From assembly GCA_947626495.1 (NCBI GenBank), contig CANQSJ010000005.1, positions 1 to 64,000 on the forward strand: a stretch of DNA of 64,000 bases, given 5' to 3'. Below, one piece after another: positions 1 through 64,000 of this stretch. The notes beneath the pieces are model-generated. The model ran no database searches and had not been told where the DNA came from. It was given only the letters and a program-made list of their open reading frames with translations. How positions within the stretch are numbered: position 1 is the stretch's first letter; each line of letters opens with the position of its first letter. The position numbers were made by a program, and so were the translations under genes. Origin of the DNA: an uncultured Oscillospiraceae bacterium (GTDB taxonomy: Bacteria; Bacillota; Clostridia; Oscillospirales; Oscillospiraceae).

Positions 1-57
1 GCCCGCAGCCCCATTGAGCAGCGGCGGCAGATGGATTCGCTGGCGCTCTTGCTATAA
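1..57 (+). CDS. 3' end of RecA-type tyrosine recombinase, unit 1 (partial)
   Basis: The window opens inside this gene; only the last 18 codons and the TAA stop are visible. They match the end of the complete recombinase at 35489-36328 at every base except one silent change (position 49 t versus c), so this is a second copy of the same enzyme. The visible part follows the catalytic Tyr of the family (residue 260 in the complete copy), which lies just outside the window. It is placed directly before the invertible switch, as in unit 2, and is the natural candidate for the enzyme that flips it. Confidence 0.85.
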   Translation, partial: ARSPIEQRRQMDSLALLL

Positions 58-60
58 AAA

Positions 61-88
61 ATACCACAGAATTCACATTCTGTGGTAT
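61..88 (+). repeat. Left inversion site (IRL), also a leftward terminator hairpin
   Basis: Arms ATACCACAGAA and TTCTGTGGTAT surround TTCACA. The site is a near-perfect 12-bp palindrome with a 4-nt loop. Read on the minus strand it is followed by TTTTTT just outside the invertible segment, so it also has the form of an intrinsic terminator for leftward transcripts coming from the internal promoter. Confidence 0.82.
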
Positions 89-131
89 GTACACGGAAAT
101 TAATTCCTCCGAGCCCAGCTTTACGAGGATG

Positions 132-160
132 ATTATAGCCCGCTTCCCTTAAAAAAGCAA
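132..160 (-). promoter_or_regulatory. Sigma-A type promoter inside the invertible segment, facing left (OFF)
   Basis: On the minus strand, TTGCTT (155-160) and a perfect TATAAT (132-137) are separated by exactly 17 bp. It is the best promoter in the segment and points away from the surface-protein gene. Leftward transcripts would meet the IRL hairpin and its T-run after about 65 nt. Confidence 0.7.
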
Positions 161-227
161 GGGGATTTTCAAAAAAAGTTTGATTTTTTACATACCAAAG
201 GCGCTTGAGGCTCTGTCAAAGAGCCGC

Positions 228-251
228 AAGCGTGTCGTCGCGCGCTTTTTT
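228..251 (+). terminator. Rightward intrinsic terminator inside the invertible segment
   Basis: AAGCGTG (228-234) pairs with CGCGCTT (241-247) around a 6-nt loop and runs into six T (246-251). In the present orientation it would stop read-through from the upstream recombinase into the surface gene; inversion turns it away. A second small hairpin (GGCTCT/AGAGCC, 209-225) lies just before it. Confidence 0.5.
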
Positions 252-312
252 CGGGTCTCAGCCGTCCAAATCTCGCTCAAATGAGAAAATTAGTGCCTTC
301 GCCCAAGCGCCG

Positions 313-340
313 ATACCACAGATTGTGAATTCTATGGTGA
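313..340 (-). repeat. Right inversion site (IRR), unit 1
   Basis: Inverted partner of 61-88, with arms ATACCACAGAT and TTCTATGGTGA around TGTGAA. Its outer arm is less symmetrical than IRL and has no T-run after it, so a transcript crossing it toward the surface gene is less likely to terminate. Confidence 0.82.
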
Positions 341-381
341 GAAGGGCTCGAAAAACTATATTATTAGGAGGACATCAAACA

Positions 382-3309
382 ATGACAAAACGTGTACTCA
401 GCATGCTCATGGCGCTGATCATGGCTCTGTCTCTGTGCGTCCCGGCCTTCGCGGCTGACGAGCCTGTTAGTGCTGATGAGCCTGCTGCCGAGGTCGAGGC
501 CCCCGCGGCCGAGGCCGAGGAGACCGAGGCTGAGGCGGAGCCTGTTGACGAGCCCGCCGAGGTGGCCGTTGATGAGCCTGAGGCGGTTGCCAACGGTGAG
601 GTCAGCGCTTACGCCAAGGAATACCTGAACTATGCGATGGAACAGGCTAAATCCTACAAGGCGCAGGTCGACGCCGGTGAGCTCTACGTCGAAGGAGAGT
701 TTAAGGCAATCAACGATGAGACTCGTACGGATAAGTTCGACAAGGCTTACGCCGAGGCCGAGCGCAACCAGAAGGGCATCGCGGGCGAGGAGACCGGCGC
801 TGACGTGACTGACACCAGCGTTCAGAAAGCGGCTAAGGATCTGTTGGATCTTCTGCCTGAAGACGTGGCTGCGGGTACGTCTGGCAAGCTGACCAACCAG
901 GTCACTCAGACGATGAAAGATGCCGTCACAACTAAGTTGGGTCAGTCTATCGCCACTCCGGCCGGCAGCACTGGTAGTGATCTTTCTAGCATTACGAGCA
1001 AATCCCCGGAAGCGGCTATCGACGCGCTCTCTGCGAGTCACTCCGACGCGCTTGTGGCGGCTGTAAAGGCTGCCGTGGCGGCTGCCAAGGCTTTCGAGGA
1101 GATCAAAAAGCCGGTCTATTCCGATTACCTGAAGGTAGAGAAACTCGCCCTGGCGGTTGTGGATATCATCAAGAACGAGAAGCTCACCGCTGAGGATGCC
1201 AAGACTCTGCAGGCGGCCATCGACGCGGTGAAGGCTGCTCAGAAGGATGGGTCCATCAAGAACTATGTCGGCGGCCAGGCTGGGGGAAATCTGACCAAGG
1301 ATGAAAAGACGGAAGGCCCGCTCAAGACCGCTGTGGAGCTGCTTAACCCGACAGGCGTTGGCGTTGGCAAGAACGGCTTTGTTGATAGCGCGACCTATGC
1401 AACTTATCGCGCCGCTCTGGCTGCGCTGAAGCTTGTCCCCATTGACATGGATGTCAAGTTGACCCTGACCCTTAAGAAGAAAGATGGGAAGATCACTGCT
1501 GTTACGGCTAAGCTGGAAAAGGATACGAATAATACGACCGAGTATTATTACACCTATGACGTCAATGGCACTTTGTTCTGGAACGGCGCGGATGTGAATT
1601 ACAACGATAAAGCCGCCGATCCTGTGAAGTTTGATGGTGCCTCCCAGGAAGTGAAGCCGCTGCACGCTGTGAAAGAGAACACTGATGATGTAACCGCTTT
1701 CAAGGCCAGCGATAAAGTCACCGTTACCATCAGCACGAAGGATGCGCATGGCCGGTTCACACCTGTGATTACTGAGTCTATCACCATGCCCGCTGACGGC
1801 TATGCCGGACCCACCATTGCCGTGGATGAGGACACGGGCGAGGCACTGGTGAAGGTGACCTATGGTTCTGAGGAAGCCGCTGCCAAGCTGGGTGTTGACA
1901 CCGATAGTCCTTTGGCAGCTCCTAAGAGCGCGTCCGAAGGCACGAAGGGAATCGAGGTCGAGGTGACCCTCACGGCTGAGGAAATGGACGGGACCGTTGG
2001 TGATAATTGGGATCTGGTTGCTCTTTCCGGCAAAACCGTGGTAGGCAAGGCGGAGAGCGTTGAAACTTCCAAGGGCACCATTACGATCGATGAGAGCAAG
2101 CTCACCGGCAGCACCCTGCGGATCGAGCTGCGGGTGAAGACAGATGAGGGCGGAGAGGCCCAGTGGCATGAAGGCTGCGATGCGACCGTCACGCTGGATG
2201 CGCTGTCTGCTTGGGATGACGTTGAGGACGCGAATGCTGTCATCGAGGCGGCTGAAGCCCTGGTGAAGGCCGATTACGAGCTGGATGAGAGCAAACTTGC
2301 TTCTTTGAAGCAGATGGATATCGAGACCTATGATCAGGCTTGGGATCTGCTCCAGGCCCGTCTGAAGGACATCAAGGATATCGTCGCGAACGCCGACAGC
2401 GAGGTCAACAGCAAGACCGAGCGTAAGGCCCTGATTACTGCCGTTACAGATCTGACTACTGTCTTTGGCTATCTGAAAACTGCTGCGGCTGACAAGACCG
2501 CCTATTATGAGGCTGTTGACGCTGCCGCCGAGATCTCTGATACTTACAGCAATAATGAAGATGAAAATGGCGAGCATGTCTTCACTTATGCTTCCTGGAA
2601 GGCTTTCTCTGATGCCTATACAAAGTATAAGGCTGAGACCTTCGACAAGAGCCCGTATCCCTCTCAGTCTCAGTATGACGCCGCTGCAAAGGCGCTGAAC
2701 GAGGCTGTCGCCGGACTGAAGGAGGTTGACGGCACCGACGCCACCGAGCTGGAGTCCGTGATCGCTGAGGCTGAGGCCCTGAAGGAAGAGGACTACACCG
2801 AGGAGTCCTGGGCTGACGCCGATCTGGCCAATGCCATCGCCGATGCCAAGGAAGTCCTGGCCGACCAGACCTCTACGCAGGATGAGCTGGACGCCGCTGT
2901 TGAAGCCCTGAAGGCTGCCATGGCCAAGCTGGTCCCCGCCGAGGAGCCCACCGAGCCCGAGCTGAAGGAAGGCTGGAACCTGGTCGAGGGCGAGTACTAC
3001 TACTGCAAGGACGGCAAGATGGTCAAGTCCGACTGGGTCAAGTCCAAGGGCCTGTGGTACCACATGGGCGCGGACGGCACCATGGACACCGGCTTCATCC
3101 ACATCGTGGACGATTGGGGCGATGGCTGGTACTACCTGGAGCCCAGCAATGCGAAGGGCACCGAGGGCCGCATGCGTACCGGCTGGCAGGATATCGATGA
3201 TGCTTCCGCCGGTCCTTACGGCTGGTTTGAGACTCGCTCCAACGGCCACCAGGGACAGTGCACTTATACCAAGGGCTGGGGCGACTTCGACGGCTACATC
3301 AAGAAGTAA
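382..3309 (+). CDS. Phase-variable secreted surface protein with cell-wall-binding C-terminus, unit 1
   Basis: The protein has 975 aa. The start at 382 is set by TAGGAGGACATC eight bases upstream; longer in-frame starts would run through the inversion site. Residues 1-24 form a signal peptide ending in AFA. An acidic, Pro/Ala/Glu-rich stretch (about 25-75) follows, then a long region of helical and beta segments with no recognised family. A FIVAR-like helical module lies at about 787-850. Residues from about 864 are aromatic Gly-Trp repeats (GWNLVEGEYYY, WYHMGADG, GWYYLE) typical of choline/glucan-type cell-wall-binding domains. The signal peptide and C-terminus are nearly identical to unit 2 while the middle is diverged. 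It is probably a cell-surface antigen or adhesin; the ligand is unknown. Confidence 0.85.
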   Translation: MTKRVLSMLMALIMALSLCVPAFAADEPVSADEPAAEVEAPAAEAEETEAEAEPVDEPAEVAVDEPEAVANGEVSAYAKEYLNYAMEQAKSYKAQVDAGELYVEGEFKAINDETRTDKFDKAYAEAERNQKGIAGEETGADVTDTSVQKAAKDLLDLLPEDVAAGTSGKLTNQVTQTMKDAVTTKLGQSIATPAGSTGSDLSSITSKSPEAAIDALSASHSDALVAAVKAAVAAAKAFEEIKKPVYSDYLKVEKLALAVVDIIKNEKLTAEDAKTLQAAIDAVKAAQKDGSIKNYVGGQAGGNLTKDEKTEGPLKTAVELLNPTGVGVGKNGFVDSATYATYRAALAALKLVPIDMDVKLTLTLKKKDGKITAVTAKLEKDTNNTTEYYYTYDVNGTLFWNGADVNYNDKAADPVKFDGASQEVKPLHAVKENTDDVTAFKASDKVTVTISTKDAHGRFTPVITESITMPADGYAGPTIAVDEDTGEALVKVTYGSEEAAAKLGVDTDSPLAAPKSASEGTKGIEVEVTLTAEEMDGTVGDNWDLVALSGKTVVGKAESVETSKGTITIDESKLTGSTLRIELRVKTDEGGEAQWHEGCDATVTLDALSAWDDVEDANAVIEAAEALVKADYELDESKLASLKQMDIETYDQAWDLLQARLKDIKDIVANADSEVNSKTERKALITAVTDLTTVFGYLKTAAADKTAYYEAVDAAAEISDTYSNNEDENGEHVFTYASWKAFSDAYTKYKAETFDKSPYPSQSQYDAAAKALNEAVAGLKEVDGTDATELESVIAEAEALKEEDYTEESWADADLANAIADAKEVLADQTSTQDELDAAVEALKAAMAKLVPAEEPTEPELKEGWNLVEGEYYYCKDGKMVKSDWVKSKGLWYHMGADGTMDTGFIHIVDDWGDGWYYLEPSNAKGTEGRMRTGWQDIDDASAGPYGWFETRSNGHQGQCTYTKGWGDFDGYIKK

Positions 3310-3328
3310 CGCAAACCTAACGCAAATT

Positions 3329-3358
3329 GGGAGCAGGGTCTCTGGCCCTGCTCCCTTT
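3329..3358 (+). terminator. Hairpin between surface gene and RecB-type gene, unit 1
   Basis: GGGAGCAGGG (3329-3338) pairs perfectly with CCCTGCTCCC (3346-3355) around a 7-nt loop, followed by only three T. It sits 18 bp before the next start and is identical in unit 2. It is either a terminator or an attenuator that lowers expression of the downstream recombinase homologue. Confidence 0.65.
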
Positions 3359-3375
3359 CCAAAAGGGGGATGACC

Positions 3376-4218
3376 ATGGACGTACTGGAACTGAGGCCGA
3401 GGGCGCAGGCGCGGTCCCGCGAGGCCGGCGTGCCCATGACCGAGGCGGACGGCGAGCGGTTCCTCGCGGATCTTGCGGCCAAAGGCCGCGCGCCGGAGAC
3501 TGTGGAGCGGTATCGCCGGAGCTTGGAGCACCTGGCCGAGGTCCTGCCTGAGGACCGGAAGATCCGGCGGGGGACACTGCGCCAGTGCCGGGAGGCGCTG
3601 CTGGCGGCGGGCTATGCGCCGAGGACGGTGAATCTGGTGCTCTCCGTGGCGAATACGTACGTGGCCTACATGGGCCATCGGGAGTATCAGCTGGCGGATA
3701 CCTTGGAGACGGAGGCGAAGCTGCATCCGGAGCTCAGCCGCGCGGAATATCGGCACCTCCTGCAGGTGGCGAAGCTGCTTGGGCGCGAGAAGGTGTACTT
3801 GCTTGTGAAGCTGTTTGCGTCCGCGGACATGCCTGTCCAGGAGCTGGATAAGGTCACGGTGGAGTCCGTGACGGCCGGCCAGGTAACGGTGGGCGAGGGC
3901 AATTCCCGCCGCAACATCCGGCTGCCGGCATGCGTCCGCAAAGAGCTGCTGGCCTTCGCCGAGCGGCAGGGGATTTACCGCGGACCGATTTTCCTGACGA
4001 AGGATAACACCCCCATGAGCCGGACCTACGTCACCAGCGCGATTCGCAACCTGTGTGCGGTCGCCAAGATCCCGGTGGAGAAGGGCAGTCCTCGCTGCCT
4101 GCGGCGGCTGTATCTCGCCGGCCGCAAGGCCATTGAGGACAATGTCGCCCTGCTGGTTGATCAGGCCCTGGAACGCCAGCTGGACGAGGAACAGCTGACG
4201 ATTGGATGGGAAGTATAA
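3376..4218 (+). CDS. Degenerate tyrosine-recombinase homologue (RecB-type), unit 1
   Basis: The protein has 280 aa. ATG 3376 is chosen over 3370 because the GGGGG ribosome binding site touches 3370. An N-terminal SAM-like DNA-binding domain (about 20-115) and a C-terminal recombinase fold are recognisable. The catalytic set is damaged: the first Arg motif reads ASADMPVQEL (148-157) instead of TGxRxxEL; the HxLR box reads RCLRR (240-244, His lost); and the GHxS and Tyr segment is replaced by a tail ending IGWEV. It should therefore bind DNA but not cut it, suggesting an accessory or regulatory partner of the active recombinase. It is nearly identical to 40160-41002, with scattered silent changes. 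Confidence 0.8.
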   Translation: MDVLELRPRAQARSREAGVPMTEADGERFLADLAAKGRAPETVERYRRSLEHLAEVLPEDRKIRRGTLRQCREALLAAGYAPRTVNLVLSVANTYVAYMGHREYQLADTLETEAKLHPELSRAEYRHLLQVAKLLGREKVYLLVKLFASADMPVQELDKVTVESVTAGQVTVGEGNSRRNIRLPACVRKELLAFAERQGIYRGPIFLTKDNTPMSRTYVTSAIRNLCAVAKIPVEKGSPRCLRRLYLAGRKAIEDNVALLVDQALERQLDEEQLTIGWEV

Positions 4219-4231
4219 GGATCCGGACAAT

Positions 4232-4261
4232 AAAAAACACCGCCAACAGGCGGTGTTTTTT
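4232..4261. terminator. Bidirectional terminator
   Basis: CACCGCC/GGCGGTG hairpin with loop AACA, flanked by six A before and six T after. It serves the RecB-type gene on the plus strand and the hyp operon on the minus strand. Confidence 0.9.
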
Positions 4262-4284
4262 GCTTGTGTAGGGGTTTGGGCCGG

Positions 4285-4959
4285 TCACTCGCCGCTGTTC
4301 CAGGCGGCCGTCTGCTCCCGCAGCCAGTCCTCCCAGGCGTCGAAGCCCTCGCCGGTCTTGGCGCAGATGGGGAAGATCCGGATGGACGGGTTGCGCATCT
4401 TCGCGTAGGACACCACTTTGTCCATGTCGAAGTCAAAATAGGGCAGCACGTCGATCTTGTTGATGAGCAGCGCGTGGCAGACCTGGAACATGAGGGGGTA
4501 CTTCAGGGGCTTGTCGTGGCCCTCGGGCACGGACAGGATGGCCACGTTCTTCGCCGCGCCGGTGTCGAACTCCGCCGGGCAGACCAGGTTGCCCACGTTT
4601 TCCAGCACCACCAGGTCAAAATCCGCCGAGCCCAGCTCGTCCAGGCCCTGCTCCGTCATGGCCGCGTCCAGGTGGCACATGCCGCCGGTGTGCAGCTGGA
4701 TGGCATGGGCCCCGGCGGCGGCGATGGCCTCCGCGTCCACGGTGGAGTCGATGTCCGCCTCCATGACGCCGATGCGCATCTCGCCGCCCAGGTCGGCGAT
4801 GGTCCGGGCGAGGGTGGTGGTCTTGCCGGCGCCGGGGGAGGACATGAGATTCACAAGAAAGCTCTTCTCGCTCCGCAGCCGCGCCCGCAGCCGGTCGGCA
4901 TGGGCGTTGTTGTCGGCAAATATGCTCTGCTTGACCTCGATGACTCTCACTTTATCCAT
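4285..4959 (-). CDS. hypB: Hydrogenase/urease nickel incorporation GTPase HypB
   Basis: The 224-aa P-loop GTPase delivers nickel, with HypA, to a nickel enzyme such as [NiFe]-hydrogenase. Walker A is SSPGAGKTT near residue 41; the metal-site CH pair lies in GGMCHLD, and NKID is the guanine-specificity motif. There is no N-terminal His-rich nickel-storage stretch. Its start overlaps the end of hypA by 8 bp, so the two are translationally coupled. No hydrogenase structural gene is in the window, so the client enzyme is encoded elsewhere. Confidence 0.93.
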   Translation of the reverse strand: MDKVRVIEVKQSIFADNNAHADRLRARLRSEKSFLVNLMSSPGAGKTTTLARTIADLGGEMRIGVMEADIDSTVDAEAIAAAGAHAIQLHTGGMCHLDAAMTEQGLDELGSADFDLVVLENVGNLVCPAEFDTGAAKNVAILSVPEGHDKPLKYPLMFQVCHALLINKIDVLPYFDFDMDKVVSYAKMRNPSIRIFPICAKTGEGFDAWEDWLREQTAAWNSGE

Positions 4960-5323
4960 TGTCGCTTTCCTCCTCCGGCCCAGGGACCTCGATCTCCTTA
5001 ATCATGAATTCATTGCCCTGCAAAAGCCAGGTGTTTCCACCGCCGCAGTAGGGGCAGGAGCGGCCGTGCTCGATGGTGCCGTACTGTTTTTTGCAGTCGT
5101 CGCACCAGCTGATGGCCTTGATGGGCTCGATGACCAGCTCCGCGCCGTTCACCAGCAGTTCCCTGGCCGACGCCCATTTCCAGCAGTCGGCCAGGTAGCT
5201 GGGGATGACGGTGGACACCTCGCCCAGCTGGAGGGTCACTTTGCCGATCTGCTCCACGCCGTTGTCGGCCGCCACCTTTTTCAGGCTGTCGATCACGTGG
5301 AACACCACGCCCAACTCATGCAT
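4952..5323 (-). CDS. hypA: Nickel metallochaperone HypA
   Basis: The protein has 123 aa, the usual family length. It begins MHE, whose His2 and Glu3 bind nickel, and carries the zinc-finger pairs CDDC and CPYC at about 73-93. It delivers nickel with HypB. The gene overlaps the upstream oxidoreductase by 8 bp, placing the nickel chaperones in the same operon as the Fe-S/flavin enzyme. Confidence 0.93.
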   Translation of the reverse strand: MHELGVVFHVIDSLKKVAADNGVEQIGKVTLQLGEVSTVIPSYLADCWKWASARELLVNGAELVIEPIKAISWCDDCKKQYGTIEHGRSCPYCGGGNTWLLQGNEFMIKEIEVPGPEEESDNG

Positions 5324-8102
5324 TGGCGTTCTTCTTGCCGAACTTGATGTGGATGGCCTGCTTGGCGGCGTAGGGCAGGATCTCCTTCAGTTTATCCTCC
5401 GCCGGGATCATGTGGGTGCACTCCGGCCGGTCGCGGTGCAGGGTAATGGCGCCGAAGGCGCACTTGGTGGTGCACACGCCGCAGCCGATGCACTTGTTGG
5501 GGTCCACGATGGACGCGCCGCAGGAAAGGCACCGGGCCGTCTCCTTCTTCACCTGCTCCTCGGTGAAGGGCACCCGCTCGTCCTTGAAGGTCCTGCGCAG
5601 GGCCTCGTTGTAGCCGATGCGCTGGCGGGGCGTGTTGTCGAAGGTCTCCTCGTTGATCTTGATGTCGGTCTTGTCCAGCTCCACGAAGTGGTTGGGGTTG
5701 CGGCCGATGGTCAGGCTGGAGTGGGGCTGCACGAACCGGTGCAGGCTCACGGCGCCCTGGTGGCCGGCGGCGATGGCGTCGATGGCGAACTTCTGGCCGG
5801 TGTAGGCGTCGCCGCCCACGAAGATGTCGGGCTCCGCGGTCTGGTAGGTGACCGGGTCGGCCTTGGCGGTGCCGTTGGGATTGAACTCCACCTTGGTGCC
5901 GGCCAGCAGCTGCTTCCAGTCCACCTTCTGGCCGATGCAGTACAGCACCGTGGCGCAGGGGGCGGTCTCGGTCACGGCGTCGTCGAACACGGGGGCGAAG
6001 CGGCCCTCGGCGTTCTTCACGCTCAGGCACTTGCGGAATTTGATCCCCGCGCACTTGCCGTTCTCGGTGACGATCTCGGTCTGGCCCCAGCCGGCATGGA
6101 TCTGGATGCCGTCCCGCTCGCACTCGGACCGGTCTTCCTCGCCCATGGGCATCTCGTCATAGCCCTCCAGGCAGTACATGCTCACGCTCTCGGCGCCGCA
6201 GCGCACGGCGGTGCGGGCCACGTCCGCGGCGATGTTGCCGCCGCCGATGACCACCACCTTGCCGGCGAGGGTGGCGCCGCCGCCGATGTTCACCTGGCGC
6301 ATGAAGTCGATGCCGGCGGTCACGCCCTGGGCGTCGTCGCCGGGCACGCCCAGCTTGCCGCCGGTCTGCAGGCCCACGGCCACGTAAAAGCCCTTATAGC
6401 CCTGCTCCCGCAGCTGGGCGATGGTCACGTCCTTGCCCACTTCCACGCCGGTTTTGAACTCGGCGCCCAGGGCCTGGATGATGTCGATCTCCGCCTGGAC
6501 TACGTCCTTCTCCAGCCGGAAGGAGGGGATGCCGTTCATCAGCATGCCGCCCACCCGGGATTCCTTTTCGAATACGGTGGGCCGATAGCCCTTCTCCGCC
6601 AGATAGTAGGCGCAGCTCAGACCCGCCGGGCCGCCGCCGATGATGGCGATCTTCTCCTCAAACTCGCCCCGGACCTTGGGGATGACCTTCTCGGGGATGA
6701 AGCGCTTTTCCGCGTCCAGATCCTGCTGGGCGATGAAGCGCTTGACCTCGTCGATGGCCACGGCCTGGTCCACGGTGCCCCGGGTGCAGGCGTCCTCGCA
6801 GCGGCGGTTGCACACCCGGCCGCACACGGCGGGGAAGGGGTTCTCCCGCTTGATCAGCTGCAGCGCCTCGGTGTACTTGCCCTGAGCGGCCAGCTTCAGA
6901 TAGCCCTGCACGGCGATGTGGGCCGGGCAGGCGGTCTTGCAGGGGGAGGTGCCGGACGCGTGGGTGTTGATCCGGTTCTTGTCCCGGTAATCCACGGTCC
7001 ACATGTGCTCGCCCCAGCTCTGCTCGCTGGGCAGGGGCTGGCGGGGATAGGTGACCTCGCTGCCGTCGGCCTTGCACAGCTTCTGGCCAAGCTTCACCGC
7101 GCCGGCGGGGCAGTACTCCACGCACCGGCCGCAGGCCACGCACTCGTTCTTGTCCACGTGGGCCACGTAGGCGGAGCGGGACATGTTGGGGGTGTTGAAA
7201 AGCTGGCTGGTGCGCAGGGCGTAGCACACGTTCACGTTGCAGTTGCAGATGGCGAAGATCTTGTTCTCGCCGTCGATGTTGGTGATCTGGTGGACGAAGC
7301 CGTTGTCCTCGGCCTTCTTGAAGATGGCCAGGGCCTCCTCCTTGGTGATGTAGCGGCCGCCCTTGTTGGTCTCCACCACATAGTCGGCCATGTCGCCCAC
7401 GGCCACGCACCAGTCCATGAAGTCGTCGGCGCAGCCCTCCTCGTATGTCTGGCGGGACCGGCGGCAGGAGCAGGGGCTGGCGGCGTACTTGCCCTCGTAC
7501 TTGTCCAGCCAGTGGGAGATGTGCTCCAGGGAGACGGACTGATCCTCCATCTCGATGGCCTTCTCCACGGGGATGACGTGCATGCCGATGCCGGCGCCTC
7601 CGGGGGGCACCATGGGGGTGACCTTGGTCAGAGGCAGGAAGCTCATCCGCTCAAAGAACCGGCCCATCTCCGGGTGAGCGCCGATCACGTCCATGTTCAT
7701 GTTGGTGAACTCGGCGCTGCCGGGCACATACATGGGCAGGACCCAGCGCTTCTCGTGCTGGGGGTTCTTGCCGTCCAGGTTCTCCCAGTTGTACTCCAGG
7801 ATGCCCAGCCAGCTCAGATGCTCCAGCATCTTCTCCAGCTTCTCCGTCTCCATGCCGCTCAGCTCCTGGAGCTGTTGGAAGGTCTTGGGCTTGCGCACGC
7901 CCAGCTTCATGGCGAACTCCGCCTCCTCGTCGGTGAGGATGGCGGAAAGGGCCCAGTATTCCGGGTCGTCCTTGGTGATCTTCTTCAGTCCCAGCTTCTG
8001 GGGGATGCGGTCGGTGATCAGCTTGCCCAGCTTGGCGATGGGCTCGCGCATGGGCCCCTCCCGGACCACCTTGTCGGGATTGGGATCATGGATATCAGCC
8101 AT
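5316..8102 (-). CDS. Large Fe-S/FAD/NAD(P) oxidoreductase (GltD-like core with ferredoxin domains)
   Basis: The protein has 928 aa; the start has AAGGAGAGAGC upstream. The N-terminal third has a winged-helix-like region and a cysteine cluster CSCRRSR. It is followed by a ferredoxin motif (CVACGRCVEYCP), the GltD-type Cys-rich domain (CGRVCNRRCEDAC), an FAD-binding GGGPAGLS, an NAD(P)-binding GGGNIAADVA and a C-terminal CIGCGVCTTKC cluster. The core matches the glutamate-synthase small-subunit/pyridine-nucleotide oxidoreductase family; the long N-terminal extension makes it distinct. It probably moves electrons between NAD(P)H and ferredoxin-like carriers in the cytoplasm. The substrate is unknown. 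Confidence 0.8.
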   Translation of the reverse strand: MADIHDPNPDKVVREGPMREPIAKLGKLITDRIPQKLGLKKITKDDPEYWALSAILTDEEAEFAMKLGVRKPKTFQQLQELSGMETEKLEKMLEHLSWLGILEYNWENLDGKNPQHEKRWVLPMYVPGSAEFTNMNMDVIGAHPEMGRFFERMSFLPLTKVTPMVPPGGAGIGMHVIPVEKAIEMEDQSVSLEHISHWLDKYEGKYAASPCSCRRSRQTYEEGCADDFMDWCVAVGDMADYVVETNKGGRYITKEEALAIFKKAEDNGFVHQITNIDGENKIFAICNCNVNVCYALRTSQLFNTPNMSRSAYVAHVDKNECVACGRCVEYCPAGAVKLGQKLCKADGSEVTYPRQPLPSEQSWGEHMWTVDYRDKNRINTHASGTSPCKTACPAHIAVQGYLKLAAQGKYTEALQLIKRENPFPAVCGRVCNRRCEDACTRGTVDQAVAIDEVKRFIAQQDLDAEKRFIPEKVIPKVRGEFEEKIAIIGGGPAGLSCAYYLAEKGYRPTVFEKESRVGGMLMNGIPSFRLEKDVVQAEIDIIQALGAEFKTGVEVGKDVTIAQLREQGYKGFYVAVGLQTGGKLGVPGDDAQGVTAGIDFMRQVNIGGGATLAGKVVVIGGGNIAADVARTAVRCGAESVSMYCLEGYDEMPMGEEDRSECERDGIQIHAGWGQTEIVTENGKCAGIKFRKCLSVKNAEGRFAPVFDDAVTETAPCATVLYCIGQKVDWKQLLAGTKVEFNPNGTAKADPVTYQTAEPDIFVGGDAYTGQKFAIDAIAAGHQGAVSLHRFVQPHSSLTIGRNPNHFVELDKTDIKINEETFDNTPRQRIGYNEALRRTFKDERVPFTEEQVKKETARCLSCGASIVDPNKCIGCGVCTTKCAFGAITLHRDRPECTHMIPAEDKLKEILPYAAKQAIHIKFGKKNANA

Positions 8103-8152
8103 AATGCTCTCTCCTTTTCAGAATAGTAGGGGATGTATTCCGCCGGCGGAGA

Positions 8153-9190
8153 TCACTCGGCCCGGGCCATGGCCTCCTCGAAGTCCCGGGTGCCCTTGAA
8201 GACCTCCTGCTTGTAGGGGTTGATGTGCTGCTTCTTGGCCCGCTTGACGATGAGGGCCAGCGCCGCGCAGTTGATGAGGATGCTGAGCACCGCCACCACG
8301 CCCTGGGCCCGGGGATCCACCAGGGTGGGATGGGTGGCCGCCTCCATGAAGCCGTCGGCGTACAGGCTGGGGATCACGGAGAAACGGCTGTAGTCCTGGA
8401 ACATGGGGAAGACCTGGGCGAACATGCACCAGGTGGCCAGGGTGTTGGCCCGGTTCTGGATCCAGCCGCCCTTGTTCCAGAAGATGGCCGCCACGGTGGG
8501 GGCCAGCAGCAGCGCGAAGCCGCAGTACCAGGAGTGGGTGGGCAGGTTCAGATAGGTGTACACGAAGTTCCAGATGTCGTAGGCCAGGATGTACACCCAG
8601 GTCATATCCGGCCAGAGCATGTCGTCATGCTTCTTGGAGGAGTAGATGCCCCACCAGCCGGTCATGCACAGGATGTTGATGATGCCGGCCAGGCCGTTGG
8701 CCCAGTTCCACCAGCCGCCGTACAGCCACACGCCCTCGCTGGACAGCCACCAGCGGCTGCCGGTCTGGGCCAGGGCGACGGAGCCCTTGATGGCGCTCTC
8801 GAAGTCGCTGGCCACGGCGATGAGGATGTTGATGGCCACGATGACGAAGGGGTAGCACTTGAACCAGTCCTTCTTGCCCAGGGCGGTCTTGTACTTCAGC
8901 CACATGAAGCCGATGCAGCCCACGCTGGCCGCGTACAGCTTGGCATAGTGGAACCAGCTGTTCATGTACACGTATGTGGGGTTGTTCAGCGCCCACTCCT
9001 TGCCCATGGCAGCGCCCACGTAGATGGCGATGAAATACACCGTCAGGCAGCCCAGCACACCGAAGAAGAAGCCGTAGCCGCCCAGCTTGGTGCGCCGCTG
9101 AATCTCGTTGGTGACGATCAGACCCAGAAATACCAGCACCCAGCCGATGATCTGGTAGATCGAGTTGTCGCCGTACACTTGGAAAAGCAT
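8153..9190 (-). CDS. Polytopic membrane protein, DUF5692-like
   Basis: The 345-aa protein has about nine hydrophobic helices rich in Trp and Tyr, starting with IIGWVLVFLGLIV. It resembles the uncharacterised DUF5692 family. A strong AGGAGG lies seven bases before the start. It is the first gene of the operon with the Fe-S/flavin oxidoreductase, hypA and hypB, and is divergent from a LysR regulator. That context suggests a transporter or membrane redox partner, but no function is established. Confidence 0.7.
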   Translation of the reverse strand: MLFQVYGDNSIYQIIGWVLVFLGLIVTNEIQRRTKLGGYGFFFGVLGCLTVYFIAIYVGAAMGKEWALNNPTYVYMNSWFHYAKLYAASVGCIGFMWLKYKTALGKKDWFKCYPFVIVAINILIAVASDFESAIKGSVALAQTGSRWWLSSEGVWLYGGWWNWANGLAGIINILCMTGWWGIYSSKKHDDMLWPDMTWVYILAYDIWNFVYTYLNLPTHSWYCGFALLLAPTVAAIFWNKGGWIQNRANTLATWCMFAQVFPMFQDYSRFSVIPSLYADGFMEAATHPTLVDPRAQGVVAVLSILINCAALALIVKRAKKQHINPYKQEVFKGTRDFEEAMARAE

Positions 9191-9257
9191 GATCGTGTCC
9201 TCCTAAAAAATTGTTCTCTTCTCCGGCTGTCCGCCGATAGACAGCCATTATAATTAA

Positions 9258-9305
9258 AGTATACTAGAGGAGGACCTTGCAATACAATTCGATTTGCGGT
9301 ATGAT
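9258..9305. promoter_or_regulatory. Divergent promoters and probable LysR site
   Basis: On the plus strand TTGCAA (9277-9282), 17 bp, TATGAT (9300-9305) drives the LysR gene. On the minus strand TTGTAT (9282-9287), 18 bp, TATACT (9258-9263) drives the operon. An ATAC-N13-GTAT dyad (9282-9302) covers both -35 regions, a usual position for an autoregulating LysR operator. Confidence 0.6.
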
Positions 9306-9350
9306 TTATTCTAAAGGGGAATAAATTGTCGAAAAAAAAGGAGCGCGGCC

Positions 9351-10235
9351 ATGGAGACAGGCTACATCCGGGAATTTGTGATGCTGGCGGAATGCCTGAA
9401 TTTCAGCGAGGCGGCGGAGCGGCTGTTCATCAGCCAGTCGTCCCTGTCCAAGCACATCCGCACCCTGGAGCGGGAGCTGGGGGCGGAGCTGTTCATCCGC
9501 ACCACCCGCACCATCCGTCTGAGCGAGACGGGAACGCTGTATCTGCCCTACGCCCGGCAGATCACCGGCCTGTGCGACCAGGTCCAGGTGGCTATGGACG
9601 ATCTGCGCCGGCACAGCGCCGTGTCCCTGACCATCGCCGTGATGCAGAATCCCCAGTACTATGACCTGGCCAAGTACATGGTGGGCTTCCGCCAGGCCCA
9701 TCCGGAGCTGACCTTCAACATGGTGGAGGCGGACGAGCAGGGGCTGTACGACATGTTCCAGAAAAAGCAGGTGAACATATTCCCCGCCTTCGCCAATTTC
9801 CCCGGCGTGGAGGGGAACCAGTTCATGCTCATGGCGAAGAGCAGGGTGGTGGCCCTGTTCCGCCGGGACCACCCCTGCGCAGGGGAGGAGAGCGTGTCCC
9901 TGGCCCGGCTGGGCCGGGAGAGGCTGCTGCTGCCCACCCGGGGCGGGTCGCTGCTGGAGCGGATAAACGCGGCCTTCCGCCGGGAGGGGATCGAGCCTCA
10001 CGTGGTCTACGAGGGCAGCTCCATCGGCTGCGTGGACCTGGTGAAGGCGGGCATGGGCGTGTCCCTGCACGGGCAGGAGTTCGCCGCCCACCTCCGCACG
10101 GATCCGGAGGTGGTCAGCGTACCCATCGAGCCGGCCATCACCTTCCTGTACGGCCTGTGCCACCGGGACCCGGCCCAGCTGAGCCGGGCGGAGCAGATGT
10201 TCCTGTCCCACATGAAGAAATTCGAGCTCAGGTGA
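9351..10235 (+). CDS. LysR-family transcriptional regulator
   Basis: The protein has 294 aa. The N-terminal winged HTH (residues 1-60, FSEAAERLFISQSSLSKHIRTLE) is the classic LysR DNA-binding domain, followed by a periplasmic-binding-like effector domain. An AAAGGAG ribosome binding site precedes the start. It is divergent from, and likely controls, the membrane protein/oxidoreductase/hypAB operon. Its 3' end overlaps the convergent folD stop by 8 bp. The effector is unknown. Confidence 0.88.
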   Translation: METGYIREFVMLAECLNFSEAAERLFISQSSLSKHIRTLERELGAELFIRTTRTIRLSETGTLYLPYARQITGLCDQVQVAMDDLRRHSAVSLTIAVMQNPQYYDLAKYMVGFRQAHPELTFNMVEADEQGLYDMFQKKQVNIFPAFANFPGVEGNQFMLMAKSRVVALFRRDHPCAGEESVSLARLGRERLLLPTRGGSLLERINAAFRREGIEPHVVYEGSSIGCVDLVKAGMGVSLHGQEFAAHLRTDPEVVSVPIEPAITFLYGLCHRDPAQLSRAEQMFLSHMKKFELR

Positions 10236-11088
10236 GTCCGCTCTGGCGGCGGGCGGCCCGGACCACGTGCTCCACCAGCACCGCCGTGGTCACCGCCCCC
10301 AGCCCGCCGGGTACCGGGGTGATGGCCCCCGCCACGGCCTCCGCCTCCCCGAAGCGCACGTCGCCCCGGAGCTTGCCCGTGTCCGGATCGGCGTGGATGC
10401 CCACGTCCACCACCGCCGCGCCGGGACCGATGTGTTCGGCGCCGAAATAGCCCATTTTTCCAATGGCCGCCACCAGGATATCCGCGCCGCGGGTATGGGC
10501 GGCCAGATCTTTTGTCCCGCTGTGGCAGATGGTCACCGTGGCGCCCTCGGCCATGAGGAGCATGGCCGCCGGACGGCCCACCACCAGACTCCGCCCGGCC
10601 ACCACCGCATGGGCGCCCCGGAGGGGGATGTCGTAGTACTTCAGCGTCTCCACCACCGCCTGGGCGGTGCAGGGGGCGAAGCCCTCGCCGCTGCCAGTGA
10701 ACACCCCGGCCAGGGAGCCGTCGGTGATGCCGTCCACGTCCTTGGCGGGGGCGATGGCCCGGCGGGCGGCCTCCTCGTCCAGGGCCACGGGCAGGGGCCG
10801 CATCATCAGGATGCCGTGGACGGAGGGAAACTCCCCCAGTGCCTCCACCGCCGCCATCAGATGGGCCTGGGTGCACCAGGCGGGCAGCGTCACCTGCCGC
10901 ACCAGCACCCCCGCCGCCTCGCAGCGCTTCATAGCGCCGGTCTCATAGGAGATGTCCTCCGGCCGCTGGCCCACCCGCAGGATGGCCAGCTTAGGGGTCA
11001 CGCCCCGCTCTTTCAGCGCCGCGGCCTCCGCCGCGGCCGTTTCCGTCAGCGCCCGGGCCACCGGCGCGCCCTTCAGGACGATGGCCAT
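10228..11088 (-). CDS. folD: Methylenetetrahydrofolate dehydrogenase/methenyl-THF cyclohydrolase
   Basis: The 286-aa bifunctional enzyme interconverts 5,10-methylene-THF and 10-formyl-THF. Family signatures include the catalytic-region segment YETGAMKRCEAAG (usual Lys present), the conserved PAKDVDGIT, the NADP-binding VVAGRSLVVGRPAAM and ITPVPGGLG. It starts one base inside the stop codon of fchA, so the two are coupled. With fchA and folC it forms a one-carbon operon. Confidence 0.93.
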   Translation of the reverse strand: MAIVLKGAPVARALTETAAAEAAALKERGVTPKLAILRVGQRPEDISYETGAMKRCEAAGVLVRQVTLPAWCTQAHLMAAVEALGEFPSVHGILMMRPLPVALDEEAARRAIAPAKDVDGITDGSLAGVFTGSGEGFAPCTAQAVVETLKYYDIPLRGAHAVVAGRSLVVGRPAAMLLMAEGATVTICHSGTKDLAAHTRGADILVAAIGKMGYFGAEHIGPGAAVVDVGIHADPDTGKLRGDVRFGEAEAVAGAITPVPGGLGAVTTAVLVEHVVRAARRQSGLT

Positions 11089-11705
11089 CAGCTGTACCTC
11101 CCGCAGACCTGCTCGTAGACCGTTTCGGCCCGCCGGCCGTATTCCGCCGTCAGCCGGTCCACCTCGTCGTTGATCGCCCCGGCGCAGGCCCGGTCCGCCA
11201 TGGACTTGGTGTTCACCTTCACATTCACCGCCGCGCCGAACAGCGCCCCCCGGCACAATGCCGCGCCGGCGGCGGCGTCGGATACGGCCAGGACGCTGCC
11301 CATTTGGGCGAAGCCCTCCATGAGACCGATGGCCTCGCAGCAAAGGCGCACCATCCGCAGGGGCGGCTCCGCCGCCAGACGCAGACACCGCTCCAGCTCC
11401 GCGGCCCGGCCGGGATCGTCCTTGGGGATGCCGTAGGCCCGGCTCAGGGGCAGAAACGCCGCCGCGTCCTCCTCCGCCAGGGCCAGCAACTCCTCCGAGA
11501 GGGTCTTGGCGCGGGCGGTGAGCGCCCTCATCTGCTCCTCCACGGCGGCATATTTGGGCTTGCCCAGCGTCAGCTCTCCCACCATGGACCCCAGAGCCGC
11601 CCCCAAAGCACCCGCCAGGGCCGAGGCGCCGCCTCCGCCGGGGACGGCCTTTTTGGAGGCCAAAGCGTCGGTGAACGCCGCCAGAGTCATTTCGCGCATT
11701 TCCAT
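11088..11705 (-). CDS. fchA: Cyclodeaminase/cyclohydrolase family protein (FchA)
   Basis: The 205-aa all-helical protein has the family mark PGGGGASALAGALGAAL near its N-terminus. Members act as formimido-THF cyclodeaminase or methenyl-THF cyclohydrolase. The start at 11705 has GGAGG seven bases upstream and lies 19 bp inside folC. FolD already carries a cyclohydrolase domain, so this enzyme may serve histidine or purine degradation or add capacity; sequence alone does not decide. Confidence 0.85.
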   Translation of the reverse strand: MEMREMTLAAFTDALASKKAVPGGGGASALAGALGAALGSMVGELTLGKPKYAAVEEQMRALTARAKTLSEELLALAEEDAAAFLPLSRAYGIPKDDPGRAAELERCLRLAAEPPLRMVRLCCEAIGLMEGFAQMGSVLAVSDAAAGAALCRGALFGAAVNVKVNTKSMADRACAGAINDEVDRLTAEYGRRAETVYEQVCGRYS

Positions 11706-12940
11706 CCTTCCACCTCCATGAATCGCTGCCGGAAATAGCCGATGTAGTAAAGGGAGCCGAAGGCGCATACCGGCCCGCCCCGCTCCCGGCACAGGGCCAG
11801 CGCCTCGTCGATGCCGCTTACCGCCCGGGCGGGGACCGTCCTCACCGCCGCCGCCAGCTCCTCCGCCGGCAGCGCCCGGGGGCCCTCCGGCGTCAGACAG
11901 AGAAAGGCCGCCGCCAGCGGCTCCAAAAGATCCAGCATCTCCCGCCAGGGCTTGTCCGCCATCACCCCCATGACCATGGTGAAGCGGACGCCGGGGAAGA
12001 AGGTCCGCAGAGCCGCCGCCAGGGCCGCCGCCCCGTGGCCGTTGTGGGCCCCGTCCAGCACCATGGGCGGGTCCCGGCGCACCAGTTCCAGCCGGCAGGG
12101 CCATCGGACCGCCGCCAGCCCGGCGCGGATGTCTCTCTCTGAAAGACCCAGAGCTCGGCCCGCCTCGATGGCGGCGCAGGCGTTGCCCAGCTGATGTTCG
12201 CCCAGCAGGGAGAGGGAGACGTCATGCATGTCCCCGTAGGAGAACCGCTGTCCCTCCGGCGAGCGGGAGAGAGATGTGATTTTTGTTATGTCAACTTCTG
12301 TCAAGGGGGAACCAACTGACCGGCACCGCCGGCGGATCACCGCCGCAGCTTCCTCCGTCTGGGGAGCGCACACCGTGGGGCGCCCGGCCCTGACGATGCC
12401 CGCCTTCTCCCCGGCGATGGCGGCGACGGTGTCGCCCAGCACCGCCGTGTGGTCCAGCCCGACGGGCATAATCACGGAGACGGCAGGGGTTTCGATGACG
12501 TTGGTGGCGTCCAGGCGGCCGCCCAGGCCCACCTCCAGCACCACATAGTCGCACTGCCGCTCGGCGAAGTATACAAAGGCCGCCGCGGTCATTTTTTCAA
12601 AGAAGGAGGGCTCCTCCAGCCCGGAGCAGGCGGCCTTTACCCGGGCGGTGACGGCGGCGAAGGCGTCAAGAGTTATGTCAACTCCATCCACCTTTATCCG
12701 CTCCCAGGGACCGATGAGGTCGGGGGAGGTATAGAGCCCGGTCCGATACCCCGCGGCCCGGAGCATGGCGTCCACCATGGCGGCGCAGGAGCCCTTGCCG
12801 TTGGTGCCGGCGATGTGCACGCACCGCAGACGCCGCTGGGGGTCTCCCAGCCGGGCCATGAGCGCGCCCATCACTTCCAGACCCGGGGCGTGGGTGAACT
12901 TGGGCGTGTCGGAATAAAATTGGAGAAAATCCTTGTCCAT
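11687..12940 (-). CDS. folC: Dihydrofolate synthase/folylpolyglutamate synthase
   Basis: The 417-aa Mur-ligase-type enzyme adds glutamate to dihydropteroate or folate using ATP. The P-loop is GTNGKGS near residue 44, followed by the family segment LEVGLGGRLDATN and the C-terminal domain motif LDGAHN. It is first in the folC-fchA-folD operon. The ribosome binding site is weak (GAGG close to ATG). A TATACT -10 lies just upstream, without a clear -35. Confidence 0.92.
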   Translation of the reverse strand: MDKDFLQFYSDTPKFTHAPGLEVMGALMARLGDPQRRLRCVHIAGTNGKGSCAAMVDAMLRAAGYRTGLYTSPDLIGPWERIKVDGVDITLDAFAAVTARVKAACSGLEEPSFFEKMTAAAFVYFAERQCDYVVLEVGLGGRLDATNVIETPAVSVIMPVGLDHTAVLGDTVAAIAGEKAGIVRAGRPTVCAPQTEEAAAVIRRRCRSVGSPLTEVDITKITSLSRSPEGQRFSYGDMHDVSLSLLGEHQLGNACAAIEAGRALGLSERDIRAGLAAVRWPCRLELVRRDPPMVLDGAHNGHGAAALAAALRTFFPGVRFTMVMGVMADKPWREMLDLLEPLAAAFLCLTPEGPRALPAEELAAAVRTVPARAVSGIDEALALCRERGGPVCAFGSLYYIGYFRQRFMEVEGWKCAK

Positions 12941-12990
12941 GACCTCAGTATAGCACACCGGCGGCCGTTGGGGAAGGGGCAACTGCCCGA

Positions 12991-13019
12991 TTGACTTTCC
13001 GGCCCGTTTGGGATAGAGT
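12991..13019 (+). promoter_or_regulatory. Promoter of the GreA-type gene
   Basis: TTGACT (12991-12996), 17 bp, TAGAGT (13014-13019). It would give a very short leader ending in the GGAGG site at 13028. Confidence 0.5.
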
Positions 13020-13039
13020 ATAGGACCGGAGGCGATACA

Positions 13040-13543
13040 ATGCACGACGAACTGACGGCGGTGGATATCCGCAAGATGCAGGAGGAGATCGACTACCGGG
13101 AGACGGTGCTGCGTCCCAAGCTCATCGAGGACGTGCAGACCGCCCGGGGCTTCGGGGACCTGTCGGAGAATTTCGAGTACAAGGCGGCCAAACAGGCCAA
13201 GAACAAAAACGAGAGCCGCATCCGCTATCTGAAGCGGATGATTGCCTCGGCGGTGGTGATCGAGGCCAAGTCCGCCGGAGACGAGGCGGGTCTGTTCGAC
13301 CGGGTCACCCTGTTCATGGAGGACGAGAACGACGAGGAGACCATCACCCTGGTGACCACCCTGCGGCAAAATCCCGCCAAGGGGCTCATCAGCAAGGAGT
13401 CCCCCGTGGGCCAGGCGGTGCTGGGCCACAAGGTGGGGGAGCGGGTGTTCGTGAAGGTGGGGGATTCCGGCGGCTACTGGGCGAAGATCCTGGCCATCGA
13501 AAAGGGCGCCGACGACGACACCATGGAGATCAGCCCCTTCTAA
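13040..13543 (+). CDS. GreA/GreB-family transcription elongation factor
   Basis: The 167-aa protein has an N-terminal coiled coil (about 1-75) containing the family segment RGFGDLSENFEYKAAK. A C-terminal FKBP-like domain follows with SPVGQAVLGHKVGERV. It is expected to enter the RNA polymerase secondary channel and stimulate transcript cleavage in backtracked complexes. It is monocistronic, divergent from folC, with a GGAGG eight bases before ATG. It is slightly divergent from canonical GreA and may be a paralogue. Confidence 0.88.
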   Translation: MHDELTAVDIRKMQEEIDYRETVLRPKLIEDVQTARGFGDLSENFEYKAAKQAKNKNESRIRYLKRMIASAVVIEAKSAGDEAGLFDRVTLFMEDENDEETITLVTTLRQNPAKGLISKESPVGQAVLGHKVGERVFVKVGDSGGYWAKILAIEKGADDDTMEISPF

Positions 13544-13558
13544 TGGGAAAAAGAAAAA

Positions 13559-13600
13559 GACCGCTCCGTGCGCTGTACGCACGGAGCGGTCCGCTGTTTT
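13559..13600. terminator. Strong terminator
   Basis: A 14-bp perfect stem (GACCGCTCCGTGCG, loop CTGTA) is followed after four bases by five T on the plus strand. The minus side has an interrupted T-run (from AAAAAGAAAAA at 13549-13558), so it also serves the convergent lipoprotein operon. Confidence 0.9.
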
Positions 13601-13602
13601 TA

Positions 13603-14547
13603 TCACGGCCGCGTCAGGGCGGTGGTGTGCTGCACGCAGATGCCGTCGTCCCGGGCGGAGAAGGTGGTGACGGAGTCGTTCTCCCCTGTCAGATCCACCA
13701 GCTCGCGGCTCACGTCATCCCCGCCGTCGGCGGCACGCCGGTGGGTCTGGACCAGCACGCTCTCGCAGGCCGGGTCCAGGGTGAGGGACGCCGGCATGGC
13801 GTCGGGGTCGTATCCGTCCCGGCGCAGCTCCCGGCTGTCGCCGTCCAGCTGGATCAGCTCGATCCGCTCCGGGGCCGGCATGACCCCTGCGTGGAAGGTG
13901 ACGGTGGAGCCGCTGGCGCTGGTGGTCTGGCCGCCCGCGGTCTGGGACTGCTCCTCGGAGAGGGTGGTGGAGAATATACTGTCCTGCGCCTCCAGTTGGC
14001 TGTCCAGGCTTATGCCGTTGCCGCTGGTCAGGTACACGTCCCCCTCCGGGGTCTGATAGACCGGGTTGCAGTAGAACTCGATCTCCTCCCCGAGGACGCT
14101 GTACAGGGTGAAGTCCAGCTCTATCCGGTCGCCGTCGTCGGTGGATGTGACGTGCACACCAGAGGACACCACCCCCGGGTCCGTGTGGTTGCCGATGTAG
14201 GTGCCCGACAGGTCCTCGGTATAGGGGCAGTACATGCCCATGCCCTCCACGGGGAACACCCAGTCCTCAGGCCGGCCGTCGTCCCCGGGCACCGGCTGGG
14301 CCCAGAGCCGGCCGGCGTACTCCCGGCTGTCCTCCGCCGACACGACAGCGTCGGAGCCGATCGAGTCCAGATTGTCGGCCAGGTAAGCCTTGATGTCGAA
14401 CAGGTCGACGTATTCCCGGGTGACGTAGGCCCCGATGAGCCGGTCCGGCTCCGGGGCGGCGTCCGCCTCCGGCTGGGCCAGCTGACAGCTGGCGCCGGTG
14501 AGGAGAAGCCCGGCGCAGAGCGCCAGGGAGAGCAGTTTCTTAATCAT
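13603..14547 (-). CDS. Secreted lipoprotein of unknown function
   Basis: The 314-aa protein starts at 14547, nine bases after GGAGG. The signal peptide (MIKKLLSLALCAGLLL) ends in a lipobox TGASC, so the mature protein should be lipid-anchored on the outer face of the membrane. The rest is polar and beta-rich, with no family I recognise. It overlaps the stop of the HTH gene by 8 bp and is the last gene of a three-gene operon. Confidence 0.75.
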   Translation of the reverse strand: MIKKLLSLALCAGLLLTGASCQLAQPEADAAPEPDRLIGAYVTREYVDLFDIKAYLADNLDSIGSDAVVSAEDSREYAGRLWAQPVPGDDGRPEDWVFPVEGMGMYCPYTEDLSGTYIGNHTDPGVVSSGVHVTSTDDGDRIELDFTLYSVLGEEIEFYCNPVYQTPEGDVYLTSGNGISLDSQLEAQDSIFSTTLSEEQSQTAGGQTTSASGSTVTFHAGVMPAPERIELIQLDGDSRELRRDGYDPDAMPASLTLDPACESVLVQTHRRAADGGDDVSRELVDLTGENDSVTTFSARDDGICVQHTTALTRP

Positions 14548-14767
14548 CGTTTTCATCCTCCAGAATGCCGTCAAATTTCAGGATGTCCCCCACGTCGCAC
14601 CCCAGATAGTAGCAAATCCGGTTCACGGTGCCGAAGCGGATGCCCTTGGCCTTGCCGCTGCGGAGGATGGACAGGTTTGCCTCTGTGATGCCCACCTGGG
14701 CGCACAGCTCCCGGGCCGTCATGCCCCGGGACCGGAGGACGTCGTCCAGATATACCCGTATCGCCAT
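14540..14767 (-). CDS. Small Cro/C1-type HTH regulator (YozG-like)
   Basis: The 75-aa protein is one XRE-type HTH: RSRGMTARELCAQVGITEANLSILRSGK with the following helix, ending in an acidic tail EDENDD. Such single-domain regulators usually follow a DUF2975-type membrane protein, as here. It probably regulates its own operon. Confidence 0.85.
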   Translation of the reverse strand: MAIRVYLDDVLRSRGMTARELCAQVGITEANLSILRSGKAKGIRFGTVNRICYYLGCDVGDILKFDGILEDENDD

Positions 14768-14778
14768 GGCGCGCCCCT

Positions 14779-15747
14779 TCAGATGAACAGGTCGTTGTCG
14801 TCCTTCAGCTGCTTGCCCTCCCGCAGATAGCGGGCCGCCATCAGCGCCGCCAGCAGCAGCGCCAGAGGCGTCAGGGGCACGGTGAGCTGAGCCGACAGGG
14901 CGTACAGCCGCCGGGCCATGAGCAGCTGTCCCAGCTGCAGGACCACGCCCAGGATGGCGGTGGCCCCCAGAGTCACGGCGCACCGGCTGGCCAGACGGTT
15001 CGCCGCCGCCACCGCCGCCTCGCCGTAGCGGTCCTGATCCCAGGCGTCCAGCAGGGTCACGCCCGCCGACACGGCCCACAGATCCAGCAGATAGGCCGCC
15101 GCGCTGGCCGCGTACCGCAGCGCCAGGAAGGCGTAGGTGGGCCCCAGCGCCCCCTCGTTGCCGGTGTTGCCCGCCCGCAGGGAGGCGATTTCGGCCAGCA
15201 GCCCTCCGGGACTGACGCCGAAGGCGCCCAGTACCGCCGCCGCCCCCAGGGCCGCCAGCGTCCACCGGCCGTATTTTGCCAGCCGGGCCGCGTCCGCCCC
15301 CAGACAGGCCCGCAGGGCCCGCAGCGCCAGATAGGCCGCCGTCACCGACCAGAATACGCCTCCCAGGAAGGCCACGCCCATGCCGCCGCCGGCGGCGGGG
15401 CCCAGCCAGCGGGGCAGCAGCCCGGGGTTCACCGCCCCGTACAAGCCGGCGAACAGCAGAGCGCACATCGCCGCCAGCAGCGTGTCCTCCGCCCGGGCCC
15501 GGCGCTTTATGAGCCGGATCAGCAGCCATGCCGCCGGCAGCAGACCGATCAGGACATAGACGGCTATCGCCGCGGCGTTGCCGGCCGCCCCGGACAGGCT
15601 CATCCGCCGCATCAGCCCGCCCAGCGGCAGGAAGGGGAAGCTCAGCATCCCGCTCAGCAGCCCGGCGCTGTCCCGGACGAGGACCGCCGCGGCCAGCCCG
15701 GCCGCCGCCGCTGCGCCCCACAGCAGATACAGCTTCTTTCGATCCAT
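14779..15747 (-). CDS. DUF2975-like integral membrane protein
   Basis: The 322-aa, Ala/Leu-rich protein has about eight predicted membrane helices. The C-terminus EGKQLKDDNDLFI matches the typical ending of DUF2975 proteins, which pair with small HTH regulators. Function is unknown; a membrane sensor that controls the HTH partner is plausible. It is first in the operon. Confidence 0.7.
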   Translation of the reverse strand: MDRKKLYLLWGAAAAAGLAAAVLVRDSAGLLSGMLSFPFLPLGGLMRRMSLSGAAGNAAAIAVYVLIGLLPAAWLLIRLIKRRARAEDTLLAAMCALLFAGLYGAVNPGLLPRWLGPAAGGGMGVAFLGGVFWSVTAAYLALRALRACLGADAARLAKYGRWTLAALGAAAVLGAFGVSPGGLLAEIASLRAGNTGNEGALGPTYAFLALRYAASAAAYLLDLWAVSAGVTLLDAWDQDRYGEAAVAAANRLASRCAVTLGATAILGVVLQLGQLLMARRLYALSAQLTVPLTPLALLLAALMAARYLREGKQLKDDNDLFI

Positions 15748-15789
15748 CTGCGTTACCTCGAATTATTGTTTTATTTAAGTTCTGAGACC

Positions 15790-15818
15790 AGTATAGCGAG
15801 AAAATTATTGTTTGTCAA
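15790..15818 (-). promoter_or_regulatory. Near-consensus promoter of the DUF2975/HTH/lipoprotein operon
   Basis: Minus strand: TTGACA (15813-15818), 17 bp, TATACT (15790-15795). AATTATTG-type repeats surround the -35 (15803-15827) and may be the HTH operator. Confidence 0.8.
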
Positions 15819-15863
15819 TAATTTTTTGAACAACTTGCCGCCAGCTGCCCTGCCGGATACAGG

Positions 15864-15897
15864 AAAAGCCGCACCCCTTCCCGAGGGAGGGGTGCGG
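15864..15897 (-). terminator. Terminator of the radical SAM gene
   Basis: A CCGCACCCCT/AGGGGTGCGG stem, followed on the minus strand by a T-run (AAAA at 15864-15867 on the plus strand). Confidence 0.8.
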
Positions 15898-15916
15898 ACG
15901 TTTTATGTTTCGGCGG

Positions 15917-16801
15917 TCAGAGTCCCCGGTACATGTCGTCCCGGAGGAGGGATTCGTCGCCGCTGGCCAGCACCTGGTCGATCTGGGCGATGATCTCGTC
16001 CCGGTCCCGGGTGAGGGTGCCCTTGATGGGCAGGTAGTTGGAGGCGTGGTTGGAGGTGTAGTGAAGGTTTTCCAGCCGGATCTGCCGGACCAGCTCCCGC
16101 ACCTCCAGAAGGCTCTCAAAGGGGGTCTGCAGCGTCAGCTCTCCCCGCTGCACCTCGCCGTACAGGGGCGTGCCCTCCACGGGCATGAGGGTCATGGAGG
16201 ACAGATGCCGGGGGACCATCTCATTGACCATCTGCGCGGTGAGGGCGGCGTTTCGCTCCAGGGCCTCCCGGCCGCCGCCCTCCAGACCGGTGATCACAAT
16301 GGCCCACAGGTCGAAGCCCGCCTCCACCAGAGCCCGGCCGGCCCGGAGCATCCCCTCGGCGCCCACGCCCTTTTTCACGTGGCGCAGCAACGCGTCGTCC
16401 CCGGTCTCCACCCCCAGGTAGGCCCGCTGCAGCCCCGCCTGGCGGATGATCCGCAGCTCCTCCGGCGTCTTGCGCAGGGTGGAGAGCGGTCCGGCGTAGG
16501 TGGTCACCCGCCGCAGCCGGGGGAAGGCGGCGTAAAGGGCCTTCAGCACCGCCAGCAGATAGTCCACCGGCAGGTCGATGGCGTCGCCGTCGCACAAAAA
16601 CACCGTCTCCGTGTTTTTGTACCAGGTGCGCTCCGCCATGGCGATGTCCTCCAGCACGTCGGCCAGAGGGCGGGTGTGGTAGCGCTTGGATTTGTACATG
16701 GAGCAGAAGGTGCAGGTGTTGTTGGAGCAGCCCACGGTGCACTGCAAAAGATAGCTCTTCCACTCCCCGGGCGGACGGTAGATGTCTCCTTCGTAACGCA
16801 T
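15917..16801 (-). CDS. Radical SAM protein
   Basis: The 294-aa protein carries the [4Fe-4S] motif in CTVGCSNNTCTFC near residue 21, with the variant spacing seen in B12-independent radical SAM proteins of the Elp3/HemN-like group. GVETGDDALL and ITGLEGGGRE fit the SAM-binding strands of the TIM barrel. The start has AAAGGA seven bases upstream. The substrate is not predictable. It is monocistronic and divergent from the next small gene. Confidence 0.85.
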   Translation of the reverse strand: MRYEGDIYRPPGEWKSYLLQCTVGCSNNTCTFCSMYKSKRYHTRPLADVLEDIAMAERTWYKNTETVFLCDGDAIDLPVDYLLAVLKALYAAFPRLRRVTTYAGPLSTLRKTPEELRIIRQAGLQRAYLGVETGDDALLRHVKKGVGAEGMLRAGRALVEAGFDLWAIVITGLEGGGREALERNAALTAQMVNEMVPRHLSSMTLMPVEGTPLYGEVQRGELTLQTPFESLLEVRELVRQIRLENLHYTSNHASNYLPIKGTLTRDRDEIIAQIDQVLASGDESLLRDDMYRGL

Positions 16802-16853
16802 GGTATGATCCTTTCCTGTTTGGGGCAATCTAAGCGGAGAAAGAGGTGGTAGT

Positions 16854-17201
16854 ATGACGACGCAGATCACGGCGGTGTTTGACGACAGGGACGGGGCGGA
16901 TCTGGCCCTGATGCGGCTTCGGCGCAACGGGATCGAGTTCTCCGTCCAGGAGCTGCGGGCGCCGGACCGGAAGGCCAAGGGGGATATGCCCCTGCTGGGC
17001 ATGAACCCTGTCTACGGCCCGACCGCGGACGCCGGGAGCGTACTGCCGGGCCAGATGTACGCGGCGGTGCTGGGCTCCCGGGCGGTGATGGAGCGCAGCG
17101 CGGCGGCCGCCGGTCAGGCCCGGCTCACCGTGAACGTGCGCACGGATCAGGTCCTCCGGGCCCGGGAGATCATCTCCACGGTGAAGGGCAGAATTATATA
17201 A
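16854..17201 (+). CDS. Small conserved protein, YflT/general-stress-like fold
   Basis: The 115-aa soluble protein starts TAVFDDRDGADLALMRLRRNG, like the ferredoxin-like heat/general-stress (YflT) domain, where strand one leads to a helix that selects pairs of proteins. No catalytic residues are evident. An AGAGGTGG ribosome binding site precedes the start. Assignment is tentative. Confidence 0.5.
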   Translation: MTTQITAVFDDRDGADLALMRLRRNGIEFSVQELRAPDRKAKGDMPLLGMNPVYGPTADAGSVLPGQMYAAVLGSRAVMERSAAAAGQARLTVNVRTDQVLRAREIISTVKGRII

Positions 17202-17216
17202 AAACACCCTATTGGC

Positions 17217-17331
17217 CCCCTTGTGCAAAGGGGGCTGGCAGCGCGCAGCGCTGACCGGGGGATTGTTCTCCGGGGTATAACAACCCCTCCGCCTCGCTGT
17301 CGCTCGGCACCTCCCCTTGCACAGAGGAGGC
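17217..17331. repeat. Small palindromic intergenic repeat (MITE/REP-like)
   Basis: About 115 bp with outer arms GCCCCCTTGTGCAAAGGGGG and CCTCCCCTTGCACAGAGGAGG, an inner GCGCGCAGCGC hairpin and a CCGGGG...CCCCTCCG core. The layout matches the short mobile repeats scattered between genes of many gut Clostridia. It lies between the small gene and rarA, ends two bases before the rarA stop codon and may act as a transcript end. Confidence 0.6.
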
Positions 17332-17332
17332 A

Positions 17333-18598
17333 TTAGCCGTTGCCCTTGATGGCGTCCCAGTATTTTTTGGCGGCCTGCTCGGTCTTGTTGTCGCCGTATT
17401 CATAATAGTGGGCGTCCTTGAGACTGTCAGGCAGATACTGCTGGGCCACCCAGCGGTTGGGGAAGTCGTGGGGGTAGAGATACCCCTGCTCCCGCTCAAA
17501 GCCGGCGCCGTCGGCGTGGACGTTTTGAAGCTGCCTGGGGATGGGCCCGGCCTTGCCCGCCTTCACGTCGGCGATGGCGGCGTCGATGGCCATGCAGCCG
17601 GTGTTGGACTTGGGGCAGGTGGCGAGAAAAATCACCGCCTCCGCCAGGGGCAGCCGGGCCTCCGGCAGGCCCAGCTGCAGCGCCGAGTCCACGCATGCCT
17701 TCACGATGGGCACCGCCAGGGGGTAGGCCAGGCCGATGTCCTCGCTGGCGGAGCACAGGATCCGCCGGCAGGCGCCCAGCAGGTCCCCGGTCTCCAAAAA
17801 CCGGGCCAGGTAGTGCACCGCCGCGTCCGGGTCCGAGCCCCGCATGGACTTCATCAGCGCGGAGAGGATGTCGTAATGCTCGTCCCCGTCCCGGTCGTAG
17901 CGCATGGCGCTGCGCTGGGTCACCGCCCGGGCGTCGGCCATGGTGAACACCAGGCCGTCCTTGCCCACGGGGGCGGTGGTGTAGAGCAGCTCCAGGGTGT
18001 TGAGGCTCTTGCGGGCGTCGCCGCCGCAGGCGGAGGCGATGTAGTCGATCACCCCGTCCTCCGCCGTGACGGAGGTGCCGTCCCGCTGGCGCAGCAGCCG
18101 CAGCACCCGCTCCATGGCCTTTTTCACGTCCGCGGGGGTCAGCTGCTTGAACTCAAACACCGTGCTCCGGGAGAGGATGGCGTTGAACACGCAGAAGTAG
18201 GGGTTCTCCGTGGTGGAGGCGATGAGGGTGATCTTGCCGTTTTCGATGAACTCCAGCAGGGACTGCTGCTGCTTTTTGTTGAAGTACTGGATCTCGTCCA
18301 GATACAGCAGTACCCCCTCCGGGGCCAGGAGGGTGTCCAGCTCCTCGATGATGGCCTTGATGTCGGCCAGGCCCGCCGTGGTGGCGTTCAGACGCCGCAG
18401 GGGCCGGTTGGTGCGCTGGGCGATGATCCGGGCCACGGTGGTCTTGCCGGTGCCGGAGGGGCCGTAGAAGATCATGCAGGGAATCTGGCCGCTCTCCGCG
18501 ATGCGCCGGAGCATCCCGTTCTCGCCCAGGATATGCTCCTGGCCGAACACCTCGTCCAGACTCTGGGGCCGGAATTCATCCGCAAAGGGACGGTACAT
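17333..18598 (-). CDS. rarA: Replication-associated recombination protein A (AAA+ ATPase)
   Basis: The 421-aa MgsA/RarA ATPase acts at stalled replication forks. It begins with the family opening MYRPFADEFRPQSLDEVFGQ. Walker A is GPSGTGKT, Walker B LYLDEIQYF, followed by sensor 1 STTENPYF, the arginine finger region and the C-terminal tetramerisation domain. The start is set at 18598 by similarity of the N-terminus; ATG 18607 and GTG 18628 are alternatives with the same AAGGAA site. Confidence 0.92.
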   Translation of the reverse strand: MYRPFADEFRPQSLDEVFGQEHILGENGMLRRIAESGQIPCMIFYGPSGTGKTTVARIIAQRTNRPLRRLNATTAGLADIKAIIEELDTLLAPEGVLLYLDEIQYFNKKQQQSLLEFIENGKITLIASTTENPYFCVFNAILSRSTVFEFKQLTPADVKKAMERVLRLLRQRDGTSVTAEDGVIDYIASACGGDARKSLNTLELLYTTAPVGKDGLVFTMADARAVTQRSAMRYDRDGDEHYDILSALMKSMRGSDPDAAVHYLARFLETGDLLGACRRILCSASEDIGLAYPLAVPIVKACVDSALQLGLPEARLPLAEAVIFLATCPKSNTGCMAIDAAIADVKAGKAGPIPRQLQNVHADGAGFEREQGYLYPHDFPNRWVAQQYLPDSLKDAHYYEYGDNKTEQAAKKYWDAIKGNG

Positions 18599-18630
18599 AG
18601 GCGTCATTTCCTTTTTGTGAAGATACACAA

Positions 18631-18659
18631 ATTATATAGAAACCACTTTCATTTTGCAA
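18631..18659 (-). promoter_or_regulatory. Promoter of rarA
   Basis: Minus strand: TTGCAA (18654-18659), 17 bp, TATAAT (18631-18636). Confidence 0.75.
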
Positions 18660-18707
18660 CAGGCCGTGGTAAGATTTTGCCCAGAGAGAAAGGCAGGTGT
18701 TGCCCCC

Positions 18708-19352
18708 ATGCGGACGCCGGAACAGGTGAAGCATATCGTGGAGGCGCTGGCGGAGGAATATCCCCTGGCGGACTGCACCCTGGACCACAACGGGGCCTGG
18801 GAGCTGCTGGTGCAGGTGCGCCTGGCGGCCCAGTGCACCGACGAGCGGGTGAATATGATATCCCCGGCGCTGTTCGCCCGGTTCCCCGACGCGGCGGCCA
18901 TGGCCGCCGCCCAGCCGGAGGACGTGGAGCCCTACATCCGCTCCTGCGGGTTTTATCACGGCAAGGCGAAGGACATCGTGGGGGCGGCCCGGATGCTGGT
19001 GGAGGATTTCGGCGGCGTGGTGCCGGACAACATGGAGGACCTTCTAAAGCTCCCCGGCGTGGGGCGCAAAAGCGCCAACCTCATCCTGGGGGACGTGTAC
19101 CGCAAGCCGGGAAGCGTGGTGGTGGACACCCACTGCATCCGCCTGTCCAACCGGATGGGGCTGGTGGACAACATGAAGGACCCGCCCAAGATCGAGACGG
19201 CCCTGCGGGCGATATTGCCGCCGGAGGGCTGCTCCGACTTCTGCCACCGCATCGTCTACCACGGCCGGGCGGTGTGCTCCGCCCGGGCGCCCCGGTGCCA
19301 GGACTGCTGCGTGAAGCAGTGGTGCCAGACCTACGAGAGGGAACATACATAA
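18708..19352 (+). CDS. nth: Endonuclease III (DNA glycosylase/AP lyase)
   Basis: The 214-aa enzyme removes oxidised pyrimidines and cuts the abasic site. The helix-hairpin-helix reads LPGVGRKSAN with the catalytic Lys, and the catalytic Asp lies in VDTHCIRL. The C-terminal [4Fe-4S] cluster has CX6CX2CX5C spacing. The ATG is preceded by a rather distant AAGG. The stop overlaps the next start (TAATG). Confidence 0.93.
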   Translation: MRTPEQVKHIVEALAEEYPLADCTLDHNGAWELLVQVRLAAQCTDERVNMISPALFARFPDAAAMAAAQPEDVEPYIRSCGFYHGKAKDIVGAARMLVEDFGGVVPDNMEDLLKLPGVGRKSANLILGDVYRKPGSVVVDTHCIRLSNRMGLVDNMKDPPKIETALRAILPPEGCSDFCHRIVYHGRAVCSARAPRCQDCCVKQWCQTYEREHT

Positions 19353-20089
19353 TGGCGTACAGCTTTGACAATATCGAGAATTTCCGCCAGCTGGGCGGTC
19401 TCGTCCGGGAGGACGGGGCCCGGGTGAAGGACGGGGTGCTGCTGCGCTCCGGCCATCTGGGCGCGGCGTCGGAGCGCGATCTGGCGCATCTGGCGGATAT
19501 GGGGCTGTGCCTTGTCATCGACATGCGGGACCGGCACGAGCGGGAGCGCCATCCGGACAGGCCCGTGCCCGGCGCGGAGAACGTGTGGCTGCCCCCGGTG
19601 CCGGATCTGGAGGCGGTCATCCCCATCAAGAGCACCGTGCCCCACGAGGTGCGGACGGTGTTTCATGAGTTTTACCGGCTGCTCAGCCTGCATCCGGTGG
19701 CCATCGACGCCTACGCCGCCTTTTTCCAAAAGCTGCTCGCCTCCGAGGGCTGGCCGGTGCTGTGGCACTGCACCCAGGGCAAGGACCGCACCGGCGTGGG
19801 GGCCATGCTGCTGCTCAGCGCCCTGGGCTTCGACCAGGAGACGGTCATCGGGGAATATCTGCGCACCAACGAGTTTGCCCGGACCCAGCTGGAGGGGATG
19901 CGCCTTGCCCGGGCCAGCGAGGAGGAGATCGCCCTGATGGCGGAGGTGTTTCCCGTGTTTGAAACCAATGCCCGGTACTGGTTCGACTGCGTGCGGATCG
20001 AGTACGGCTCCGTGGAGAACTATCTGGAAATGGCCCTGAATCTGGACCCGGGGGACATCGCCCGGCTGGAGCAGTATTATCTGGAATGA
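19352..20089 (+). CDS. Tyrosine-protein phosphatase (IphP/DSP-like)
   Basis: The 245-aa protein has the active-site loop HCTQGKDRTG (Cys nucleophile and Arg of the CX5R motif) near residue 137. The N-terminal FRQLGGL segment is typical of the Y_phosphatase3 family. It may act on phospho-Tyr proteins or phosphoinositides. It is translationally coupled to nth, an association with no known functional reason. Confidence 0.88.
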   Translation: MAYSFDNIENFRQLGGLVREDGARVKDGVLLRSGHLGAASERDLAHLADMGLCLVIDMRDRHERERHPDRPVPGAENVWLPPVPDLEAVIPIKSTVPHEVRTVFHEFYRLLSLHPVAIDAYAAFFQKLLASEGWPVLWHCTQGKDRTGVGAMLLLSALGFDQETVIGEYLRTNEFARTQLEGMRLARASEEEIALMAEVFPVFETNARYWFDCVRIEYGSVENYLEMALNLDPGDIARLEQYYLE

Positions 20090-20126
20090 CCCGGGCCGCC
20101 CTCCGGCCGGTCCGCCCAAAAGCAAA

Positions 20127-20161
20127 GATCCGCGCCCTCTCTCCGGGAGAGGGCGCGGATC
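20127..20161. terminator. Bidirectional terminator
   Basis: A 15-bp stem GATCCGCGCCCTCTC with loop TCCG lies between the convergent phosphatase and malQ. The minus side is followed by TTTGCTTTT. Confidence 0.8.
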
Positions 20162-20206
20162 GCGTCTATGGTTTTATCCGGCCCGGCAGACGGGCCTTTT
20201 CCAGGC

Positions 20207-21688
20207 TCACCGGCCGAAGAGGACGGTGAGCTCTTTGATCTTTTTCGCCAGGGCGGGACTGGCCGCGCCGGGCGCCATCCGCCACTGCCAGTTGCCGTCG
20301 GGGATGCCGGGACGGTTCATCCGGGCCTGATCTCCCAGCTCCAGATAATCCTGCATCTGGGCGATGAAGATCCGGGACACGGAGCCCATGCCGCCCCGGA
20401 GGATGCCCCAGTCGTAGCCCTCCTCCTGGTTCAGACCCAGATACGCCTTGGCCTTGGCCACATCCAGGGGGTCTGCCTCGGCCAGCCAGCCCCGGAGGGT
20501 GGTGTTGTCGTGGGCGCCGGTGTAGCAGATGCTGTTCACCGGGCAGCGGTGGGGCAGATAGTCGCTCTCGCCCTGGTGGCCGAAGGCGAACTGGAGCACC
20601 TTCATCCCCGGGAAGCCGGACAGATCCAGCAGCGCCTGGACCTCCTTGGTGACATAGCCCAGGTCCTCGGCGATGATGAGGCTGCGGGGGAACTTCTCCC
20701 GGAGCATTTTTATGAAGGCGGCGCCCGGTCCGGGCTCCCAGCGGCCGGTGGCGGCGGTGGGGGCGTCGCTGGGCACGGCCCAGTAGCTCTCCAGACCCCG
20801 GAAGTGGTCCAAACGGGCCACGTCGAACCGGTCCAGGGTGGCGCGCATCCGCTTCTCCCACCAGGAGAAGCCGTCCTGCTCCATCCGCCGCCAGTCATAG
20901 AGGGGGTTGCCCCAGAGCTGGCCGTCGGCGGTGAAAGCGTCGGGGGGCACGCCCGCCACGGCGGTGGGCAGATTCTCCTCGTCCAGCTGGAACATGTCCG
21001 GGTTGGCCCACACGTCGGCGGAGTCCAGCGCCACATAGATGGGCAGATCCCCGATGAGCTGCACGCCCTTCTTTCCGGCGTAGGCCTTCAGTGCGTCCCA
21101 CTGCTTGCTGAACAGGTACTGCAGGTAGGTGAAAAACCGCACGTCCCGGTCCAGCTCCTGGGTCCAGCGCTCCACGGCGGCCGGCTTCCGCAGCCGGATG
21201 TCCGCCAGGGGCCAGCTGGTCCAGGCGGCCATGGAGAAATGGCGCTTCAGGGCCATGAAGAGGGCGTAGTCCGGCAGCCAGGCGCGGTTTTTCGCCGCGA
21301 AGGACGCCACCGCCACCCGGTCCGCCTTCCAGCCCCGGTCAAAGGCCTTCTCCAGCAGGGAGAAGCGGGCCTGGTACACCGCGCCGTAATCCACCCGTTC
21401 GGGGTCGCTCCCCCAGAAGGGGGCGGCGATCTCCTCGGCGGTGAGGAGCCCGTCGGCCGCCAGGGCGTCCAGGTCTATGTAATAGGGATTGCCGGCGAAG
21501 GCGGAGAAGGACTGGTAGGGCGAGTCGCCGTAGCTGATCGGCCCCACCGGGAGCATCTGCCAGTATTTCTGGCCGGCGTCGGCCAGAAAGTCTATGAAGT
21601 CGTATGCCGCCTTCCCCAGGGTGCCGATGCCGTGGGGAGAGGGGAGGGACGAGACGGAGAGAAGGATGCCTGCTGCGCGGTCCATCAT
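20207..21688 (-). CDS. malQ: 4-alpha-glucanotransferase (amylomaltase, GH77)
   Basis: The 493-aa protein transfers maltodextrin chains during glycogen/maltose use. GH77 marks include GDSPYQSFSAFAGNPYYID near the start, LIGDLPIYVALDSADVWA, the nucleophile region DVARLDHFRG, the acid/base IIAEDLG and the late segment YTGAHDNTTLRGW. The ATG at 21688 has GGAAAGGAA upstream. It is monocistronic. Confidence 0.94.
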   Translation of the reverse strand: MMDRAAGILLSVSSLPSPHGIGTLGKAAYDFIDFLADAGQKYWQMLPVGPISYGDSPYQSFSAFAGNPYYIDLDALAADGLLTAEEIAAPFWGSDPERVDYGAVYQARFSLLEKAFDRGWKADRVAVASFAAKNRAWLPDYALFMALKRHFSMAAWTSWPLADIRLRKPAAVERWTQELDRDVRFFTYLQYLFSKQWDALKAYAGKKGVQLIGDLPIYVALDSADVWANPDMFQLDEENLPTAVAGVPPDAFTADGQLWGNPLYDWRRMEQDGFSWWEKRMRATLDRFDVARLDHFRGLESYWAVPSDAPTAATGRWEPGPGAAFIKMLREKFPRSLIIAEDLGYVTKEVQALLDLSGFPGMKVLQFAFGHQGESDYLPHRCPVNSICYTGAHDNTTLRGWLAEADPLDVAKAKAYLGLNQEEGYDWGILRGGMGSVSRIFIAQMQDYLELGDQARMNRPGIPDGNWQWRMAPGAASPALAKKIKELTVLFGR

Positions 21689-22097
21689 ATCTGATTCCTT
21701 TCCTGGCGCCGCGTCGCGCGGTGCGCTGCGCGGGGCCGGCCGCGTTCCCGGCGGCCGGGGGCCTCCCTGTTTTATGTCCAAGCGTGGGCCCGCGGGGAGG
21801 GGTGAACGGGTCCTCGTTGTGAAATATACACGGAAAATCGGGTCCTGTCAAGGCAACTGTCGTACACAATCATGGGGCCGGCGGCGGGGCGTCCGTCCGC
21901 CGGGAGCGGACATGCGCCGCGGATTTGGCCGTTTGCGCAAATTTCATACCCGGATGCCGGGAAAAATCATGGATTTTTGGTCTGGAAATCCGCCGGACCG
22001 GCGGCTATAATGTGCCCTGATCCGCAGATCGGGCCGGCGCGGCGGGCCGGTCCGGGCGCGGAGAGATATCCCATTTTCCAAGGAGGAAACATATTTC
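21689..22097. other. Intergenic region between malQ and the MATE gene
   Basis: These 409 bp hold no gene I can support. The right part carries the MATE promoter. Several GC-rich dyads (for example 21990-22004) are present, but no known riboswitch was recognised. Confidence 0.5.
21983..22011 (+). promoter_or_regulatory. MATE promoter with a palindrome in the spacer
   Basis: TGGAAA (21983-21988), 17 bp, TATAAT (22006-22011). The spacer is almost filled by the palindrome CCGCCGGACCGGCGG (21990-22004), a position suited to a regulator that clamps or twists the promoter. Confidence 0.6.
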
Positions 22098-23588
22098 GTG
22101 ACCAAAAATCTGACGACCGGCAGCCCCATGAAGCTGATCCTCGGCTTTGCCGTTCCCACCCTGTTCGGGCTGCTCTTTCAACAGATGTACAATATGGTAG
22201 ACACCATGATCGTGGGCCGTCTGCTGGGGGCCCGGGCGCTGGCGTCCGTGGGCGCCACCGGGTCCATCAACTTTCTCATCATCGGCTTCTGCACCGGCGT
22301 GTGCGCCGGCTTCGCCATCCCCGTGGCCCGGCAGATGGGGGCGGGGGAGATGAGCCTGATGCGCCGGTACACCGCCAACGCGGCCTATCTGGCGGCGGCG
22401 TTCGCCGTGCTGCTGACGGCGGCGACGGGCCTGGCCTGCGGCGGCATCCTCACCCTGATGGACACCCCGTCGGATATCTATGCCGACGCTTACCGTTATA
22501 TCTTCATCATCTTCATGGGCATCCCCGCCACGGTTTTGTATAACCTGCTGGCGGGCGTGCTCCGCTCCCTGGGGGACAGCCGCACGCCGGTGATCTTCCT
22601 GGCGCTGTCGTCGCTGGTGAACATCGCTTTGGACGTGACGCTGATCCTGTACGGGAACATGGGCGTGGCCGGGGCGGCCCTGGCCACGGTGATCAGCCAG
22701 GCGGTATCGGGCCTGGCCTGCCTGGCCACCGTGATCCGGCGCTTTCCCGTGCTGCGCATGACGGGGAGCGAGCGGCGGCTCAGCGGAAAGCTGTGCCGGG
22801 ACCTGTGCGCCATGGGCCTGCCCATGGGGCTGCAGTACTCCGTCACCGCCGTGGGGTCCATCATCCTCCAGTCCGCCGTCAACGGCCTGGGCAGCATGAC
22901 CGTGGCGGCGGTGGCCGCCGGGGCGAAGCTGTTCGGGCTGCTGGCCTGCCCCTTCGACGCGCTGGGCGGCGCCATGGCCACCTTCTGCGGCCAGAACGTG
23001 GGCGCGGGGAAGCTGGACCGGCTGGGCAAGGGCGTGAAGGCCGCGTCGCTGCTGGGCCTGGGCTGGTCCGTGGCGGCGGCGGGCGCCATGGCGGCGTTCG
23101 CCCCCGGGTGCGCTGCCTGGTTCATCGACAGCGCCCAGAGCGGGGAGGCGGAGGTCCTCATCGGACTGGTCAGCCGCTACATCCGCGCGGAAACGCTGTT
23201 TTTCTTCCCCCTGGCGCTGGTGAACGTGCTGCGCTTCTCCATCCAGGGGATGGGCTACAGCCTGTTCGCCGTGCTGTCCGGGGCGATGGAGATGCTGGCC
23301 CGGATGGCGATGGGGTGGCTGGCGGTGCCCGCCTTCGGATTCTCCGCGGTGTGCCTGGCCTCGCCCTTCGCGTGGATGAGCGCGGATCTGTTTCTGATCC
23401 CCGCCTGCCTGGTGTGCATCCGGCGGCTGTACCGGCGCCGGGAGCGGTTCCAGCGCCAGGAGTCCCTCCGGAAGCGGGAGCCGGTACGCCTTCGCGGCCG
23501 GGCCCGCTGGTATGCCGACCCGACCCAGCTGCACCGCCACCGGGACCGCCGCCCGGATACCGCCCATCCCCACCGGAGGATCGCGTAA
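22098..23588 (+). CDS. MATE-family multidrug/metabolite exporter
   Basis: The 496-aa integral membrane antiporter has 12 predicted helices in two repeats, opening with the family segment LILGFAVPTLFGLLFQQMYNMVDTMIVGR. It starts with GTG, 11 bases after AAGGAGG. The last 45 residues are very rich in Arg and His and unlike the usual short MATE tail, so a late frameshift or natural extension is possible. Confidence 0.92.
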   Translation: MTKNLTTGSPMKLILGFAVPTLFGLLFQQMYNMVDTMIVGRLLGARALASVGATGSINFLIIGFCTGVCAGFAIPVARQMGAGEMSLMRRYTANAAYLAAAFAVLLTAATGLACGGILTLMDTPSDIYADAYRYIFIIFMGIPATVLYNLLAGVLRSLGDSRTPVIFLALSSLVNIALDVTLILYGNMGVAGAALATVISQAVSGLACLATVIRRFPVLRMTGSERRLSGKLCRDLCAMGLPMGLQYSVTAVGSIILQSAVNGLGSMTVAAVAAGAKLFGLLACPFDALGGAMATFCGQNVGAGKLDRLGKGVKAASLLGLGWSVAAAGAMAAFAPGCAAWFIDSAQSGEAEVLIGLVSRYIRAETLFFFPLALVNVLRFSIQGMGYSLFAVLSGAMEMLARMAMGWLAVPAFGFSAVCLASPFAWMSADLFLIPACLVCIRRLYRRRERFQRQESLRKREPVRLRGRARWYADPTQLHRHRDRRPDTAHPHRRIA

Positions 23589-23598
23589 AAAACAAACA

Positions 23599-23629
23599 CC
23601 GCCGGAGGCGTCTGCCTCCGGCGGCTTTT
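23599..23629. terminator. Bidirectional terminator
   Basis: An 11-bp stem CCGCCGGAGGC with loop GTCT and TTTT after it; A-rich on the other side. It lies between the convergent MATE and M56 genes. Confidence 0.88.
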
Positions 23630-23640
23630 ATCTGCCTGGC

Positions 23641-25938
23641 TCAGCTCACGACGTAGCTGACGATGAATTCCACGGAATACTCCCCCTCGTTGGTCAGGCA
23701 CAGCTCATAGCTCCCGGCCTGCCCGGGATAGAAGGAGACGGTCTGCATCTGGCCGGCCTGCAGCTGAATGGGCCTGCTTATGCCGGAGCCGTCCTCGCGC
23801 TCCAGGGACACGGTGATGGCGGCGTCCGTCCGGGTCTGGATGCCCACCGACACGGCGTTGCCCACGGCGGCGGTAACCTCGGCCACCAGGACGCTCGCGC
23901 CGCTCTCCAGCTGGCCATAGGGGACGCCGTCGGCCTGGGCGAAGAATTCCACATATCTCTCATCAGGCGGGACGGTGACCGTGCCGTCGGGCTCCGCCAG
24001 GGGCAGGGCGATCTCCTGCGCCCGGGCATTCTCCCGGCGCAGGGCGTCCCACTGGGCCTGCTCCTCCTCTGTGGCCGGGCGCAGGCCGGTCAGCTCCCCG
24101 TCAGCATACACGGCGATCAGTTCGATGGCGTCCTCGGGCCAGCCGTCCCCGGCGTGGGGCGTGATCCAGATGCCCGCCGTCTCATCCCACAGGCCCCGGA
24201 CCGGGTATTTCCGCCCGTCGGCGTCGGTCCAGGTCAGGGTGATCTCGTCGCTGGCGGGGTCATAGCTGCACCACACCTGGAAGGGGAGATAGGGCGCCAG
24301 AGCCTCGTCCAGGGCGTCCAGTTCCTCCTGCCGGCCCTCGGGCATCTGGTACACCACCCGGTAGAGCTCCTCGTCCACCGCCACGTTCATGGCGTCCGCC
24401 ACGTCCGGCTCGGCCATCAGCGTTTCCAGCGCAGCCAGCTGCTCCTCCGTCAGGGGCACGCTCTCTCCGCCGTTGAAGCTGTAGGTGACGGCGTCCCCCG
24501 GGACGATGCTCACCTGGCCGCCGCTCTCCGGGACGGGGTCCGCGTCGTCCTGCATCAGGACCGCGTCGGCGGAGCCGTCCACGGACTTGGACACCAGCAG
24601 GCCGTTTTTGATCTCTTCCAGGATCTGCTCGTACATCTCGATGGTCTCGTCGATCTTCTCCTGGGTCCAGGTGAACCAGCCGTCGCCATTGGTCCAGGCC
24701 CTCTCGCCCAGGCAGCCTTGCAGATCGATCTTCTCCTGCTCCAGCCAGGCGGCGTACTCCTCGGCGGTCCACCACTCCACCTCTGCGGGCTCAAAGAGCA
24801 GCTTATACTCCTGCTGGGTCATGCTCACCGGCTTTCCATCGGCGGTGAACACGTACACGGTCCCGTCCTGGGTCTGGACCACGTCGCCGGTAAGCACGGT
24901 GGACACACCGTCGGACAGGATGATATAGGTGGGCGCGTCGGCGCCGCCGATCACCGCCTCATCCGCCGCCTCGTCCTCCGGCGCGGCGGTGGCGAACGCC
25001 GCCCCCACGGTGAGCACCAGGGCCAGCGCCAAAAGGGTGCTCAAAAATGATCTGGGTTTTATCTTCATGATAGAATGGATCCTTTCTTCGATGGCGTTTT
25101 TGGAAAAGCCGCTGGCCAGAGCCGTCAGGCCTGCCCGGCGCTCCTCCATGTCCAGCAGCGTCCGGGCATAGTCCCGCCGGGCCTGGGGGCCCATGGCGCG
25201 GATCACCGCCCGGTCACAGGCCCGCTCCATGTCCCGGCAGGCCAGCGCCCGCATCAGCCACACCAGCGGGTTGAACCAGTGCAGGCATAGCGCCGCCGCC
25301 AGGGCCAGCTTCCGGGCCGTGTCCAGCCGGCGGATGTGGGCCTGCTCGTGGGCCAGCACGAATCCGGCGGCCCCCTCCGGCAGGGAGCGGGGCAGCAGGA
25401 TCACCGGGCGGAGGATGCCGTAGGTCAGCGGCGCGGCGGCGTCCTCCGTCAGGCGCACCGCCACCCGCCGGCGGAGGGGACGCGCGGCCGGAATTTGGTT
25501 TACATAATTTTCTTGTGTGGCCTCCGCCGCCCGGAACCGGCGGCAGGCGCGGATGTAGCCGGCCAGAAACACCCCGGCGCACAGCGCCGCGCCCGTCAGC
25601 CACAGGACCGTGGCGATGGGAAAGGGACGCCCCGGAGCGGCGGAGCCGGCTGTGGGGATATTTTGAATTATGTCAACTGCATGCGACGTCCCCTGGCCCG
25701 GGGCCGCGACGGCGGTGTAGACAGGCCCGGGCCCGGCGGCATGGGACAAGGCCCGGCGGATCAGGGTCCAGGCGCTCCACCGGAAGGGCAGGCGCACCGG
25801 CACCATCAGCCGCAGCCACGCCACGGCCCACAGCGCCTCGAACATGCCCACGGGCAGCCGGTCCTTTGCCAACCCCCGGAGCAGGGCCGCCGCCAGGATG
25901 ATGAGGCCCCCGGCCAGGCTCATTTCCAGCAGGCTCAT
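23641..25938 (-). CDS. M56-family membrane metallopeptidase (BlaR1/MecR1-like)
   Basis: The 765-aa protein has N-terminal membrane helices and the zinc-protease motif HEQAH at about 200-215. A further helix near RSFLSTLLALALVLTVGAAF leads to a long extracellular part. This part lacks the SxxK penicillin-sensor domain of true BlaR1, so the signal is probably not a beta-lactam. It contains the ADAPT-type motif common in M56 proteins of Clostridia. The gene starts five bases after blaI. Confidence 0.85.
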   Translation of the reverse strand: MSLLEMSLAGGLIILAAALLRGLAKDRLPVGMFEALWAVAWLRLMVPVRLPFRWSAWTLIRRALSHAAGPGPVYTAVAAPGQGTSHAVDIIQNIPTAGSAAPGRPFPIATVLWLTGAALCAGVFLAGYIRACRRFRAAEATQENYVNQIPAARPLRRRVAVRLTEDAAAPLTYGILRPVILLPRSLPEGAAGFVLAHEQAHIRRLDTARKLALAAALCLHWFNPLVWLMRALACRDMERACDRAVIRAMGPQARRDYARTLLDMEERRAGLTALASGFSKNAIEERIHSIMKIKPRSFLSTLLALALVLTVGAAFATAAPEDEAADEAVIGGADAPTYIILSDGVSTVLTGDVVQTQDGTVYVFTADGKPVSMTQQEYKLLFEPAEVEWWTAEEYAAWLEQEKIDLQGCLGERAWTNGDGWFTWTQEKIDETIEMYEQILEEIKNGLLVSKSVDGSADAVLMQDDADPVPESGGQVSIVPGDAVTYSFNGGESVPLTEEQLAALETLMAEPDVADAMNVAVDEELYRVVYQMPEGRQEELDALDEALAPYLPFQVWCSYDPASDEITLTWTDADGRKYPVRGLWDETAGIWITPHAGDGWPEDAIELIAVYADGELTGLRPATEEEQAQWDALRRENARAQEIALPLAEPDGTVTVPPDERYVEFFAQADGVPYGQLESGASVLVAEVTAAVGNAVSVGIQTRTDAAITVSLEREDGSGISRPIQLQAGQMQTVSFYPGQAGSYELCLTNEGEYSVEFIVSYVVS

Positions 25939-25943
25939 ACCGC

Positions 25944-26297
25944 TCACTCCTGCCGGTCGATCCAGTCCCGCAGCCGGTCGATCTGCTCCCTGGTGAGGGC
26001 GTTGCCCTCCAGCAGGGAGGCGAACAGCGCCTCCGCCGAGCCGTCGAACAGCTTCGCCACCAGCTCGCTGGTCTCCGAGGCCTGGACGGCCTGCTTGCTG
26101 ATGAGGGCGTGGCAGAGAAAGCCCGGCTCCGAGCGCCGGATGGCCCCCTTGGCCACGCACTTTTTGATGACGGTGTAGGTGGTGTTCATGTTCCAGCCCA
26201 CGGTGTCCGCCAGGATGTTGCTGATCTGTTTGGCGGTGGTGTCCCCCCGCCGCCACAGCACGTCCATCACCTTCAGCTCCGAGTCGTACAGCTTCAT
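25944..26297 (-). CDS. blaI: BlaI/MecI-type repressor
   Basis: The 117-aa winged-helix repressor is cleaved or released after signalling by its M56 partner. Its N-terminus MKLYDSELKVMDVLW and the helix NTTYTVIKKCVAKGAIRR fit the family. It is first in the blaI-M56 operon and should bind three dyads in its own promoter. No beta-lactamase gene is nearby. Confidence 0.9.
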   Translation of the reverse strand: MKLYDSELKVMDVLWRRGDTTAKQISNILADTVGWNMNTTYTVIKKCVAKGAIRRSEPGFLCHALISKQAVQASETSELVAKLFDGSAEALFASLLEGNALTREQIDRLRDWIDRQE

Positions 26298-26313
26298 GGC
26301 GTCTTCCTTTCAC

Positions 26314-26381
26314 ACTATTGCAATAGTTTGTATCTATACACTACCACAATAGTGTGGCGTTGTCAACACTATTCCGATAGT
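26314..26381 (-). promoter_or_regulatory. blaI promoter with three BlaI operators
   Basis: Minus-strand promoter TTGACA (26361-26366), 17 bp, TAGTGT (26338-26343). Three related dyads cover it: ACTATTGCAATAGT (26314-26327, perfect), ACACTA-N6-TAGTGT (26338-26355, over the -10), and ACTATTCCGATAGT (26368-26381, just upstream of the -35). Confidence 0.82.
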
Positions 26382-26397
26382 TTGGAAAAAATAGAAT

Positions 26398-26424
26398 AAA
26401 AAAACAGCCCCCGAGGGGGCTGTT
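26398..26424 (-). terminator. Terminator of the DMT exporter gene
   Basis: An ACAGCCCCC/GGGGGCTGT stem followed on the minus strand by seven T. Confidence 0.85.
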
Positions 26425-26447
26425 GATCGTTATGCGGATGTGCGCCG

Positions 26448-27371
26448 TCACACGTCCCCGGTCAGGCCGTCGGACAGGCCCAGCAGCACGATACCCACGA
26501 TGGCGATGGCGATCATGACATAGTGTTTGCGGCTGAGCTTTTCCTTCAGGAAGATCCGGCTCCAGATGACGCTTGCCAGGCAGTACCCGGAGATGATGGG
26601 GGCGGACAGGGCCACGTGCTCGGAGTCGGCGATGGCGTAGATGTAGGCCAGCTGGCCGGCGGTCTCAAAGCAGGCGCCGATGTACTTGGGGGTCTCCTGG
26701 CGCACGGTGAACCGCTCCCGCTTCGCCAGCAGGATCACGAAGCACACCGCCCCCGCCGCCAGAAACGTCAGCTCGTAGGCCACATTGGCGCTGTCCTCGT
26801 CCAGAGATTCCAGCACCAGGCTGTCGGCAAAGGTGCCCGCGGCGTCCAGCACGCAGTACAGTACCGGCAGCAGGATGGCGATGAAGCTCTTGGCGTATTT
26901 ATAATTGGACACGCTCTGGCGGGCGGTGCGGGCGGCGTCGTCCTCGTGCATGTCCACGAAGCCCAGACCCACCACGCCCACGCACACCAGCGCCGTGGCG
27001 CCCAGCTGCAGGCCGGAGATGGAGCCCAGCCCCGCCGTGGCCAGAGTGAGGATGGCCACCAGCGCGCCGGAGCTGTTGCAGATGGGGGAGGAGACGGACA
27101 GCTCGATGTACCGCAGGCCCAGATAGCCCAGGGCCATGGAGAGGATGTACAGTAAACTTACGGGCAGGTAGGTGATGATGGTGTGCATGTCGATGTCCAC
27201 GCCCTGGACGAACACCTCCACGGCGGCGTGGATGCCCATGACCACGCCCACCGCCACCACCATCTTCAGGTGGGAGGTCTTATCACCCTGGTCGCGGCAG
27301 CCGATCTTGGAGAACAGATCGGACCCGCTCCAGCACAGCAGCGCGATGACGGAAAGCCAAAACCAACTCAT
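26448..27371 (-). CDS. DMT-superfamily (EamA-like) membrane transporter
   Basis: The 307-aa protein has ten predicted helices in two EamA-type halves separated by a charged loop (about 140-160). The substrate is not predictable. It starts four bases after the stop of the PLP lyase gene, so the two form an operon; export of an amino acid or sulfur metabolite would fit. Confidence 0.82.
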   Translation of the reverse strand: MSWFWLSVIALLCWSGSDLFSKIGCRDQGDKTSHLKMVVAVGVVMGIHAAVEVFVQGVDIDMHTIITYLPVSLLYILSMALGYLGLRYIELSVSSPICNSSGALVAILTLATAGLGSISGLQLGATALVCVGVVGLGFVDMHEDDAARTARQSVSNYKYAKSFIAILLPVLYCVLDAAGTFADSLVLESLDEDSANVAYELTFLAAGAVCFVILLAKRERFTVRQETPKYIGACFETAGQLAYIYAIADSEHVALSAPIISGYCLASVIWSRIFLKEKLSRKHYVMIAIAIVGIVLLGLSDGLTGDV

Positions 27372-27375
27372 ATTT

Positions 27376-28656
27376 TTATCCCTTCAGGTCCACAAGACCT
27401 CTTTCGTATAGTTTTTGCAGGCTCATGAGAATGCCCGTCTTGGCGTGGTACCAGGTGAGCCCGCCCTGGAAGTAGACGGCGTAGGGGGGCCGGATGGGCC
27501 CGTCGGCGCTGAGCTCGATGGAGGAGCCCTGCACGAACGCCCCGGCGGCCATGATGACGTCGCTGTCATAGCCGGGCATGGGCCACGGTACAGGGGTGAC
27601 GTGGCTGTCCACCGGCGCGGCGGCCTGGATGCCGAGACAAAATGCCTCCATCCGCTCGGCTGAACCCAGGGTCACCGCCTGGATGATGTCGTGGCGGGAC
27701 TCCGAAGCGTTCGGCACGCAGGCAAAGCCCAGCCTTTCATAGACGTTGGCGGCGAAGATGGCCCCCTTCAGAGCACCCGCCGTCACCGTGGGGGCCAGGA
27801 AAAAGCCCTGGTACATGGCCGGCAGTTGGCCCAGATTGGCCCCTACCTCCTTGCCCAGACCGGGGGCGGTGAGCCGCCGGGCGCATGCCTCCACGCATTC
27901 CTGTGTGCCGCAGATATAGCCCCCCGCGGCGGCAAGGCCCCCGCCGGGATTTTTGATGAGAGAGCCCACCGTCATGTCCGCCCCCACGTCGGAGGGCTCG
28001 ATGCGCTGGACGAACTCGCCGTAGCAGTTGTCCACCATGCACAGCACATCCGGCTTGATGGATTTGCAGAAGGCGATGAGCTGACCGATCTGCTCCACGG
28101 AAAAGCTGGGGCGGGTGGCGTAGCCCTTGGAGCGCTGGATGGTAATGAGCTTCGTCTTGGGCCCGATGGCGGCGCGGATGGCGTCGTAGTCGAAGGAGCC
28201 GTCGGGTTTAAGGTCCGCCTGGCGGTAGCTTATGCCGAACTCCGCCAGGGAGCCGGGGCTGGAGCGGATGCCGATGACCTCCTCCAGGGTGTCGTAGGGC
28301 GCGCCCACGGGGGAGAGAAGCTCGTCCCCCGGCCGGAGCACGGCGGAGAGCGCCAGGGCCAGGGCGTGGGTTCCGCAGCTTATTTGAGGCCGGACCAGGG
28401 CCGCCTGGGTGTGGAAGCAGCTGGCGTACACCGCCTCCAGGGTCTCCCGGCCCAGATCGTTGTAGCCGTAGCCGGTGCTGGTGGCGAAGCATGCCCCGCT
28501 GACCCGGTTTTTCTGCATGGCCAGCAGCACCTTGGCCTGATTGTATTCGGCCGTCCCGTCGATGGCGGCGAACCGGTCCTTCAGACCGGCCAGCACCGTC
28601 TCGCCGTATTCGTATACCTCCGGGCAAATGCCCAGAGAGGCGTAGATCTCTCGCAT
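27376..28656 (-). CDS. PLP enzyme, methionine gamma-lyase/aluminium-resistance family
   Basis: The 426-aa fold-type I PLP enzyme is called 'methionine gamma-lyase family' or aluminium-resistance protein. The PLP Lys lies in GSLIKNPGGGLA, and ISCGTHALALALSAVLRPGDELL is the cofactor-binding segment. The start at 28656 has GGAGT seven bases upstream. It is first in the operon with the DMT exporter. The exact reaction in this branch is unproven. Confidence 0.85.
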   Translation of the reverse strand: MREIYASLGICPEVYEYGETVLAGLKDRFAAIDGTAEYNQAKVLLAMQKNRVSGACFATSTGYGYNDLGRETLEAVYASCFHTQAALVRPQISCGTHALALALSAVLRPGDELLSPVGAPYDTLEEVIGIRSSPGSLAEFGISYRQADLKPDGSFDYDAIRAAIGPKTKLITIQRSKGYATRPSFSVEQIGQLIAFCKSIKPDVLCMVDNCYGEFVQRIEPSDVGADMTVGSLIKNPGGGLAAAGGYICGTQECVEACARRLTAPGLGKEVGANLGQLPAMYQGFFLAPTVTAGALKGAIFAANVYERLGFACVPNASESRHDIIQAVTLGSAERMEAFCLGIQAAAPVDSHVTPVPWPMPGYDSDVIMAAGAFVQGSSIELSADGPIRPPYAVYFQGGLTWYHAKTGILMSLQKLYERGLVDLKG

Positions 28657-28696
28657 GATGCGCACTCCTTCGTATCTGTGGGCAAAGCCCTGGGAT

Positions 28697-28725
28697 AGCT
28701 TACCATCTGCCGCCGACGCTGTCAA
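28697..28725 (-). promoter_or_regulatory. Promoter of the PLP lyase-DMT operon
   Basis: Minus strand: TTGACA (28720-28725), 17 bp, TAAGCT (28697-28702). Confidence 0.6.
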
Positions 28726-28827
28726 GGTGGGAGGAAATAGGCGGCTGCCCGGGCCCGAATCGGGGGATTCTACGGATAGGAGAGCGGCCTTTCGAACCGA
28801 GAGTAGAGCGCCGGCGCAAATCATGGA

Positions 28828-28856
28828 TTGGCTTTTTCGGCGTGGTCCGATATGAT
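28828..28856 (+). promoter_or_regulatory. Promoter of the degV gene
   Basis: TTGGCT (28828-28833), 17 bp, TATGAT (28851-28856). Confidence 0.65.
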
Positions 28857-28895
28857 TACATAAAGGGGTATCCGTACCGGAGAAAGGAGAACGCT

Positions 28896-29735
28896 ATGGA
28901 CTGGCTCATCGTATCGGACACATCCTGCGACATCCGCGCCCTGGAGGGGCTGGCACCGGGGGTGGAATTTGCCCTGGTGCCCTTCAAGATTAACATCGGC
29001 GGCCGGGAGTTCGTGGACACGCCGGACCTGGACGTGGAGGAGATGCTGCGGGCCATGACGGCCCACGAGGGGGCCAGCACCAGCGCCTGTCCCAGCCCCG
29101 GGGAGTGGGAGGCCCAGTTCCAGCGGGCCGACAGGGTCATCGCCCTGACCATCAGCAGCAACCTGTCCGGCAGTTACGCGGCGGCGGAGGCCGCACGGCA
29201 CATCGTGCTGGAGTCCTGCCCGGACAAGCAGATCTTCATCCTGGACACCCTCAGCGACGCGGGAGCCCTGGCCAGCGCGGCGGAGCTCGCCAATAAGCTC
29301 ATCGGCCGGGGAGCGGACTTCGAGGAGGTCTGCGGGGCCCTGCGGGCATTCAACGACGCGGGCCACATCCTGTTCGCCCTGTCCAGCTTTGAGAACCTAG
29401 TGAAAAACGGCCGGGTGGGCCGGGTGGCGGGCTTCATCGCGGGGCATCTGCACATGCGGGTGCTGGGCCGCCGCACGGCGGACGGGCGCATCGACTTTTT
29501 TTATAAGACCCGGGGCCAGAAGCGGGTGCTGGCCAGGATTCTGGAGGAGATGGCCGACACGGGCTTTGACGGCGGCCGTCCGGTGGTAATCAGCCATTGT
29601 CTGAACCCGGACGCGGCGGAGACGCTGCGGGGGGACATCGTCGCCCGCTGGCCGGCTGCCCGGGTGCAGGTCATCCCCTGCGCGGGACTGTGCAGCTTCT
29701 ACGCTCAGCAGCAGGGCGTCATCATCACCTATTGA
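28896..29735 (+). CDS. DegV-family fatty-acid-binding protein
   Basis: The 279-aa protein binds fatty acids for the FakA/FakB kinase system. Family marks are the N-terminal SDTSCDI, the ligand-binding TSACPSPGEW and the segment ITISSNLSGSYAAA. GAAAGGAG lies before the ATG. A terminator follows. No fakA is in the window. Confidence 0.9.
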   Translation: MDWLIVSDTSCDIRALEGLAPGVEFALVPFKINIGGREFVDTPDLDVEEMLRAMTAHEGASTSACPSPGEWEAQFQRADRVIALTISSNLSGSYAAAEAARHIVLESCPDKQIFILDTLSDAGALASAAELANKLIGRGADFEEVCGALRAFNDAGHILFALSSFENLVKNGRVGRVAGFIAGHLHMRVLGRRTADGRIDFFYKTRGQKRVLARILEEMADTGFDGGRPVVISHCLNPDAAETLRGDIVARWPAARVQVIPCAGLCSFYAQQQGVIITY

Positions 29736-29750
29736 GAAAAGCATAGAGCA

Positions 29751-29779
29751 GGCCGGGCACCTTCATGCCCGGCCTTTTT
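29751..29779 (+). terminator. Terminator of the degV gene
   Basis: A GGCCGGGCA/TGCCCGGCC stem followed by five T. Confidence 0.9.
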
Positions 29780-29783
29780 GCTG

Positions 29784-30032
29784 TTATCCGCCTTTGTATT
29801 TTCTGCGGGTTGCCTCGCCGCCCCGCAGGTGCCGTTCGGCCTTGTTGCGCTCCAGCACGGCCCGGGCCTGGGCGTACAGCGGCCGGTCCACGTGGCGCAG
29901 CCGCTCCGCCAGATCCTTGTGTACCGTGGATTTGGAGACACGGAAATGGGACGCGGCGTCCCGGACGGTGGCGTTGTTCTCCACGATGTAGAGCGCCAGG
30001 TCCCGGGCGCGCTGTTCGATATCCTCTCGCAC
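29784..30032 (-). CDS. spoIIID: Sporulation transcriptional regulator SpoIIID
   Basis: The 82-aa protein has the strongly conserved HTH segment FRVSKSTVHKDLAERL and the C-terminal RHLRGGEATRRKYKG typical of SpoIIID. It controls mother-cell genes after SigE activation. It uses a GTG start five bases after GGGGTGG; an overlapping ATG lies in another frame. Its presence argues that the organism sporulates. Confidence 0.95.
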   Translation of the reverse strand: MREDIEQRARDLALYIVENNATVRDAASHFRVSKSTVHKDLAERLRHVDRPLYAQARAVLERNKAERHLRGGEATRRKYKGG

Positions 30033-30117
30033 TCATACCACCCCGCTGACTTTGACTTGCCACAGTCTATGCGCCCGGGGCGGGGGATTAGAACCGGCGC
30101 CGGCGCGGGGGAGGGTA

Positions 30118-30146
30118 TTGCCAACGGGGGCGGCAGGTGGTAAAAT
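30118..30146 (+). promoter_or_regulatory. Promoter of the alpha-galactosidase gene
   Basis: TTGCCA (30118-30123), 17 bp, TAAAAT (30141-30146). Confidence 0.6.
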
Positions 30147-30182
30147 GGCGGCGGAAAACCATCGTGATCCACCTCTCAGGGC

Positions 30183-30212
30183 GGCCCCGGCGACCTGTCT
30201 CTCGCCGGGGCC
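30183..30212 (+). promoter_or_regulatory. Leader hairpin before the alpha-galactosidase gene
   Basis: A perfect 11-bp stem GGCCCCGGCGA with an 8-nt loop lies inside the leader, with no T-run after it. It may stabilise the mRNA or bind a regulator. Confidence 0.5.
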
Positions 30213-30246
30213 GTTCCTGTACGGACCGATCGGGGAGAGGGCGCTT

Positions 30247-32436
30247 ATGATCATCTACGACGAGACCACCGGCCTTATCGGCCTGCACACCCGCCACACC
30301 ACCTATCAGATGAAGGCGGATGCGCGGGGCGTGCTGCTGCACACCTATTACGGCCCCCGGATCGGGCAGGACGACCTGTCCCGCCTCATCCGGCCCGCGG
30401 ACCGGGGCTTCTCCGCCAACCCCGCGGACGCCGGCGGGGACCGGCGCTATTCCCTGGACACGCTGCCCCAGGAGTATCCCTGCGCCGGCGGAGGCGACAT
30501 GCGCGTTCCCGCCCTGGAGGTGGCGTTCGCCGACGGCTCCGCCGCGCCGGATTTGCGGTTCGTGGGGCTGGAACGGCGGGAGGGAAAGTATGCCCTGCCG
30601 GGGCTGCCGGCCTTCCACGGGGAGGGCTGGGAGACGCTGGTGGTGCGCCTGGCGGACGAGGCCAACGGCCTGCGGGCGGAGCTGTATTACGGCGTGGCGG
30701 AGGAGCACGACCTGATCACCCGGGCCGTGCGCTTTGTGAACGCCGGCGGCGGGCCGGTGCGCCTGGAGCGGGCCATGAGCCTGTGCCTGGAGCTGCCGGA
30801 GGGGGATATGGACCTGGTGACCTTCGACGGCGCCTACGGGATGGAGCGCGTGCCCCACCGGGGGACCCTCCGTCCGGGGGTACAGAGCGTGGGCAGCGTC
30901 CGGGGCGCCTCCAGCCACCAGCACAACCCCTTCGTGGTGCTGTGCCGGCCGGATACCGGGGAGGACCACGGCCTGTGCTACGGGGCGATGCTCCTGTATA
31001 GCGGCAGCTTTCTGGCGGAAGCGGAGCGGGACCAGTTCGACACCGCCCGTCTGGTGCTGGGCATCCATCCCCGGCGGTTTTCCTGGACGCTGGCGCCCGG
31101 CGAGAGCTTCACCGCGCCGGAGGCGGCGCTGGTGTGCTCCGGCGAGGGCTTCGGCCCCATGAGCCGGCGGCTGCACCGGGCCATCCGGGAGTGCCTGGTG
31201 CGGGACCCTTATGCCGGCCGGCGCCGGCCGGTGCTCATCAACAGCTGGGAGGCCGCCTATTTCCGCTTCGACGCGGATACGCTGCTCTCCATGGCGGAGG
31301 CCGCCGCGGCGCTGGGGGTGGAGCTGTTCGTGCTGGACGACGGCTGGTTCGGCGAGCGGGACTGCGACCGCCGGGCGCTGGGGGACTGGTGGGTGAACGA
31401 GAAGAAGCTGCCCGGGGGTCTGACGGCGCTGGCCGAACGGGTCCGGGCGCTGGGCATGCGGTTCGGGCTGTGGATCGAGCCGGAGATGATCAGCGAGGAC
31501 AGCGACCTCTACCGCGCCCACCCGGACTGGGCCCTGGGCCCCGCGGAAAAGCCCCGCAGCCGGAGCCGGGATCAGCTGGTGCTGGACTTCTCCCGGGCCG
31601 ATGTGCGCGAGCACGTCTTCCAGGCCCTCCGCGCCGTCATCGACGGCGCCGACGTGGACTATATCAAATGGGACATGAACCGAAGCCTCACCGAGGTCTG
31701 GTCCGCGTCGCTGCCCGCCGACCGGCAGGGGGAGGTATACCACCGGTATGTGCTGGGGGTCTATGAGCTGCTGGAGCGGTTTCGCCAGACCTGGCCGGAC
31801 ATGCTCATCGAGGGCTGCGCCGGGGGCGGCGGGCGGTTTGACGCCGGCATGCTCTACTATGTGCCCCAGATCTGGTGCAGCGACAACAGCGACCCCATCG
31901 ACCGCCTTTTCATCCAGGGAGGCACCTCCTTCGCCTACCCGCCCAGCGCCATGGCGGCCCATGTGGCCCCTGTGCCCAACGCCCTCAACGGCCGCGTCGC
32001 CTCCCTGCAGACGCGGGGGACGGTGGCCATGGCCGGCGCCTTCGGCTATGAACTGGACCCCCGGTCCCTCACGCCGGAGGAGCGGGAGACGGTCCGCCGC
32101 CAGGTGGAGACGTACAAGCAGCGTTGGCAGCTGGTGTACCAGGGCGACTATTACCGGCTGACGGACTTTTTCCGCCCCGGTCCTTACGTGGCCTGGGCCA
32201 TGGTCTCGCCGGACAGGAGCCGGGCGCTGGCGTGCCTGGTGTACACCCAAAACCGGGCCGCCGGGCCGCTGCGGACGCTGTGCCTGAAGGGCCTGGACCC
32301 GGAAAAACGCTACCGGGTCGACGGCGGCGGAATCTGGGGCGGCGCGGCGCTCATGGCGGCGGGCTATCCCCTGCCGCCCCAGACCGGGGATTACGACAGC
32401 GTCACGCTGTACCTGGAGGCGGTCAAGGGCGGCTGA
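30247..32436 (+). CDS. Alpha-galactosidase (GH36)
   Basis: The 729-aa enzyme hydrolyses terminal alpha-galactosides such as raffinose-family sugars or galactosylated glycans. The nucleophile is Asp476 in KWDMNR; the acid/base is Asp546 in CSDNSDPIDR. The N-terminal beta-supersandwich, WEAAYF and LDDGWFG also fit. There is no signal peptide, so it is cytoplasmic. GGAGAGGG precedes the ATG. It is followed after 42 bp by the fucosidase. Confidence 0.94.
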   Translation: MIIYDETTGLIGLHTRHTTYQMKADARGVLLHTYYGPRIGQDDLSRLIRPADRGFSANPADAGGDRRYSLDTLPQEYPCAGGGDMRVPALEVAFADGSAAPDLRFVGLERREGKYALPGLPAFHGEGWETLVVRLADEANGLRAELYYGVAEEHDLITRAVRFVNAGGGPVRLERAMSLCLELPEGDMDLVTFDGAYGMERVPHRGTLRPGVQSVGSVRGASSHQHNPFVVLCRPDTGEDHGLCYGAMLLYSGSFLAEAERDQFDTARLVLGIHPRRFSWTLAPGESFTAPEAALVCSGEGFGPMSRRLHRAIRECLVRDPYAGRRRPVLINSWEAAYFRFDADTLLSMAEAAAALGVELFVLDDGWFGERDCDRRALGDWWVNEKKLPGGLTALAERVRALGMRFGLWIEPEMISEDSDLYRAHPDWALGPAEKPRSRSRDQLVLDFSRADVREHVFQALRAVIDGADVDYIKWDMNRSLTEVWSASLPADRQGEVYHRYVLGVYELLERFRQTWPDMLIEGCAGGGGRFDAGMLYYVPQIWCSDNSDPIDRLFIQGGTSFAYPPSAMAAHVAPVPNALNGRVASLQTRGTVAMAGAFGYELDPRSLTPEERETVRRQVETYKQRWQLVYQGDYYRLTDFFRPGPYVAWAMVSPDRSRALACLVYTQNRAAGPLRTLCLKGLDPEKRYRVDGGGIWGGAALMAAGYPLPPQTGDYDSVTLYLEAVKGG

Positions 32437-32478
32437 CGCGCCGCCTGCATCCGTGTCCGACAGAGAGGAGACAGGACC

Positions 32479-33783
32479 ATGTACCGGTTCGACCGGAAGG
32501 AATATGAGCGGCGGACGGCCTGGTTCACCCAGGCCCGGTTCGGCCTTTTCATCCACTTCGGCCTGTATGCCCTTCCGGGGCGGGGCGAGTGGGTGCGCAG
32601 CGACGAGCGGATGCCGGAGAGCGCGTACCGGCCCTTTTTCGACGGCTTCGATCCCGCGGGCTTCGACGCCCGGGACTGGGCGCGGGCGGCAAAGGAAGCA
32701 GGGATGCGCTACGCCGTGCTCACTGCCAAGCACCACGACGGCTTCTGCCTGTTCGACTCCGCCCTGACGGATTATAAGTCCGCCAACACCCCCTTTGGCC
32801 GGGACATCGTGCGGGAGTTTCTGGATGCCTTCCGGGAGGAGGGGCTGAAGGTGGGGCTGTATTACTCCCTGCTGGACTGGCACCATCCGGACTATCCCCA
32901 TCGGGGCGACCGGTATCACCCGCTGCGGGACGATCCCGCCGGGGAGAACGCCGGGCGGGACTGGGAGCGGTATCTGCGGTATATGCACGGCCAGGTGCGG
33001 GAGCTGTGTACCAGCTACGGCAGGCTGGACCTAATGTGGTTCGACTTCAGCTACGGCGACATGACCGGCCCCAAGTGGCGGGCCGCGGAGCTGGCGGACA
33101 TGGTCCGCACGCTGCAGCCCGGCATCGTGCTCAACAACCGCCTGGAGGTGAGCGGGGAGGGCTTCGGCTCCCTGTATACAGGCGAGCCCACCGCTTGGCA
33201 CGGGGATTTCATCACCCCGGAGAAGATGATCCCGCCGGAGGGGCTGCGGGACGCCGCGGGCCGGCCGCTCCTCTGGGAGAGCTGCGTCACCATGAACAAC
33301 AGCTGGGGCTATACCCGCGCCGACGGATACTACAAGCCCGCCCCGCTGCTGATAAAAAAGCTGGTGGAGTGCGTCAGCAAGGGCGGGAACATGATCCTGA
33401 ACGTGGGGCCGGACGGGACCGGGCGGTTCCCGGCGCCGGCGCGGCGGACCCTGGCGGAGATCGGCCGCTGGATGGCCCGCAACGGGGAGAGCGTCTATGG
33501 CTGCGGCCCGGCGGATCTCCCCAAGCCCGACTGCGGCCGTTTTACCCGCCGGGGGAACACGCTCTATCTGCACGTATACGAAAACGCCCTGGGACCGCTG
33601 CCGGTGCCGGGGCTGGAGAAGGACCGGGTGGGGGCTGTGACATGCCTGGCGGACGGGCGGCCGGTGCCTGTGTCCGCCAGCTGGGTGCACAGCGATTATC
33701 CGGACGTGTGCTTTTTGGATCTGGGGCCGGACCCGGTGCTGCCGGACGGCACGGACACGGTGCTGCGGATCGAGCTGGCATAA
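32479..33783 (+). CDS. Alpha-L-fucosidase (GH29)
   Basis: The 434-aa enzyme releases terminal L-fucose, for example from mucin or milk glycans. Family marks are RFGLFIHFGLYA near the N-terminus, AKHHDGFCLF, the nucleophile Asp189 in MWFDFS, and GNMILNVGPDGTG. No signal peptide is seen. GAGGAGA precedes the ATG. With the galactosidase it forms a small glycan-trimming operon that acts on imported oligosaccharides. Confidence 0.93.
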   Translation: MYRFDRKEYERRTAWFTQARFGLFIHFGLYALPGRGEWVRSDERMPESAYRPFFDGFDPAGFDARDWARAAKEAGMRYAVLTAKHHDGFCLFDSALTDYKSANTPFGRDIVREFLDAFREEGLKVGLYYSLLDWHHPDYPHRGDRYHPLRDDPAGENAGRDWERYLRYMHGQVRELCTSYGRLDLMWFDFSYGDMTGPKWRAAELADMVRTLQPGIVLNNRLEVSGEGFGSLYTGEPTAWHGDFITPEKMIPPEGLRDAAGRPLLWESCVTMNNSWGYTRADGYYKPAPLLIKKLVECVSKGGNMILNVGPDGTGRFPAPARRTLAEIGRWMARNGESVYGCGPADLPKPDCGRFTRRGNTLYLHVYENALGPLPVPGLEKDRVGAVTCLADGRPVPVSASWVHSDYPDVCFLDLGPDPVLPDGTDTVLRIELA

Positions 33784-33787
33784 GCGG

Positions 33788-33816
33788 TTGACGAATCCGG
33801 GAAAGTGTGGTATCCT
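33788..33816 (+). promoter_or_regulatory. Promoter of the AIPR-like gene
   Basis: TTGACG (33788-33793), 17 bp, TATCCT (33811-33816), only four bases after the fucosidase stop. Confidence 0.7.
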
Positions 33817-33819
33817 TGG

Positions 33820-33977
33820 CTTGTCCGCTGGATAGCGGACGGAAAATTTAGTACCTGGACAGGTTCTGGAAATATCGTCAGAGGGAGCAGTATGCTCCTG
33901 CTTGTGCGTGTTTGAGAGCCGACGAAAGTTGCGCTCTCTTTTTGTTTCCGGACAAGTCCGAGAAAAGGAGACAAAAA
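33820..33977 (+). ncRNA. Structured 5' leader with attenuator, unidentified
   Basis: About 155 nt between the promoter and the AIPR-like start fold into at least three hairpins: GTCCGC/GCGGAC (33822-33840), GGAGCA/TGCTCC (33884-33899) and a terminator. CTTGTCCG at the start (33820-33827) can instead pair with CGGACAAG (33949-33956) after the terminator, so alternative structures are possible. It matches no riboswitch I recognise. Confidence 0.5.
33914..33943 (+). terminator. Intrinsic terminator in the AIPR-like leader
   Basis: GAGAGC pairs with GCTCTC, with inner CGAC/GTTG and a GAAA loop, followed by five T. It lies 35 bp before the start codon, so it would act as an attenuator. Confidence 0.7.
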
Positions 33978-35381
33978 ATGGAAATGCAGAGAGAACACAA
34001 GGACGCCGTGATCATCAAGTTCGATTTCCCCGGGGAACAGACCGTGGGCTCCATCACGAAAATCGTGGGCCTGGTACGGGTGCGGTACCTGGTGTCGGTC
34101 ATCGACGTGCTGGATCTGGAGGCCAACCCCCGCGCGTTCAGGACCGGGCCGGTGACCGTGGCCATTCAGGAATCCATCGAAAACGACCGGGAGGTGTTCC
34201 CCTTCAAGACGAAGGGAATCCTGCTGGCGTCGTCCCGATATGAGCGGATGGAGCGGGGGCGGGTGCGCATCGCCCCGGCGAATCCGGCCATCGAGGGCAT
34301 TCTGGACGGCGGCCACAACGCCCTGGCGATCGGCCTTTATATCCTCCGGCTGGCCCTGGAGGACGCCGGGCGGGTCCTGCCCTCCGGCGGCAAGACCTGG
34401 AGCGACTTCAAGCAGCTTTGGCGGGAGAACCGGGCGATCGTGGAGCGGTTCGTCCAGGCCCAGAGCAAGAGTCCGGAGGGCGGCGAGCTGGGATTTTATG
34501 TGCCGGTGGAGCTGCTCATCCCCCGGGACAGCGAAGACACAGCCTGCGTGGAGTCGTTTAAAAACGACCTTTTGGAGATTTGCGCCGCCCGCAACAACAA
34601 CGTGCAGCTGCAGGTCTCCGACAAGGCCAACCAGCGGGGCTTCTTCGACGAGCTGAAGGAGCTCATGGACGAGCGCAACCCCCTGGTGAGCAGGTGCATC
34701 GCCTGGAAGACCAACGACGGCGGCGAGATCCGCGCCCAGGATCTGGTGGCGCTGACCTGGATCCCCATGAATCTGGTGCTCCAGGAGGTGGTGCTGCGGG
34801 ACCAGCACGGCCGCCGCATAGAGGCGGTGGGCGCGCAGAATATCTACCGGAACAAGGGCGTCTGCCAGCAGCAGTTTGAGCGGCTGATGAGCTCGCCGGA
34901 GGTCACGTCGAAGGCCAGCGAGGACTATCGCCATGAGCTGTACAACACCCAGGTGCGCTCGGCGCTGCGGCTGACGGCGGATCTGCCGGAGCTTTACGAC
35001 TACATCTATGAGATGTTCCCCAAGTATTATAACGCCAACGGCGGACTGTATGGGCGCATCACCGCCGTGAAGATGCTGAACGAGAAGCGCCGGGAGAAGC
35101 GTACGCCCTTTATGGGCAGGGACATTGAGACCCTCAGCCCGGACGGCTACATTGTCCCGCTGGTATACGGCCTGCAGGCGCTGATGGAGCGGACGGAGGA
35201 GGGCGTGCGCTGGCGCGTGCCGCCGATGCCGTTTTTGCGGCAGAATCTGAAAAAGATCGTCGGCAACTACGCCGGTCTGCTGGGGATCTGCGATTATGAC
35301 CCCCAAAAGATCGGCAAGAACGCCCAGAGCTACGCCCAGACGCAGAACGCCTTCAAAATGGCCTACGCCGGGATCCTCTGA
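33978..35381 (+). CDS. AIPR-like (abortive infection/phage resistance type) protein
   Basis: The 467-aa soluble protein starts at 33978, seven bases after AAGGAG. The segment GILDGGHNALAIG (about 107-119) resembles the DGGH/DGQH signature of AIPR and DGQHR-type proteins, which occur in phage-defence loci. The C-terminal half is helical and unassigned. It is single, behind a structured leader and directly upstream of recombinase unit 2. The role is inferred only from this motif. Confidence 0.55.
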   Translation: MEMQREHKDAVIIKFDFPGEQTVGSITKIVGLVRVRYLVSVIDVLDLEANPRAFRTGPVTVAIQESIENDREVFPFKTKGILLASSRYERMERGRVRIAPANPAIEGILDGGHNALAIGLYILRLALEDAGRVLPSGGKTWSDFKQLWRENRAIVERFVQAQSKSPEGGELGFYVPVELLIPRDSEDTACVESFKNDLLEICAARNNNVQLQVSDKANQRGFFDELKELMDERNPLVSRCIAWKTNDGGEIRAQDLVALTWIPMNLVLQEVVLRDQHGRRIEAVGAQNIYRNKGVCQQQFERLMSSPEVTSKASEDYRHELYNTQVRSALRLTADLPELYDYIYEMFPKYYNANGGLYGRITAVKMLNEKRREKRTPFMGRDIETLSPDGYIVPLVYGLQALMERTEEGVRWRVPPMPFLRQNLKKIVGNYAGLLGICDYDPQKIGKNAQSYAQTQNAFKMAYAGIL

Positions 35382-35389
35382 CAGTCGCA

Positions 35390-35422
35390 CCCCGCGGCCC
35401 GATTTCCGGGACGCGGGGTTTT
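35390..35422 (+). terminator. Terminator of the AIPR-like gene
   Basis: A CCCCGCG/CGCGGGG stem followed by TTTTC. Confidence 0.88.
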
Positions 35423-35427
35423 CATAT

Positions 35428-35470
35428 AAAATCAATGTGTCGGGAAAGATAGGACCGGCACATTGATTTT
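35428..35470. repeat. Inverted repeat upstream of the RecA-type recombinase
   Basis: Perfect 12-bp arms AAAATCAATGTG and CACATTGATTTT, 19 bp apart, run into TTTTTT just before the ribosome binding site. It may be a terminator, an operator for recombinase autoregulation or an accessory recombinase site. The sequence is unrelated to the inversion sites. Confidence 0.65.
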
Positions 35471-35488
35471 TTATATGGAGGTATGAAC

Positions 35489-36328
35489 ATGATCGCACTG
35501 AACGAACAAGCTTTGACAGATTTTCGCGCACGATTGGTAGAGGACGAGGCGGCGCCGGCCACGGTGGCCAAGTATCTCTCGGCGGTCCGCCGCCTGGCGG
35601 CGTTCTGCCACGGAAACCTGTGGAGCAAGGCCCAGCTGGTGGCCTTCAAACAGGACTTGGAGGCGTCGGACCTGGCGCCGGGGACGGTAAACGGCGTGCT
35701 GACAGCGGTGAATAAGCTCTTGAATATCAGCGGATACCGCGAATGGCGCTTGCGGTTCCTCAAGGTCCAGCGCCGTGTTTTCATGGCTCCCGAGCGGGAG
35801 ATGACCCGCGCGGAGTATGAAAGGCTGGTGAATACCGCCCGCATGAACGGAGACGAGCGCACCGCCACGATTTTACAGACGCTCTGCTCCACCGGCGCAC
35901 GGGCGGGAGAGCTGGCAGCCATCACCGTGGAGGCGGCGAAGGCCGGGCACGCGGAGATCCGCTCCAAGGGCAAGATCCGCATGATCCTTCTGCCCAAGAA
36001 GCTGTGCAAGCTCCTGCTCAATTACTGCGCCAAGCGCAGCATCACCAGCGGCCCCATCTTCATCACCGCCTCCGGGAAGCCCCTGGACCGCAGCAACCTC
36101 TGGAAGACGCTGAAGGCCCTGGCGGCGAAGGCGAAGGTGCTGGCGAACAAGGTTTTTCCGCACAATCTCCGCCACCTCTTCGCCCGCACCTATTATAAAA
36201 AGACCCGGGACATCGTCCGCCTGGCCGACATCCTGGGACACAGCAGCGTGGAAACCACCCGCATCTACACCGCCCGCAGCCCCATCGAGCAGCGGCGGCA
36301 GATGGATTCGCTGGCGCTCCTGCTATAA
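35489..36328 (+). CDS. Tyrosine recombinase (RecA-type, active), unit 2
   Basis: The 279-aa protein starts at ATG 35489, seven bases after GGAGG; ATG 35483 is too close. The N-terminal core-binding SAM-like domain spans about 10-95. The catalytic set is complete: Arg138 (TGARAGE), His225 and Arg228 (HNLRH), His251 (LGHSS) and nucleophile Tyr260 (TRIYT). The gene ends four bases before the left inversion site, the usual layout of a dedicated inversion enzyme. The last 57 bases equal the fragment at 1-57 but for one silent change. Confidence 0.93.
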   Translation: MIALNEQALTDFRARLVEDEAAPATVAKYLSAVRRLAAFCHGNLWSKAQLVAFKQDLEASDLAPGTVNGVLTAVNKLLNISGYREWRLRFLKVQRRVFMAPEREMTRAEYERLVNTARMNGDERTATILQTLCSTGARAGELAAITVEAAKAGHAEIRSKGKIRMILLPKKLCKLLLNYCAKRSITSGPIFITASGKPLDRSNLWKTLKALAAKAKVLANKVFPHNLRHLFARTYYKKTRDIVRLADILGHSSVETTRIYTARSPIEQRRQMDSLALLL

Positions 36329-36331
36329 AAA

Positions 36332-36359
36332 ATACCACAGAATTCACATTCTGTGGTAT
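36332..36359 (+). repeat. Left inversion site (IRL), unit 2
   Basis: Same 28 bp as 61-88. On the minus strand it is followed by TTTTTT, giving a leftward terminator. Confidence 0.82.
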
Positions 36360-36402
36360 GTACACGGAAATTAATTCCTCCGAGCCCAGCTTTACGAGGA
36401 TG

Positions 36403-36431
36403 ATTATAGCCCGCTTCCCTTAAAAAAGCAA
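36403..36431 (-). promoter_or_regulatory. Promoter inside the invertible segment, unit 2, facing left (OFF)
   Basis: Minus strand: TTGCTT, 17 bp, TATAAT, as in unit 1. Confidence 0.7.
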
Positions 36432-36498
36432 GGGGATTTTCAAAAAAAGTTTGATTTTTTACATACCAAAGGCGCTTGAGGCTCTGTCAAAGAGCCGC

Positions 36499-36522
36499 AA
36501 GCGTGTCGTCGCGCGCTTTTTT
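36499..36522 (+). terminator. Rightward terminator inside the invertible segment, unit 2
   Basis: Same AAGCGTG/CGCGCTT stem and T-run as at 228-251. Confidence 0.5.
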
Positions 36523-36583
36523 CGGGTCTCAGCCGTCCAAATCTCGCTCAAATGAGAAAATTAGTGCCTTCGCCCAAGCGCCG

Positions 36584-36611
36584 ATACCACAGATTGTGAA
36601 TTCTATGGTGA
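36584..36611 (-). repeat. Right inversion site (IRR), unit 2
   Basis: Same 28 bp as 313-340; inverted partner of 36332-36359 with centre TGTGAA. Confidence 0.82.
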
Positions 36612-36652
36612 GAAGGGCTCGAAAAACTATATTATTAGGAGGACATCAAACA

Positions 36653-39600
36653 ATGACAAAACGTGTACTCAGCATGCTCATGGCGCTGATCATGGCTCTG
36701 TCTCTGTGCGTCCCGGCCTTCGCGGCTGACGAGCCTGTTAGTGCTGATGAGCCTGCTACCGAGGTCGAGGCCCCCGCGGCCGAGGCTGAGGAGATCGAGG
36801 CGGAAGAGGTCGAGGCTGAGGCGGAGCCCGTTGACGAGCCCGCCGAAGCGGCCGTCGACGAGCCGGAGACCGCCGCGGTTGACGAGCCCCTGCTGGTTAC
36901 CCTGGGCATCGTCACCAAGGAGGCCCACTGGGATCTGAAGAAGGTCGTTGACGCAGCCGAGAAGCTGGTCCCCGATGTGGAGGCCGGCACGGTCCATCCC
37001 ACCGATGCAGCCGCTATCGACTTTGACACGGCTCTCGAGGCTTATAAGAAGGACAAGACCGATCCCTTTAAGGACGACTGCAAGGGCTTCACGGATGCTC
37101 TGGCCACGGCCAAGGAGTATCTGGAGGGCATCGACGGCAAGGAAGTCGACCTCAATGTGACCACCGCCAACGTGGAAAAAGCGGCCGAGGATCTGTCTGA
37201 ATACCTGGCTTATGACCTTAAAAACCAGGAGGGTGCGCATAGACTGGTCAAGGTGCTGGGTAGCGTGACTAGTGCTGATGTCGCGGCGTATCTTTACGAC
37301 ACGACCGACTATCGTGCCCTCGCGTCCTATAAGAGTGGCACTCCTTACACCAAAGCTACGGACGAGCTGAAGATCAACTTCAACGGCAAGGATAAGGTGA
37401 CCTCCAATCCTTACTGGACCGCTGCCTACAAGACCAGCTACCTGACCAAGCTGCAGGCGGCCATCGACGCCGTCGTGGCCTACAAGGCCAAGTACGCGCC
37501 CACTTACTCGGATTACAAGACCGTCGTCTATGCTATCCTGGACGCTCTGGCCCTGGAGGAGGAAGGCGCGAAGCCTGTTTCCGCGGACATGACCCGCGTC
37601 AACGCCGTGATCGCGGCGACCCCCGATGAGGACGATTACGTTAAGACCGATTACATTCTGCAGAAGGAACCGTCTGAAATTTACACCTCTGGCCTGCTGG
37701 CCAAGGTCACGGCTCTGAAGGCCGACCCCGCCGCCGCCACCGTGCAGTTCGCGAGCGGCACGCTGCTGTGGTCCGTGAACACCGCTGTTGCGAAGCTCGA
37801 GGCCGCGCTGATCAAGCCGGGCAAGACCACCATCAAGTTCCTGAAAGGCTACGGCGAGGACGGTGCTGAGAACGCAACCGTCACCTTCACCGTCGATAAC
37901 GTGACCGGCCAGGGCGATAAGTCCTCTGCCACGGGGATGGACGGCTATGAGTACGGCATCGCCTGGCGTGTGAAGCACGAAGGCACCGAGAAGTGGTTCA
38001 AGAACGGTGTGGACGAGGGCGTTGAGTACAAGTCCGGCGCCGCTGTTCCCACGGACGTGATCCAGAAGCTGATCAAAGGATTCGATACGGAGAAAGCAAA
38101 AGAGTGGGGATATGATGACGACGAGCACTACTGGTGTGTGAGCGGCCAGGTGAAGGCCATCGGCAGCAGCGCGAAGTTCGCCGAGGGCGACGTCGTCACC
38201 GTTTATATCTTCAAGAACGAAGGCGGAGCGGATAGTGCCGCATCTTGGACGCAGGTCCTGATGAAGGACTTCAAGATCGGGCCCAAGTCCGATGCTCCTG
38301 AGACAATTCCCTGGCCCAAGATCTCCTCTGTCACGTATTCTGCTGCGACTGCCGGTGAGGTTGTCGCGCTGAGTGGTAAGCTGTACGGCTCTGACGGCTA
38401 TGCTGCTACGAGTAAGCGTAGCAACAACCTTAAAAACTTCTCGGAAAGTGCTCAGATCGTTGTGACTCTGGCAGAGCCCGGCGTTGACGTGACTGCCGGA
38501 ACTGGTAACGCGAAAGAATATGACGTCTGGTATGAAATCAAGGACGCCAACGGCAAGACCATTTTCACCAGCGAAAAGTTTGCGGATGGGAAAGTTACAA
38601 GTACCACGCTCCAGGCTGGTGACGAAGATGGTCAGTTCGATGACTCCCTGTTCAAGGCCGGAACCTACACCGTCGAGCTGCGCGCCTGCAAGAAGGGCGA
38701 CATGGAGGGCGGCATCTCCCAGCGTTGCGCGAAGTTCGAGTTCACCATTGATCCTCTCGCCACCTGGGAGGCCGGCTCCAGCGTGAACCAGCCCCAGACC
38801 ATCGAGCTGATCCTGCTCGCGGCCGAGGATCTGGTTGAGGGCGACTTCATTGTGGGCAAAAACTATGAGGGCGAGTTCGATGCTACTACGCCCGAGGGCA
38901 AGGTAGCTCAGGCCTTTGATCTGATCGAGAAGAACATCGCCGGGATTCGCAAGGTCCTGAGCGCCAGCGGCGCCGGCAACACGGTTACCAACCACAACCT
39001 GGCTGTCAAAAATGACGAGAGCAACGCGACCTGCCTCGATAAGCTGCTCACCGTGATCAGCTACCTCGAGAAGAAGGATGCGGACCTCAACGATATGAAC
39101 AAGCAGCTGAAGCTCGCCATCGACGCTATTGGCGATCCTTCCAAGACTGAGAACGAAGGCACCGGCAAGTACACCTTCGACACCCGCGGCCGTCTGCAGG
39201 ATGCCATCAAGGCCGCCCAGAAGCTGCAGACCGCTGGCGCCACCGGCGCTCTCCAGTCCGATGTGGACGCCGCCACCGCTGAACTGAAGGCCGCTCTGGC
39301 CGGCCTGGTGGAGATCGGCGAGATCGACAAGTCCGAGCTGGAAGCCTCCATCGCCGCCGCCGAGGCCCTGAACGAGGACGATTACACCCCCGAGTCCTGG
39401 GCCGACCTGGAGGATGCTATTGAGGCCGCCAAGAACGTGCTGGCTGACGAGGATGCCACCCAGGCTCAGCTGACCAACGCCGCCGACAAGCTGAACAAGG
39501 CTGTCGCCGCGCTGGTGAAGAGAGATCTCACCACCGAGGATCTGGAAGAGGCCATTGCCGCCGCTGAGGCCGCCATCGCCGATCCCAGCAAGTACACCGA

Positions 39601-40093
39601 CGAGTCCGTTCTGGCCGTGCAGGACGCCATCACCGCCGCCAAGGCGCTGGGCGATGACGCCACCGCTGCCGAGATCCAGGAGGCCATCGACAAGCTGGAC
39701 GCCGCTGTGAAGGGGCTGGTTCCCGCTGAGGCAGAGCCCGAGCTGAAGGAAGGCTGGAACCTGATCGAGGGTGAGTACTACTACTGCAAGGACGGCAAGA
39801 TGGTCAAGTCCGACTGGGTCAAGTCCAAGGGCCTGTGGTACCACATGGGCGCGGACGGCACCATGGACACCGGCTTCATCCACATCGTGGACGATTGGGG
39901 CGACGGCTGGTACTACCTGGAGCCCAGCAACGCCAAGGGCACCGAGGGCCGCATGCGCACCGGCTGGCAGGAGATCAATGACGCCACCGCCGGCCACTGG
40001 GGCTGGTTCGAGACTCGCTCCAACGGCCATCAGGGCATGTGCACCTACACCACCAACCAGGGTGACTACAAGGACTACAAGCCCGTCAAGTAA
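36653..40093 (+). CDS. Phase-variable secreted surface protein with cell-wall-binding C-terminus, unit 2
   Basis: The 1146-aa protein uses the same AGGAGG and start context as unit 1. The signal peptide (1-24) and first 35 residues equal the unit 1 protein; the acidic Glu/Pro/Ala linker is longer. The middle (about 90-880) is diverged, with a beta-rich part from about 400 and no known family. Two FIVAR-like helical modules lie at about 892-958 and 960-1023. The cell-wall-binding aromatic repeats from 1034 are nearly identical to unit 1, with some 125 bases identical even at third positions. It is probably a surface adhesin or antigen whose ligand differs from that of unit 1. Confidence 0.85.
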   Translation: MTKRVLSMLMALIMALSLCVPAFAADEPVSADEPATEVEAPAAEAEEIEAEEVEAEAEPVDEPAEAAVDEPETAAVDEPLLVTLGIVTKEAHWDLKKVVDAAEKLVPDVEAGTVHPTDAAAIDFDTALEAYKKDKTDPFKDDCKGFTDALATAKEYLEGIDGKEVDLNVTTANVEKAAEDLSEYLAYDLKNQEGAHRLVKVLGSVTSADVAAYLYDTTDYRALASYKSGTPYTKATDELKINFNGKDKVTSNPYWTAAYKTSYLTKLQAAIDAVVAYKAKYAPTYSDYKTVVYAILDALALEEEGAKPVSADMTRVNAVIAATPDEDDYVKTDYILQKEPSEIYTSGLLAKVTALKADPAAATVQFASGTLLWSVNTAVAKLEAALIKPGKTTIKFLKGYGEDGAENATVTFTVDNVTGQGDKSSATGMDGYEYGIAWRVKHEGTEKWFKNGVDEGVEYKSGAAVPTDVIQKLIKGFDTEKAKEWGYDDDEHYWCVSGQVKAIGSSAKFAEGDVVTVYIFKNEGGADSAASWTQVLMKDFKIGPKSDAPETIPWPKISSVTYSAATAGEVVALSGKLYGSDGYAATSKRSNNLKNFSESAQIVVTLAEPGVDVTAGTGNAKEYDVWYEIKDANGKTIFTSEKFADGKVTSTTLQAGDEDGQFDDSLFKAGTYTVELRACKKGDMEGGISQRCAKFEFTIDPLATWEAGSSVNQPQTIELILLAAEDLVEGDFIVGKNYEGEFDATTPEGKVAQAFDLIEKNIAGIRKVLSASGAGNTVTNHNLAVKNDESNATCLDKLLTVISYLEKKDADLNDMNKQLKLAIDAIGDPSKTENEGTGKYTFDTRGRLQDAIKAAQKLQTAGATGALQSDVDAATAELKAALAGLVEIGEIDKSELEASIAAAEALNEDDYTPESWADLEDAIEAAKNVLADEDATQAQLTNAADKLNKAVAALVKRDLTTEDLEEAIAAAEAAIADPSKYTDESVLAVQDAITAAKALGDDATAAEIQEAIDKLDAAVKGLVPAEAEPELKEGWNLIEGEYYYCKDGKMVKSDWVKSKGLWYHMGADGTMDTGFIHIVDDWGDGWYYLEPSNAKGTEGRMRTGWQEINDATAGHWGWFETRSNGHQGMCTYTTNQGDYKDYKPVK

Positions 40094-40112
40094 TGCAAAC
40101 CTAACGCAAATT

Positions 40113-40142
40113 GGGAGCAGGGTCTCTGGCCCTGCTCCCTTT
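40113..40142 (+). terminator. Hairpin between surface gene and RecB-type gene, unit 2
   Basis: Same GGGAGCAGGG/CCCTGCTCCC stem as in unit 1. Confidence 0.65.
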
Positions 40143-40159
40143 CCAAAAGGGGGATGACC

Positions 40160-41002
40160 ATGGACGTACTGGAACTGAGGCCGCGCCAACAGGGCCGCGC
40201 TCGCGAAGCCGGGGTGCCCATGACCGAGGCGGACGGCGAGCGGTTCCTCGCGGATCTTGCGGCCAAAGGCCGCGCGCCTGAGACCGTGGAGCGGTATCGC
40301 CGGAGCTTGGAGCACCTGGCCGAGGTCCTGCCCGAGGACCGGAAGATCCGTCGGGGTACGCTGCGCCAGTGCCGGGAGGCCCTGCTGGCGGCGGGCTACG
40401 CGCCGAGGACGGTGAATCTGGTGCTCTCCGTGGCGAATACGTACGTGGCGTACATGGGCCACCGGGAGTATCAGCTGGCGGACACACTGGAAACGGAGGC
40501 GAAGCTGCATCCGGAATTGACGCGGAGCGAGTATCGGCACCTGCTGCAGGTGGCGAAGCTGCTTGGCCGGGAGAAGGTGTATCTTCTCGTCAAGCTGTTT
40601 GCGTCTGCGGACATGCCCGTCCAGGAGCTGGATAAGGTGACGGTGGAGTCTGTAACGGCGGGCCAGGTGACCGTGGGCGAGGGCAATTCCCGGCGCAACA
40701 TCCGCTTGCCGGGCTGCGTCCGCAAGGAGCTGCTGGCCTTCGCCGAGCGGCAGGGCATCTATCGCGGACCGATTTTCCTCACCAAGGATAACACCCCCAT
40801 GAGCCGGACCTATGTGACCAGCGCGATCCGCAATCTCTGCGCGGTCGCCAAGATCCCGGTGGAGAAGGGCAGTCCTCGCTGCCTGCGGCGGCTGTATCTC
40901 GCCGGCCGCAAGGCCATTGAGGACAATGTCGCCCTGCTGGTTGATCAGGCCCTGGAACGCCAGCTGGACGAGGAACAGCTGACGATTGGCTGGGAAGTAT
41001 AA
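40160..41002 (+). CDS. Degenerate tyrosine-recombinase homologue (RecB-type), unit 2
   Basis: The 280-aa protein differs from the unit 1 copy at only a few residues (for example RPRQQGRARE versus RPRAQARSRE) but at many silent sites; the last 150 bases are nearly identical. The same catalytic losses are present (SADMPVQEL, RCLRR, no GHxS, no Tyr). Retention of an intact frame with mostly silent changes in both copies indicates selection for a non-catalytic role. Similarity between the two units stops at the TAA codon of this gene, which marks the unit boundary. Confidence 0.8.
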   Translation: MDVLELRPRQQGRAREAGVPMTEADGERFLADLAAKGRAPETVERYRRSLEHLAEVLPEDRKIRRGTLRQCREALLAAGYAPRTVNLVLSVANTYVAYMGHREYQLADTLETEAKLHPELTRSEYRHLLQVAKLLGREKVYLLVKLFASADMPVQELDKVTVESVTAGQVTVGEGNSRRNIRLPGCVRKELLAFAERQGIYRGPIFLTKDNTPMSRTYVTSAIRNLCAVAKIPVEKGSPRCLRRLYLAGRKAIEDNVALLVDQALERQLDEEQLTIGWEV

Positions 41003-41020
41003 AAAGTTAACATAACGCAG

Positions 41021-41048
41021 TCCGCTCTCCTCCCCCGGAGAGCGGATC
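41021..41048 (+). terminator. Terminator after unit 2
   Basis: A TCCGCTCTCC/GGAGAGCGGA stem followed by TCTTTCTT. The ten-base sequence GTTAACATAA occurs on both sides of it (41006 and 41063). Confidence 0.8.
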
Positions 41049-41073
41049 TTTCTTGTTGAGAAGGTTAACATAA

Positions 41074-41239
41074 TAATATTTACAAATGTTCTGTTTGTCG
41101 CCGGCGGAATTGAACATCCCGCGCCGCGTGAAAGGAAGTGAAAGCCGCAGCGCCACCGGTCCGGGCATAAAAAGACACAGCACGAGAATCGCGCTGTGCA
41201 TGAAAGAGCGCACGGTGCAAAAGCACTGTGCGCTTTTTT
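41074..41239 (+). ncRNA. Possible small RNA region with strong terminator
   Basis: No protein gene is supported here. The segment contains an ACAGC/GCTGT-type hairpin (41176-41199) and ends in a strong terminator, GCGCACGGTGC/GCACTGTGCGC plus six T (41208-41239). An AT-rich stretch (AATAATATTTAC) lies upstream, but no clean promoter was found. It may be a small RNA or just the terminator of upstream transcription. Confidence 0.35.
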
Positions 41240-41252
41240 CGTGTTTGGTTGT

Positions 41253-41471
41253 TCAGGCGTCTCCTACGACCTCTATATGGTCGATCTCATCTTCGTATAG
41301 ACCATAGCAATATTCCGTTTCTCCGACCGGAAAAACAGTGATATTGGCGCCATCATCATCGTCGGCCTCCGAGGTAAAGCCATCGTACTCTCCTGTGATT
41401 GGCTCTTGCCCGTCATAGAAATAGACCTTGATGATCTTTCCCTTGTATTGCTCCGGCGCTTGTATCTTCAT
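41253..41471 (-). CDS. Small acidic protein next to phage remnant, Sm-like fold suspected
   Basis: The 72-aa protein has the pattern YKGKIIKVYFYDGQEPITGEY and a terminal DEIDHIEV, like small Sm/LSM-like proteins found after phage head-morphogenesis genes. It overlaps the upstream remnant by 4 bp (ATGA), so it belonged to the same phage operon. An immunity-like role for the adjacent toxin-like domain is possible but unproven. Confidence 0.55.
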   Translation of the reverse strand: MKIQAPEQYKGKIIKVYFYDGQEPITGEYDGFTSEADDDDGANITVFPVGETEYCYGLYEDEIDHIEVVGDA

Positions 41472-41947
41472 GGCTCCTCCCTTCCGGAATACGGCACGAC
41501 ATGCACGCCCGTCTTTCTATAGTGGATTTTGGCCTTTCTGGTCCATATTTTAACACCATCGAGGTTCAATGTATAGCCGATTTCTTCCCCGGCGTCGATA
41601 ATTTCTGTGTGTTGCCATTCTCCCCTTCGATTCAGCTTTATCGCACCTGTTCCCGCTTTCTCCCGCACGAGCCGCTGAAGTTCCTCCAGCGGCACTGTGA
41701 TGACGCTTTTCCCCTCTTTGGCCGTTCCCTGTAAATGTTCTGCCTGTTTATCCTCCAGTATCCCCCAAGGAATATCTCCCCGCTTGATGCCCTCGCGGAC
41801 CTCTTCTTTCGTACGGGCACCCTTCTCTTCATTTTCCCTACCTTCCCGCTCCGCCTTTCTCGCTGCGGCGGTGGCGGACGCGGCCTGTTTCCGGTCCCAT
41901 TTGGCGATGACCAGCCGCTCCTGGTAGGGCTTTAGATCGTTGGTGGA
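41468..41947 (-). pseudogene. 5'-truncated phage head-morphogenesis protein, C-terminal toxin-50-like domain
   Basis: An open frame of 160 codons runs from just after an in-frame TGA (41948-41950) to the stop at 41468. It has no ATG, and the first possible GTG is at 41695. The N-terminal part reads DLKPYQERLVIAKWDRKQAA. The C-terminus (KLNRRGEWQHTEIIDAG, KIHYRKTGVHVVPY) resembles the polymorphic-toxin-type-50 domain found at the end of SPP1 gp7-like head proteins. The rest of the gene is missing, so this is a prophage remnant. Confidence 0.7.
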
Positions 41948-42314
41948 TCATGCGCCCCTACAAAGGCGCTAAAAGAACAGAACTGGTACCCATAATGAAA
42001 GACGCCCCCGAATAACGGGGGTGTCTTTTCTCTGGGTGTGCGGCAGGATGCTCTCCAACCTGACCGCCCAGCGTGCCCTTACACGTCACTTTTGGAGATT
42101 GATATCCTGCCCGTGCAGATTTAGCACGGCTACACCAATTTTCGAGGACTGACGTGTAAAACGGAGAAATAAGGGAAAGCATTTAAAGCAATTCGGGTTT
42201 GTCACAAGAACACGGAATAGCTTTTGACTATTCCGTGCTCTTGTTTTGCTGGTAGAGGGCGGCTGGCGTAGTCCCCAAAAATGTATTTGTTGCACCTTTG
42301 CGTAAGTCAGGCCG
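41948..42314. other. Intergenic region with two strong hairpin terminators
   Basis: No gene is supported. A hairpin AAAGACGCCCCCG/CGGGGGTGTCTTTT lies at 41998-42028. A 17-bp near-perfect stem ACAAGAACACGGAATAG/CTATTCCGTGCTCTTGT with TTTT after it lies at 42204-42248. Both can work on either strand. The region probably marks the scar between phage remnant and the next module. Confidence 0.7.
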
Positions 42315-42836
42315 TCATTCCTCTGAGGACCAGTCCTTATAATGGCGCCGGATATCGCTGAGCGCTTTCTCCAACTGATACACGCTCACATCCAACACTC
42401 TGGAGGCCTCCCGCTTCCCATACCCGGACATCCGAAGGAGGACGATCTTCCTCTCGTCGTCAGTCAGAGACGATAGGAACTCGACCACTGACAGCTTGCT
42501 GAAATCAGAGAGACGAGAGCGTAAGATACCGTACCCATTGATGCCGTCGTCCTTGGTGCCGGCGATGATGGCATCCAACGAGAAGTGGCCAAAGCGCAGG
42601 GATGGTGTCTTTCTGTTCAGCCTATCCATATACTCTGAAAAGTGGTCCCAGTAGTCTTTGAAGAAATGCCCGGTCGTTAGCGGCATGGAGCGAAGCATCA
42701 GAATTATGAACAGCAACGCCTCTGAGACTCTGTCCTCATATTCCAGGTTGAGCCATTTTCCCAAGCAGAGAAATCTTATGACCGGGAGCGCGGTCGAAAC
42801 GATCCTGTCCTCTGCCGTCTCACCTGCGCTTGCCAT
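42315..42836 (-). CDS. Sigma-70-like small regulator
   Basis: The 173-aa protein has a C-terminal region-4-like HTH (SLTDDERKIVLLRMSGYGKREASRVLDVSVYQLEKALSDIRRHY) and an N-terminal helical part resembling sigma region 2. It may be a divergent sigma factor of an integrated element. It overlaps the upstream gene by 17 bp and is lower in GC than the core genes. Confidence 0.6.
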   Translation of the reverse strand: MASAGETAEDRIVSTALPVIRFLCLGKWLNLEYEDRVSEALLFIILMLRSMPLTTGHFFKDYWDHFSEYMDRLNRKTPSLRFGHFSLDAIIAGTKDDGINGYGILRSRLSDFSKLSVVEFLSSLTDDERKIVLLRMSGYGKREASRVLDVSVYQLEKALSDIRRHYKDWSSEE

Positions 42837-43248
42837 CCTTCAGCTCCTTTAGGATGCTCTCCTCTGCGGACTTGCTGATCTTCCGCGGATTTTTGGCTGG
42901 CAAGCGCTTTTTCGTCGTCGGAGCCTGCAGCTCGGCGACCCAGCAGTTATCTTCCCGGCGCATGGAGTACCGAGCGGGAAGAACAATGCCGGCGGAGACG
43001 ATGTGTCCGACCAATTCCGGCCTTTTCACCGTGCCGCTCTTTGGGAGCGTATACCCGGATGTTGGATCCTCCACGACGCAAACCCTCTTGCCATCCGGCA
43101 GTATGCCAATCTTGATGTGGAGCGGTAGTGCCTCGCGGGCCGGACTGTTGAACGTAAAGCCGCCGGTCTCCGACACGCTGATCATCATCTCCGGCGGCTT
43201 TGGGCCCAAATCGAACCAGATGAATTCCTTAAAATTGATGTTTGACAT
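42820..43248 (-). CDS. Unknown protein paired with the sigma-like gene
   Basis: The 142-aa soluble protein is not recognised. The N-terminal half is beta-rich (KEFIWFDLGPKPPEMMISVSE); the C-terminal tail is basic (KKRLPAKNPRKISKS). Overlap and order suggest co-function with the sigma-like protein, for example as partner or antagonist. Its upstream region is shared with the divergent fic gene. Confidence 0.6.
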   Translation of the reverse strand: MSNINFKEFIWFDLGPKPPEMMISVSETGGFTFNSPAREALPLHIKIGILPDGKRVCVVEDPTSGYTLPKSGTVKRPELVGHIVSAGIVLPARYSMRREDNCWVAELQAPTTKKRLPAKNPRKISKSAEESILKELKDGKRR

Positions 43249-43314
43249 TAATTAATCCTCCTTTTTTGGGGACTGGAGGAATTATAGGGGAAAACTGCCA
43301 GAACGTAAAGAGAG

Positions 43315-43351
43315 TCAATTTAATCATTGATTTAGAAAATGATTAAATTGA
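43315..43351. promoter_or_regulatory. Large operator between the sigma-like pair and fic
   Basis: Perfect 14-bp arms TCAATTTAATCATT and AATGATTAAATTGA, 9 bp apart, lie four bases upstream of the fic -35. A further half-site TTGATCATTGA overlaps the -35. It probably controls both divergent transcripts; the winged helix at the Fic C-terminus is one candidate binder. Confidence 0.75.
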
Positions 43352-43354
43352 TCA

Positions 43355-43384
43355 TTGACGGGTACATATTCTTAGAGGTATAAT
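43355..43384 (+). promoter_or_regulatory. Promoter of the fic-hsd operon
   Basis: TTGACG (43355-43360), 18 bp, perfect TATAAT (43379-43384). Confidence 0.78.
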
Positions 43385-43419
43385 CGAAGTGTGATGATTT
43401 CTTTTAGCCAGGTGATTCT

Positions 43420-44478
43420 ATGCGCAATTACGACTTCATAAGCAAATATGAAACCCTCCTTTCCCCCGTCATTGTAGCACTGCTGTCCCAGATCCATGAG
43501 TTTCGAGGCGAACAGGCCAAGCTTATGGGCACCAAAGAGGACACGCTCATCCAATTTGTGGAAATCGCCAAGATCCAGAGCACGGAAGCATCCAACAAGA
43601 TCGAGGGCATCTACACCTCAGACGAGCGGCTGAAGAAGATCGTGCGGGAGAAAACCATGCCCAAGACCCGCAGCGAGAAGGAGATCGCAGGTTACAGGGA
43701 CGTTCTGGCCACCATCCACGAAAGTTATGACTATATCCCCCTCCGGCCCTCTGTCATCCTGCAGCTGCACCGGGACCTCTATAAATACAGCGGTCTTTCC
43801 ATTGGCGGGCGCTATAAGGATTCCGATAACATCATCGAGGAGACGGACGCCGCCGGGAACAAGACGGTGCACTTCCAGCCAGTCCCCGCCTGGGAGACCT
43901 CCGAGGCCATGGACCGGCTGTGCGCGGCCCATGACGAGGCCCGGCGGGACCCGGCGCTGGACCCGCTGCTGCTCATGCCGATGTTCATTCTGGATTTCCT
44001 CTGCATCCACCCCTTCAACGACGGCAACGGCCGCATGAGCCGGCTTCTGACGCTGCTGCTCCTGTACCGAGCCGGTTACGCCGTCGGGCGATACATCTCC
44101 ATTGAGGGGCTCATTGAGACATCCAAAGAGACCTATTACGAGGCCCTGCAGGAGAGCTCTGCTGGATGGCATGAGAATGCCAACGACTACGCCCCCTTTG
44201 CCCGGTATATGCTGGGCGTGGTGGCGGCGGCCTACCGCGAGTTCAACGACCGGGCGCAGCTGCTGACCGCCCCGGAGCTGTCCAAGCCCGACCGGGTGCG
44301 GGAAATCATCAAGGGGACACTGGGAAAGATCACCAAGGCGGAGATCATGGAAAAGTGCCCGGATATCGCCCAGATCACGGTGCAGCGGGCGCTGAGTGAA
44401 CTGGTGAAGTCCGGCGAGATCATCAAAATCAGCGGCGGTCGATATACGTCGTACACTTGGAACAGGGAGAGAGACTGA
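43420..44478 (+). CDS. Fic-domain protein (class II, autoinhibited) with C-terminal winged helix
   Basis: The 352-aa protein carries the Fic active site HPFNDGNGRMSR at about 197-208, intact for AMP transfer. The inhibitory helix SNKIEG lies at about 57-62, in the N-terminal position of class II Fic proteins. The C-terminal 60 residues form a winged helix (KITKAEIMEKCPDIAQITVQRAL), suggesting DNA binding and autoregulation. It is the first gene of the restriction-modification operon, 2 bp before hsdM. Confidence 0.9.
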   Translation: MRNYDFISKYETLLSPVIVALLSQIHEFRGEQAKLMGTKEDTLIQFVEIAKIQSTEASNKIEGIYTSDERLKKIVREKTMPKTRSEKEIAGYRDVLATIHESYDYIPLRPSVILQLHRDLYKYSGLSIGGRYKDSDNIIEETDAAGNKTVHFQPVPAWETSEAMDRLCAAHDEARRDPALDPLLLMPMFILDFLCIHPFNDGNGRMSRLLTLLLLYRAGYAVGRYISIEGLIETSKETYYEALQESSAGWHENANDYAPFARYMLGVVAAAYREFNDRAQLLTAPELSKPDRVREIIKGTLGKITKAEIMEKCPDIAQITVQRALSELVKSGEIIKISGGRYTSYTWNRERD

Positions 44479-44479
44479 C

Positions 44480-45988
44480 ATGGTGACCGGAGAACTGAAA
44501 AACAAAATTGACAGCCTTTGGGAGATATTCTGGACCGGCGGGCTGACCAACCCGCTGGACGTGATCGAACAGATGACCTACCTCATGTTCATTCACGACC
44601 TGGACGAGACAGACAGCCTGCGGGCAAAGGAGAGCGCCATGCTGGGCCTGCCCTATACGAGCACGTTTCCCCCGGAGGTACAGATCGGCGGCCGGACCAT
44701 CGACGGCAGCCAGCTCAAATGGAGCGTGTTCCACGACTTTCCCGCCGGGAAGATGTACTCCGTCGTCCAGGAGTGGGTGTTCCCCTTTATCAAGGAGCTG
44801 CACGGGGACAAGCAGAGCGCCTATTCCAAGTACATGTCCGACGCCATCTTTAAGCTGCCCACGCCGCTGATCCTGGACAAGGTGGTCACGGCTATGGACG
44901 GCATATACGCCCAGATGGAGCAGATCCAGTCCGCCGACGTGCGGGGCGACGTATACGAGTACCTGCTGTCCAAGCTCTCCACCGCCGGCGTCAACGGCCA
45001 GTTCCGCACGCCCCGGCACATCATCCGCATGATGGTGGACATGCTTCAGCCCCGGCCGGACGACACGGTCTGTGACCCGGCCTGCGGCACCTCCGGTTTC
45101 CTGGTGGCCGTCAGTGACTACCTGAAGGAAAACCGCAAGGCGGACGTATTCTTCGACCGCCAGCACAAGGACCACTACATGAACCACATGTTCCACGGCT
45201 ACGACATGGACCGGACCATGCTCCGCATCGGCGCCATGAACATGATGACCCACGGCGTGGACAACCCCTTCATCGAGTACCGGGACAGCCTCAGCGACCA
45301 GAACCCGGACCGGGACAAGTACTCCCTCATCCTGGCCAATCCACCCTTCAAGGGCAGCCTGGACGCGGACATCGTCAGCACGGACCTCTTAAAAGTCTGC
45401 AAGACGAAAAAGACGGAGCTTCTGTTCCTGGCGCTGTTTCTGCGGATGCTGAAGGTGGGCGGCCGCTGCGCCTGCATCGTCCCGGACGGGGTGCTGTTCG
45501 GCTCCTCCACCGCCCACAAGGCCATCCGTAAAGAGCTCATTGAGAACAACCGCCTGGAGGCTGTGGTGTCCATGCCCTCTGGGGTGTTCAAGCCCTACGC
45601 CGGCGTGTCCACCGCCGCACTGGTGTTCACCAAGACCGGCCACGGCGGCACGGATAAGGTCTGGTTTTACGACATGCGCGCCGACGGTTTCAGCTTGGAC
45701 GACAAGCGCACCCCCACCAAAGACAATGACATCCCCGACATCGTGGCCCGGTTCCATGACCTGGCCGCGGAGGCGTCCCGCGCCCGCACGGACCAGAGTT
45801 TCCTGGTCCCCAAAGACGAGATCGCCGGGAACGATTATGACCTCTCCATCAACAAGTACAAAAAGACCGAGTACGTCCCCGTGGAGTATCCGCCCACCAG
45901 CGAGATCCTGGCGGAACTCCGTGCGCTGGAGGCCGAGGTCGGGAAGACGATGGACGAGCTGGAAAAGATGCTGGCGGAAGATATGTGA
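44480..45988 (+). CDS. hsdM: Type I restriction-modification methyltransferase subunit
   Basis: The 502-aa N6-adenine methylase has the SAM-binding motif DPACGTSGF at about 199 and the catalytic NPPF at about 287, after an N-terminal helical HsdM domain. It pairs with HsdS for methylation and with HsdS and HsdR for cleavage. Confidence 0.95.
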   Translation: MVTGELKNKIDSLWEIFWTGGLTNPLDVIEQMTYLMFIHDLDETDSLRAKESAMLGLPYTSTFPPEVQIGGRTIDGSQLKWSVFHDFPAGKMYSVVQEWVFPFIKELHGDKQSAYSKYMSDAIFKLPTPLILDKVVTAMDGIYAQMEQIQSADVRGDVYEYLLSKLSTAGVNGQFRTPRHIIRMMVDMLQPRPDDTVCDPACGTSGFLVAVSDYLKENRKADVFFDRQHKDHYMNHMFHGYDMDRTMLRIGAMNMMTHGVDNPFIEYRDSLSDQNPDRDKYSLILANPPFKGSLDADIVSTDLLKVCKTKKTELLFLALFLRMLKVGGRCACIVPDGVLFGSSTAHKAIRKELIENNRLEAVVSMPSGVFKPYAGVSTAALVFTKTGHGGTDKVWFYDMRADGFSLDDKRTPTKDNDIPDIVARFHDLAAEASRARTDQSFLVPKDEIAGNDYDLSINKYKKTEYVPVEYPPTSEILAELRALEAEVGKTMDELEKMLAEDM

Positions 45989-45998
45989 GGGTGGGGCA

Positions 45999-47162
45999 AT
46001 GGAGTATACGACGATTGGGAAAATCAATGAATATGTGAGCAAAAGTGTCAACCCATCAAATTCTCCCGGCTCTAAATTTGAAGTCTACAGCGTTCCTAGC
46101 TTTGACACCGGCTACCCGGAGTATCTTCTTGGCAGCGAGATTGCCTCCAATAAACAGGTTGTGCAGAAAGGCGATGTTCTACTGTGTAAAATCAACCCTC
46201 GCATCAACCGCGTTTGGATAGTGGCCGATGAGACAGAATATCAAAGCATCGCATCATCAGAATGGATCGTTATTCGGAGCAGAGAATACACCCCCGAATT
46301 TTTAGCTTGGTATTTTCGTTCTCCGTTATTCAAAAAACTGATGGTGAGCGAAGTCACCGGTATAGGCGGCTCTTTGACGCGTGCCCAGCCAAAATGTGTT
46401 GCGGGGTACCCCGTCCCCAAGGTAGACAAAGATGTACAGAAGCAGCTAGTCGCTACACTGAATTATGTAGATAAGGTCATTTCAACCAACAAACAGAGGC
46501 TTGTTAAACTGGACGAGCTTGTCAAGGCCCGGTTTATTGAGATGTTTGGAGACCCCGCAATCAATGAGATGAATTGGGAACTAGCACCTCTTTCAACATG
46601 TCTACAAAGCATTGATACCGGAACAAGTTTTGTCTGCGACGCAAAACCTCGGAGTGGAACTTGGCCCGCCGTGCTCAAACTTAGCGCAGTCACATACGGC
46701 TTTTATCATCCAGAGGAAAACAAAGCAATGATTGATGAACGGCAGTTTGTCAAAGATTCCGCAGTTAAAATCGGAGATTTACTGTTTACGCGAAAGAATA
46801 CGCCAGAATTAGTCGGTATGTGTGCGTATGTTTATGACACCCCAGCCAACTTGATGATGCCTGATCTTATTTTCCGGCTTAATACATCAGATAGGTGCAA
46901 CAAAGTATTCCTATGGCAGCTAATTAACCATGACCTCTTTAGAGGGCACATCCGTTCCATAGCGACCGGTACAGCAAAGTCAATGTCTAACATTTCAAAA
47001 GAGCGGTTGCTTAGCCTAATAATAATCTTGCCTCCGCTCAATTTGCAAAATCAATTCGCCGACTTTGTGACCCAAGTCGAAAAATCAAAAGTCGTCGTGC
47101 AGAGCGCACTTGACAAGGCCCAGCTGCTCTTTGACAGTCTGATGCAGAAATATTTTGGATAA
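45999..47162 (+). CDS. hsdS: Type I restriction-modification specificity subunit
   Basis: The 387-aa protein has two target-recognition domains separated by a conserved coiled coil (NYVDKVISTNKQRLVKLDEL). It ends with the matching distal helix (KSKVVVQSALDKAQLLFDSL). Base composition is AT-richer than hsdM and hsdR, as usual for frequently exchanged recognition domains. No second hsdS or inverted repeat was seen nearby, so there is no sign of shuffling. Confidence 0.93.
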   Translation: MEYTTIGKINEYVSKSVNPSNSPGSKFEVYSVPSFDTGYPEYLLGSEIASNKQVVQKGDVLLCKINPRINRVWIVADETEYQSIASSEWIVIRSREYTPEFLAWYFRSPLFKKLMVSEVTGIGGSLTRAQPKCVAGYPVPKVDKDVQKQLVATLNYVDKVISTNKQRLVKLDELVKARFIEMFGDPAINEMNWELAPLSTCLQSIDTGTSFVCDAKPRSGTWPAVLKLSAVTYGFYHPEENKAMIDERQFVKDSAVKIGDLLFTRKNTPELVGMCAYVYDTPANLMMPDLIFRLNTSDRCNKVFLWQLINHDLFRGHIRSIATGTAKSMSNISKERLLSLIIILPPLNLQNQFADFVTQVEKSKVVVQSALDKAQLLFDSLMQKYFG

Positions 47163-47179
47163 AAATAGGAGGCTAAAAT

Positions 47180-47680
47180 ATGGACCCAATGTATAGCGAG
47201 CAATTGCTCGAAATGGGAGTTTCCCTCACAGAACTTGCTGTAAAAGGAACTGCTTCAGCAATTACTCGAAAGATTCGAGCTATAAGGGATGTAAAAGATG
47301 CAGAAAAATTGCGCACAACATACGAGGAACTAATCAACGAAGTCTTGTACGAGCGGGAAGAAGCCGTTAGAATTGCGCAGGCATATAAAGCTGAATTAGA
47401 TAGAATTGTTATTAGCGATGAAGACATCGAGCATCTACATAATACAATATCTCGGCTATTGGATTTGCTAAGACAATTCTCACCAAACATGCCAGTAGAT
47501 AGCTTTGAAACTGTTAAAGATTTAGTCAGCGTTGACACATTAAAAACCATGCAACTTTTAGGGTTCAATTTTAAAGCTGCTATTGGAGAGCCATTGACTA
47601 AACTATGTGCAGAATCTATTAATGCATGGCGAGGGAAAGGGAAATCTTCCAACTCAAACAAACAATCTGGCCGCCACTGA
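47180..47680 (+). CDS. Unknown protein inserted between hsdS and hsdR
   Basis: The 166-aa, mostly helical protein has coiled-coil character (KLRTTYEELINEVLYEREEAVRIAQAYKAELD). It is AT-rich compared with the flanking hsd genes. It has an AGGAGGC before the start and lies in the operon direction. It matches no restriction subunit; an accessory defence or toxin/anti-restriction role is open. Confidence 0.65.
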   Translation: MDPMYSEQLLEMGVSLTELAVKGTASAITRKIRAIRDVKDAEKLRTTYEELINEVLYEREEAVRIAQAYKAELDRIVISDEDIEHLHNTISRLLDLLRQFSPNMPVDSFETVKDLVSVDTLKTMQLLGFNFKAAIGEPLTKLCAESINAWRGKGKSSNSNKQSGRH

Positions 47681-47752
47681 TTAACGAAATTGCCAATATA
47701 TCCAACTTTTCCTTCCTCAAAAATAACAAAGACTTTGGGAGGTGCTTCCCCC

Positions 47753-50700
47753 ATGACCAATTTTGATTTCCTCCTGGACGACGCCGATTTTGCCCCCTTT
47801 GGAGAGGTAGCGGCGTCGGCGGAGCGGCTGATACATATCGACCTGGACGCCTGCGTGCTCAACTGCCGCAGGGCGATGGAGTTTGCCGTCAAGTGGATGT
47901 ACTCCGTGGACAAGGCGCTGGACAAGCCCTACCAGGACACGCTGGTCAGCCTTATGAACGCCGAGGACTTCCGGGACATCGTGGGCGCGGACATCTGGCG
48001 GCGGATGAACTACATCCGCAAGGTGGGCAATAACGCTGCCCACAGCGGCCGGAAGATCAGCCGGGAGCAGGCAGAGCTGTGCCTGGAAAACCTGTTTGTG
48101 TTCCTGGACTTCGTGGCCTACTGCTACGCGGAGAACTATGAGGAGCGCACCTTTGACCGCTCGCTCCTACAGCAGGAGCCTCGGCCCCAGACCGCGCCGA
48201 CGATCCCGCCTCAGGTCGAGGCAGACTTGAAAAAGCTTATAGAAGAGAACCAGATCCTCAAAGAGGAGCTGTCCGCCCGCCGCGCCGAACAGCAGAAGAC
48301 CTATGTGCCCAAGCCCTTGGAACTGAGCGAGTACGCCACTCGCAAGCTCTACATCGACGAGATGCTCACCGACGCGGGCTGGACCGAGGGAAAGGACTGG
48401 CTGAACGAGGTGGAGCTGCCCAGCATGCCCAATAAGAGCGAGGTAGGCTATGCCGACTACGTGCTCTACGGCAGCGACGGCCGGGCCCTGGCGGTTGTCG
48501 AGGCCAAACGCACCTGCGTGGACGTGTCCAAGGGCCGACAGCAGGCCAAACTCTACGCTGACATTATCGAGAAAAAGCAGGGCCGCCGGCCGGTGGTGTT
48601 CCTCACCAACGGCTTCGAGACCCGCATCGTGGACAACCAATACCCCGAGCGGAAAGTGGCGGCCATCTACTCCAAACGTGACTTAGAAAAGCTCTTTAAC
48701 CTCCAATCCATGCGCTCCAGCCTGAAAAATATCGTAGTGGACAAGGCCATCGCCGGGCGCTACTACCAGGAGGGGGCCGTCAAGGCGGTATGCGACGCCT
48801 TTGGACGGAAAAACCGACGCAAGGCCCTGCTGGTCATGGCCACCGGCTCCGGCAAGACCCGGACGGTCATCGCCCTCACCAAGGTCCTGATGGAACAGGG
48901 CTGGATCAAAAATGTCCTGTTCCTGGCCGACCGTAACAGCTTGGTCACCCAGGCCAAGCGCAGTTTCGTCAATCTCATGCCCGACCTCTCCGGCACAAAC
49001 CTCTGCGAGGAGAAGGACAATTATACCGCCCATGGCGTGTTCTCTACCTACCAGACCATGATGAACTGCATCGACGCGGCCCGGGACGAGGAGGGCAAGC
49101 TGTTCACCTGCGGCCACTTCGACCTGGTCGTATGCGACGAGGCCCACCGCTCCATCTACAACAAGTACAAGGATATCTTCACATACTTCGATGCACCCCT
49201 GGTAGGCCTGACCGCTACGCCCAAGGACGACATCGACAAGAATACATACGAGATATTTGAGCTGGAGAGCGGTGTACCCACCTACGGCTACGAGCTGGCA
49301 CAGGCGGTGAAGGATGGGTATCTCGTGGATTTCGTGTCGGTGGAGACGGCGCTGAAGTTCATCCAGGAGGGCATCGTGTATGACGAGCTGTCCGAGGAGG
49401 ACAAGCTTATCTATGAGGACACCTTCGAGGATGAGAACGGAGAGCTGCCCGAGCGCATCGCCTCCTCCGCCTTGAATGAGTGGATATTCAACGAGGACAC
49501 CATCCGCCAGGTGCTGAACGTCCTTATGACGGAGGGCTTAAAGATCGACTATGGTAACAGGATAGGTAAGACCATCATCTTTGCGAAAAACCATACGCAT
49601 GCGGAAAAAATATTGGAGGTATTCGGCAAGGAATACCCCCATCTCACAGGCTACGCCAAGGTCATCGACAACTATATCAACTACGCCCAGAGCGCCATCG
49701 ACGAATTCTCCGACCCGAAAAAGTTGCCACAGATCGCCATCTCCGTGGACTTGATGGACACCGGCATCGACGTGCCCGAGGTGCTGAACCTGGTATTCTT
49801 CAAGAAGGTCATGAGTAAGGCCAAGTTCTGGCAGATGATCGGCCGGGGCACCCGGCTGTGCCCGGGGCTCATGGACGGTAAGGATAAGAGCAAATTCTAT
49901 ATCTTCGACTTCTGCGGCAACTTTGAATTTTTCCGCATGAACAAGGGCCGGCCATCAAAAAACATGATGGCCCTATCCGGCGCCATTTTCCATCTAAAGG
50001 CACAAATCGCCTTCAAGCTGCAGGACCTGGCCTATCAGACGCCGGACCTGATCGCCTTCCGCGCCTCGCTGGTGGAGGACATGGCGGGAAAGGTGCGGCA
50101 GCTGAATCGGGAGAACTTTGCCGTGCGGCAGCATTTGAAATATGTGGAGCTGTACGCGGAAGAGAAAAACTACCATGCGCTGACATACGAGGACACGCTG
50201 CTCATGGGCGAAGAGCTGGCGCCGCTGATCGAGCCGGAGCAGGACGACCCCAAGGCTCTGCGCTTCGACGCGCTGATGTACGGCATAGAGCTTGCCTACC
50301 TCGCGGGGAAGAAGTATGCTCGCGCCCGGAGCGACCTCGTGAAAAAGGTCAGCGCTGTGGCCGGTGTCGCCAACATACCGGAAATCATGATGCAGGCGGA
50401 GCTCATCGACCGCATCCTACACACGGACTATTTGGAGACTGCGGGCATCAACGAGTTCGAGCATATCCGCCAGTGCCTGCGGGATCTGATGAAGTATATC
50501 CCCCATACGATTTTGCACTACGACACAGACTTCTCTGACGAGATACTCTCCATGGAGTGGAAGGACGCGGAGCTGGACAGCGATGAGCTGAAGAACTATC
50601 GGGCCAAGGCGGAGTATTATGTGCGGCAGCATTTGGATAACGCCGCCATCGTCAAGCTGCGGAGCAATGTGCCGCTGACCGAGGCAGATGTGAAGCAGCT

Positions 50701-51052
50701 GGAGACCATCCTCTGGAGCGAAGTGGGCACCAAAGAGGATTATGAGGCGGAATACGGCGCCAAGCCCCTGGGCGAATTCGTCCGGGAGATTGTGGGCCTG
50801 GATATGAATGCCGCCAAGGCCGCCTTTTCGGAGTACTTGGAGAGCACGAATCTGGACAGCCGGCAGATATACTTCGTCAACCAGATCGTGGAGTATATCG
50901 TCCACAACGGGCTGATGAAAGACCTGTCCGTGCTGCAGGAGCCCCCCTTCACCGACCAGGGAAGCATCGTGGAGGTGTTCACTGACCTGGCCGTCTGGGC
51001 TGGCATCCGTCGCGTCATCGACCGCATCAACGCCAACGCCGCTGCGGCATAA
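47753..51052 (+). CDS. hsdR: Type I restriction endonuclease subunit
   Basis: The 1099-aa protein starts at 47753 (GGGAGG upstream). It has an N-terminal DUF4145-like helical domain (about 20-130) and a PD-(D/E)xK nuclease region (GYADYVLYG then VVEAKR, about 234-252). The SF2 translocase follows, with ATGSGKT at about 364, DEAH at about 461 and QMIGRGTR at about 695, then a C-terminal helical domain. All key residues are intact. Confidence 0.94.
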   Translation: MTNFDFLLDDADFAPFGEVAASAERLIHIDLDACVLNCRRAMEFAVKWMYSVDKALDKPYQDTLVSLMNAEDFRDIVGADIWRRMNYIRKVGNNAAHSGRKISREQAELCLENLFVFLDFVAYCYAENYEERTFDRSLLQQEPRPQTAPTIPPQVEADLKKLIEENQILKEELSARRAEQQKTYVPKPLELSEYATRKLYIDEMLTDAGWTEGKDWLNEVELPSMPNKSEVGYADYVLYGSDGRALAVVEAKRTCVDVSKGRQQAKLYADIIEKKQGRRPVVFLTNGFETRIVDNQYPERKVAAIYSKRDLEKLFNLQSMRSSLKNIVVDKAIAGRYYQEGAVKAVCDAFGRKNRRKALLVMATGSGKTRTVIALTKVLMEQGWIKNVLFLADRNSLVTQAKRSFVNLMPDLSGTNLCEEKDNYTAHGVFSTYQTMMNCIDAARDEEGKLFTCGHFDLVVCDEAHRSIYNKYKDIFTYFDAPLVGLTATPKDDIDKNTYEIFELESGVPTYGYELAQAVKDGYLVDFVSVETALKFIQEGIVYDELSEEDKLIYEDTFEDENGELPERIASSALNEWIFNEDTIRQVLNVLMTEGLKIDYGNRIGKTIIFAKNHTHAEKILEVFGKEYPHLTGYAKVIDNYINYAQSAIDEFSDPKKLPQIAISVDLMDTGIDVPEVLNLVFFKKVMSKAKFWQMIGRGTRLCPGLMDGKDKSKFYIFDFCGNFEFFRMNKGRPSKNMMALSGAIFHLKAQIAFKLQDLAYQTPDLIAFRASLVEDMAGKVRQLNRENFAVRQHLKYVELYAEEKNYHALTYEDTLLMGEELAPLIEPEQDDPKALRFDALMYGIELAYLAGKKYARARSDLVKKVSAVAGVANIPEIMMQAELIDRILHTDYLETAGINEFEHIRQCLRDLMKYIPHTILHYDTDFSDEILSMEWKDAELDSDELKNYRAKAEYYVRQHLDNAAIVKLRSNVPLTEADVKQLETILWSEVGTKEDYEAEYGAKPLGEFVREIVGLDMNAAKAAFSEYLESTNLDSRQIYFVNQIVEYIVHNGLMKDLSVLQEPPFTDQGSIVEVFTDLAVWAGIRRVIDRINANAAAA

Positions 51053-51510
51053 CAGAAAGTTTATGAGTGCGTTCAGACCCATCCACCCGCTCTGACTTTG
51101 AAGCGTCTCAAACGGCGGATATTTGGGGAGTTTTGGCTTTAAGGGAGCCGACTATATCCCCGTTTCGGGATACCTTATCGCAAACGTGCGGCGGGACCCG
51201 GGCTACTTCAAATTATGCTCTGGCTGCCGGGCCTGTGGCAGACGCAGTCCCCCCAATGCGTCATACCGCGCCAAGAATGCGCCCAGCCGCCGGAGGGACT
51301 ATGGATAGCCACCCGGCCAGCCTGCGGCCTCTGTCCGCCCAACGTGGCGGAAGCGGTGGGATTCGACCTGCGCTGCGGCGCAGACAGCACAATATTGATG
51401 CGGCCCCCGCGGGAAACCAGCGCAGCGTTTCCCGTGGGGAAAAGGAAGAAGAGCTTTGACCGATGAGGGGGACCGGCTTGCCGGGACCTCAAATCTTCAA
51501 AGCTCTTCTG
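51053..51510. other. Island end: non-coding stretch with partial tRNA copy
   Basis: No convincing gene. The right part holds a tRNA-Ser 3' fragment (51342-51366). It also holds a 13-bp inverted repeat AGAAGAGCTTTGA/TCAAAGCTCTTCT (about 51447-51509) that could terminate the tRNA transcript on the minus strand. Confidence 0.55.
51342..51366 (-). repeat. Partial duplicate of the tRNA-Ser 3' end (probable attachment-site scar)
   Basis: The 25 bases from ACGTGG to TTCGA are identical to 51511-51535, the 3' end of the tRNA gene plus three flanking bases. A tRNA 3' end repeated without the rest of the gene is the hallmark of tRNA-directed integration. Confidence 0.65.
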
Positions 51511-51513
51511 ACG

Positions 51514-51602
51514 TGGCGGAAGCGGTGGGATTCGAACCCACGAGACCTTGCGGTCTACCTGATTTCGAGTCAGGCCCGTTATGACCACTTCGATACGCTT
51601 CC
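51514..51602 (-). tRNA. tRNA-Ser (anticodon CGA)
   Basis: Minus strand: acceptor GGAAGCG pairs with CGCTTCC, the anticodon loop is CTCGAAA between CTGA/TCAG, the variable arm is long, the T-loop is GGTTCGAATCC, and CCA is encoded. The long variable arm confirms a serine tRNA. Confidence 0.95.
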
Positions 51603-51653
51603 CTGGCCTCCATACTATATCATTTTGCCTGCCGGGTGTCAACCTCGGACGGC

Positions 51654-51682
51654 TTTACAATCCGCCGGCCATGGCCTATAAT
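51654..51682 (+). promoter_or_regulatory. Promoter of the MFS gene with dyad over the -10
   Basis: TTTACA (51654-51659), 17 bp, TATAAT (51677-51682). ATGGCC and GGCCAT flank the -10 (51671-51690), a possible operator. Confidence 0.72.
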
Positions 51683-51712
51683 GGGGCCATCACGGGGAAG
51701 GAGGGGACGGAT

Positions 51713-52885
51713 ATGTCCGGTTCAAAGCGGCGCGCCGACAGGGCGCTGAACGGCGCTTACGGGGCGTTGAACGGCGTGTACTGGATGCTGTGCTGTCTGG
51801 CCTACTCCTTCACAGGGGTGTTCCTGCTGGGCCGGGGATACTCCAACAGCCAGCTGGGCGTGATCGTGGCGTCGGGCCACGTGCTGGGGCTGGTGCTCCA
51901 GCCGGCGCTGGCGGCGCTGGCGGACCGGCGGGCAAGGGCGCCTCTGGCGGTGATCGGCGGCGTGACGGCGGCGGTGGCGCTGGCGGCGGCGGGACTGGTG
52001 TGCCTGCCGGGCCGGAGCTGGGCCGTGACGGCGCTGACGGCGGCGTTCCTGGCGCTGGTGATCACCCTGCAGCCGCTGGTGAACGGCTTTGCCTATTATC
52101 TGGAGCGGCTGGGCACGACGGTGCCCTTCGGCATCTGCCGGGCGGCAGGGTCGCTGGCATACGGGCTGCTGGCGGCGGCCATGGGACGGATCGTCCTTCG
52201 GACCGGCGAGATCGCCGTGCCGGCGGCGGGGGTCGCCATCGGCGCGGTCATGCTGGCGCTGACGGCGCTGTTCGCCCGGGCGGGGACGCCGGCGGCGGGC
52301 CCCAAGGCGGACCGGTCCGACGCTCCGGCGGGCGGGCTTTTGCGGGACGGGTGCTTCGCGTGGATGCTGGCCGCCACGGCGCTGCTCTTTTTCGCCCACG
52401 CCATCCTGTCCAGCTTTACCATCCAGATCGTGGAGAATGTGGGCGGCGACAGCGGGGACATGGGCCTGCTCACAGGGTATATCGCCGTGCTGGAGCTGCC
52501 GGGGATGCTGCTGTTCGAGCGGCTGCTGCGGCGGTTCTCCGCCGGGGGACTGCTCCGGTTCTCGGCGGTGTTCTTCGCGGTGAAGACCCTGCTGACCCTG
52601 GCCGCCGGCTCCATGGCGGGGCTCTACGGGGCCATGTTTTTCCAGGGGCTGAGTTACGCGCTGTTCATCCCCGCCTCCGTGCGCTGGGCGGGGCAGATGG
52701 CTGGGCCGGACCGGGTGAACCGGGCCCAGGCCTGGATCACCGCCATGATCACCGTGGGCAACATCTGCGCCAGCGCCCTGGGAGGGCTGCTGCTGGACGC
52801 CGTGGGCGTGGGCCGGACCCTGGCCGCGGCGGCGGTCAGCGCCGCAGCCGGTGCGGCGGTGATGGTGTGGGGCGTGAAGAAGTAG
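51713..52885 (+). CDS. MFS transporter
   Basis: The 390-aa protein has 12 predicted helices and belongs to the MFS_1-like group. It opens with ALNGVYWMLCCLAYSFTGVFLLGRGYSNSQLGVIVA, and a charged loop near residue 200 divides the halves. AAGGAGG precedes ATG. The substrate is unknown. Confidence 0.85.
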   Translation: MSGSKRRADRALNGAYGALNGVYWMLCCLAYSFTGVFLLGRGYSNSQLGVIVASGHVLGLVLQPALAALADRRARAPLAVIGGVTAAVALAAAGLVCLPGRSWAVTALTAAFLALVITLQPLVNGFAYYLERLGTTVPFGICRAAGSLAYGLLAAAMGRIVLRTGEIAVPAAGVAIGAVMLALTALFARAGTPAAGPKADRSDAPAGGLLRDGCFAWMLAATALLFFAHAILSSFTIQIVENVGGDSGDMGLLTGYIAVLELPGMLLFERLLRRFSAGGLLRFSAVFFAVKTLLTLAAGSMAGLYGAMFFQGLSYALFIPASVRWAGQMAGPDRVNRAQAWITAMITVGNICASALGGLLLDAVGVGRTLAAAAVSAAAGAAVMVWGVKK

Positions 52886-52913
52886 ACATAATATTATTTA
52901 CATAATATATAAT

Positions 52914-52945
52914 GACCGGGAGCGGCGCGCTCCCGGTCCGTTTAT
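52914..52945. terminator. Terminator between the MFS and XRE genes
   Basis: An ACCGGGAGCG/CGCTCCCGGT stem with a GCG loop, followed by TTTATT. Confidence 0.8.
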
Positions 52946-53697
52946 TGCCGCCTCCCGGCCCGCAGGCCCCGGACCCCGCCGAGCAGACATGCCAGACCCA
53001 ATACGGCCGTCAGCAGGAAGAACACCTCCGCTCTTCCGGTCAGGTATGAGAGGAAAAAGCCCCAGAACAGAAGCTCGCAGGGCAGGCCCGCCCGCAGGCC
53101 GGCCAGATAGGGGGGGTCGGCCCGGTAATAGCTGTCCGCGCCGGAGACGGCGCACAGGATGAGGGCCGTGACGGCGGAGGCGAGCAGCACCCCGCCGGCG
53201 ACGGCGAATCCCCACTGAATGGGACGGCTGTCCCGGTTTGCCCGGGCGAAGGCCGCCCCCAGAAAGAGCAGCATGAGATTCAGCGACGGTATCCATCCGG
53301 CCAGCGTGCGGAGGGTATCCATGTCCCCCCAGCCGAAAAAGAGCTCGTTGGCGGTCAGCAGTACGTCCAGCGCCAGCAGCAGGAAAAACGCGCTGTTGAT
53401 GACCTTTCGCTGCCGGCCCCACTCCTGGACCAGGAGGAAGAGGCCGATGGCGGCCTGCTCTGTGCGCTCCGTCAGATCCGCCGGCGGCACCCTCTCCCCG
53501 GCAAACAGCTCTGCCAGCGATACCCCCAGCTGGTCGCACAGCGGCTGGAACAGGGACGCGTCGGGCAGCCCTCGGCCCGTCTCCCATTTCGACACCGCCT
53601 TGTCCGTTACGTTCAGCCGCTCCGCCAGCTGGGCCTGGGTGAGACCCAGATCCCGCCGCCGGTCGGCGATGAACGCGCCGATTTTTCTCTCGTCCAT
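52942..53697 (-). CDS. XRE-family HTH protein with membrane C-terminus
   Basis: The 251-aa protein has an N-terminal HTH (about 5-62, LGLTQAQLAERLNVTDKAVSKWETG) followed by about four hydrophobic helices. It is likely a membrane-attached regulator that senses an envelope signal. It is convergent to the MFS gene, which it might regulate. Confidence 0.85.
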   Translation of the reverse strand: MDERKIGAFIADRRRDLGLTQAQLAERLNVTDKAVSKWETGRGLPDASLFQPLCDQLGVSLAELFAGERVPPADLTERTEQAAIGLFLLVQEWGRQRKVINSAFFLLLALDVLLTANELFFGWGDMDTLRTLAGWIPSLNLMLLFLGAAFARANRDSRPIQWGFAVAGGVLLASAVTALILCAVSGADSYYRADPPYLAGLRAGLPCELLFWGFFLSYLTGRAEVFFLLTAVLGLACLLGGVRGLRAGRRQ

Positions 53698-53785
53698 GGG
53701 CTCGCCTCCTTTTTACGCTCTTCAGTATAGCACGGCCGGCGGGGAAAGTAACCCTACGCAAAGTAGAGCCGCGAAAAACTGAAAA

Positions 53786-53841
53786 TATTCATTAAAATAA
53801 TGAATAAAACTATTGATATTCATCTCCTGGCGCGGTATGAT
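53786..53841 (+). promoter_or_regulatory. argGH promoter with ArgR-like box
   Basis: TTGATA (53813-53818), 17 bp, TATGAT (53836-53841). Just upstream TATTCATT and AATGAATA (53786-53806, spacer AAAAT) form an ARG-box-like dyad, and a further half-site TATTCAT overlaps the -35. Arginine repression by ArgR is likely. Confidence 0.75.
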
Positions 53842-53871
53842 ACGCTTACTGCGAATACAGGAGGAAACACC

Positions 53872-55081
<1,210 letters not shown>

Positions 55082-55089
<8 letters not shown>

Positions 55090-56419
55090 TCTCTGGGGCG
55101 GGACCGTCGCCGACGCGGCCAGGGCGCTCAACTCCTCCATCGAGGTGGACAGCCGCATGTGGCGGGAGGACATCGCCGGCTCCCTGGCCCACGCGGCCAT
55201 GCTGGCGAAGCAGGGCATCATCTCCCAGGCCGACGGCGCGGCCATCCGGGCGGGGCTGACCGGCATCCTGGCTGACATCGAGAGCGGAGAGCTGGCCATC
55301 GACATGACCGCTGAGGACATCCACACCTTCGTGGAGATGACGCTCACCGCCCGCATCGGCGACGCGGGCAAGCGCCTGCACACCGCCCGCAGCCGCAACG
55401 ATCAGGTGGCCACGGACCTGCGGCTGTATACGCGCCGGCAGATCGACGAGCTGCTCACGCTGCTGTACGACGCCGTGGCGGCCATCCACGACAAGGCCGC
55501 GGCCTACAAGGACGCGGTCATGCCTGGCTACACCCACCTGCAGCGGGCCCAGCCGGTGACCTTCGGCCACTATCTGTGCGCCTGGGCCATGATGCTCATT
55601 CGGGACGCCGGACGGCTCATGGACGCGAAAAAGCGGCTCAATTGGTGCCCGCTGGGGGCCTGCGCCCTGGCGGGGACCAGCTTCCCCATCGACCGGGAGG
55701 CCACCGCCGCGGCCCTGGGCTTCTCAGGGCCGGTGCTCAACAGCCTGGACGCGGTGTCCGATAGGGACTTCTGCGTGGAGACCCTCTCGGCCCTGAGCCT
55801 TCTCATGATGCACCTGAGCCGTATGGCGGAGGAGCTGGTGCTCTGGTCCAGCCTGGAATTCGGCTTCGTCACTCTGTCGGAGGGGTTCGTCACCGGCTCG
55901 TCCATCATGCCCCAGAAGAAGAATCCGGACATGGCGGAGCTGATCCGGGGCAAGACCGGCCGGGTCTACGGGGACCTGACGGCGCTGCTCACGGTGCTCA
56001 AGGGCCTGCCCCTGGCCTACAACAAGGACATGCAGGAGGACAAGCAGGCCCTGTTCGACGGCTTGGACACGGCGGCGCTGTGTCTGGGGGTGCTCTCGCC
56101 CATGGTGGCGGGCATGACCCCCCATCCCGAGGCCATGCGAAAGGCCGCCGGCGCGGGGTTCATCAACGCCACCGACTGCGCCGACTGGCTGGTGGGACAC
56201 GGCGTGCCCTTCCGGGAGGCCTACGCCGTGGCGGCGGGGCTGGTGCACCGGGGAAAGCCCCTGGAGGAGCTGACCCTGGACGAGTACAGGGCCGCCAGCC
56301 CGGTGTTCGACGAGACGGTCTATGCCGCCGTGGACCTGGACGCCTGCGTCCGCCGCCGGCAACTGCCCTTGGACGAGGAGCTGGCCTGTATAGAAGCGTT
56401 TTTAGCCGATCAGCACTGA
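55082..56419 (+). CDS. argH: Argininosuccinate lyase
   Basis: The 445-aa enzyme splits argininosuccinate to arginine and fumarate. The superfamily signature is [13 protein letters not shown] with the catalytic Ser; [10 protein letters not shown] and the [10 protein letters not shown] region also fit. It is coupled to argG by an ATGAATAA overlap, completing the last two steps of arginine synthesis. Confidence 0.96.
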
Positions 56420-56422
56420 TCG

Positions 56423-56451
56423 CCGCCGCCCGGATGGGCGGCGGTTTTTTT
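56423..56451 (+). terminator. argH terminator
   Basis: A CCGCCGCCC/GGGCGGCGG stem followed by seven T. Confidence 0.92.
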
Positions 56452-56469
56452 GTGCCCTGGCGGCCGCGC

Positions 56470-56498
56470 TTGTAATAGGTCCGCCGATGTGGTATGAT
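56470..56498 (+). promoter_or_regulatory. Promoter of the M20 gene
   Basis: TTGTAA (56470-56475), 17 bp, TATGAT (56493-56498). Confidence 0.68.
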
Positions 56499-56584
56499 CG
56501 TTGCTGCAATGTGCGCCGGGGAAAGACACATCCGGCGAAAGATACGCAGGAGCCATCCTGCCCGTCCAACAGGAGGTACGACAA

Positions 56585-57787
56585 TTGGACTTGAACCAGC
56601 AGATCCTGGCTGCGGCCGAACGGTACGAGCCTTACATCATCGACTGCCGCCGAAAGGTGCACACCTACGCGGAGCTGTCCTCCGTCGAGCACAGGACCCA
56701 CGAGTTCATCGTGGGCGAGGCCCGGCGGCTAGGGTTGCCCTATGAGGAGGTGCCCGCCACCAGCGTCATCGTGAAGCTGGACACCGGCCGTCCCGGCATG
56801 ACGGTGGCCCTCCGGGCCGACATCGACGCGCTCCCCCTGGAGGAGGCGAGCGAGAATCTGGCGGGTCCCCGGACCTGCCGCTCCGGGCAGCCGGGCACCT
56901 GCCACGCCTGCGGCCATGACGGACACACCGCCATGCTGCTGGGCGCCATGCAGATCCTCAGCGACCTGCGCGGGGAGCTGAGCGGCACGGTGCTGTTCTG
57001 CTTCGAGGAGGGGGAGGAGACCAACAGCGGCGTGGCCGCGCTGCTGGCCGCCCTGGAGAAATATCACGTGGACCGCTGCTGGGCCATCCATCTCTACGCC
57101 GGGCTGGAGGAGAACAAGCTCAGCGTGGACCCGGGACCCCGCATGGCCGGGGCGGCGGGCATCCGGCTGAAGTTCATCGGCAAAAGCGGCCACGGCTCCC
57201 GGCCGGATCTGGCCGTGAACCCCCTGTTCTGCGGCGCCAGCTTCCTCAATAACCTGTGCGTGGCCTTCTGCAACCGGATCGCCGCGGGCAAGACCGTCAC
57301 CATGGGCATCACCACCTTCCAGGCCGGGGAGGCTGCCAACGTGATCGCCGACACCGCCCGGATCGAGGGCACCTTCCGCTTCTTCGATCTGGAGGAGGGG
57401 AAAAAGGCCCTGCAGATCACCAAACAGATCGCCGACCACACCGCCGCCATGCACAACTGCCAGGTGGAGTACGACCCCCTTATGTTCAGCCATCTGGGCG
57501 GACCCACCGTCACCGATCCCGCCTGCGCCGCGGTGGCCGACCGGGTGCTGCGGCAGGTGCTGCCGGAGGGCACGCTGGTGCCCTGCGAGCCCTGGTATGC
57601 GGGGGAGTCCTTCCGGCTGTGGCTGGAGCGGTATCCCGGCGTATTTGCCTTCCTGGGCATCCGCAACGAGGCGGCGGGCTACGGCGCGCCCCACCACAAC
57701 GGCAAATTCGACTTCAACGAGGCGGTTCTGAAGACCGGCGCCATCGCCACGGCGCGCTTCGCGGCGGAGTGGCTGCGCGGGGCTTGA
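56585..57787 (+). CDS. M20-family amidohydrolase/peptidase
   Basis: The 400-aa enzyme starts at TTG 56585, eight bases after AGGAGG. Metal ligands lie in CHACGHDGHTAML, FEEGEE and the C-terminal PHHNGKFD. The dimerisation domain sits in the middle. It resembles N-acyl-amino-acid or aminobenzoyl-glutamate type hydrolases; the substrate is open. Position next to argH might suggest N-acyl arginine-pathway substrates, but it has its own promoter. Confidence 0.87.
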   Translation: MDLNQQILAAAERYEPYIIDCRRKVHTYAELSSVEHRTHEFIVGEARRLGLPYEEVPATSVIVKLDTGRPGMTVALRADIDALPLEEASENLAGPRTCRSGQPGTCHACGHDGHTAMLLGAMQILSDLRGELSGTVLFCFEEGEETNSGVAALLAALEKYHVDRCWAIHLYAGLEENKLSVDPGPRMAGAAGIRLKFIGKSGHGSRPDLAVNPLFCGASFLNNLCVAFCNRIAAGKTVTMGITTFQAGEAANVIADTARIEGTFRFFDLEEGKKALQITKQIADHTAAMHNCQVEYDPLMFSHLGGPTVTDPACAAVADRVLRQVLPEGTLVPCEPWYAGESFRLWLERYPGVFAFLGIRNEAAGYGAPHHNGKFDFNEAVLKTGAIATARFAAEWLRGA

Positions 57788-57804
57788 GAGAGCCGTAAAA
57801 AACG

Positions 57805-57833
57805 GGGAGCGGCAAAAATGCCGCTCCCTTATT
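57805..57833 (+). terminator. Terminator of the M20 gene
   Basis: A GGGAGCGGCA/TGCCGCTCCC stem, then TTATT. Confidence 0.85.
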
Positions 57834-57840
57834 CTGTCGC

Positions 57841-57877
57841 AAAAAAACGCCGGGACCCGCGCAGATACGGGCCCCGG
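57841..57877 (-). terminator. Terminator of the marR gene
   Basis: On the minus strand CCGGGGCCCG and CGGGTCCCGG form a stem followed by seven T. Confidence 0.82.
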
Positions 57878-57908
57878 ATTTGCGATTCGCTCCGGTTTTG
57901 CCGGCGCC

Positions 57909-58400
57909 TCACCAGTCCTGAATGATCTCCAGATAGGCGTGCACGACCTTGAAAAAGGCGTTCAGCTCCTCGCCGGTGCAGTATTTCAGCAGCGCGGCCT
58001 GGGTGCGCACGATGCCCAGATTGTCGTATGCCTTGTGGAGGGTGCTCAGCTCCATGCCCTTCTCCGTGGGGTAGAGGTGGACCACCTTGGCGTCCTTCTC
58101 GCCCTTCCGGCGGTAGATGTAGCCCGCCTTCTCCAGCGCCGTTACGTTGACGGAGACAGTCCCCTTTGTCCGGCGCCACAGCTTGGCCAGCTGGCTCACC
58201 GTGATGCCCGGGTTCCGCTCAATCATGGTGAGGGTGTGCACCTCCACCATTTTGATGGGGACACCGTTGCCGTAGTCCCGGACGGTGAACATGAAGTCAT
58301 GAAACTGCATCACGAACTGGTACAGCTCCTCCGCCCTTGGGTCCAGCTTTGCGAAGGTATCCTCCACGATGTCCTGTCCGACGCCGTCCGGCATTTTCAT
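57909..58400 (-). CDS. MarR-family transcriptional regulator
   Basis: The 163-aa winged-helix protein has the recognition helices in GITVSQLAKLWRRTKGTVSVNVTALEKAGYIYRR. GAGGAG precedes; ATG 58400 or 58394 are both possible. It is divergent from the PatB-like gene, and matching dyads occur in both promoters, so it likely represses itself and that operon. Confidence 0.88.
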   Translation of the reverse strand: MKMPDGVGQDIVEDTFAKLDPRAEELYQFVMQFHDFMFTVRDYGNGVPIKMVEVHTLTMIERNPGITVSQLAKLWRRTKGTVSVNVTALEKAGYIYRRKGEKDAKVVHLYPTEKGMELSTLHKAYDNLGIVRTQAALLKYCTGEELNAFFKVVHAYLEIIQDW

Positions 58401-58420
58401 CCGCTCCTCTCTGCGGTATA

Positions 58421-58479
58421 TAGTTTGAGCATCAAACCATTGACGGGCCCATTATAGCGGCAAAAGCCCCTTATGTCAA
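58421..58479 (-). promoter_or_regulatory. marR promoter with MarR box
   Basis: Minus-strand consensus promoter TTGACA (58474-58479), 17 bp, TATAAT (58451-58456). Downstream lies the dyad TAGTTTGA-N3-TCAAACCA (58421-58439). Confidence 0.85.
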
Positions 58480-58559
58480 GCGATACGGCCAAAAAATCCG
58501 ATGTATAAAAGAGAAATATTGGGCAAAACAGAAAAGAAATTTGCAAAAACCTTGAAAGT

Positions 58560-58592
58560 TTGTTTGACATTCAAACAACTGTGCGCTATAAT
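58560..58592 (+). promoter_or_regulatory. patB-like promoter with MarR box over the -35
   Basis: Perfect TTGACA (58564-58569), 17 bp, TATAAT (58587-58592). The dyad TTGTTTGA-N3-TCAAACAA (58560-58578) covers the -35 and matches the box in the marR promoter. Confidence 0.88.
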
Positions 58593-58654
58593 TTGTCCAT
58601 CGGTATACAAATATAAGCCCGGCGCCGGCGCATCGGCGCGGAAAGGAAGATCAG

Positions 58655-59884
58655 ATGAAATACGATTTTACCTCCATCATGGACCGCCACGGTCATGACT
58701 CCATCGCGGTGGACGCGCCGTCGGGCGCCGGCGGAAAGGCCTTTTTCGGCATGGAGCTGCCCTTCGGCCCCGACTGCCTGGAGAAGGGCTTTGACCCCAT
58801 CCCTATGTGGATCGCGGACATGAATTTCCCCACCGTGCCCACCATCCCCCAGGCTATCATCGAGCGGACGCAGCACCCCGCCTACGGCTATTTTCTGCCC
58901 CGGCAGGAGTATTTCGACGCCATCATCCGCTGGCAGTCCCAGCGCAACGGCGTCACCGGTCTGGCCCGGGAGCACATCGGCTATGAAAACGGCGTGCTGG
59001 GCGGCGTCGTATCGGCGCTGAAGGTCCTGTGCGGGAACGGGGACCCGGTGCTGCTCCACTCTCCCACCTATATCGGCTTCACCCACTGCATCGAGGACAA
59101 CGGCTGGGACATCGTCCTCAGTCCCCTCAAGCTGGTGGACGGCGTGTGGCGCATGGATTACGAGGACATGGAGAAGAGGATCGTGGAGCGCAACATCCAC
59201 GCCGCGGTGTTCTGCTCGCCCCACAACCCCACCGGCCGGGTATGGGAGCGCTGGGAGCTGGAAAAGGCGATGGAGATCTACAAAAAGCACGACGTGTACG
59301 TCATCTCCGACGAGATCTGGTCCGATCTGCTCCTGGACGGACACAAGCACATCCCCCTGCAGTCCGTCTCCGAGGACGCCCGGGAGCGCACCATCGCCAT
59401 CTACGCCCCCTCCAAGACCTTCAACCTGGCCGGACTGATCGGCAGCTACCGGATCATCTACAACTCCTATCTGCGGGACCGCATCGCCCGGGTGGAGGCC
59501 TCGACCCACTACAACGCCATGAACGTGCTGAGCATGTACGCGCTGATGGGCGGCTACAGCCCGGAGGGCATGCAGTGGGTGGACGAGCTGTGCTCCGTGC
59601 TGTCGGACAACGTGCGCTACGCCTGCGATTTCATCGACGCCCATTTCCCCGGCGTCTGCGTCATCCGGCCCCAGGGCACCTATATGCTGTTTTTGGACTG
59701 CACCCAGTGGTGCGCCGAGCACGGCAAGACCGTCGGCGACCTGCTGGCCGCCGGATACAAGACCGGCGTCATCTGGCAGGACGGCCGGCCCTTCCACGGC
59801 CCGAACCATATCCGCATGAATCTGGCGCTGCCCCACAGCCGGGTGGAGGAGGCCTTCGACCGGCTGGCGAAATACGTGTTCTGA
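58655..59884 (+). CDS. PLP-dependent aminotransferase/C-S lyase (MalY/PatB type)
   Basis: The 409-aa fold-type I enzyme has its PLP Lys in APSKTFNLAG, with SPHNPTGRVW and ISDEIWSDL as conserved cofactor contacts. The N-terminus FDPIPMWIADMNFPT fits the MalY/PatB branch, which usually cleaves cystathionine or cysteine S-conjugates. It is first in an operon with the esterase and is probably repressed by MarR. Confidence 0.9.
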   Translation: MKYDFTSIMDRHGHDSIAVDAPSGAGGKAFFGMELPFGPDCLEKGFDPIPMWIADMNFPTVPTIPQAIIERTQHPAYGYFLPRQEYFDAIIRWQSQRNGVTGLAREHIGYENGVLGGVVSALKVLCGNGDPVLLHSPTYIGFTHCIEDNGWDIVLSPLKLVDGVWRMDYEDMEKRIVERNIHAAVFCSPHNPTGRVWERWELEKAMEIYKKHDVYVISDEIWSDLLLDGHKHIPLQSVSEDARERTIAIYAPSKTFNLAGLIGSYRIIYNSYLRDRIARVEASTHYNAMNVLSMYALMGGYSPEGMQWVDELCSVLSDNVRYACDFIDAHFPGVCVIRPQGTYMLFLDCTQWCAEHGKTVGDLLAAGYKTGVIWQDGRPFHGPNHIRMNLALPHSRVEEAFDRLAKYVF

Positions 59885-59960
59885 TCCCTGTCCCCGCCGC
59901 GGGCCCGGTTGAGAGCCGCGCGCCCGCTTATCTGAAACTATAGGAAAGGATCGTGTTCTC

Positions 59961-60917
59961 ATGCATATCAACAAACCGGATTTCTTCCAGCTGATCACCC
60001 CGCAGATGAAGGAAGTCATCGAGCACATCAAGCAGTGGAACGAGGCCCATCCCCCCACGGACGACTGGCGGCAGGATTACATCGACGAGCGGGTGTTCTG
60101 GAACGAGGGCGGCCCCATCCCCGCCAAGACGGTGGAGGAGACGGTCCAGGGCCCCTACGGCCCCATCCCCGTGCGCCTGCACTATCCGGACACCGCCGCT
60201 CCCAAGGGGGTCACGGTGTATGTCCACGGCGGCAGCTTTGCCCTGGGCAACAACGACACCCACAGCCGCATCATGCGCATCCTCTCCGCTGAGTCGGACA
60301 CGGTGGTCATCGGCGTGGATTACCGGCTGGTGCCGGAGTACCGCTTCCCCGTCCAGCTCATGGAGGTGGTGGAGGTGATCCGCTATTTCCATCAGCACGG
60401 CGCGGAATACGGTTTGGACCCCAACGATATCTCCGTGGCGGGGGACTCCGCCGGCGCATGGCTGGTGCTGGCCGCGGCGCTGTACCTGCGGGATGAGGAC
60501 AAGGACGTGTCCTACATCAACTCCCTGCTGCTCTACTACGGCGCTTACGGCATGGCCGACTCCCCCTCCTGGCGGCTGTACGGCAACGAGTACGACGGCA
60601 TGATGCGGGAGTATGACGAGAACCCCAACGAGCCCTCCTTCGTCGACAAGAAGGATCTGAAGAGCCCCTACTTCGATCTGTTCTACAACGACCTGACCCA
60701 CGACGTGCCCCCCTGCTTCATCTGCAGCGGCACCATCGACCCGCTGGTGGACAACTCTACCACCCTTTACGCCATCTTGAAGGACAAGGGCATGCCCTGC
60801 GAGCTGAAGCTCTATCCCGGCGTGATGCACGCCTTCATCCATTACAGCCGGATCATGGACGACGCCATGGACGCCCTGCGCCTGGGCGGACAGTTCGTGC
60901 GCCAGCACAAAAAGTGA
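59961..60917 (+). CDS. Alpha/beta-hydrolase, HSL-type esterase
   Basis: The 318-aa protein has the oxyanion segment YVHGGSFALGNN and the nucleophile elbow GDSAGAW. The later Asp (SGTIDPLVD) and His (GVMHAF) complete the triad. No signal peptide. AGGAAAGGA precedes. With the PatB-like enzyme it may process an imported ester or conjugate. Confidence 0.9.
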   Translation: MHINKPDFFQLITPQMKEVIEHIKQWNEAHPPTDDWRQDYIDERVFWNEGGPIPAKTVEETVQGPYGPIPVRLHYPDTAAPKGVTVYVHGGSFALGNNDTHSRIMRILSAESDTVVIGVDYRLVPEYRFPVQLMEVVEVIRYFHQHGAEYGLDPNDISVAGDSAGAWLVLAAALYLRDEDKDVSYINSLLLYYGAYGMADSPSWRLYGNEYDGMMREYDENPNEPSFVDKKDLKSPYFDLFYNDLTHDVPPCFICSGTIDPLVDNSTTLYAILKDKGMPCELKLYPGVMHAFIHYSRIMDDAMDALRLGGQFVRQHKK

Positions 60918-60956
60918 CCGCGTCCAACCGGCGCGAACGATCCAAAGAGGCCGCTG

Positions 60957-60977
60957 CAAATGTCTTGCAGCGGCCTC
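60957..60977. terminator. Bidirectional terminator
   Basis: GAGGCCGCTGCAA pairs with TTGCAGCGGCCTC. It lies between the convergent esterase and methyltransferase genes. Confidence 0.8.
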
Positions 60978-61004
60978 GGTCTGTATATCCCGGCGCGGGA
61001 ATTT

Positions 61005-61709
61005 TTATGTCTTGGCGCGCATGTGATAGATCTGCCTCGCCTCGGCGGTGGGGGAGCCGTCGGCCGAGACCAGGATCAGCATGGGCTGAACCTCCAGGCC
61101 CGGCCGGCCGCCCCGGCGGCCCTCGATCAGCACCAGGGAGGGGGCGCTGTCGGACTTGTGGGCGGCGAAGCGCATCCGCTTCGGTTCGATGTCCGCCAGA
61201 CGCATGGCGGCGAAGATGTCCGTGAGAAATTCCGGCTTGTGGACCAGACAGAAGCTCCCGCCCCGGCGGAGCAGATAGCTGGCCGCGCCGCTGAACTGGG
61301 CGGGGGAGAGGCTGTCTCCCCGGGCGGCGGCGCGGCTGCCGTCGGGCGAGGTCTTGCCCAGGTAGTAATACGGGGGATTGCAGACCACCAGGTCGTATTC
61401 CCCCGGCCGGCCCATGGTTCGGTACTGGCGGGCGTCCAGACAGTCGATCTGTCCCCGGATGCCGTTGGCGCGGTAATTCTGCCGGCAGACCTGGACCGCC
61501 TCTGGGCGGATGTCCACGCTGTCGTAGGTCCCGCCGGGGAACCGGTCATGGAGCAGCACGCTGAGCAGACCGCCACCGCAGCCGATGTCCATGGCCAACT
61601 CCACGCCCTCCCGCCGGGCGGCAAAATGGCCCAGCAGCACGGAATCGGTGGTGATCTTGAACACCGCGTCGTCGGTATAAACGGGCCCGTCGGGCCAGAG
61701 CTGGCGCAT
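61005..61709 (-). CDS. tRNA1(Val) (adenine-N6)-methyltransferase-like protein
   Basis: The 234-aa SAM-dependent methyltransferase has SAM-binding DIGCGGGLLSVLL and catalytic NPPYYYLGK. The N-terminal FKITTDSVLLG fits the TrmN6/YfiC family that modifies adenine 37 of tRNA. A second candidate role is protein-glutamine methylation, but the N-terminus favours TrmN6. Confidence 0.87.
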   Translation of the reverse strand: MRQLWPDGPVYTDDAVFKITTDSVLLGHFAARREGVELAMDIGCGGGLLSVLLHDRFPGGTYDSVDIRPEAVQVCRQNYRANGIRGQIDCLDARQYRTMGRPGEYDLVVCNPPYYYLGKTSPDGSRAAARGDSLSPAQFSGAASYLLRRGGSFCLVHKPEFLTDIFAAMRLADIEPKRMRFAAHKSDSAPSLVLIEGRRGGRPGLEVQPMLILVSADGSPTAEARQIYHMRAKT

Positions 61710-61732
61710 AGTGGATATCCTCCGTTAAATGG

Positions 61733-61766
61733 CAGCGGGCGGTATGCCGAAGCATACCGCCCGCTG
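61733..61766 (-). terminator. Hairpin after the ferredoxin gene
   Basis: A 15-bp stem CAGCGGGCGGTATGC with loop CGAA. The minus side is followed by CATTTAAC, so it is a moderate terminator or read-through site toward the methyltransferase gene. Confidence 0.65.
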
Positions 61767-61780
61767 GGTTTGTCTGTCGC

Positions 61781-61951
61781 TTACTCCTCAGAGATGGCGC
61801 TCATGGGGCACTGCTCGGCGCAGGCACCGCAGCTGATGCACTTGTCGGGGTTGATGACGTACTGGCCGTCACCCTCGCTGATGGCTTCCTGGGGGCACGT
61901 ATCGGCGCAGGAGCCGCAGCTGATGCAAGCGTCAGAAATCTTATAAGCCAT
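61781..61951 (-). CDS. 2[4Fe-4S] ferredoxin
   Basis: The 56-aa protein has two CxxCxxCxxxCP clusters (CISCGSCADTCP and CISCGACAEQCP), the classic clostridial electron carrier. GGAGG lies eight bases before the ATG. Confidence 0.95.
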   Translation of the reverse strand: MAYKISDACISCGSCADTCPQEAISEGDGQYVINPDKCISCGACAEQCPMSAISEE

Positions 61952-61984
61952 ATCGAATACCTCCGTATTTTTATGTACGCACAC

Positions 61985-62013
61985 ATACTAGCACAAAGAC
62001 CTCTCGTTTTCAA
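61985..62013 (-). promoter_or_regulatory. Ferredoxin promoter
   Basis: Minus strand: TTGAAA (62008-62013), 17 bp, TAGTAT (61985-61990). Confidence 0.7.
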
Positions 62014-62205
62014 CACTTTTTTGACGTTTTCCAAAATAAAGTTGGGGGCCGCAAACCCTTGGGGCGCAAGCGTTTGGAAGACCTAACAGACCCGGAGAAC
62101 GGCCCGTAAAAGACAGGGCGGCCGCTCCCGCCGGCGGAAAAGTTCCGCCTGAGTCGCGCTTTTATTCGGACGGTTCCGGCTATAATCATCCCGGAGGCGA
62201 TGTAT

Positions 62206-64000
<1,795 letters not shown>

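Follow-up and report, generated by a model that had tools for sequence, protein, structure and literature searches.

A predicted promoter inverton of an uncultured Oscillospiraceae bacterium with a recombinase paralogue lacking catalytic residues on its switched side

A short segment framed by inverted sites lies between a tyrosine recombinase gene and a surface-protein gene of an uncultured Oscillospiraceae bacterium, which raises the question of whether the segment is an invertible promoter switch, which enzyme could turn it over, and what role is played by the recombinase-like gene on the other side of the surface gene. The window, that is, the whole stretch of 64,000 nucleotides analysed here, is the start of contig C5 (the genome consists of 2.14 Mb in 62 contigs), and its first base is a contig end that falls inside the recA gene of unit 1. 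A second unit is complete in the window, with the gene order recA, inverton, surface gene, recD, and the order in unit 1 is the same as far as it is seen (table 1). The best explanation for the locus as a whole, to which we assign a probability of about 0.9, is a promoter inverton flipped by recA, OFF in the present orientation, with recD on the switched side. The surface protein of unit 1 has a signal peptide (judged by eye), conserved C-terminal wall-binding-like repeats and a divergent middle; among the five surface proteins of the genome, likewise, the ends are most similar and the middles differ.

Table 1. Positions of the features of units 1 and 2 in the window
Feature	Positions	Strand	Remarks
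recA 3' end, unit 1 (tyrosine recombinase gene)	1..57	+	remainder probably on contig C23
Left inversion site (IRL), unit 1	61..88	+	perfect 12-bp palindrome around TCAC; core TTCACA 72-77
IRL stem and U-run, predicted intrinsic terminator for the outward promoter (OFF state)	54..88	-	
Inverton promoter-like site, unit 1	132..160	-	TTGCTT-N17-TATAAT, directed away from the surface gene (OFF)
GC-rich hairpin within the segment, a weak candidate for a gene-ward terminator	201..233	+	
Right inversion site (IRR), unit 1	313..340	+	core TGTGAA 324-329
Surface-protein gene, unit 1	382..3309	+	975 aa; AGGAGGA at 366-372
10-bp hairpin between surface gene and recD, unit 1	3329..3355	.	identical sequence in unit 2, 40113-40139
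recD, unit 1	3370..4218	+	282 aa; tyrosine-recombinase paralogue without catalytic residues
recA, unit 2	35483..36328	+	281 aa; PF00589; intact R-K-H-R-H-Y
Left inversion site, unit 2	36332..36359	+	
Inverton promoter, unit 2 (OFF)	36403..36431	-	
Right inversion site, unit 2	36584..36611	+	280-bp segment identical to unit 1
Surface-protein gene, unit 2	36653..40093	+	1146 aa; FIVAR repeats
recD, unit 2	40154..41002	+	recombinase paralogue without catalytic residues

Two inverted 28-bp sites with an identical 6-bp centre had been proposed in the earlier note, and both the sites, which agree in 24 of 28 positions, and their common core were found. Within bases 1-400 this is the best inverted match of 28 nt, compared with a maximum of 21 over 1000 dinucleotide shuffles. 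The site pattern gives six hits in the window against 0.02 expected; these correspond to four sites, since the left site reads on both strands. The 9 distinct units compared have an A-rich stretch ahead of the left site. A first test of the cores gave pairs in 46 of 87 units, with identical cores in 35/35 distinct ones, but the core itself had counted in the selection of sites; the test was therefore replaced by a search in which pairs were sought by their arms and the core was not scored. Among the 87 recA units examined in this way, 45 have a site pair, and the 6-bp core is identical in 33 of the 34 distinct pairs, which carry 26 kinds of core; with shuffled partners the mean number of identical cores is 1.42 and the maximum 7. 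The single mismatch (L135) looks mispaired, and an alternative candidate pair of sites at that locus shares TTCACA. The cores are thus identical within a pair and free to vary between units. The 42 units without an arms-only pair include those cut by contig ends, units with one site, units with fused recD and units with another site geometry, and the search also misses L219 and L220 of genome G397, whose inversion is proven otherwise.

The promoter that had been described as facing away from the surface gene is present on the minus strand of the segment. It was identified by its match to the consensus, and the same motif keeps its position in relatives, in both orientations. A promoter scanner applied to the segment did not report it, since TTGCTT matches TTGACA at only three of six positions, and reported two other promoter-like sites. 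One of these, the weak match GTGAGA-N16-TATTAT (plus strand, 337-364, 9/12), lies outside the segment, faces the surface gene and overlaps the ribosome-binding region; it is probably a chance match. As for the terminator claimed to point toward the gene, the strong hairpin was recovered (-22.9 kcal/mol, z -1.76), but it ends well ahead of its T-run, so that its support as a terminator is weak, and in the gene-ward direction a terminator scanner gave only a 5-bp stem at 230-243. The cleaner terminator is the left site itself when read on the minus strand, where a perfect 12-bp stem is followed by TTTTTATAGC (z -4.19); prediction rates this stem and U-run as a good terminator of transcripts from the outward-pointing promoter. 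Considering that the promoter points away from the surface gene, the earlier prediction that this gene is OFF in the present orientation is supported.

More direct information on inversion comes from relatives, where the segment is found reversed, with the inner half-sites swapped and the outer half-sites kept. In G025, the inner segments of the units on C11 (OFF) and C4 (ON) are identical in 229/229 positions when aligned inverted, against 118/189 when aligned directly; the outer half-site marker (C/T) stays with the flank, whereas the inner marker (T/A) swaps and travels with the segment, which is the pattern predicted for strand exchange in the core. In G011, the units on C1 and C28 agree in 211/233 positions inverted versus 134/192 direct, and the crossover is confined to TACGCA; the window and C19 of G027 agree in 186/224 versus 128/181. 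Most of the compared genomes are drafts, in which repeats can be mis-joined, but G397, which belongs to another genus, is assembled as one contig, and its two units match in 217/217 positions inverted, with matching flanks of 898 and 1586 bp. In these two units (L219 and L220) the recombinase C-terminus reads KIKIL or KIKI according to orientation, because the left site overlaps the recA stop. Of the 45 paired units, 27 are OFF, 8 are ON and 10 were not called, and these calls are not independent, since four of them are identical copies from the genome studied here. In a survey of the genus (35 genomes including this one), the segment was matched in 13 genomes (E <= 1e-3), recA in 21 (E <= 1e-40) and recD in 14 (E <= 1e-25). 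The tyrosine-recombinase inverton proposed in the earlier note therefore agrees with what was found, namely both orientations in related units, half-site exchange at the core and an adjoining intact recombinase gene, and sequence comparison supports the reading of the segment as a promoter switch inverted by a tyrosine recombinase; the inversion itself is seen in relatives and would, by extension, also take place in this strain.

Within the genome itself, the 280-bp segment is identical in 280/280 positions at four loci (the two in the window, C8 and C13), and all four copies with paired sites are OFF. The recA and recD copies that flank these segments differ (dS 0.19-0.33), an observation in line with concerted evolution within the genome. 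The exchange of a recombinase-borne cassette was considered as the source of the identical segments and rejected, the identical tract not being bounded by the sites: pair by pair, it begins 6-172 bp ahead of the recA stop and extends 432-490 bp beyond it, and ordinary gene conversion therefore fits better. Contig C23, which probably carries the remainder of the unit 1 recA, terminates precisely at TTCACA, where the sequence shared by the two orientations stops. Its last 77 nt are window bases 1-77, the shared overlap is exactly 77 nt, and the 32-mer that ends at this TTCACA occurs in the genome only at the end of C23 and the start of C5. Given the 77-nt overlap, the break is most naturally read as an assembly-graph branch at the point of crossover; it is suggestive, and other causes, such as strain variation, are possible. 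A contig of G025 likewise starts 77 nt before the core, but this is not independent evidence, since two loci of opposite orientation there share the left flank, which explains it. A fifth unit of the genome (G000 C2, about 43000-44900; L016, L195) is diverged: its recA is intact (58%), its promoter faces the surface gene, and of the inversion sites there is a single full one, with no more than a weak half-site close to recA. It looks locked ON, although recA is kept, and five stretches in relatives resemble it (L130, L131, L132, L137, L138).

The gene that follows the surface gene, which as such lay beyond the view of the earlier note, is a recombinase paralogue without catalytic residues, and it appears to be an ancient copy of the flipping enzyme that is catalytically dead. 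When the recD domains of the genus are aligned with recA, the first Arg, the first His, the second His and the Tyr are each present in 0/48, and the second Arg is kept in 45/48. The 19 copies from the family all lack the Tyr, and all have Asp or Glu at the second His and Arg or Lys at the first His; the second Arg is kept in 15/19, and 2/19 have Arg at the first-Arg column. recD is a relative of the recombinases, its fold being read from sequence profiles: there is a Pfam SAM-like N-domain, and the profiles of both recA and recD match XerA/XerD-like structures (4a8e, 1a0p, 5hxy). Genes were assigned to recA or recD by the higher-scoring query, and matches were dropped at or below 180 bits for recA and at or below 90 bits per ORF or 60 per domain for recD. 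At seven loci (L148, L150, L152, L157, L159, L183, L184), at least two recD-like domains directly follow recA in fused or overlapping tandem; these ORFs of 196-749 aa are arrays of dead recombinases.

Wherever a locus holds both genes, recD lies downstream of recA on the same strand (24/24 loci in the genus and 19/19 in the family, 43/43 together), the stretches of the genus being cut mainly downstream of recA and those of the family mainly upstream of recD. In the genus, recD is placed after the surface gene. In other genera, 19/20 loci have recA, a gap of 47-370 bp, recD and then the cargo. This gap is demonstrated to be the inverton in G397 (L219, L220), contains arms-only site pairs in 4/19 loci (L221, L223, L225, L230) and contains weaker inverted matches in L214, L215, L218 and L228; a promoter found in it with a loose pattern points toward recD in some loci and away in others. 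In family f13, one of the two loci examined has the recA-recD pair. On the other side stand 39 recA loci of the genus that have no recD in the fetched stretch and 12 recD loci that have no recA there, contig ends truncating some of the loci in both groups. Neither gene is thus strictly dependent on having the other close by. Two of the recD loci, L163 (G022) and L164 (G016), are uncut there; in both, a surface gene with a similar promoter facing it is followed by recD, inversion sites were not seen, and the fetched 8.5 kb holds no recA. At E <= 1e-40 no recA is present in G016, and G022 has recA elsewhere. Near recD of units 1 and 2, no promoter-like site was found by the scanner, which also misses the inverton's own promoter. 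The hairpin shared by the two units between surface gene and recD has only a short T-run on the coding strand and is a possible attenuator limiting recD.

Of 400 genomes sampled from the family, 46 had matches to the recD query, spread over 24 of 106 genera, some of the matches being of the active type. In the order sample 8/394 genomes had a match and in the class sample 1/391, which was the genome itself; absence at these levels is soft, since the genomes were sampled, the threshold was strict and at most six candidates were scored per genome. Two matches in phages (weak) and 17 in plasmids were found, all below 60% identity. The cargo varies: a Pfam check of four proteins from three family loci gave ABC2_membrane and ABC_tran (L219), a nucleotidyl transferase (L212) and a VWA surface protein (L224). 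Judged by gene starts, recA invertons also stand before helicase-like genes (L140, L154, L166, L168, L169, L172, L178, L179). The L168 protein has ResIII/Helicase_C and six helicase-associated domains, and L168 and L166 give weak PADLOC matches (PbeA, type IV restriction); the cargo of this type is possibly a phase-variable defence or DNA-processing gene. The helicase-type units, seen in both orientations, showed no recD in the fetched stretch; among units without recD, L168, L172, L179 and the second unit of L169 are ON, and L140, L166 and L178 are OFF.

On the proposed mechanism, recA, made from the gene just upstream, would bind both palindromic sites and exchange strands within the 6-bp core, thereby inverting the segment of about 250 bp. 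In the OFF state the promoter would fire away from the gene and the transcript would be stopped by the hairpin and U-run of the left site; in the flipped, ON state the promoter would transcribe the surface gene and recD as one operon. The flipped form at unit 1 is predicted to give the junctions ATACCACAGAATTCACA/ATCTGTGGTAT. From the position of recD on the switched side we infer that it may be expressed in the ON state and act as a feedback factor on recA: made only in ON cells, it would modulate recA as an inhibitor or latch or by giving inversion a direction, possibly within complexes of both proteins at the sites. It is somewhat short of an even chance that these loci represent a conserved class of self-referential DNA switches in Oscillospiraceae-like Clostridia, in which the ON operon yields a dead recombinase that sets the bias or latches the state; such a protein would bind the same sites or join the same tetramer as the active recombinase.

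The strongest competitor to this feedback role is a structural one, in which recD, itself unable to cut, would fill half-sites in a mixed tetramer and aid inversion, and would not be a state-dependent brake. In its favour, the distances of recA and recD correlate across the 43 loci (r 0.473, 0/5000 permutations), but shared descent alone could give such a correlation, and the units without recD occur in both orientations; we consider this role unlikely, while granting it an appreciable share.

It may also be asked whether the segment is inverted in trans by another recombinase, for example a housekeeping Xer protein, while the adjacent recA serves another role. RecV of Clostridioides difficile is not encoded beside cwpV, according to the part of PMC2784873 that deals with it, and further recombinase-like genes are present in the genome studied here (C4, C20). 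Against this stands the state of recA, which adjoins the left site in the paired units (units elsewhere being invisible to a search that started from recA) and is intact across the family. In the genus, the first Arg, the first His and the second Arg are present in 64/64 sequences each, the second His and the Tyr in 63/64, one row being truncated, and the Lys in 54/64, with Arg in the other 10. In the family loci, the Tyr is present in 18/19 (the other is Cys in the alignment) and the first Arg in 18/19, one sequence being truncated. The dN/dS values of recA are 0.05-0.37 (21 pairs of 7 of the 64 sequences). The protein lies far below the NCBIfam cut-offs for Xer equivalogs (123.4 against 220 for XerA and 96.6 against 329.6 for XerD), as does recD (51.5 against 220), so that the pair differs from XerC, XerD and XerA, recD also by the lack of an active site. 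Five named loci were found with recA, the closest two (77% and 75%) being metagenome-assembled Oscillospiraceae from isolates labelled Lapin; two relatives at 45% are on viral contigs. Inversion in trans is improbable, and recA is likely the recombinase that acts on the sites, as its adjacency and the matching of the cores suggest.

It is very doubtful that recD is a decaying, functionless duplicate of recA. On the one hand, the catalytic residues are missing, L163 and L164 retain the gene next to a surface gene where no inversion sites are seen, and across the family the mean identity of recD is below that of recA (0.49 versus 0.65). On the other hand, recD is under purifying selection where tested (dN/dS 0.05-0.19, 28 pairs of 8 of the 48 sequences), it forms one clade (43/43, support 1.0), and the replacements at the two His positions are uniform throughout the 19 family copies. 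When the window is compared with three close species, recD also shows higher conservation (93, 90 and 81%) than recA (78, 76 and 67%), the conservation of the two within the genus being alike (0.60 and 0.59). That the region is fixed, its sites being operator or terminator palindromes that never invert, fits the uniform OFF state of the four identical copies and the good predicted terminator in the left site, but it is contradicted in relatives by homologous segments that lie inverted, with exchanged half-sites, in G025, G011, G027 and G397 and by the 33/34 matching cores, and was rejected.

Promoter invertons are well known, and to our knowledge little is understood about the determinants of inverton bias outside fim. 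The inverton described here is real and of the known kind; the new feature is the dead recombinase on the switched side, a role for which is suggested by its placement. The earlier note regarded CwpV of C. difficile as the closest known theme, and there is a likeness in that a tyrosine recombinase inverton lies upstream of a wall-protein gene in a member of the Clostridia. CwpV is nevertheless the weaker parallel, and a CwpV-type mechanism was rejected, since the promoter here lies within the inverted segment; in cwpV, as described in the relevant part of PMC2784873, it lies outside, OFF is modelled as terminator formation, and recV is not adjacent. The location of the promoter follows the logic of fim, and E. 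coli fim appears by analogy to be the closer parallel. One gene of the recombinase family would be coupled to orientation in both systems, here recD, by its placement; FimE is catalytically active, whereas the coupled protein here lacks catalytic residues and is encoded downstream of the switched gene, and there are several units here compared with one fim locus. As in fimS/FimB/FimE, the promoter is in the inverted segment and tyrosine recombinases are encoded beside the switch, and the amount of FimE varies with orientation and favours the OFF state (PMC2784873, in its account of fim).

A wider class that includes the recA units has perhaps been recorded among the invertons of hCom2, where inverton group 139 and invertase group 35 comprise 33 invertons, 32 of them from Clostridia (PMC11892184); the likeness is drawn from the descriptions. 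In the accessible portions of that paper, nearly all of group 139 are near a tyrosine-type recombinase gene and that gene family is listed as not regulatable by the inverton, invertases generally being so, with group 145 as a potential exception; a dead recombinase in the switched operon is not mentioned in those portions. A literature search, in which subscription journals were sparsely covered, found no paper on an inactive recombinase partner in a switched operon.

The switched side thus encodes a protein related to the flipping enzyme but lacking its active site, which provides a system for asking whether a pseudo-recombinase gives a switch memory; if the self-referential switch is true, DNA inversion would here have a memory circuit built on a pseudoenzyme. 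Considering that the cargo ranges from wall-binding-like surface proteins to ABC export, a sugar-nucleotide transferase and a helicase, gut bacteria may use a single switch design for several purposes.
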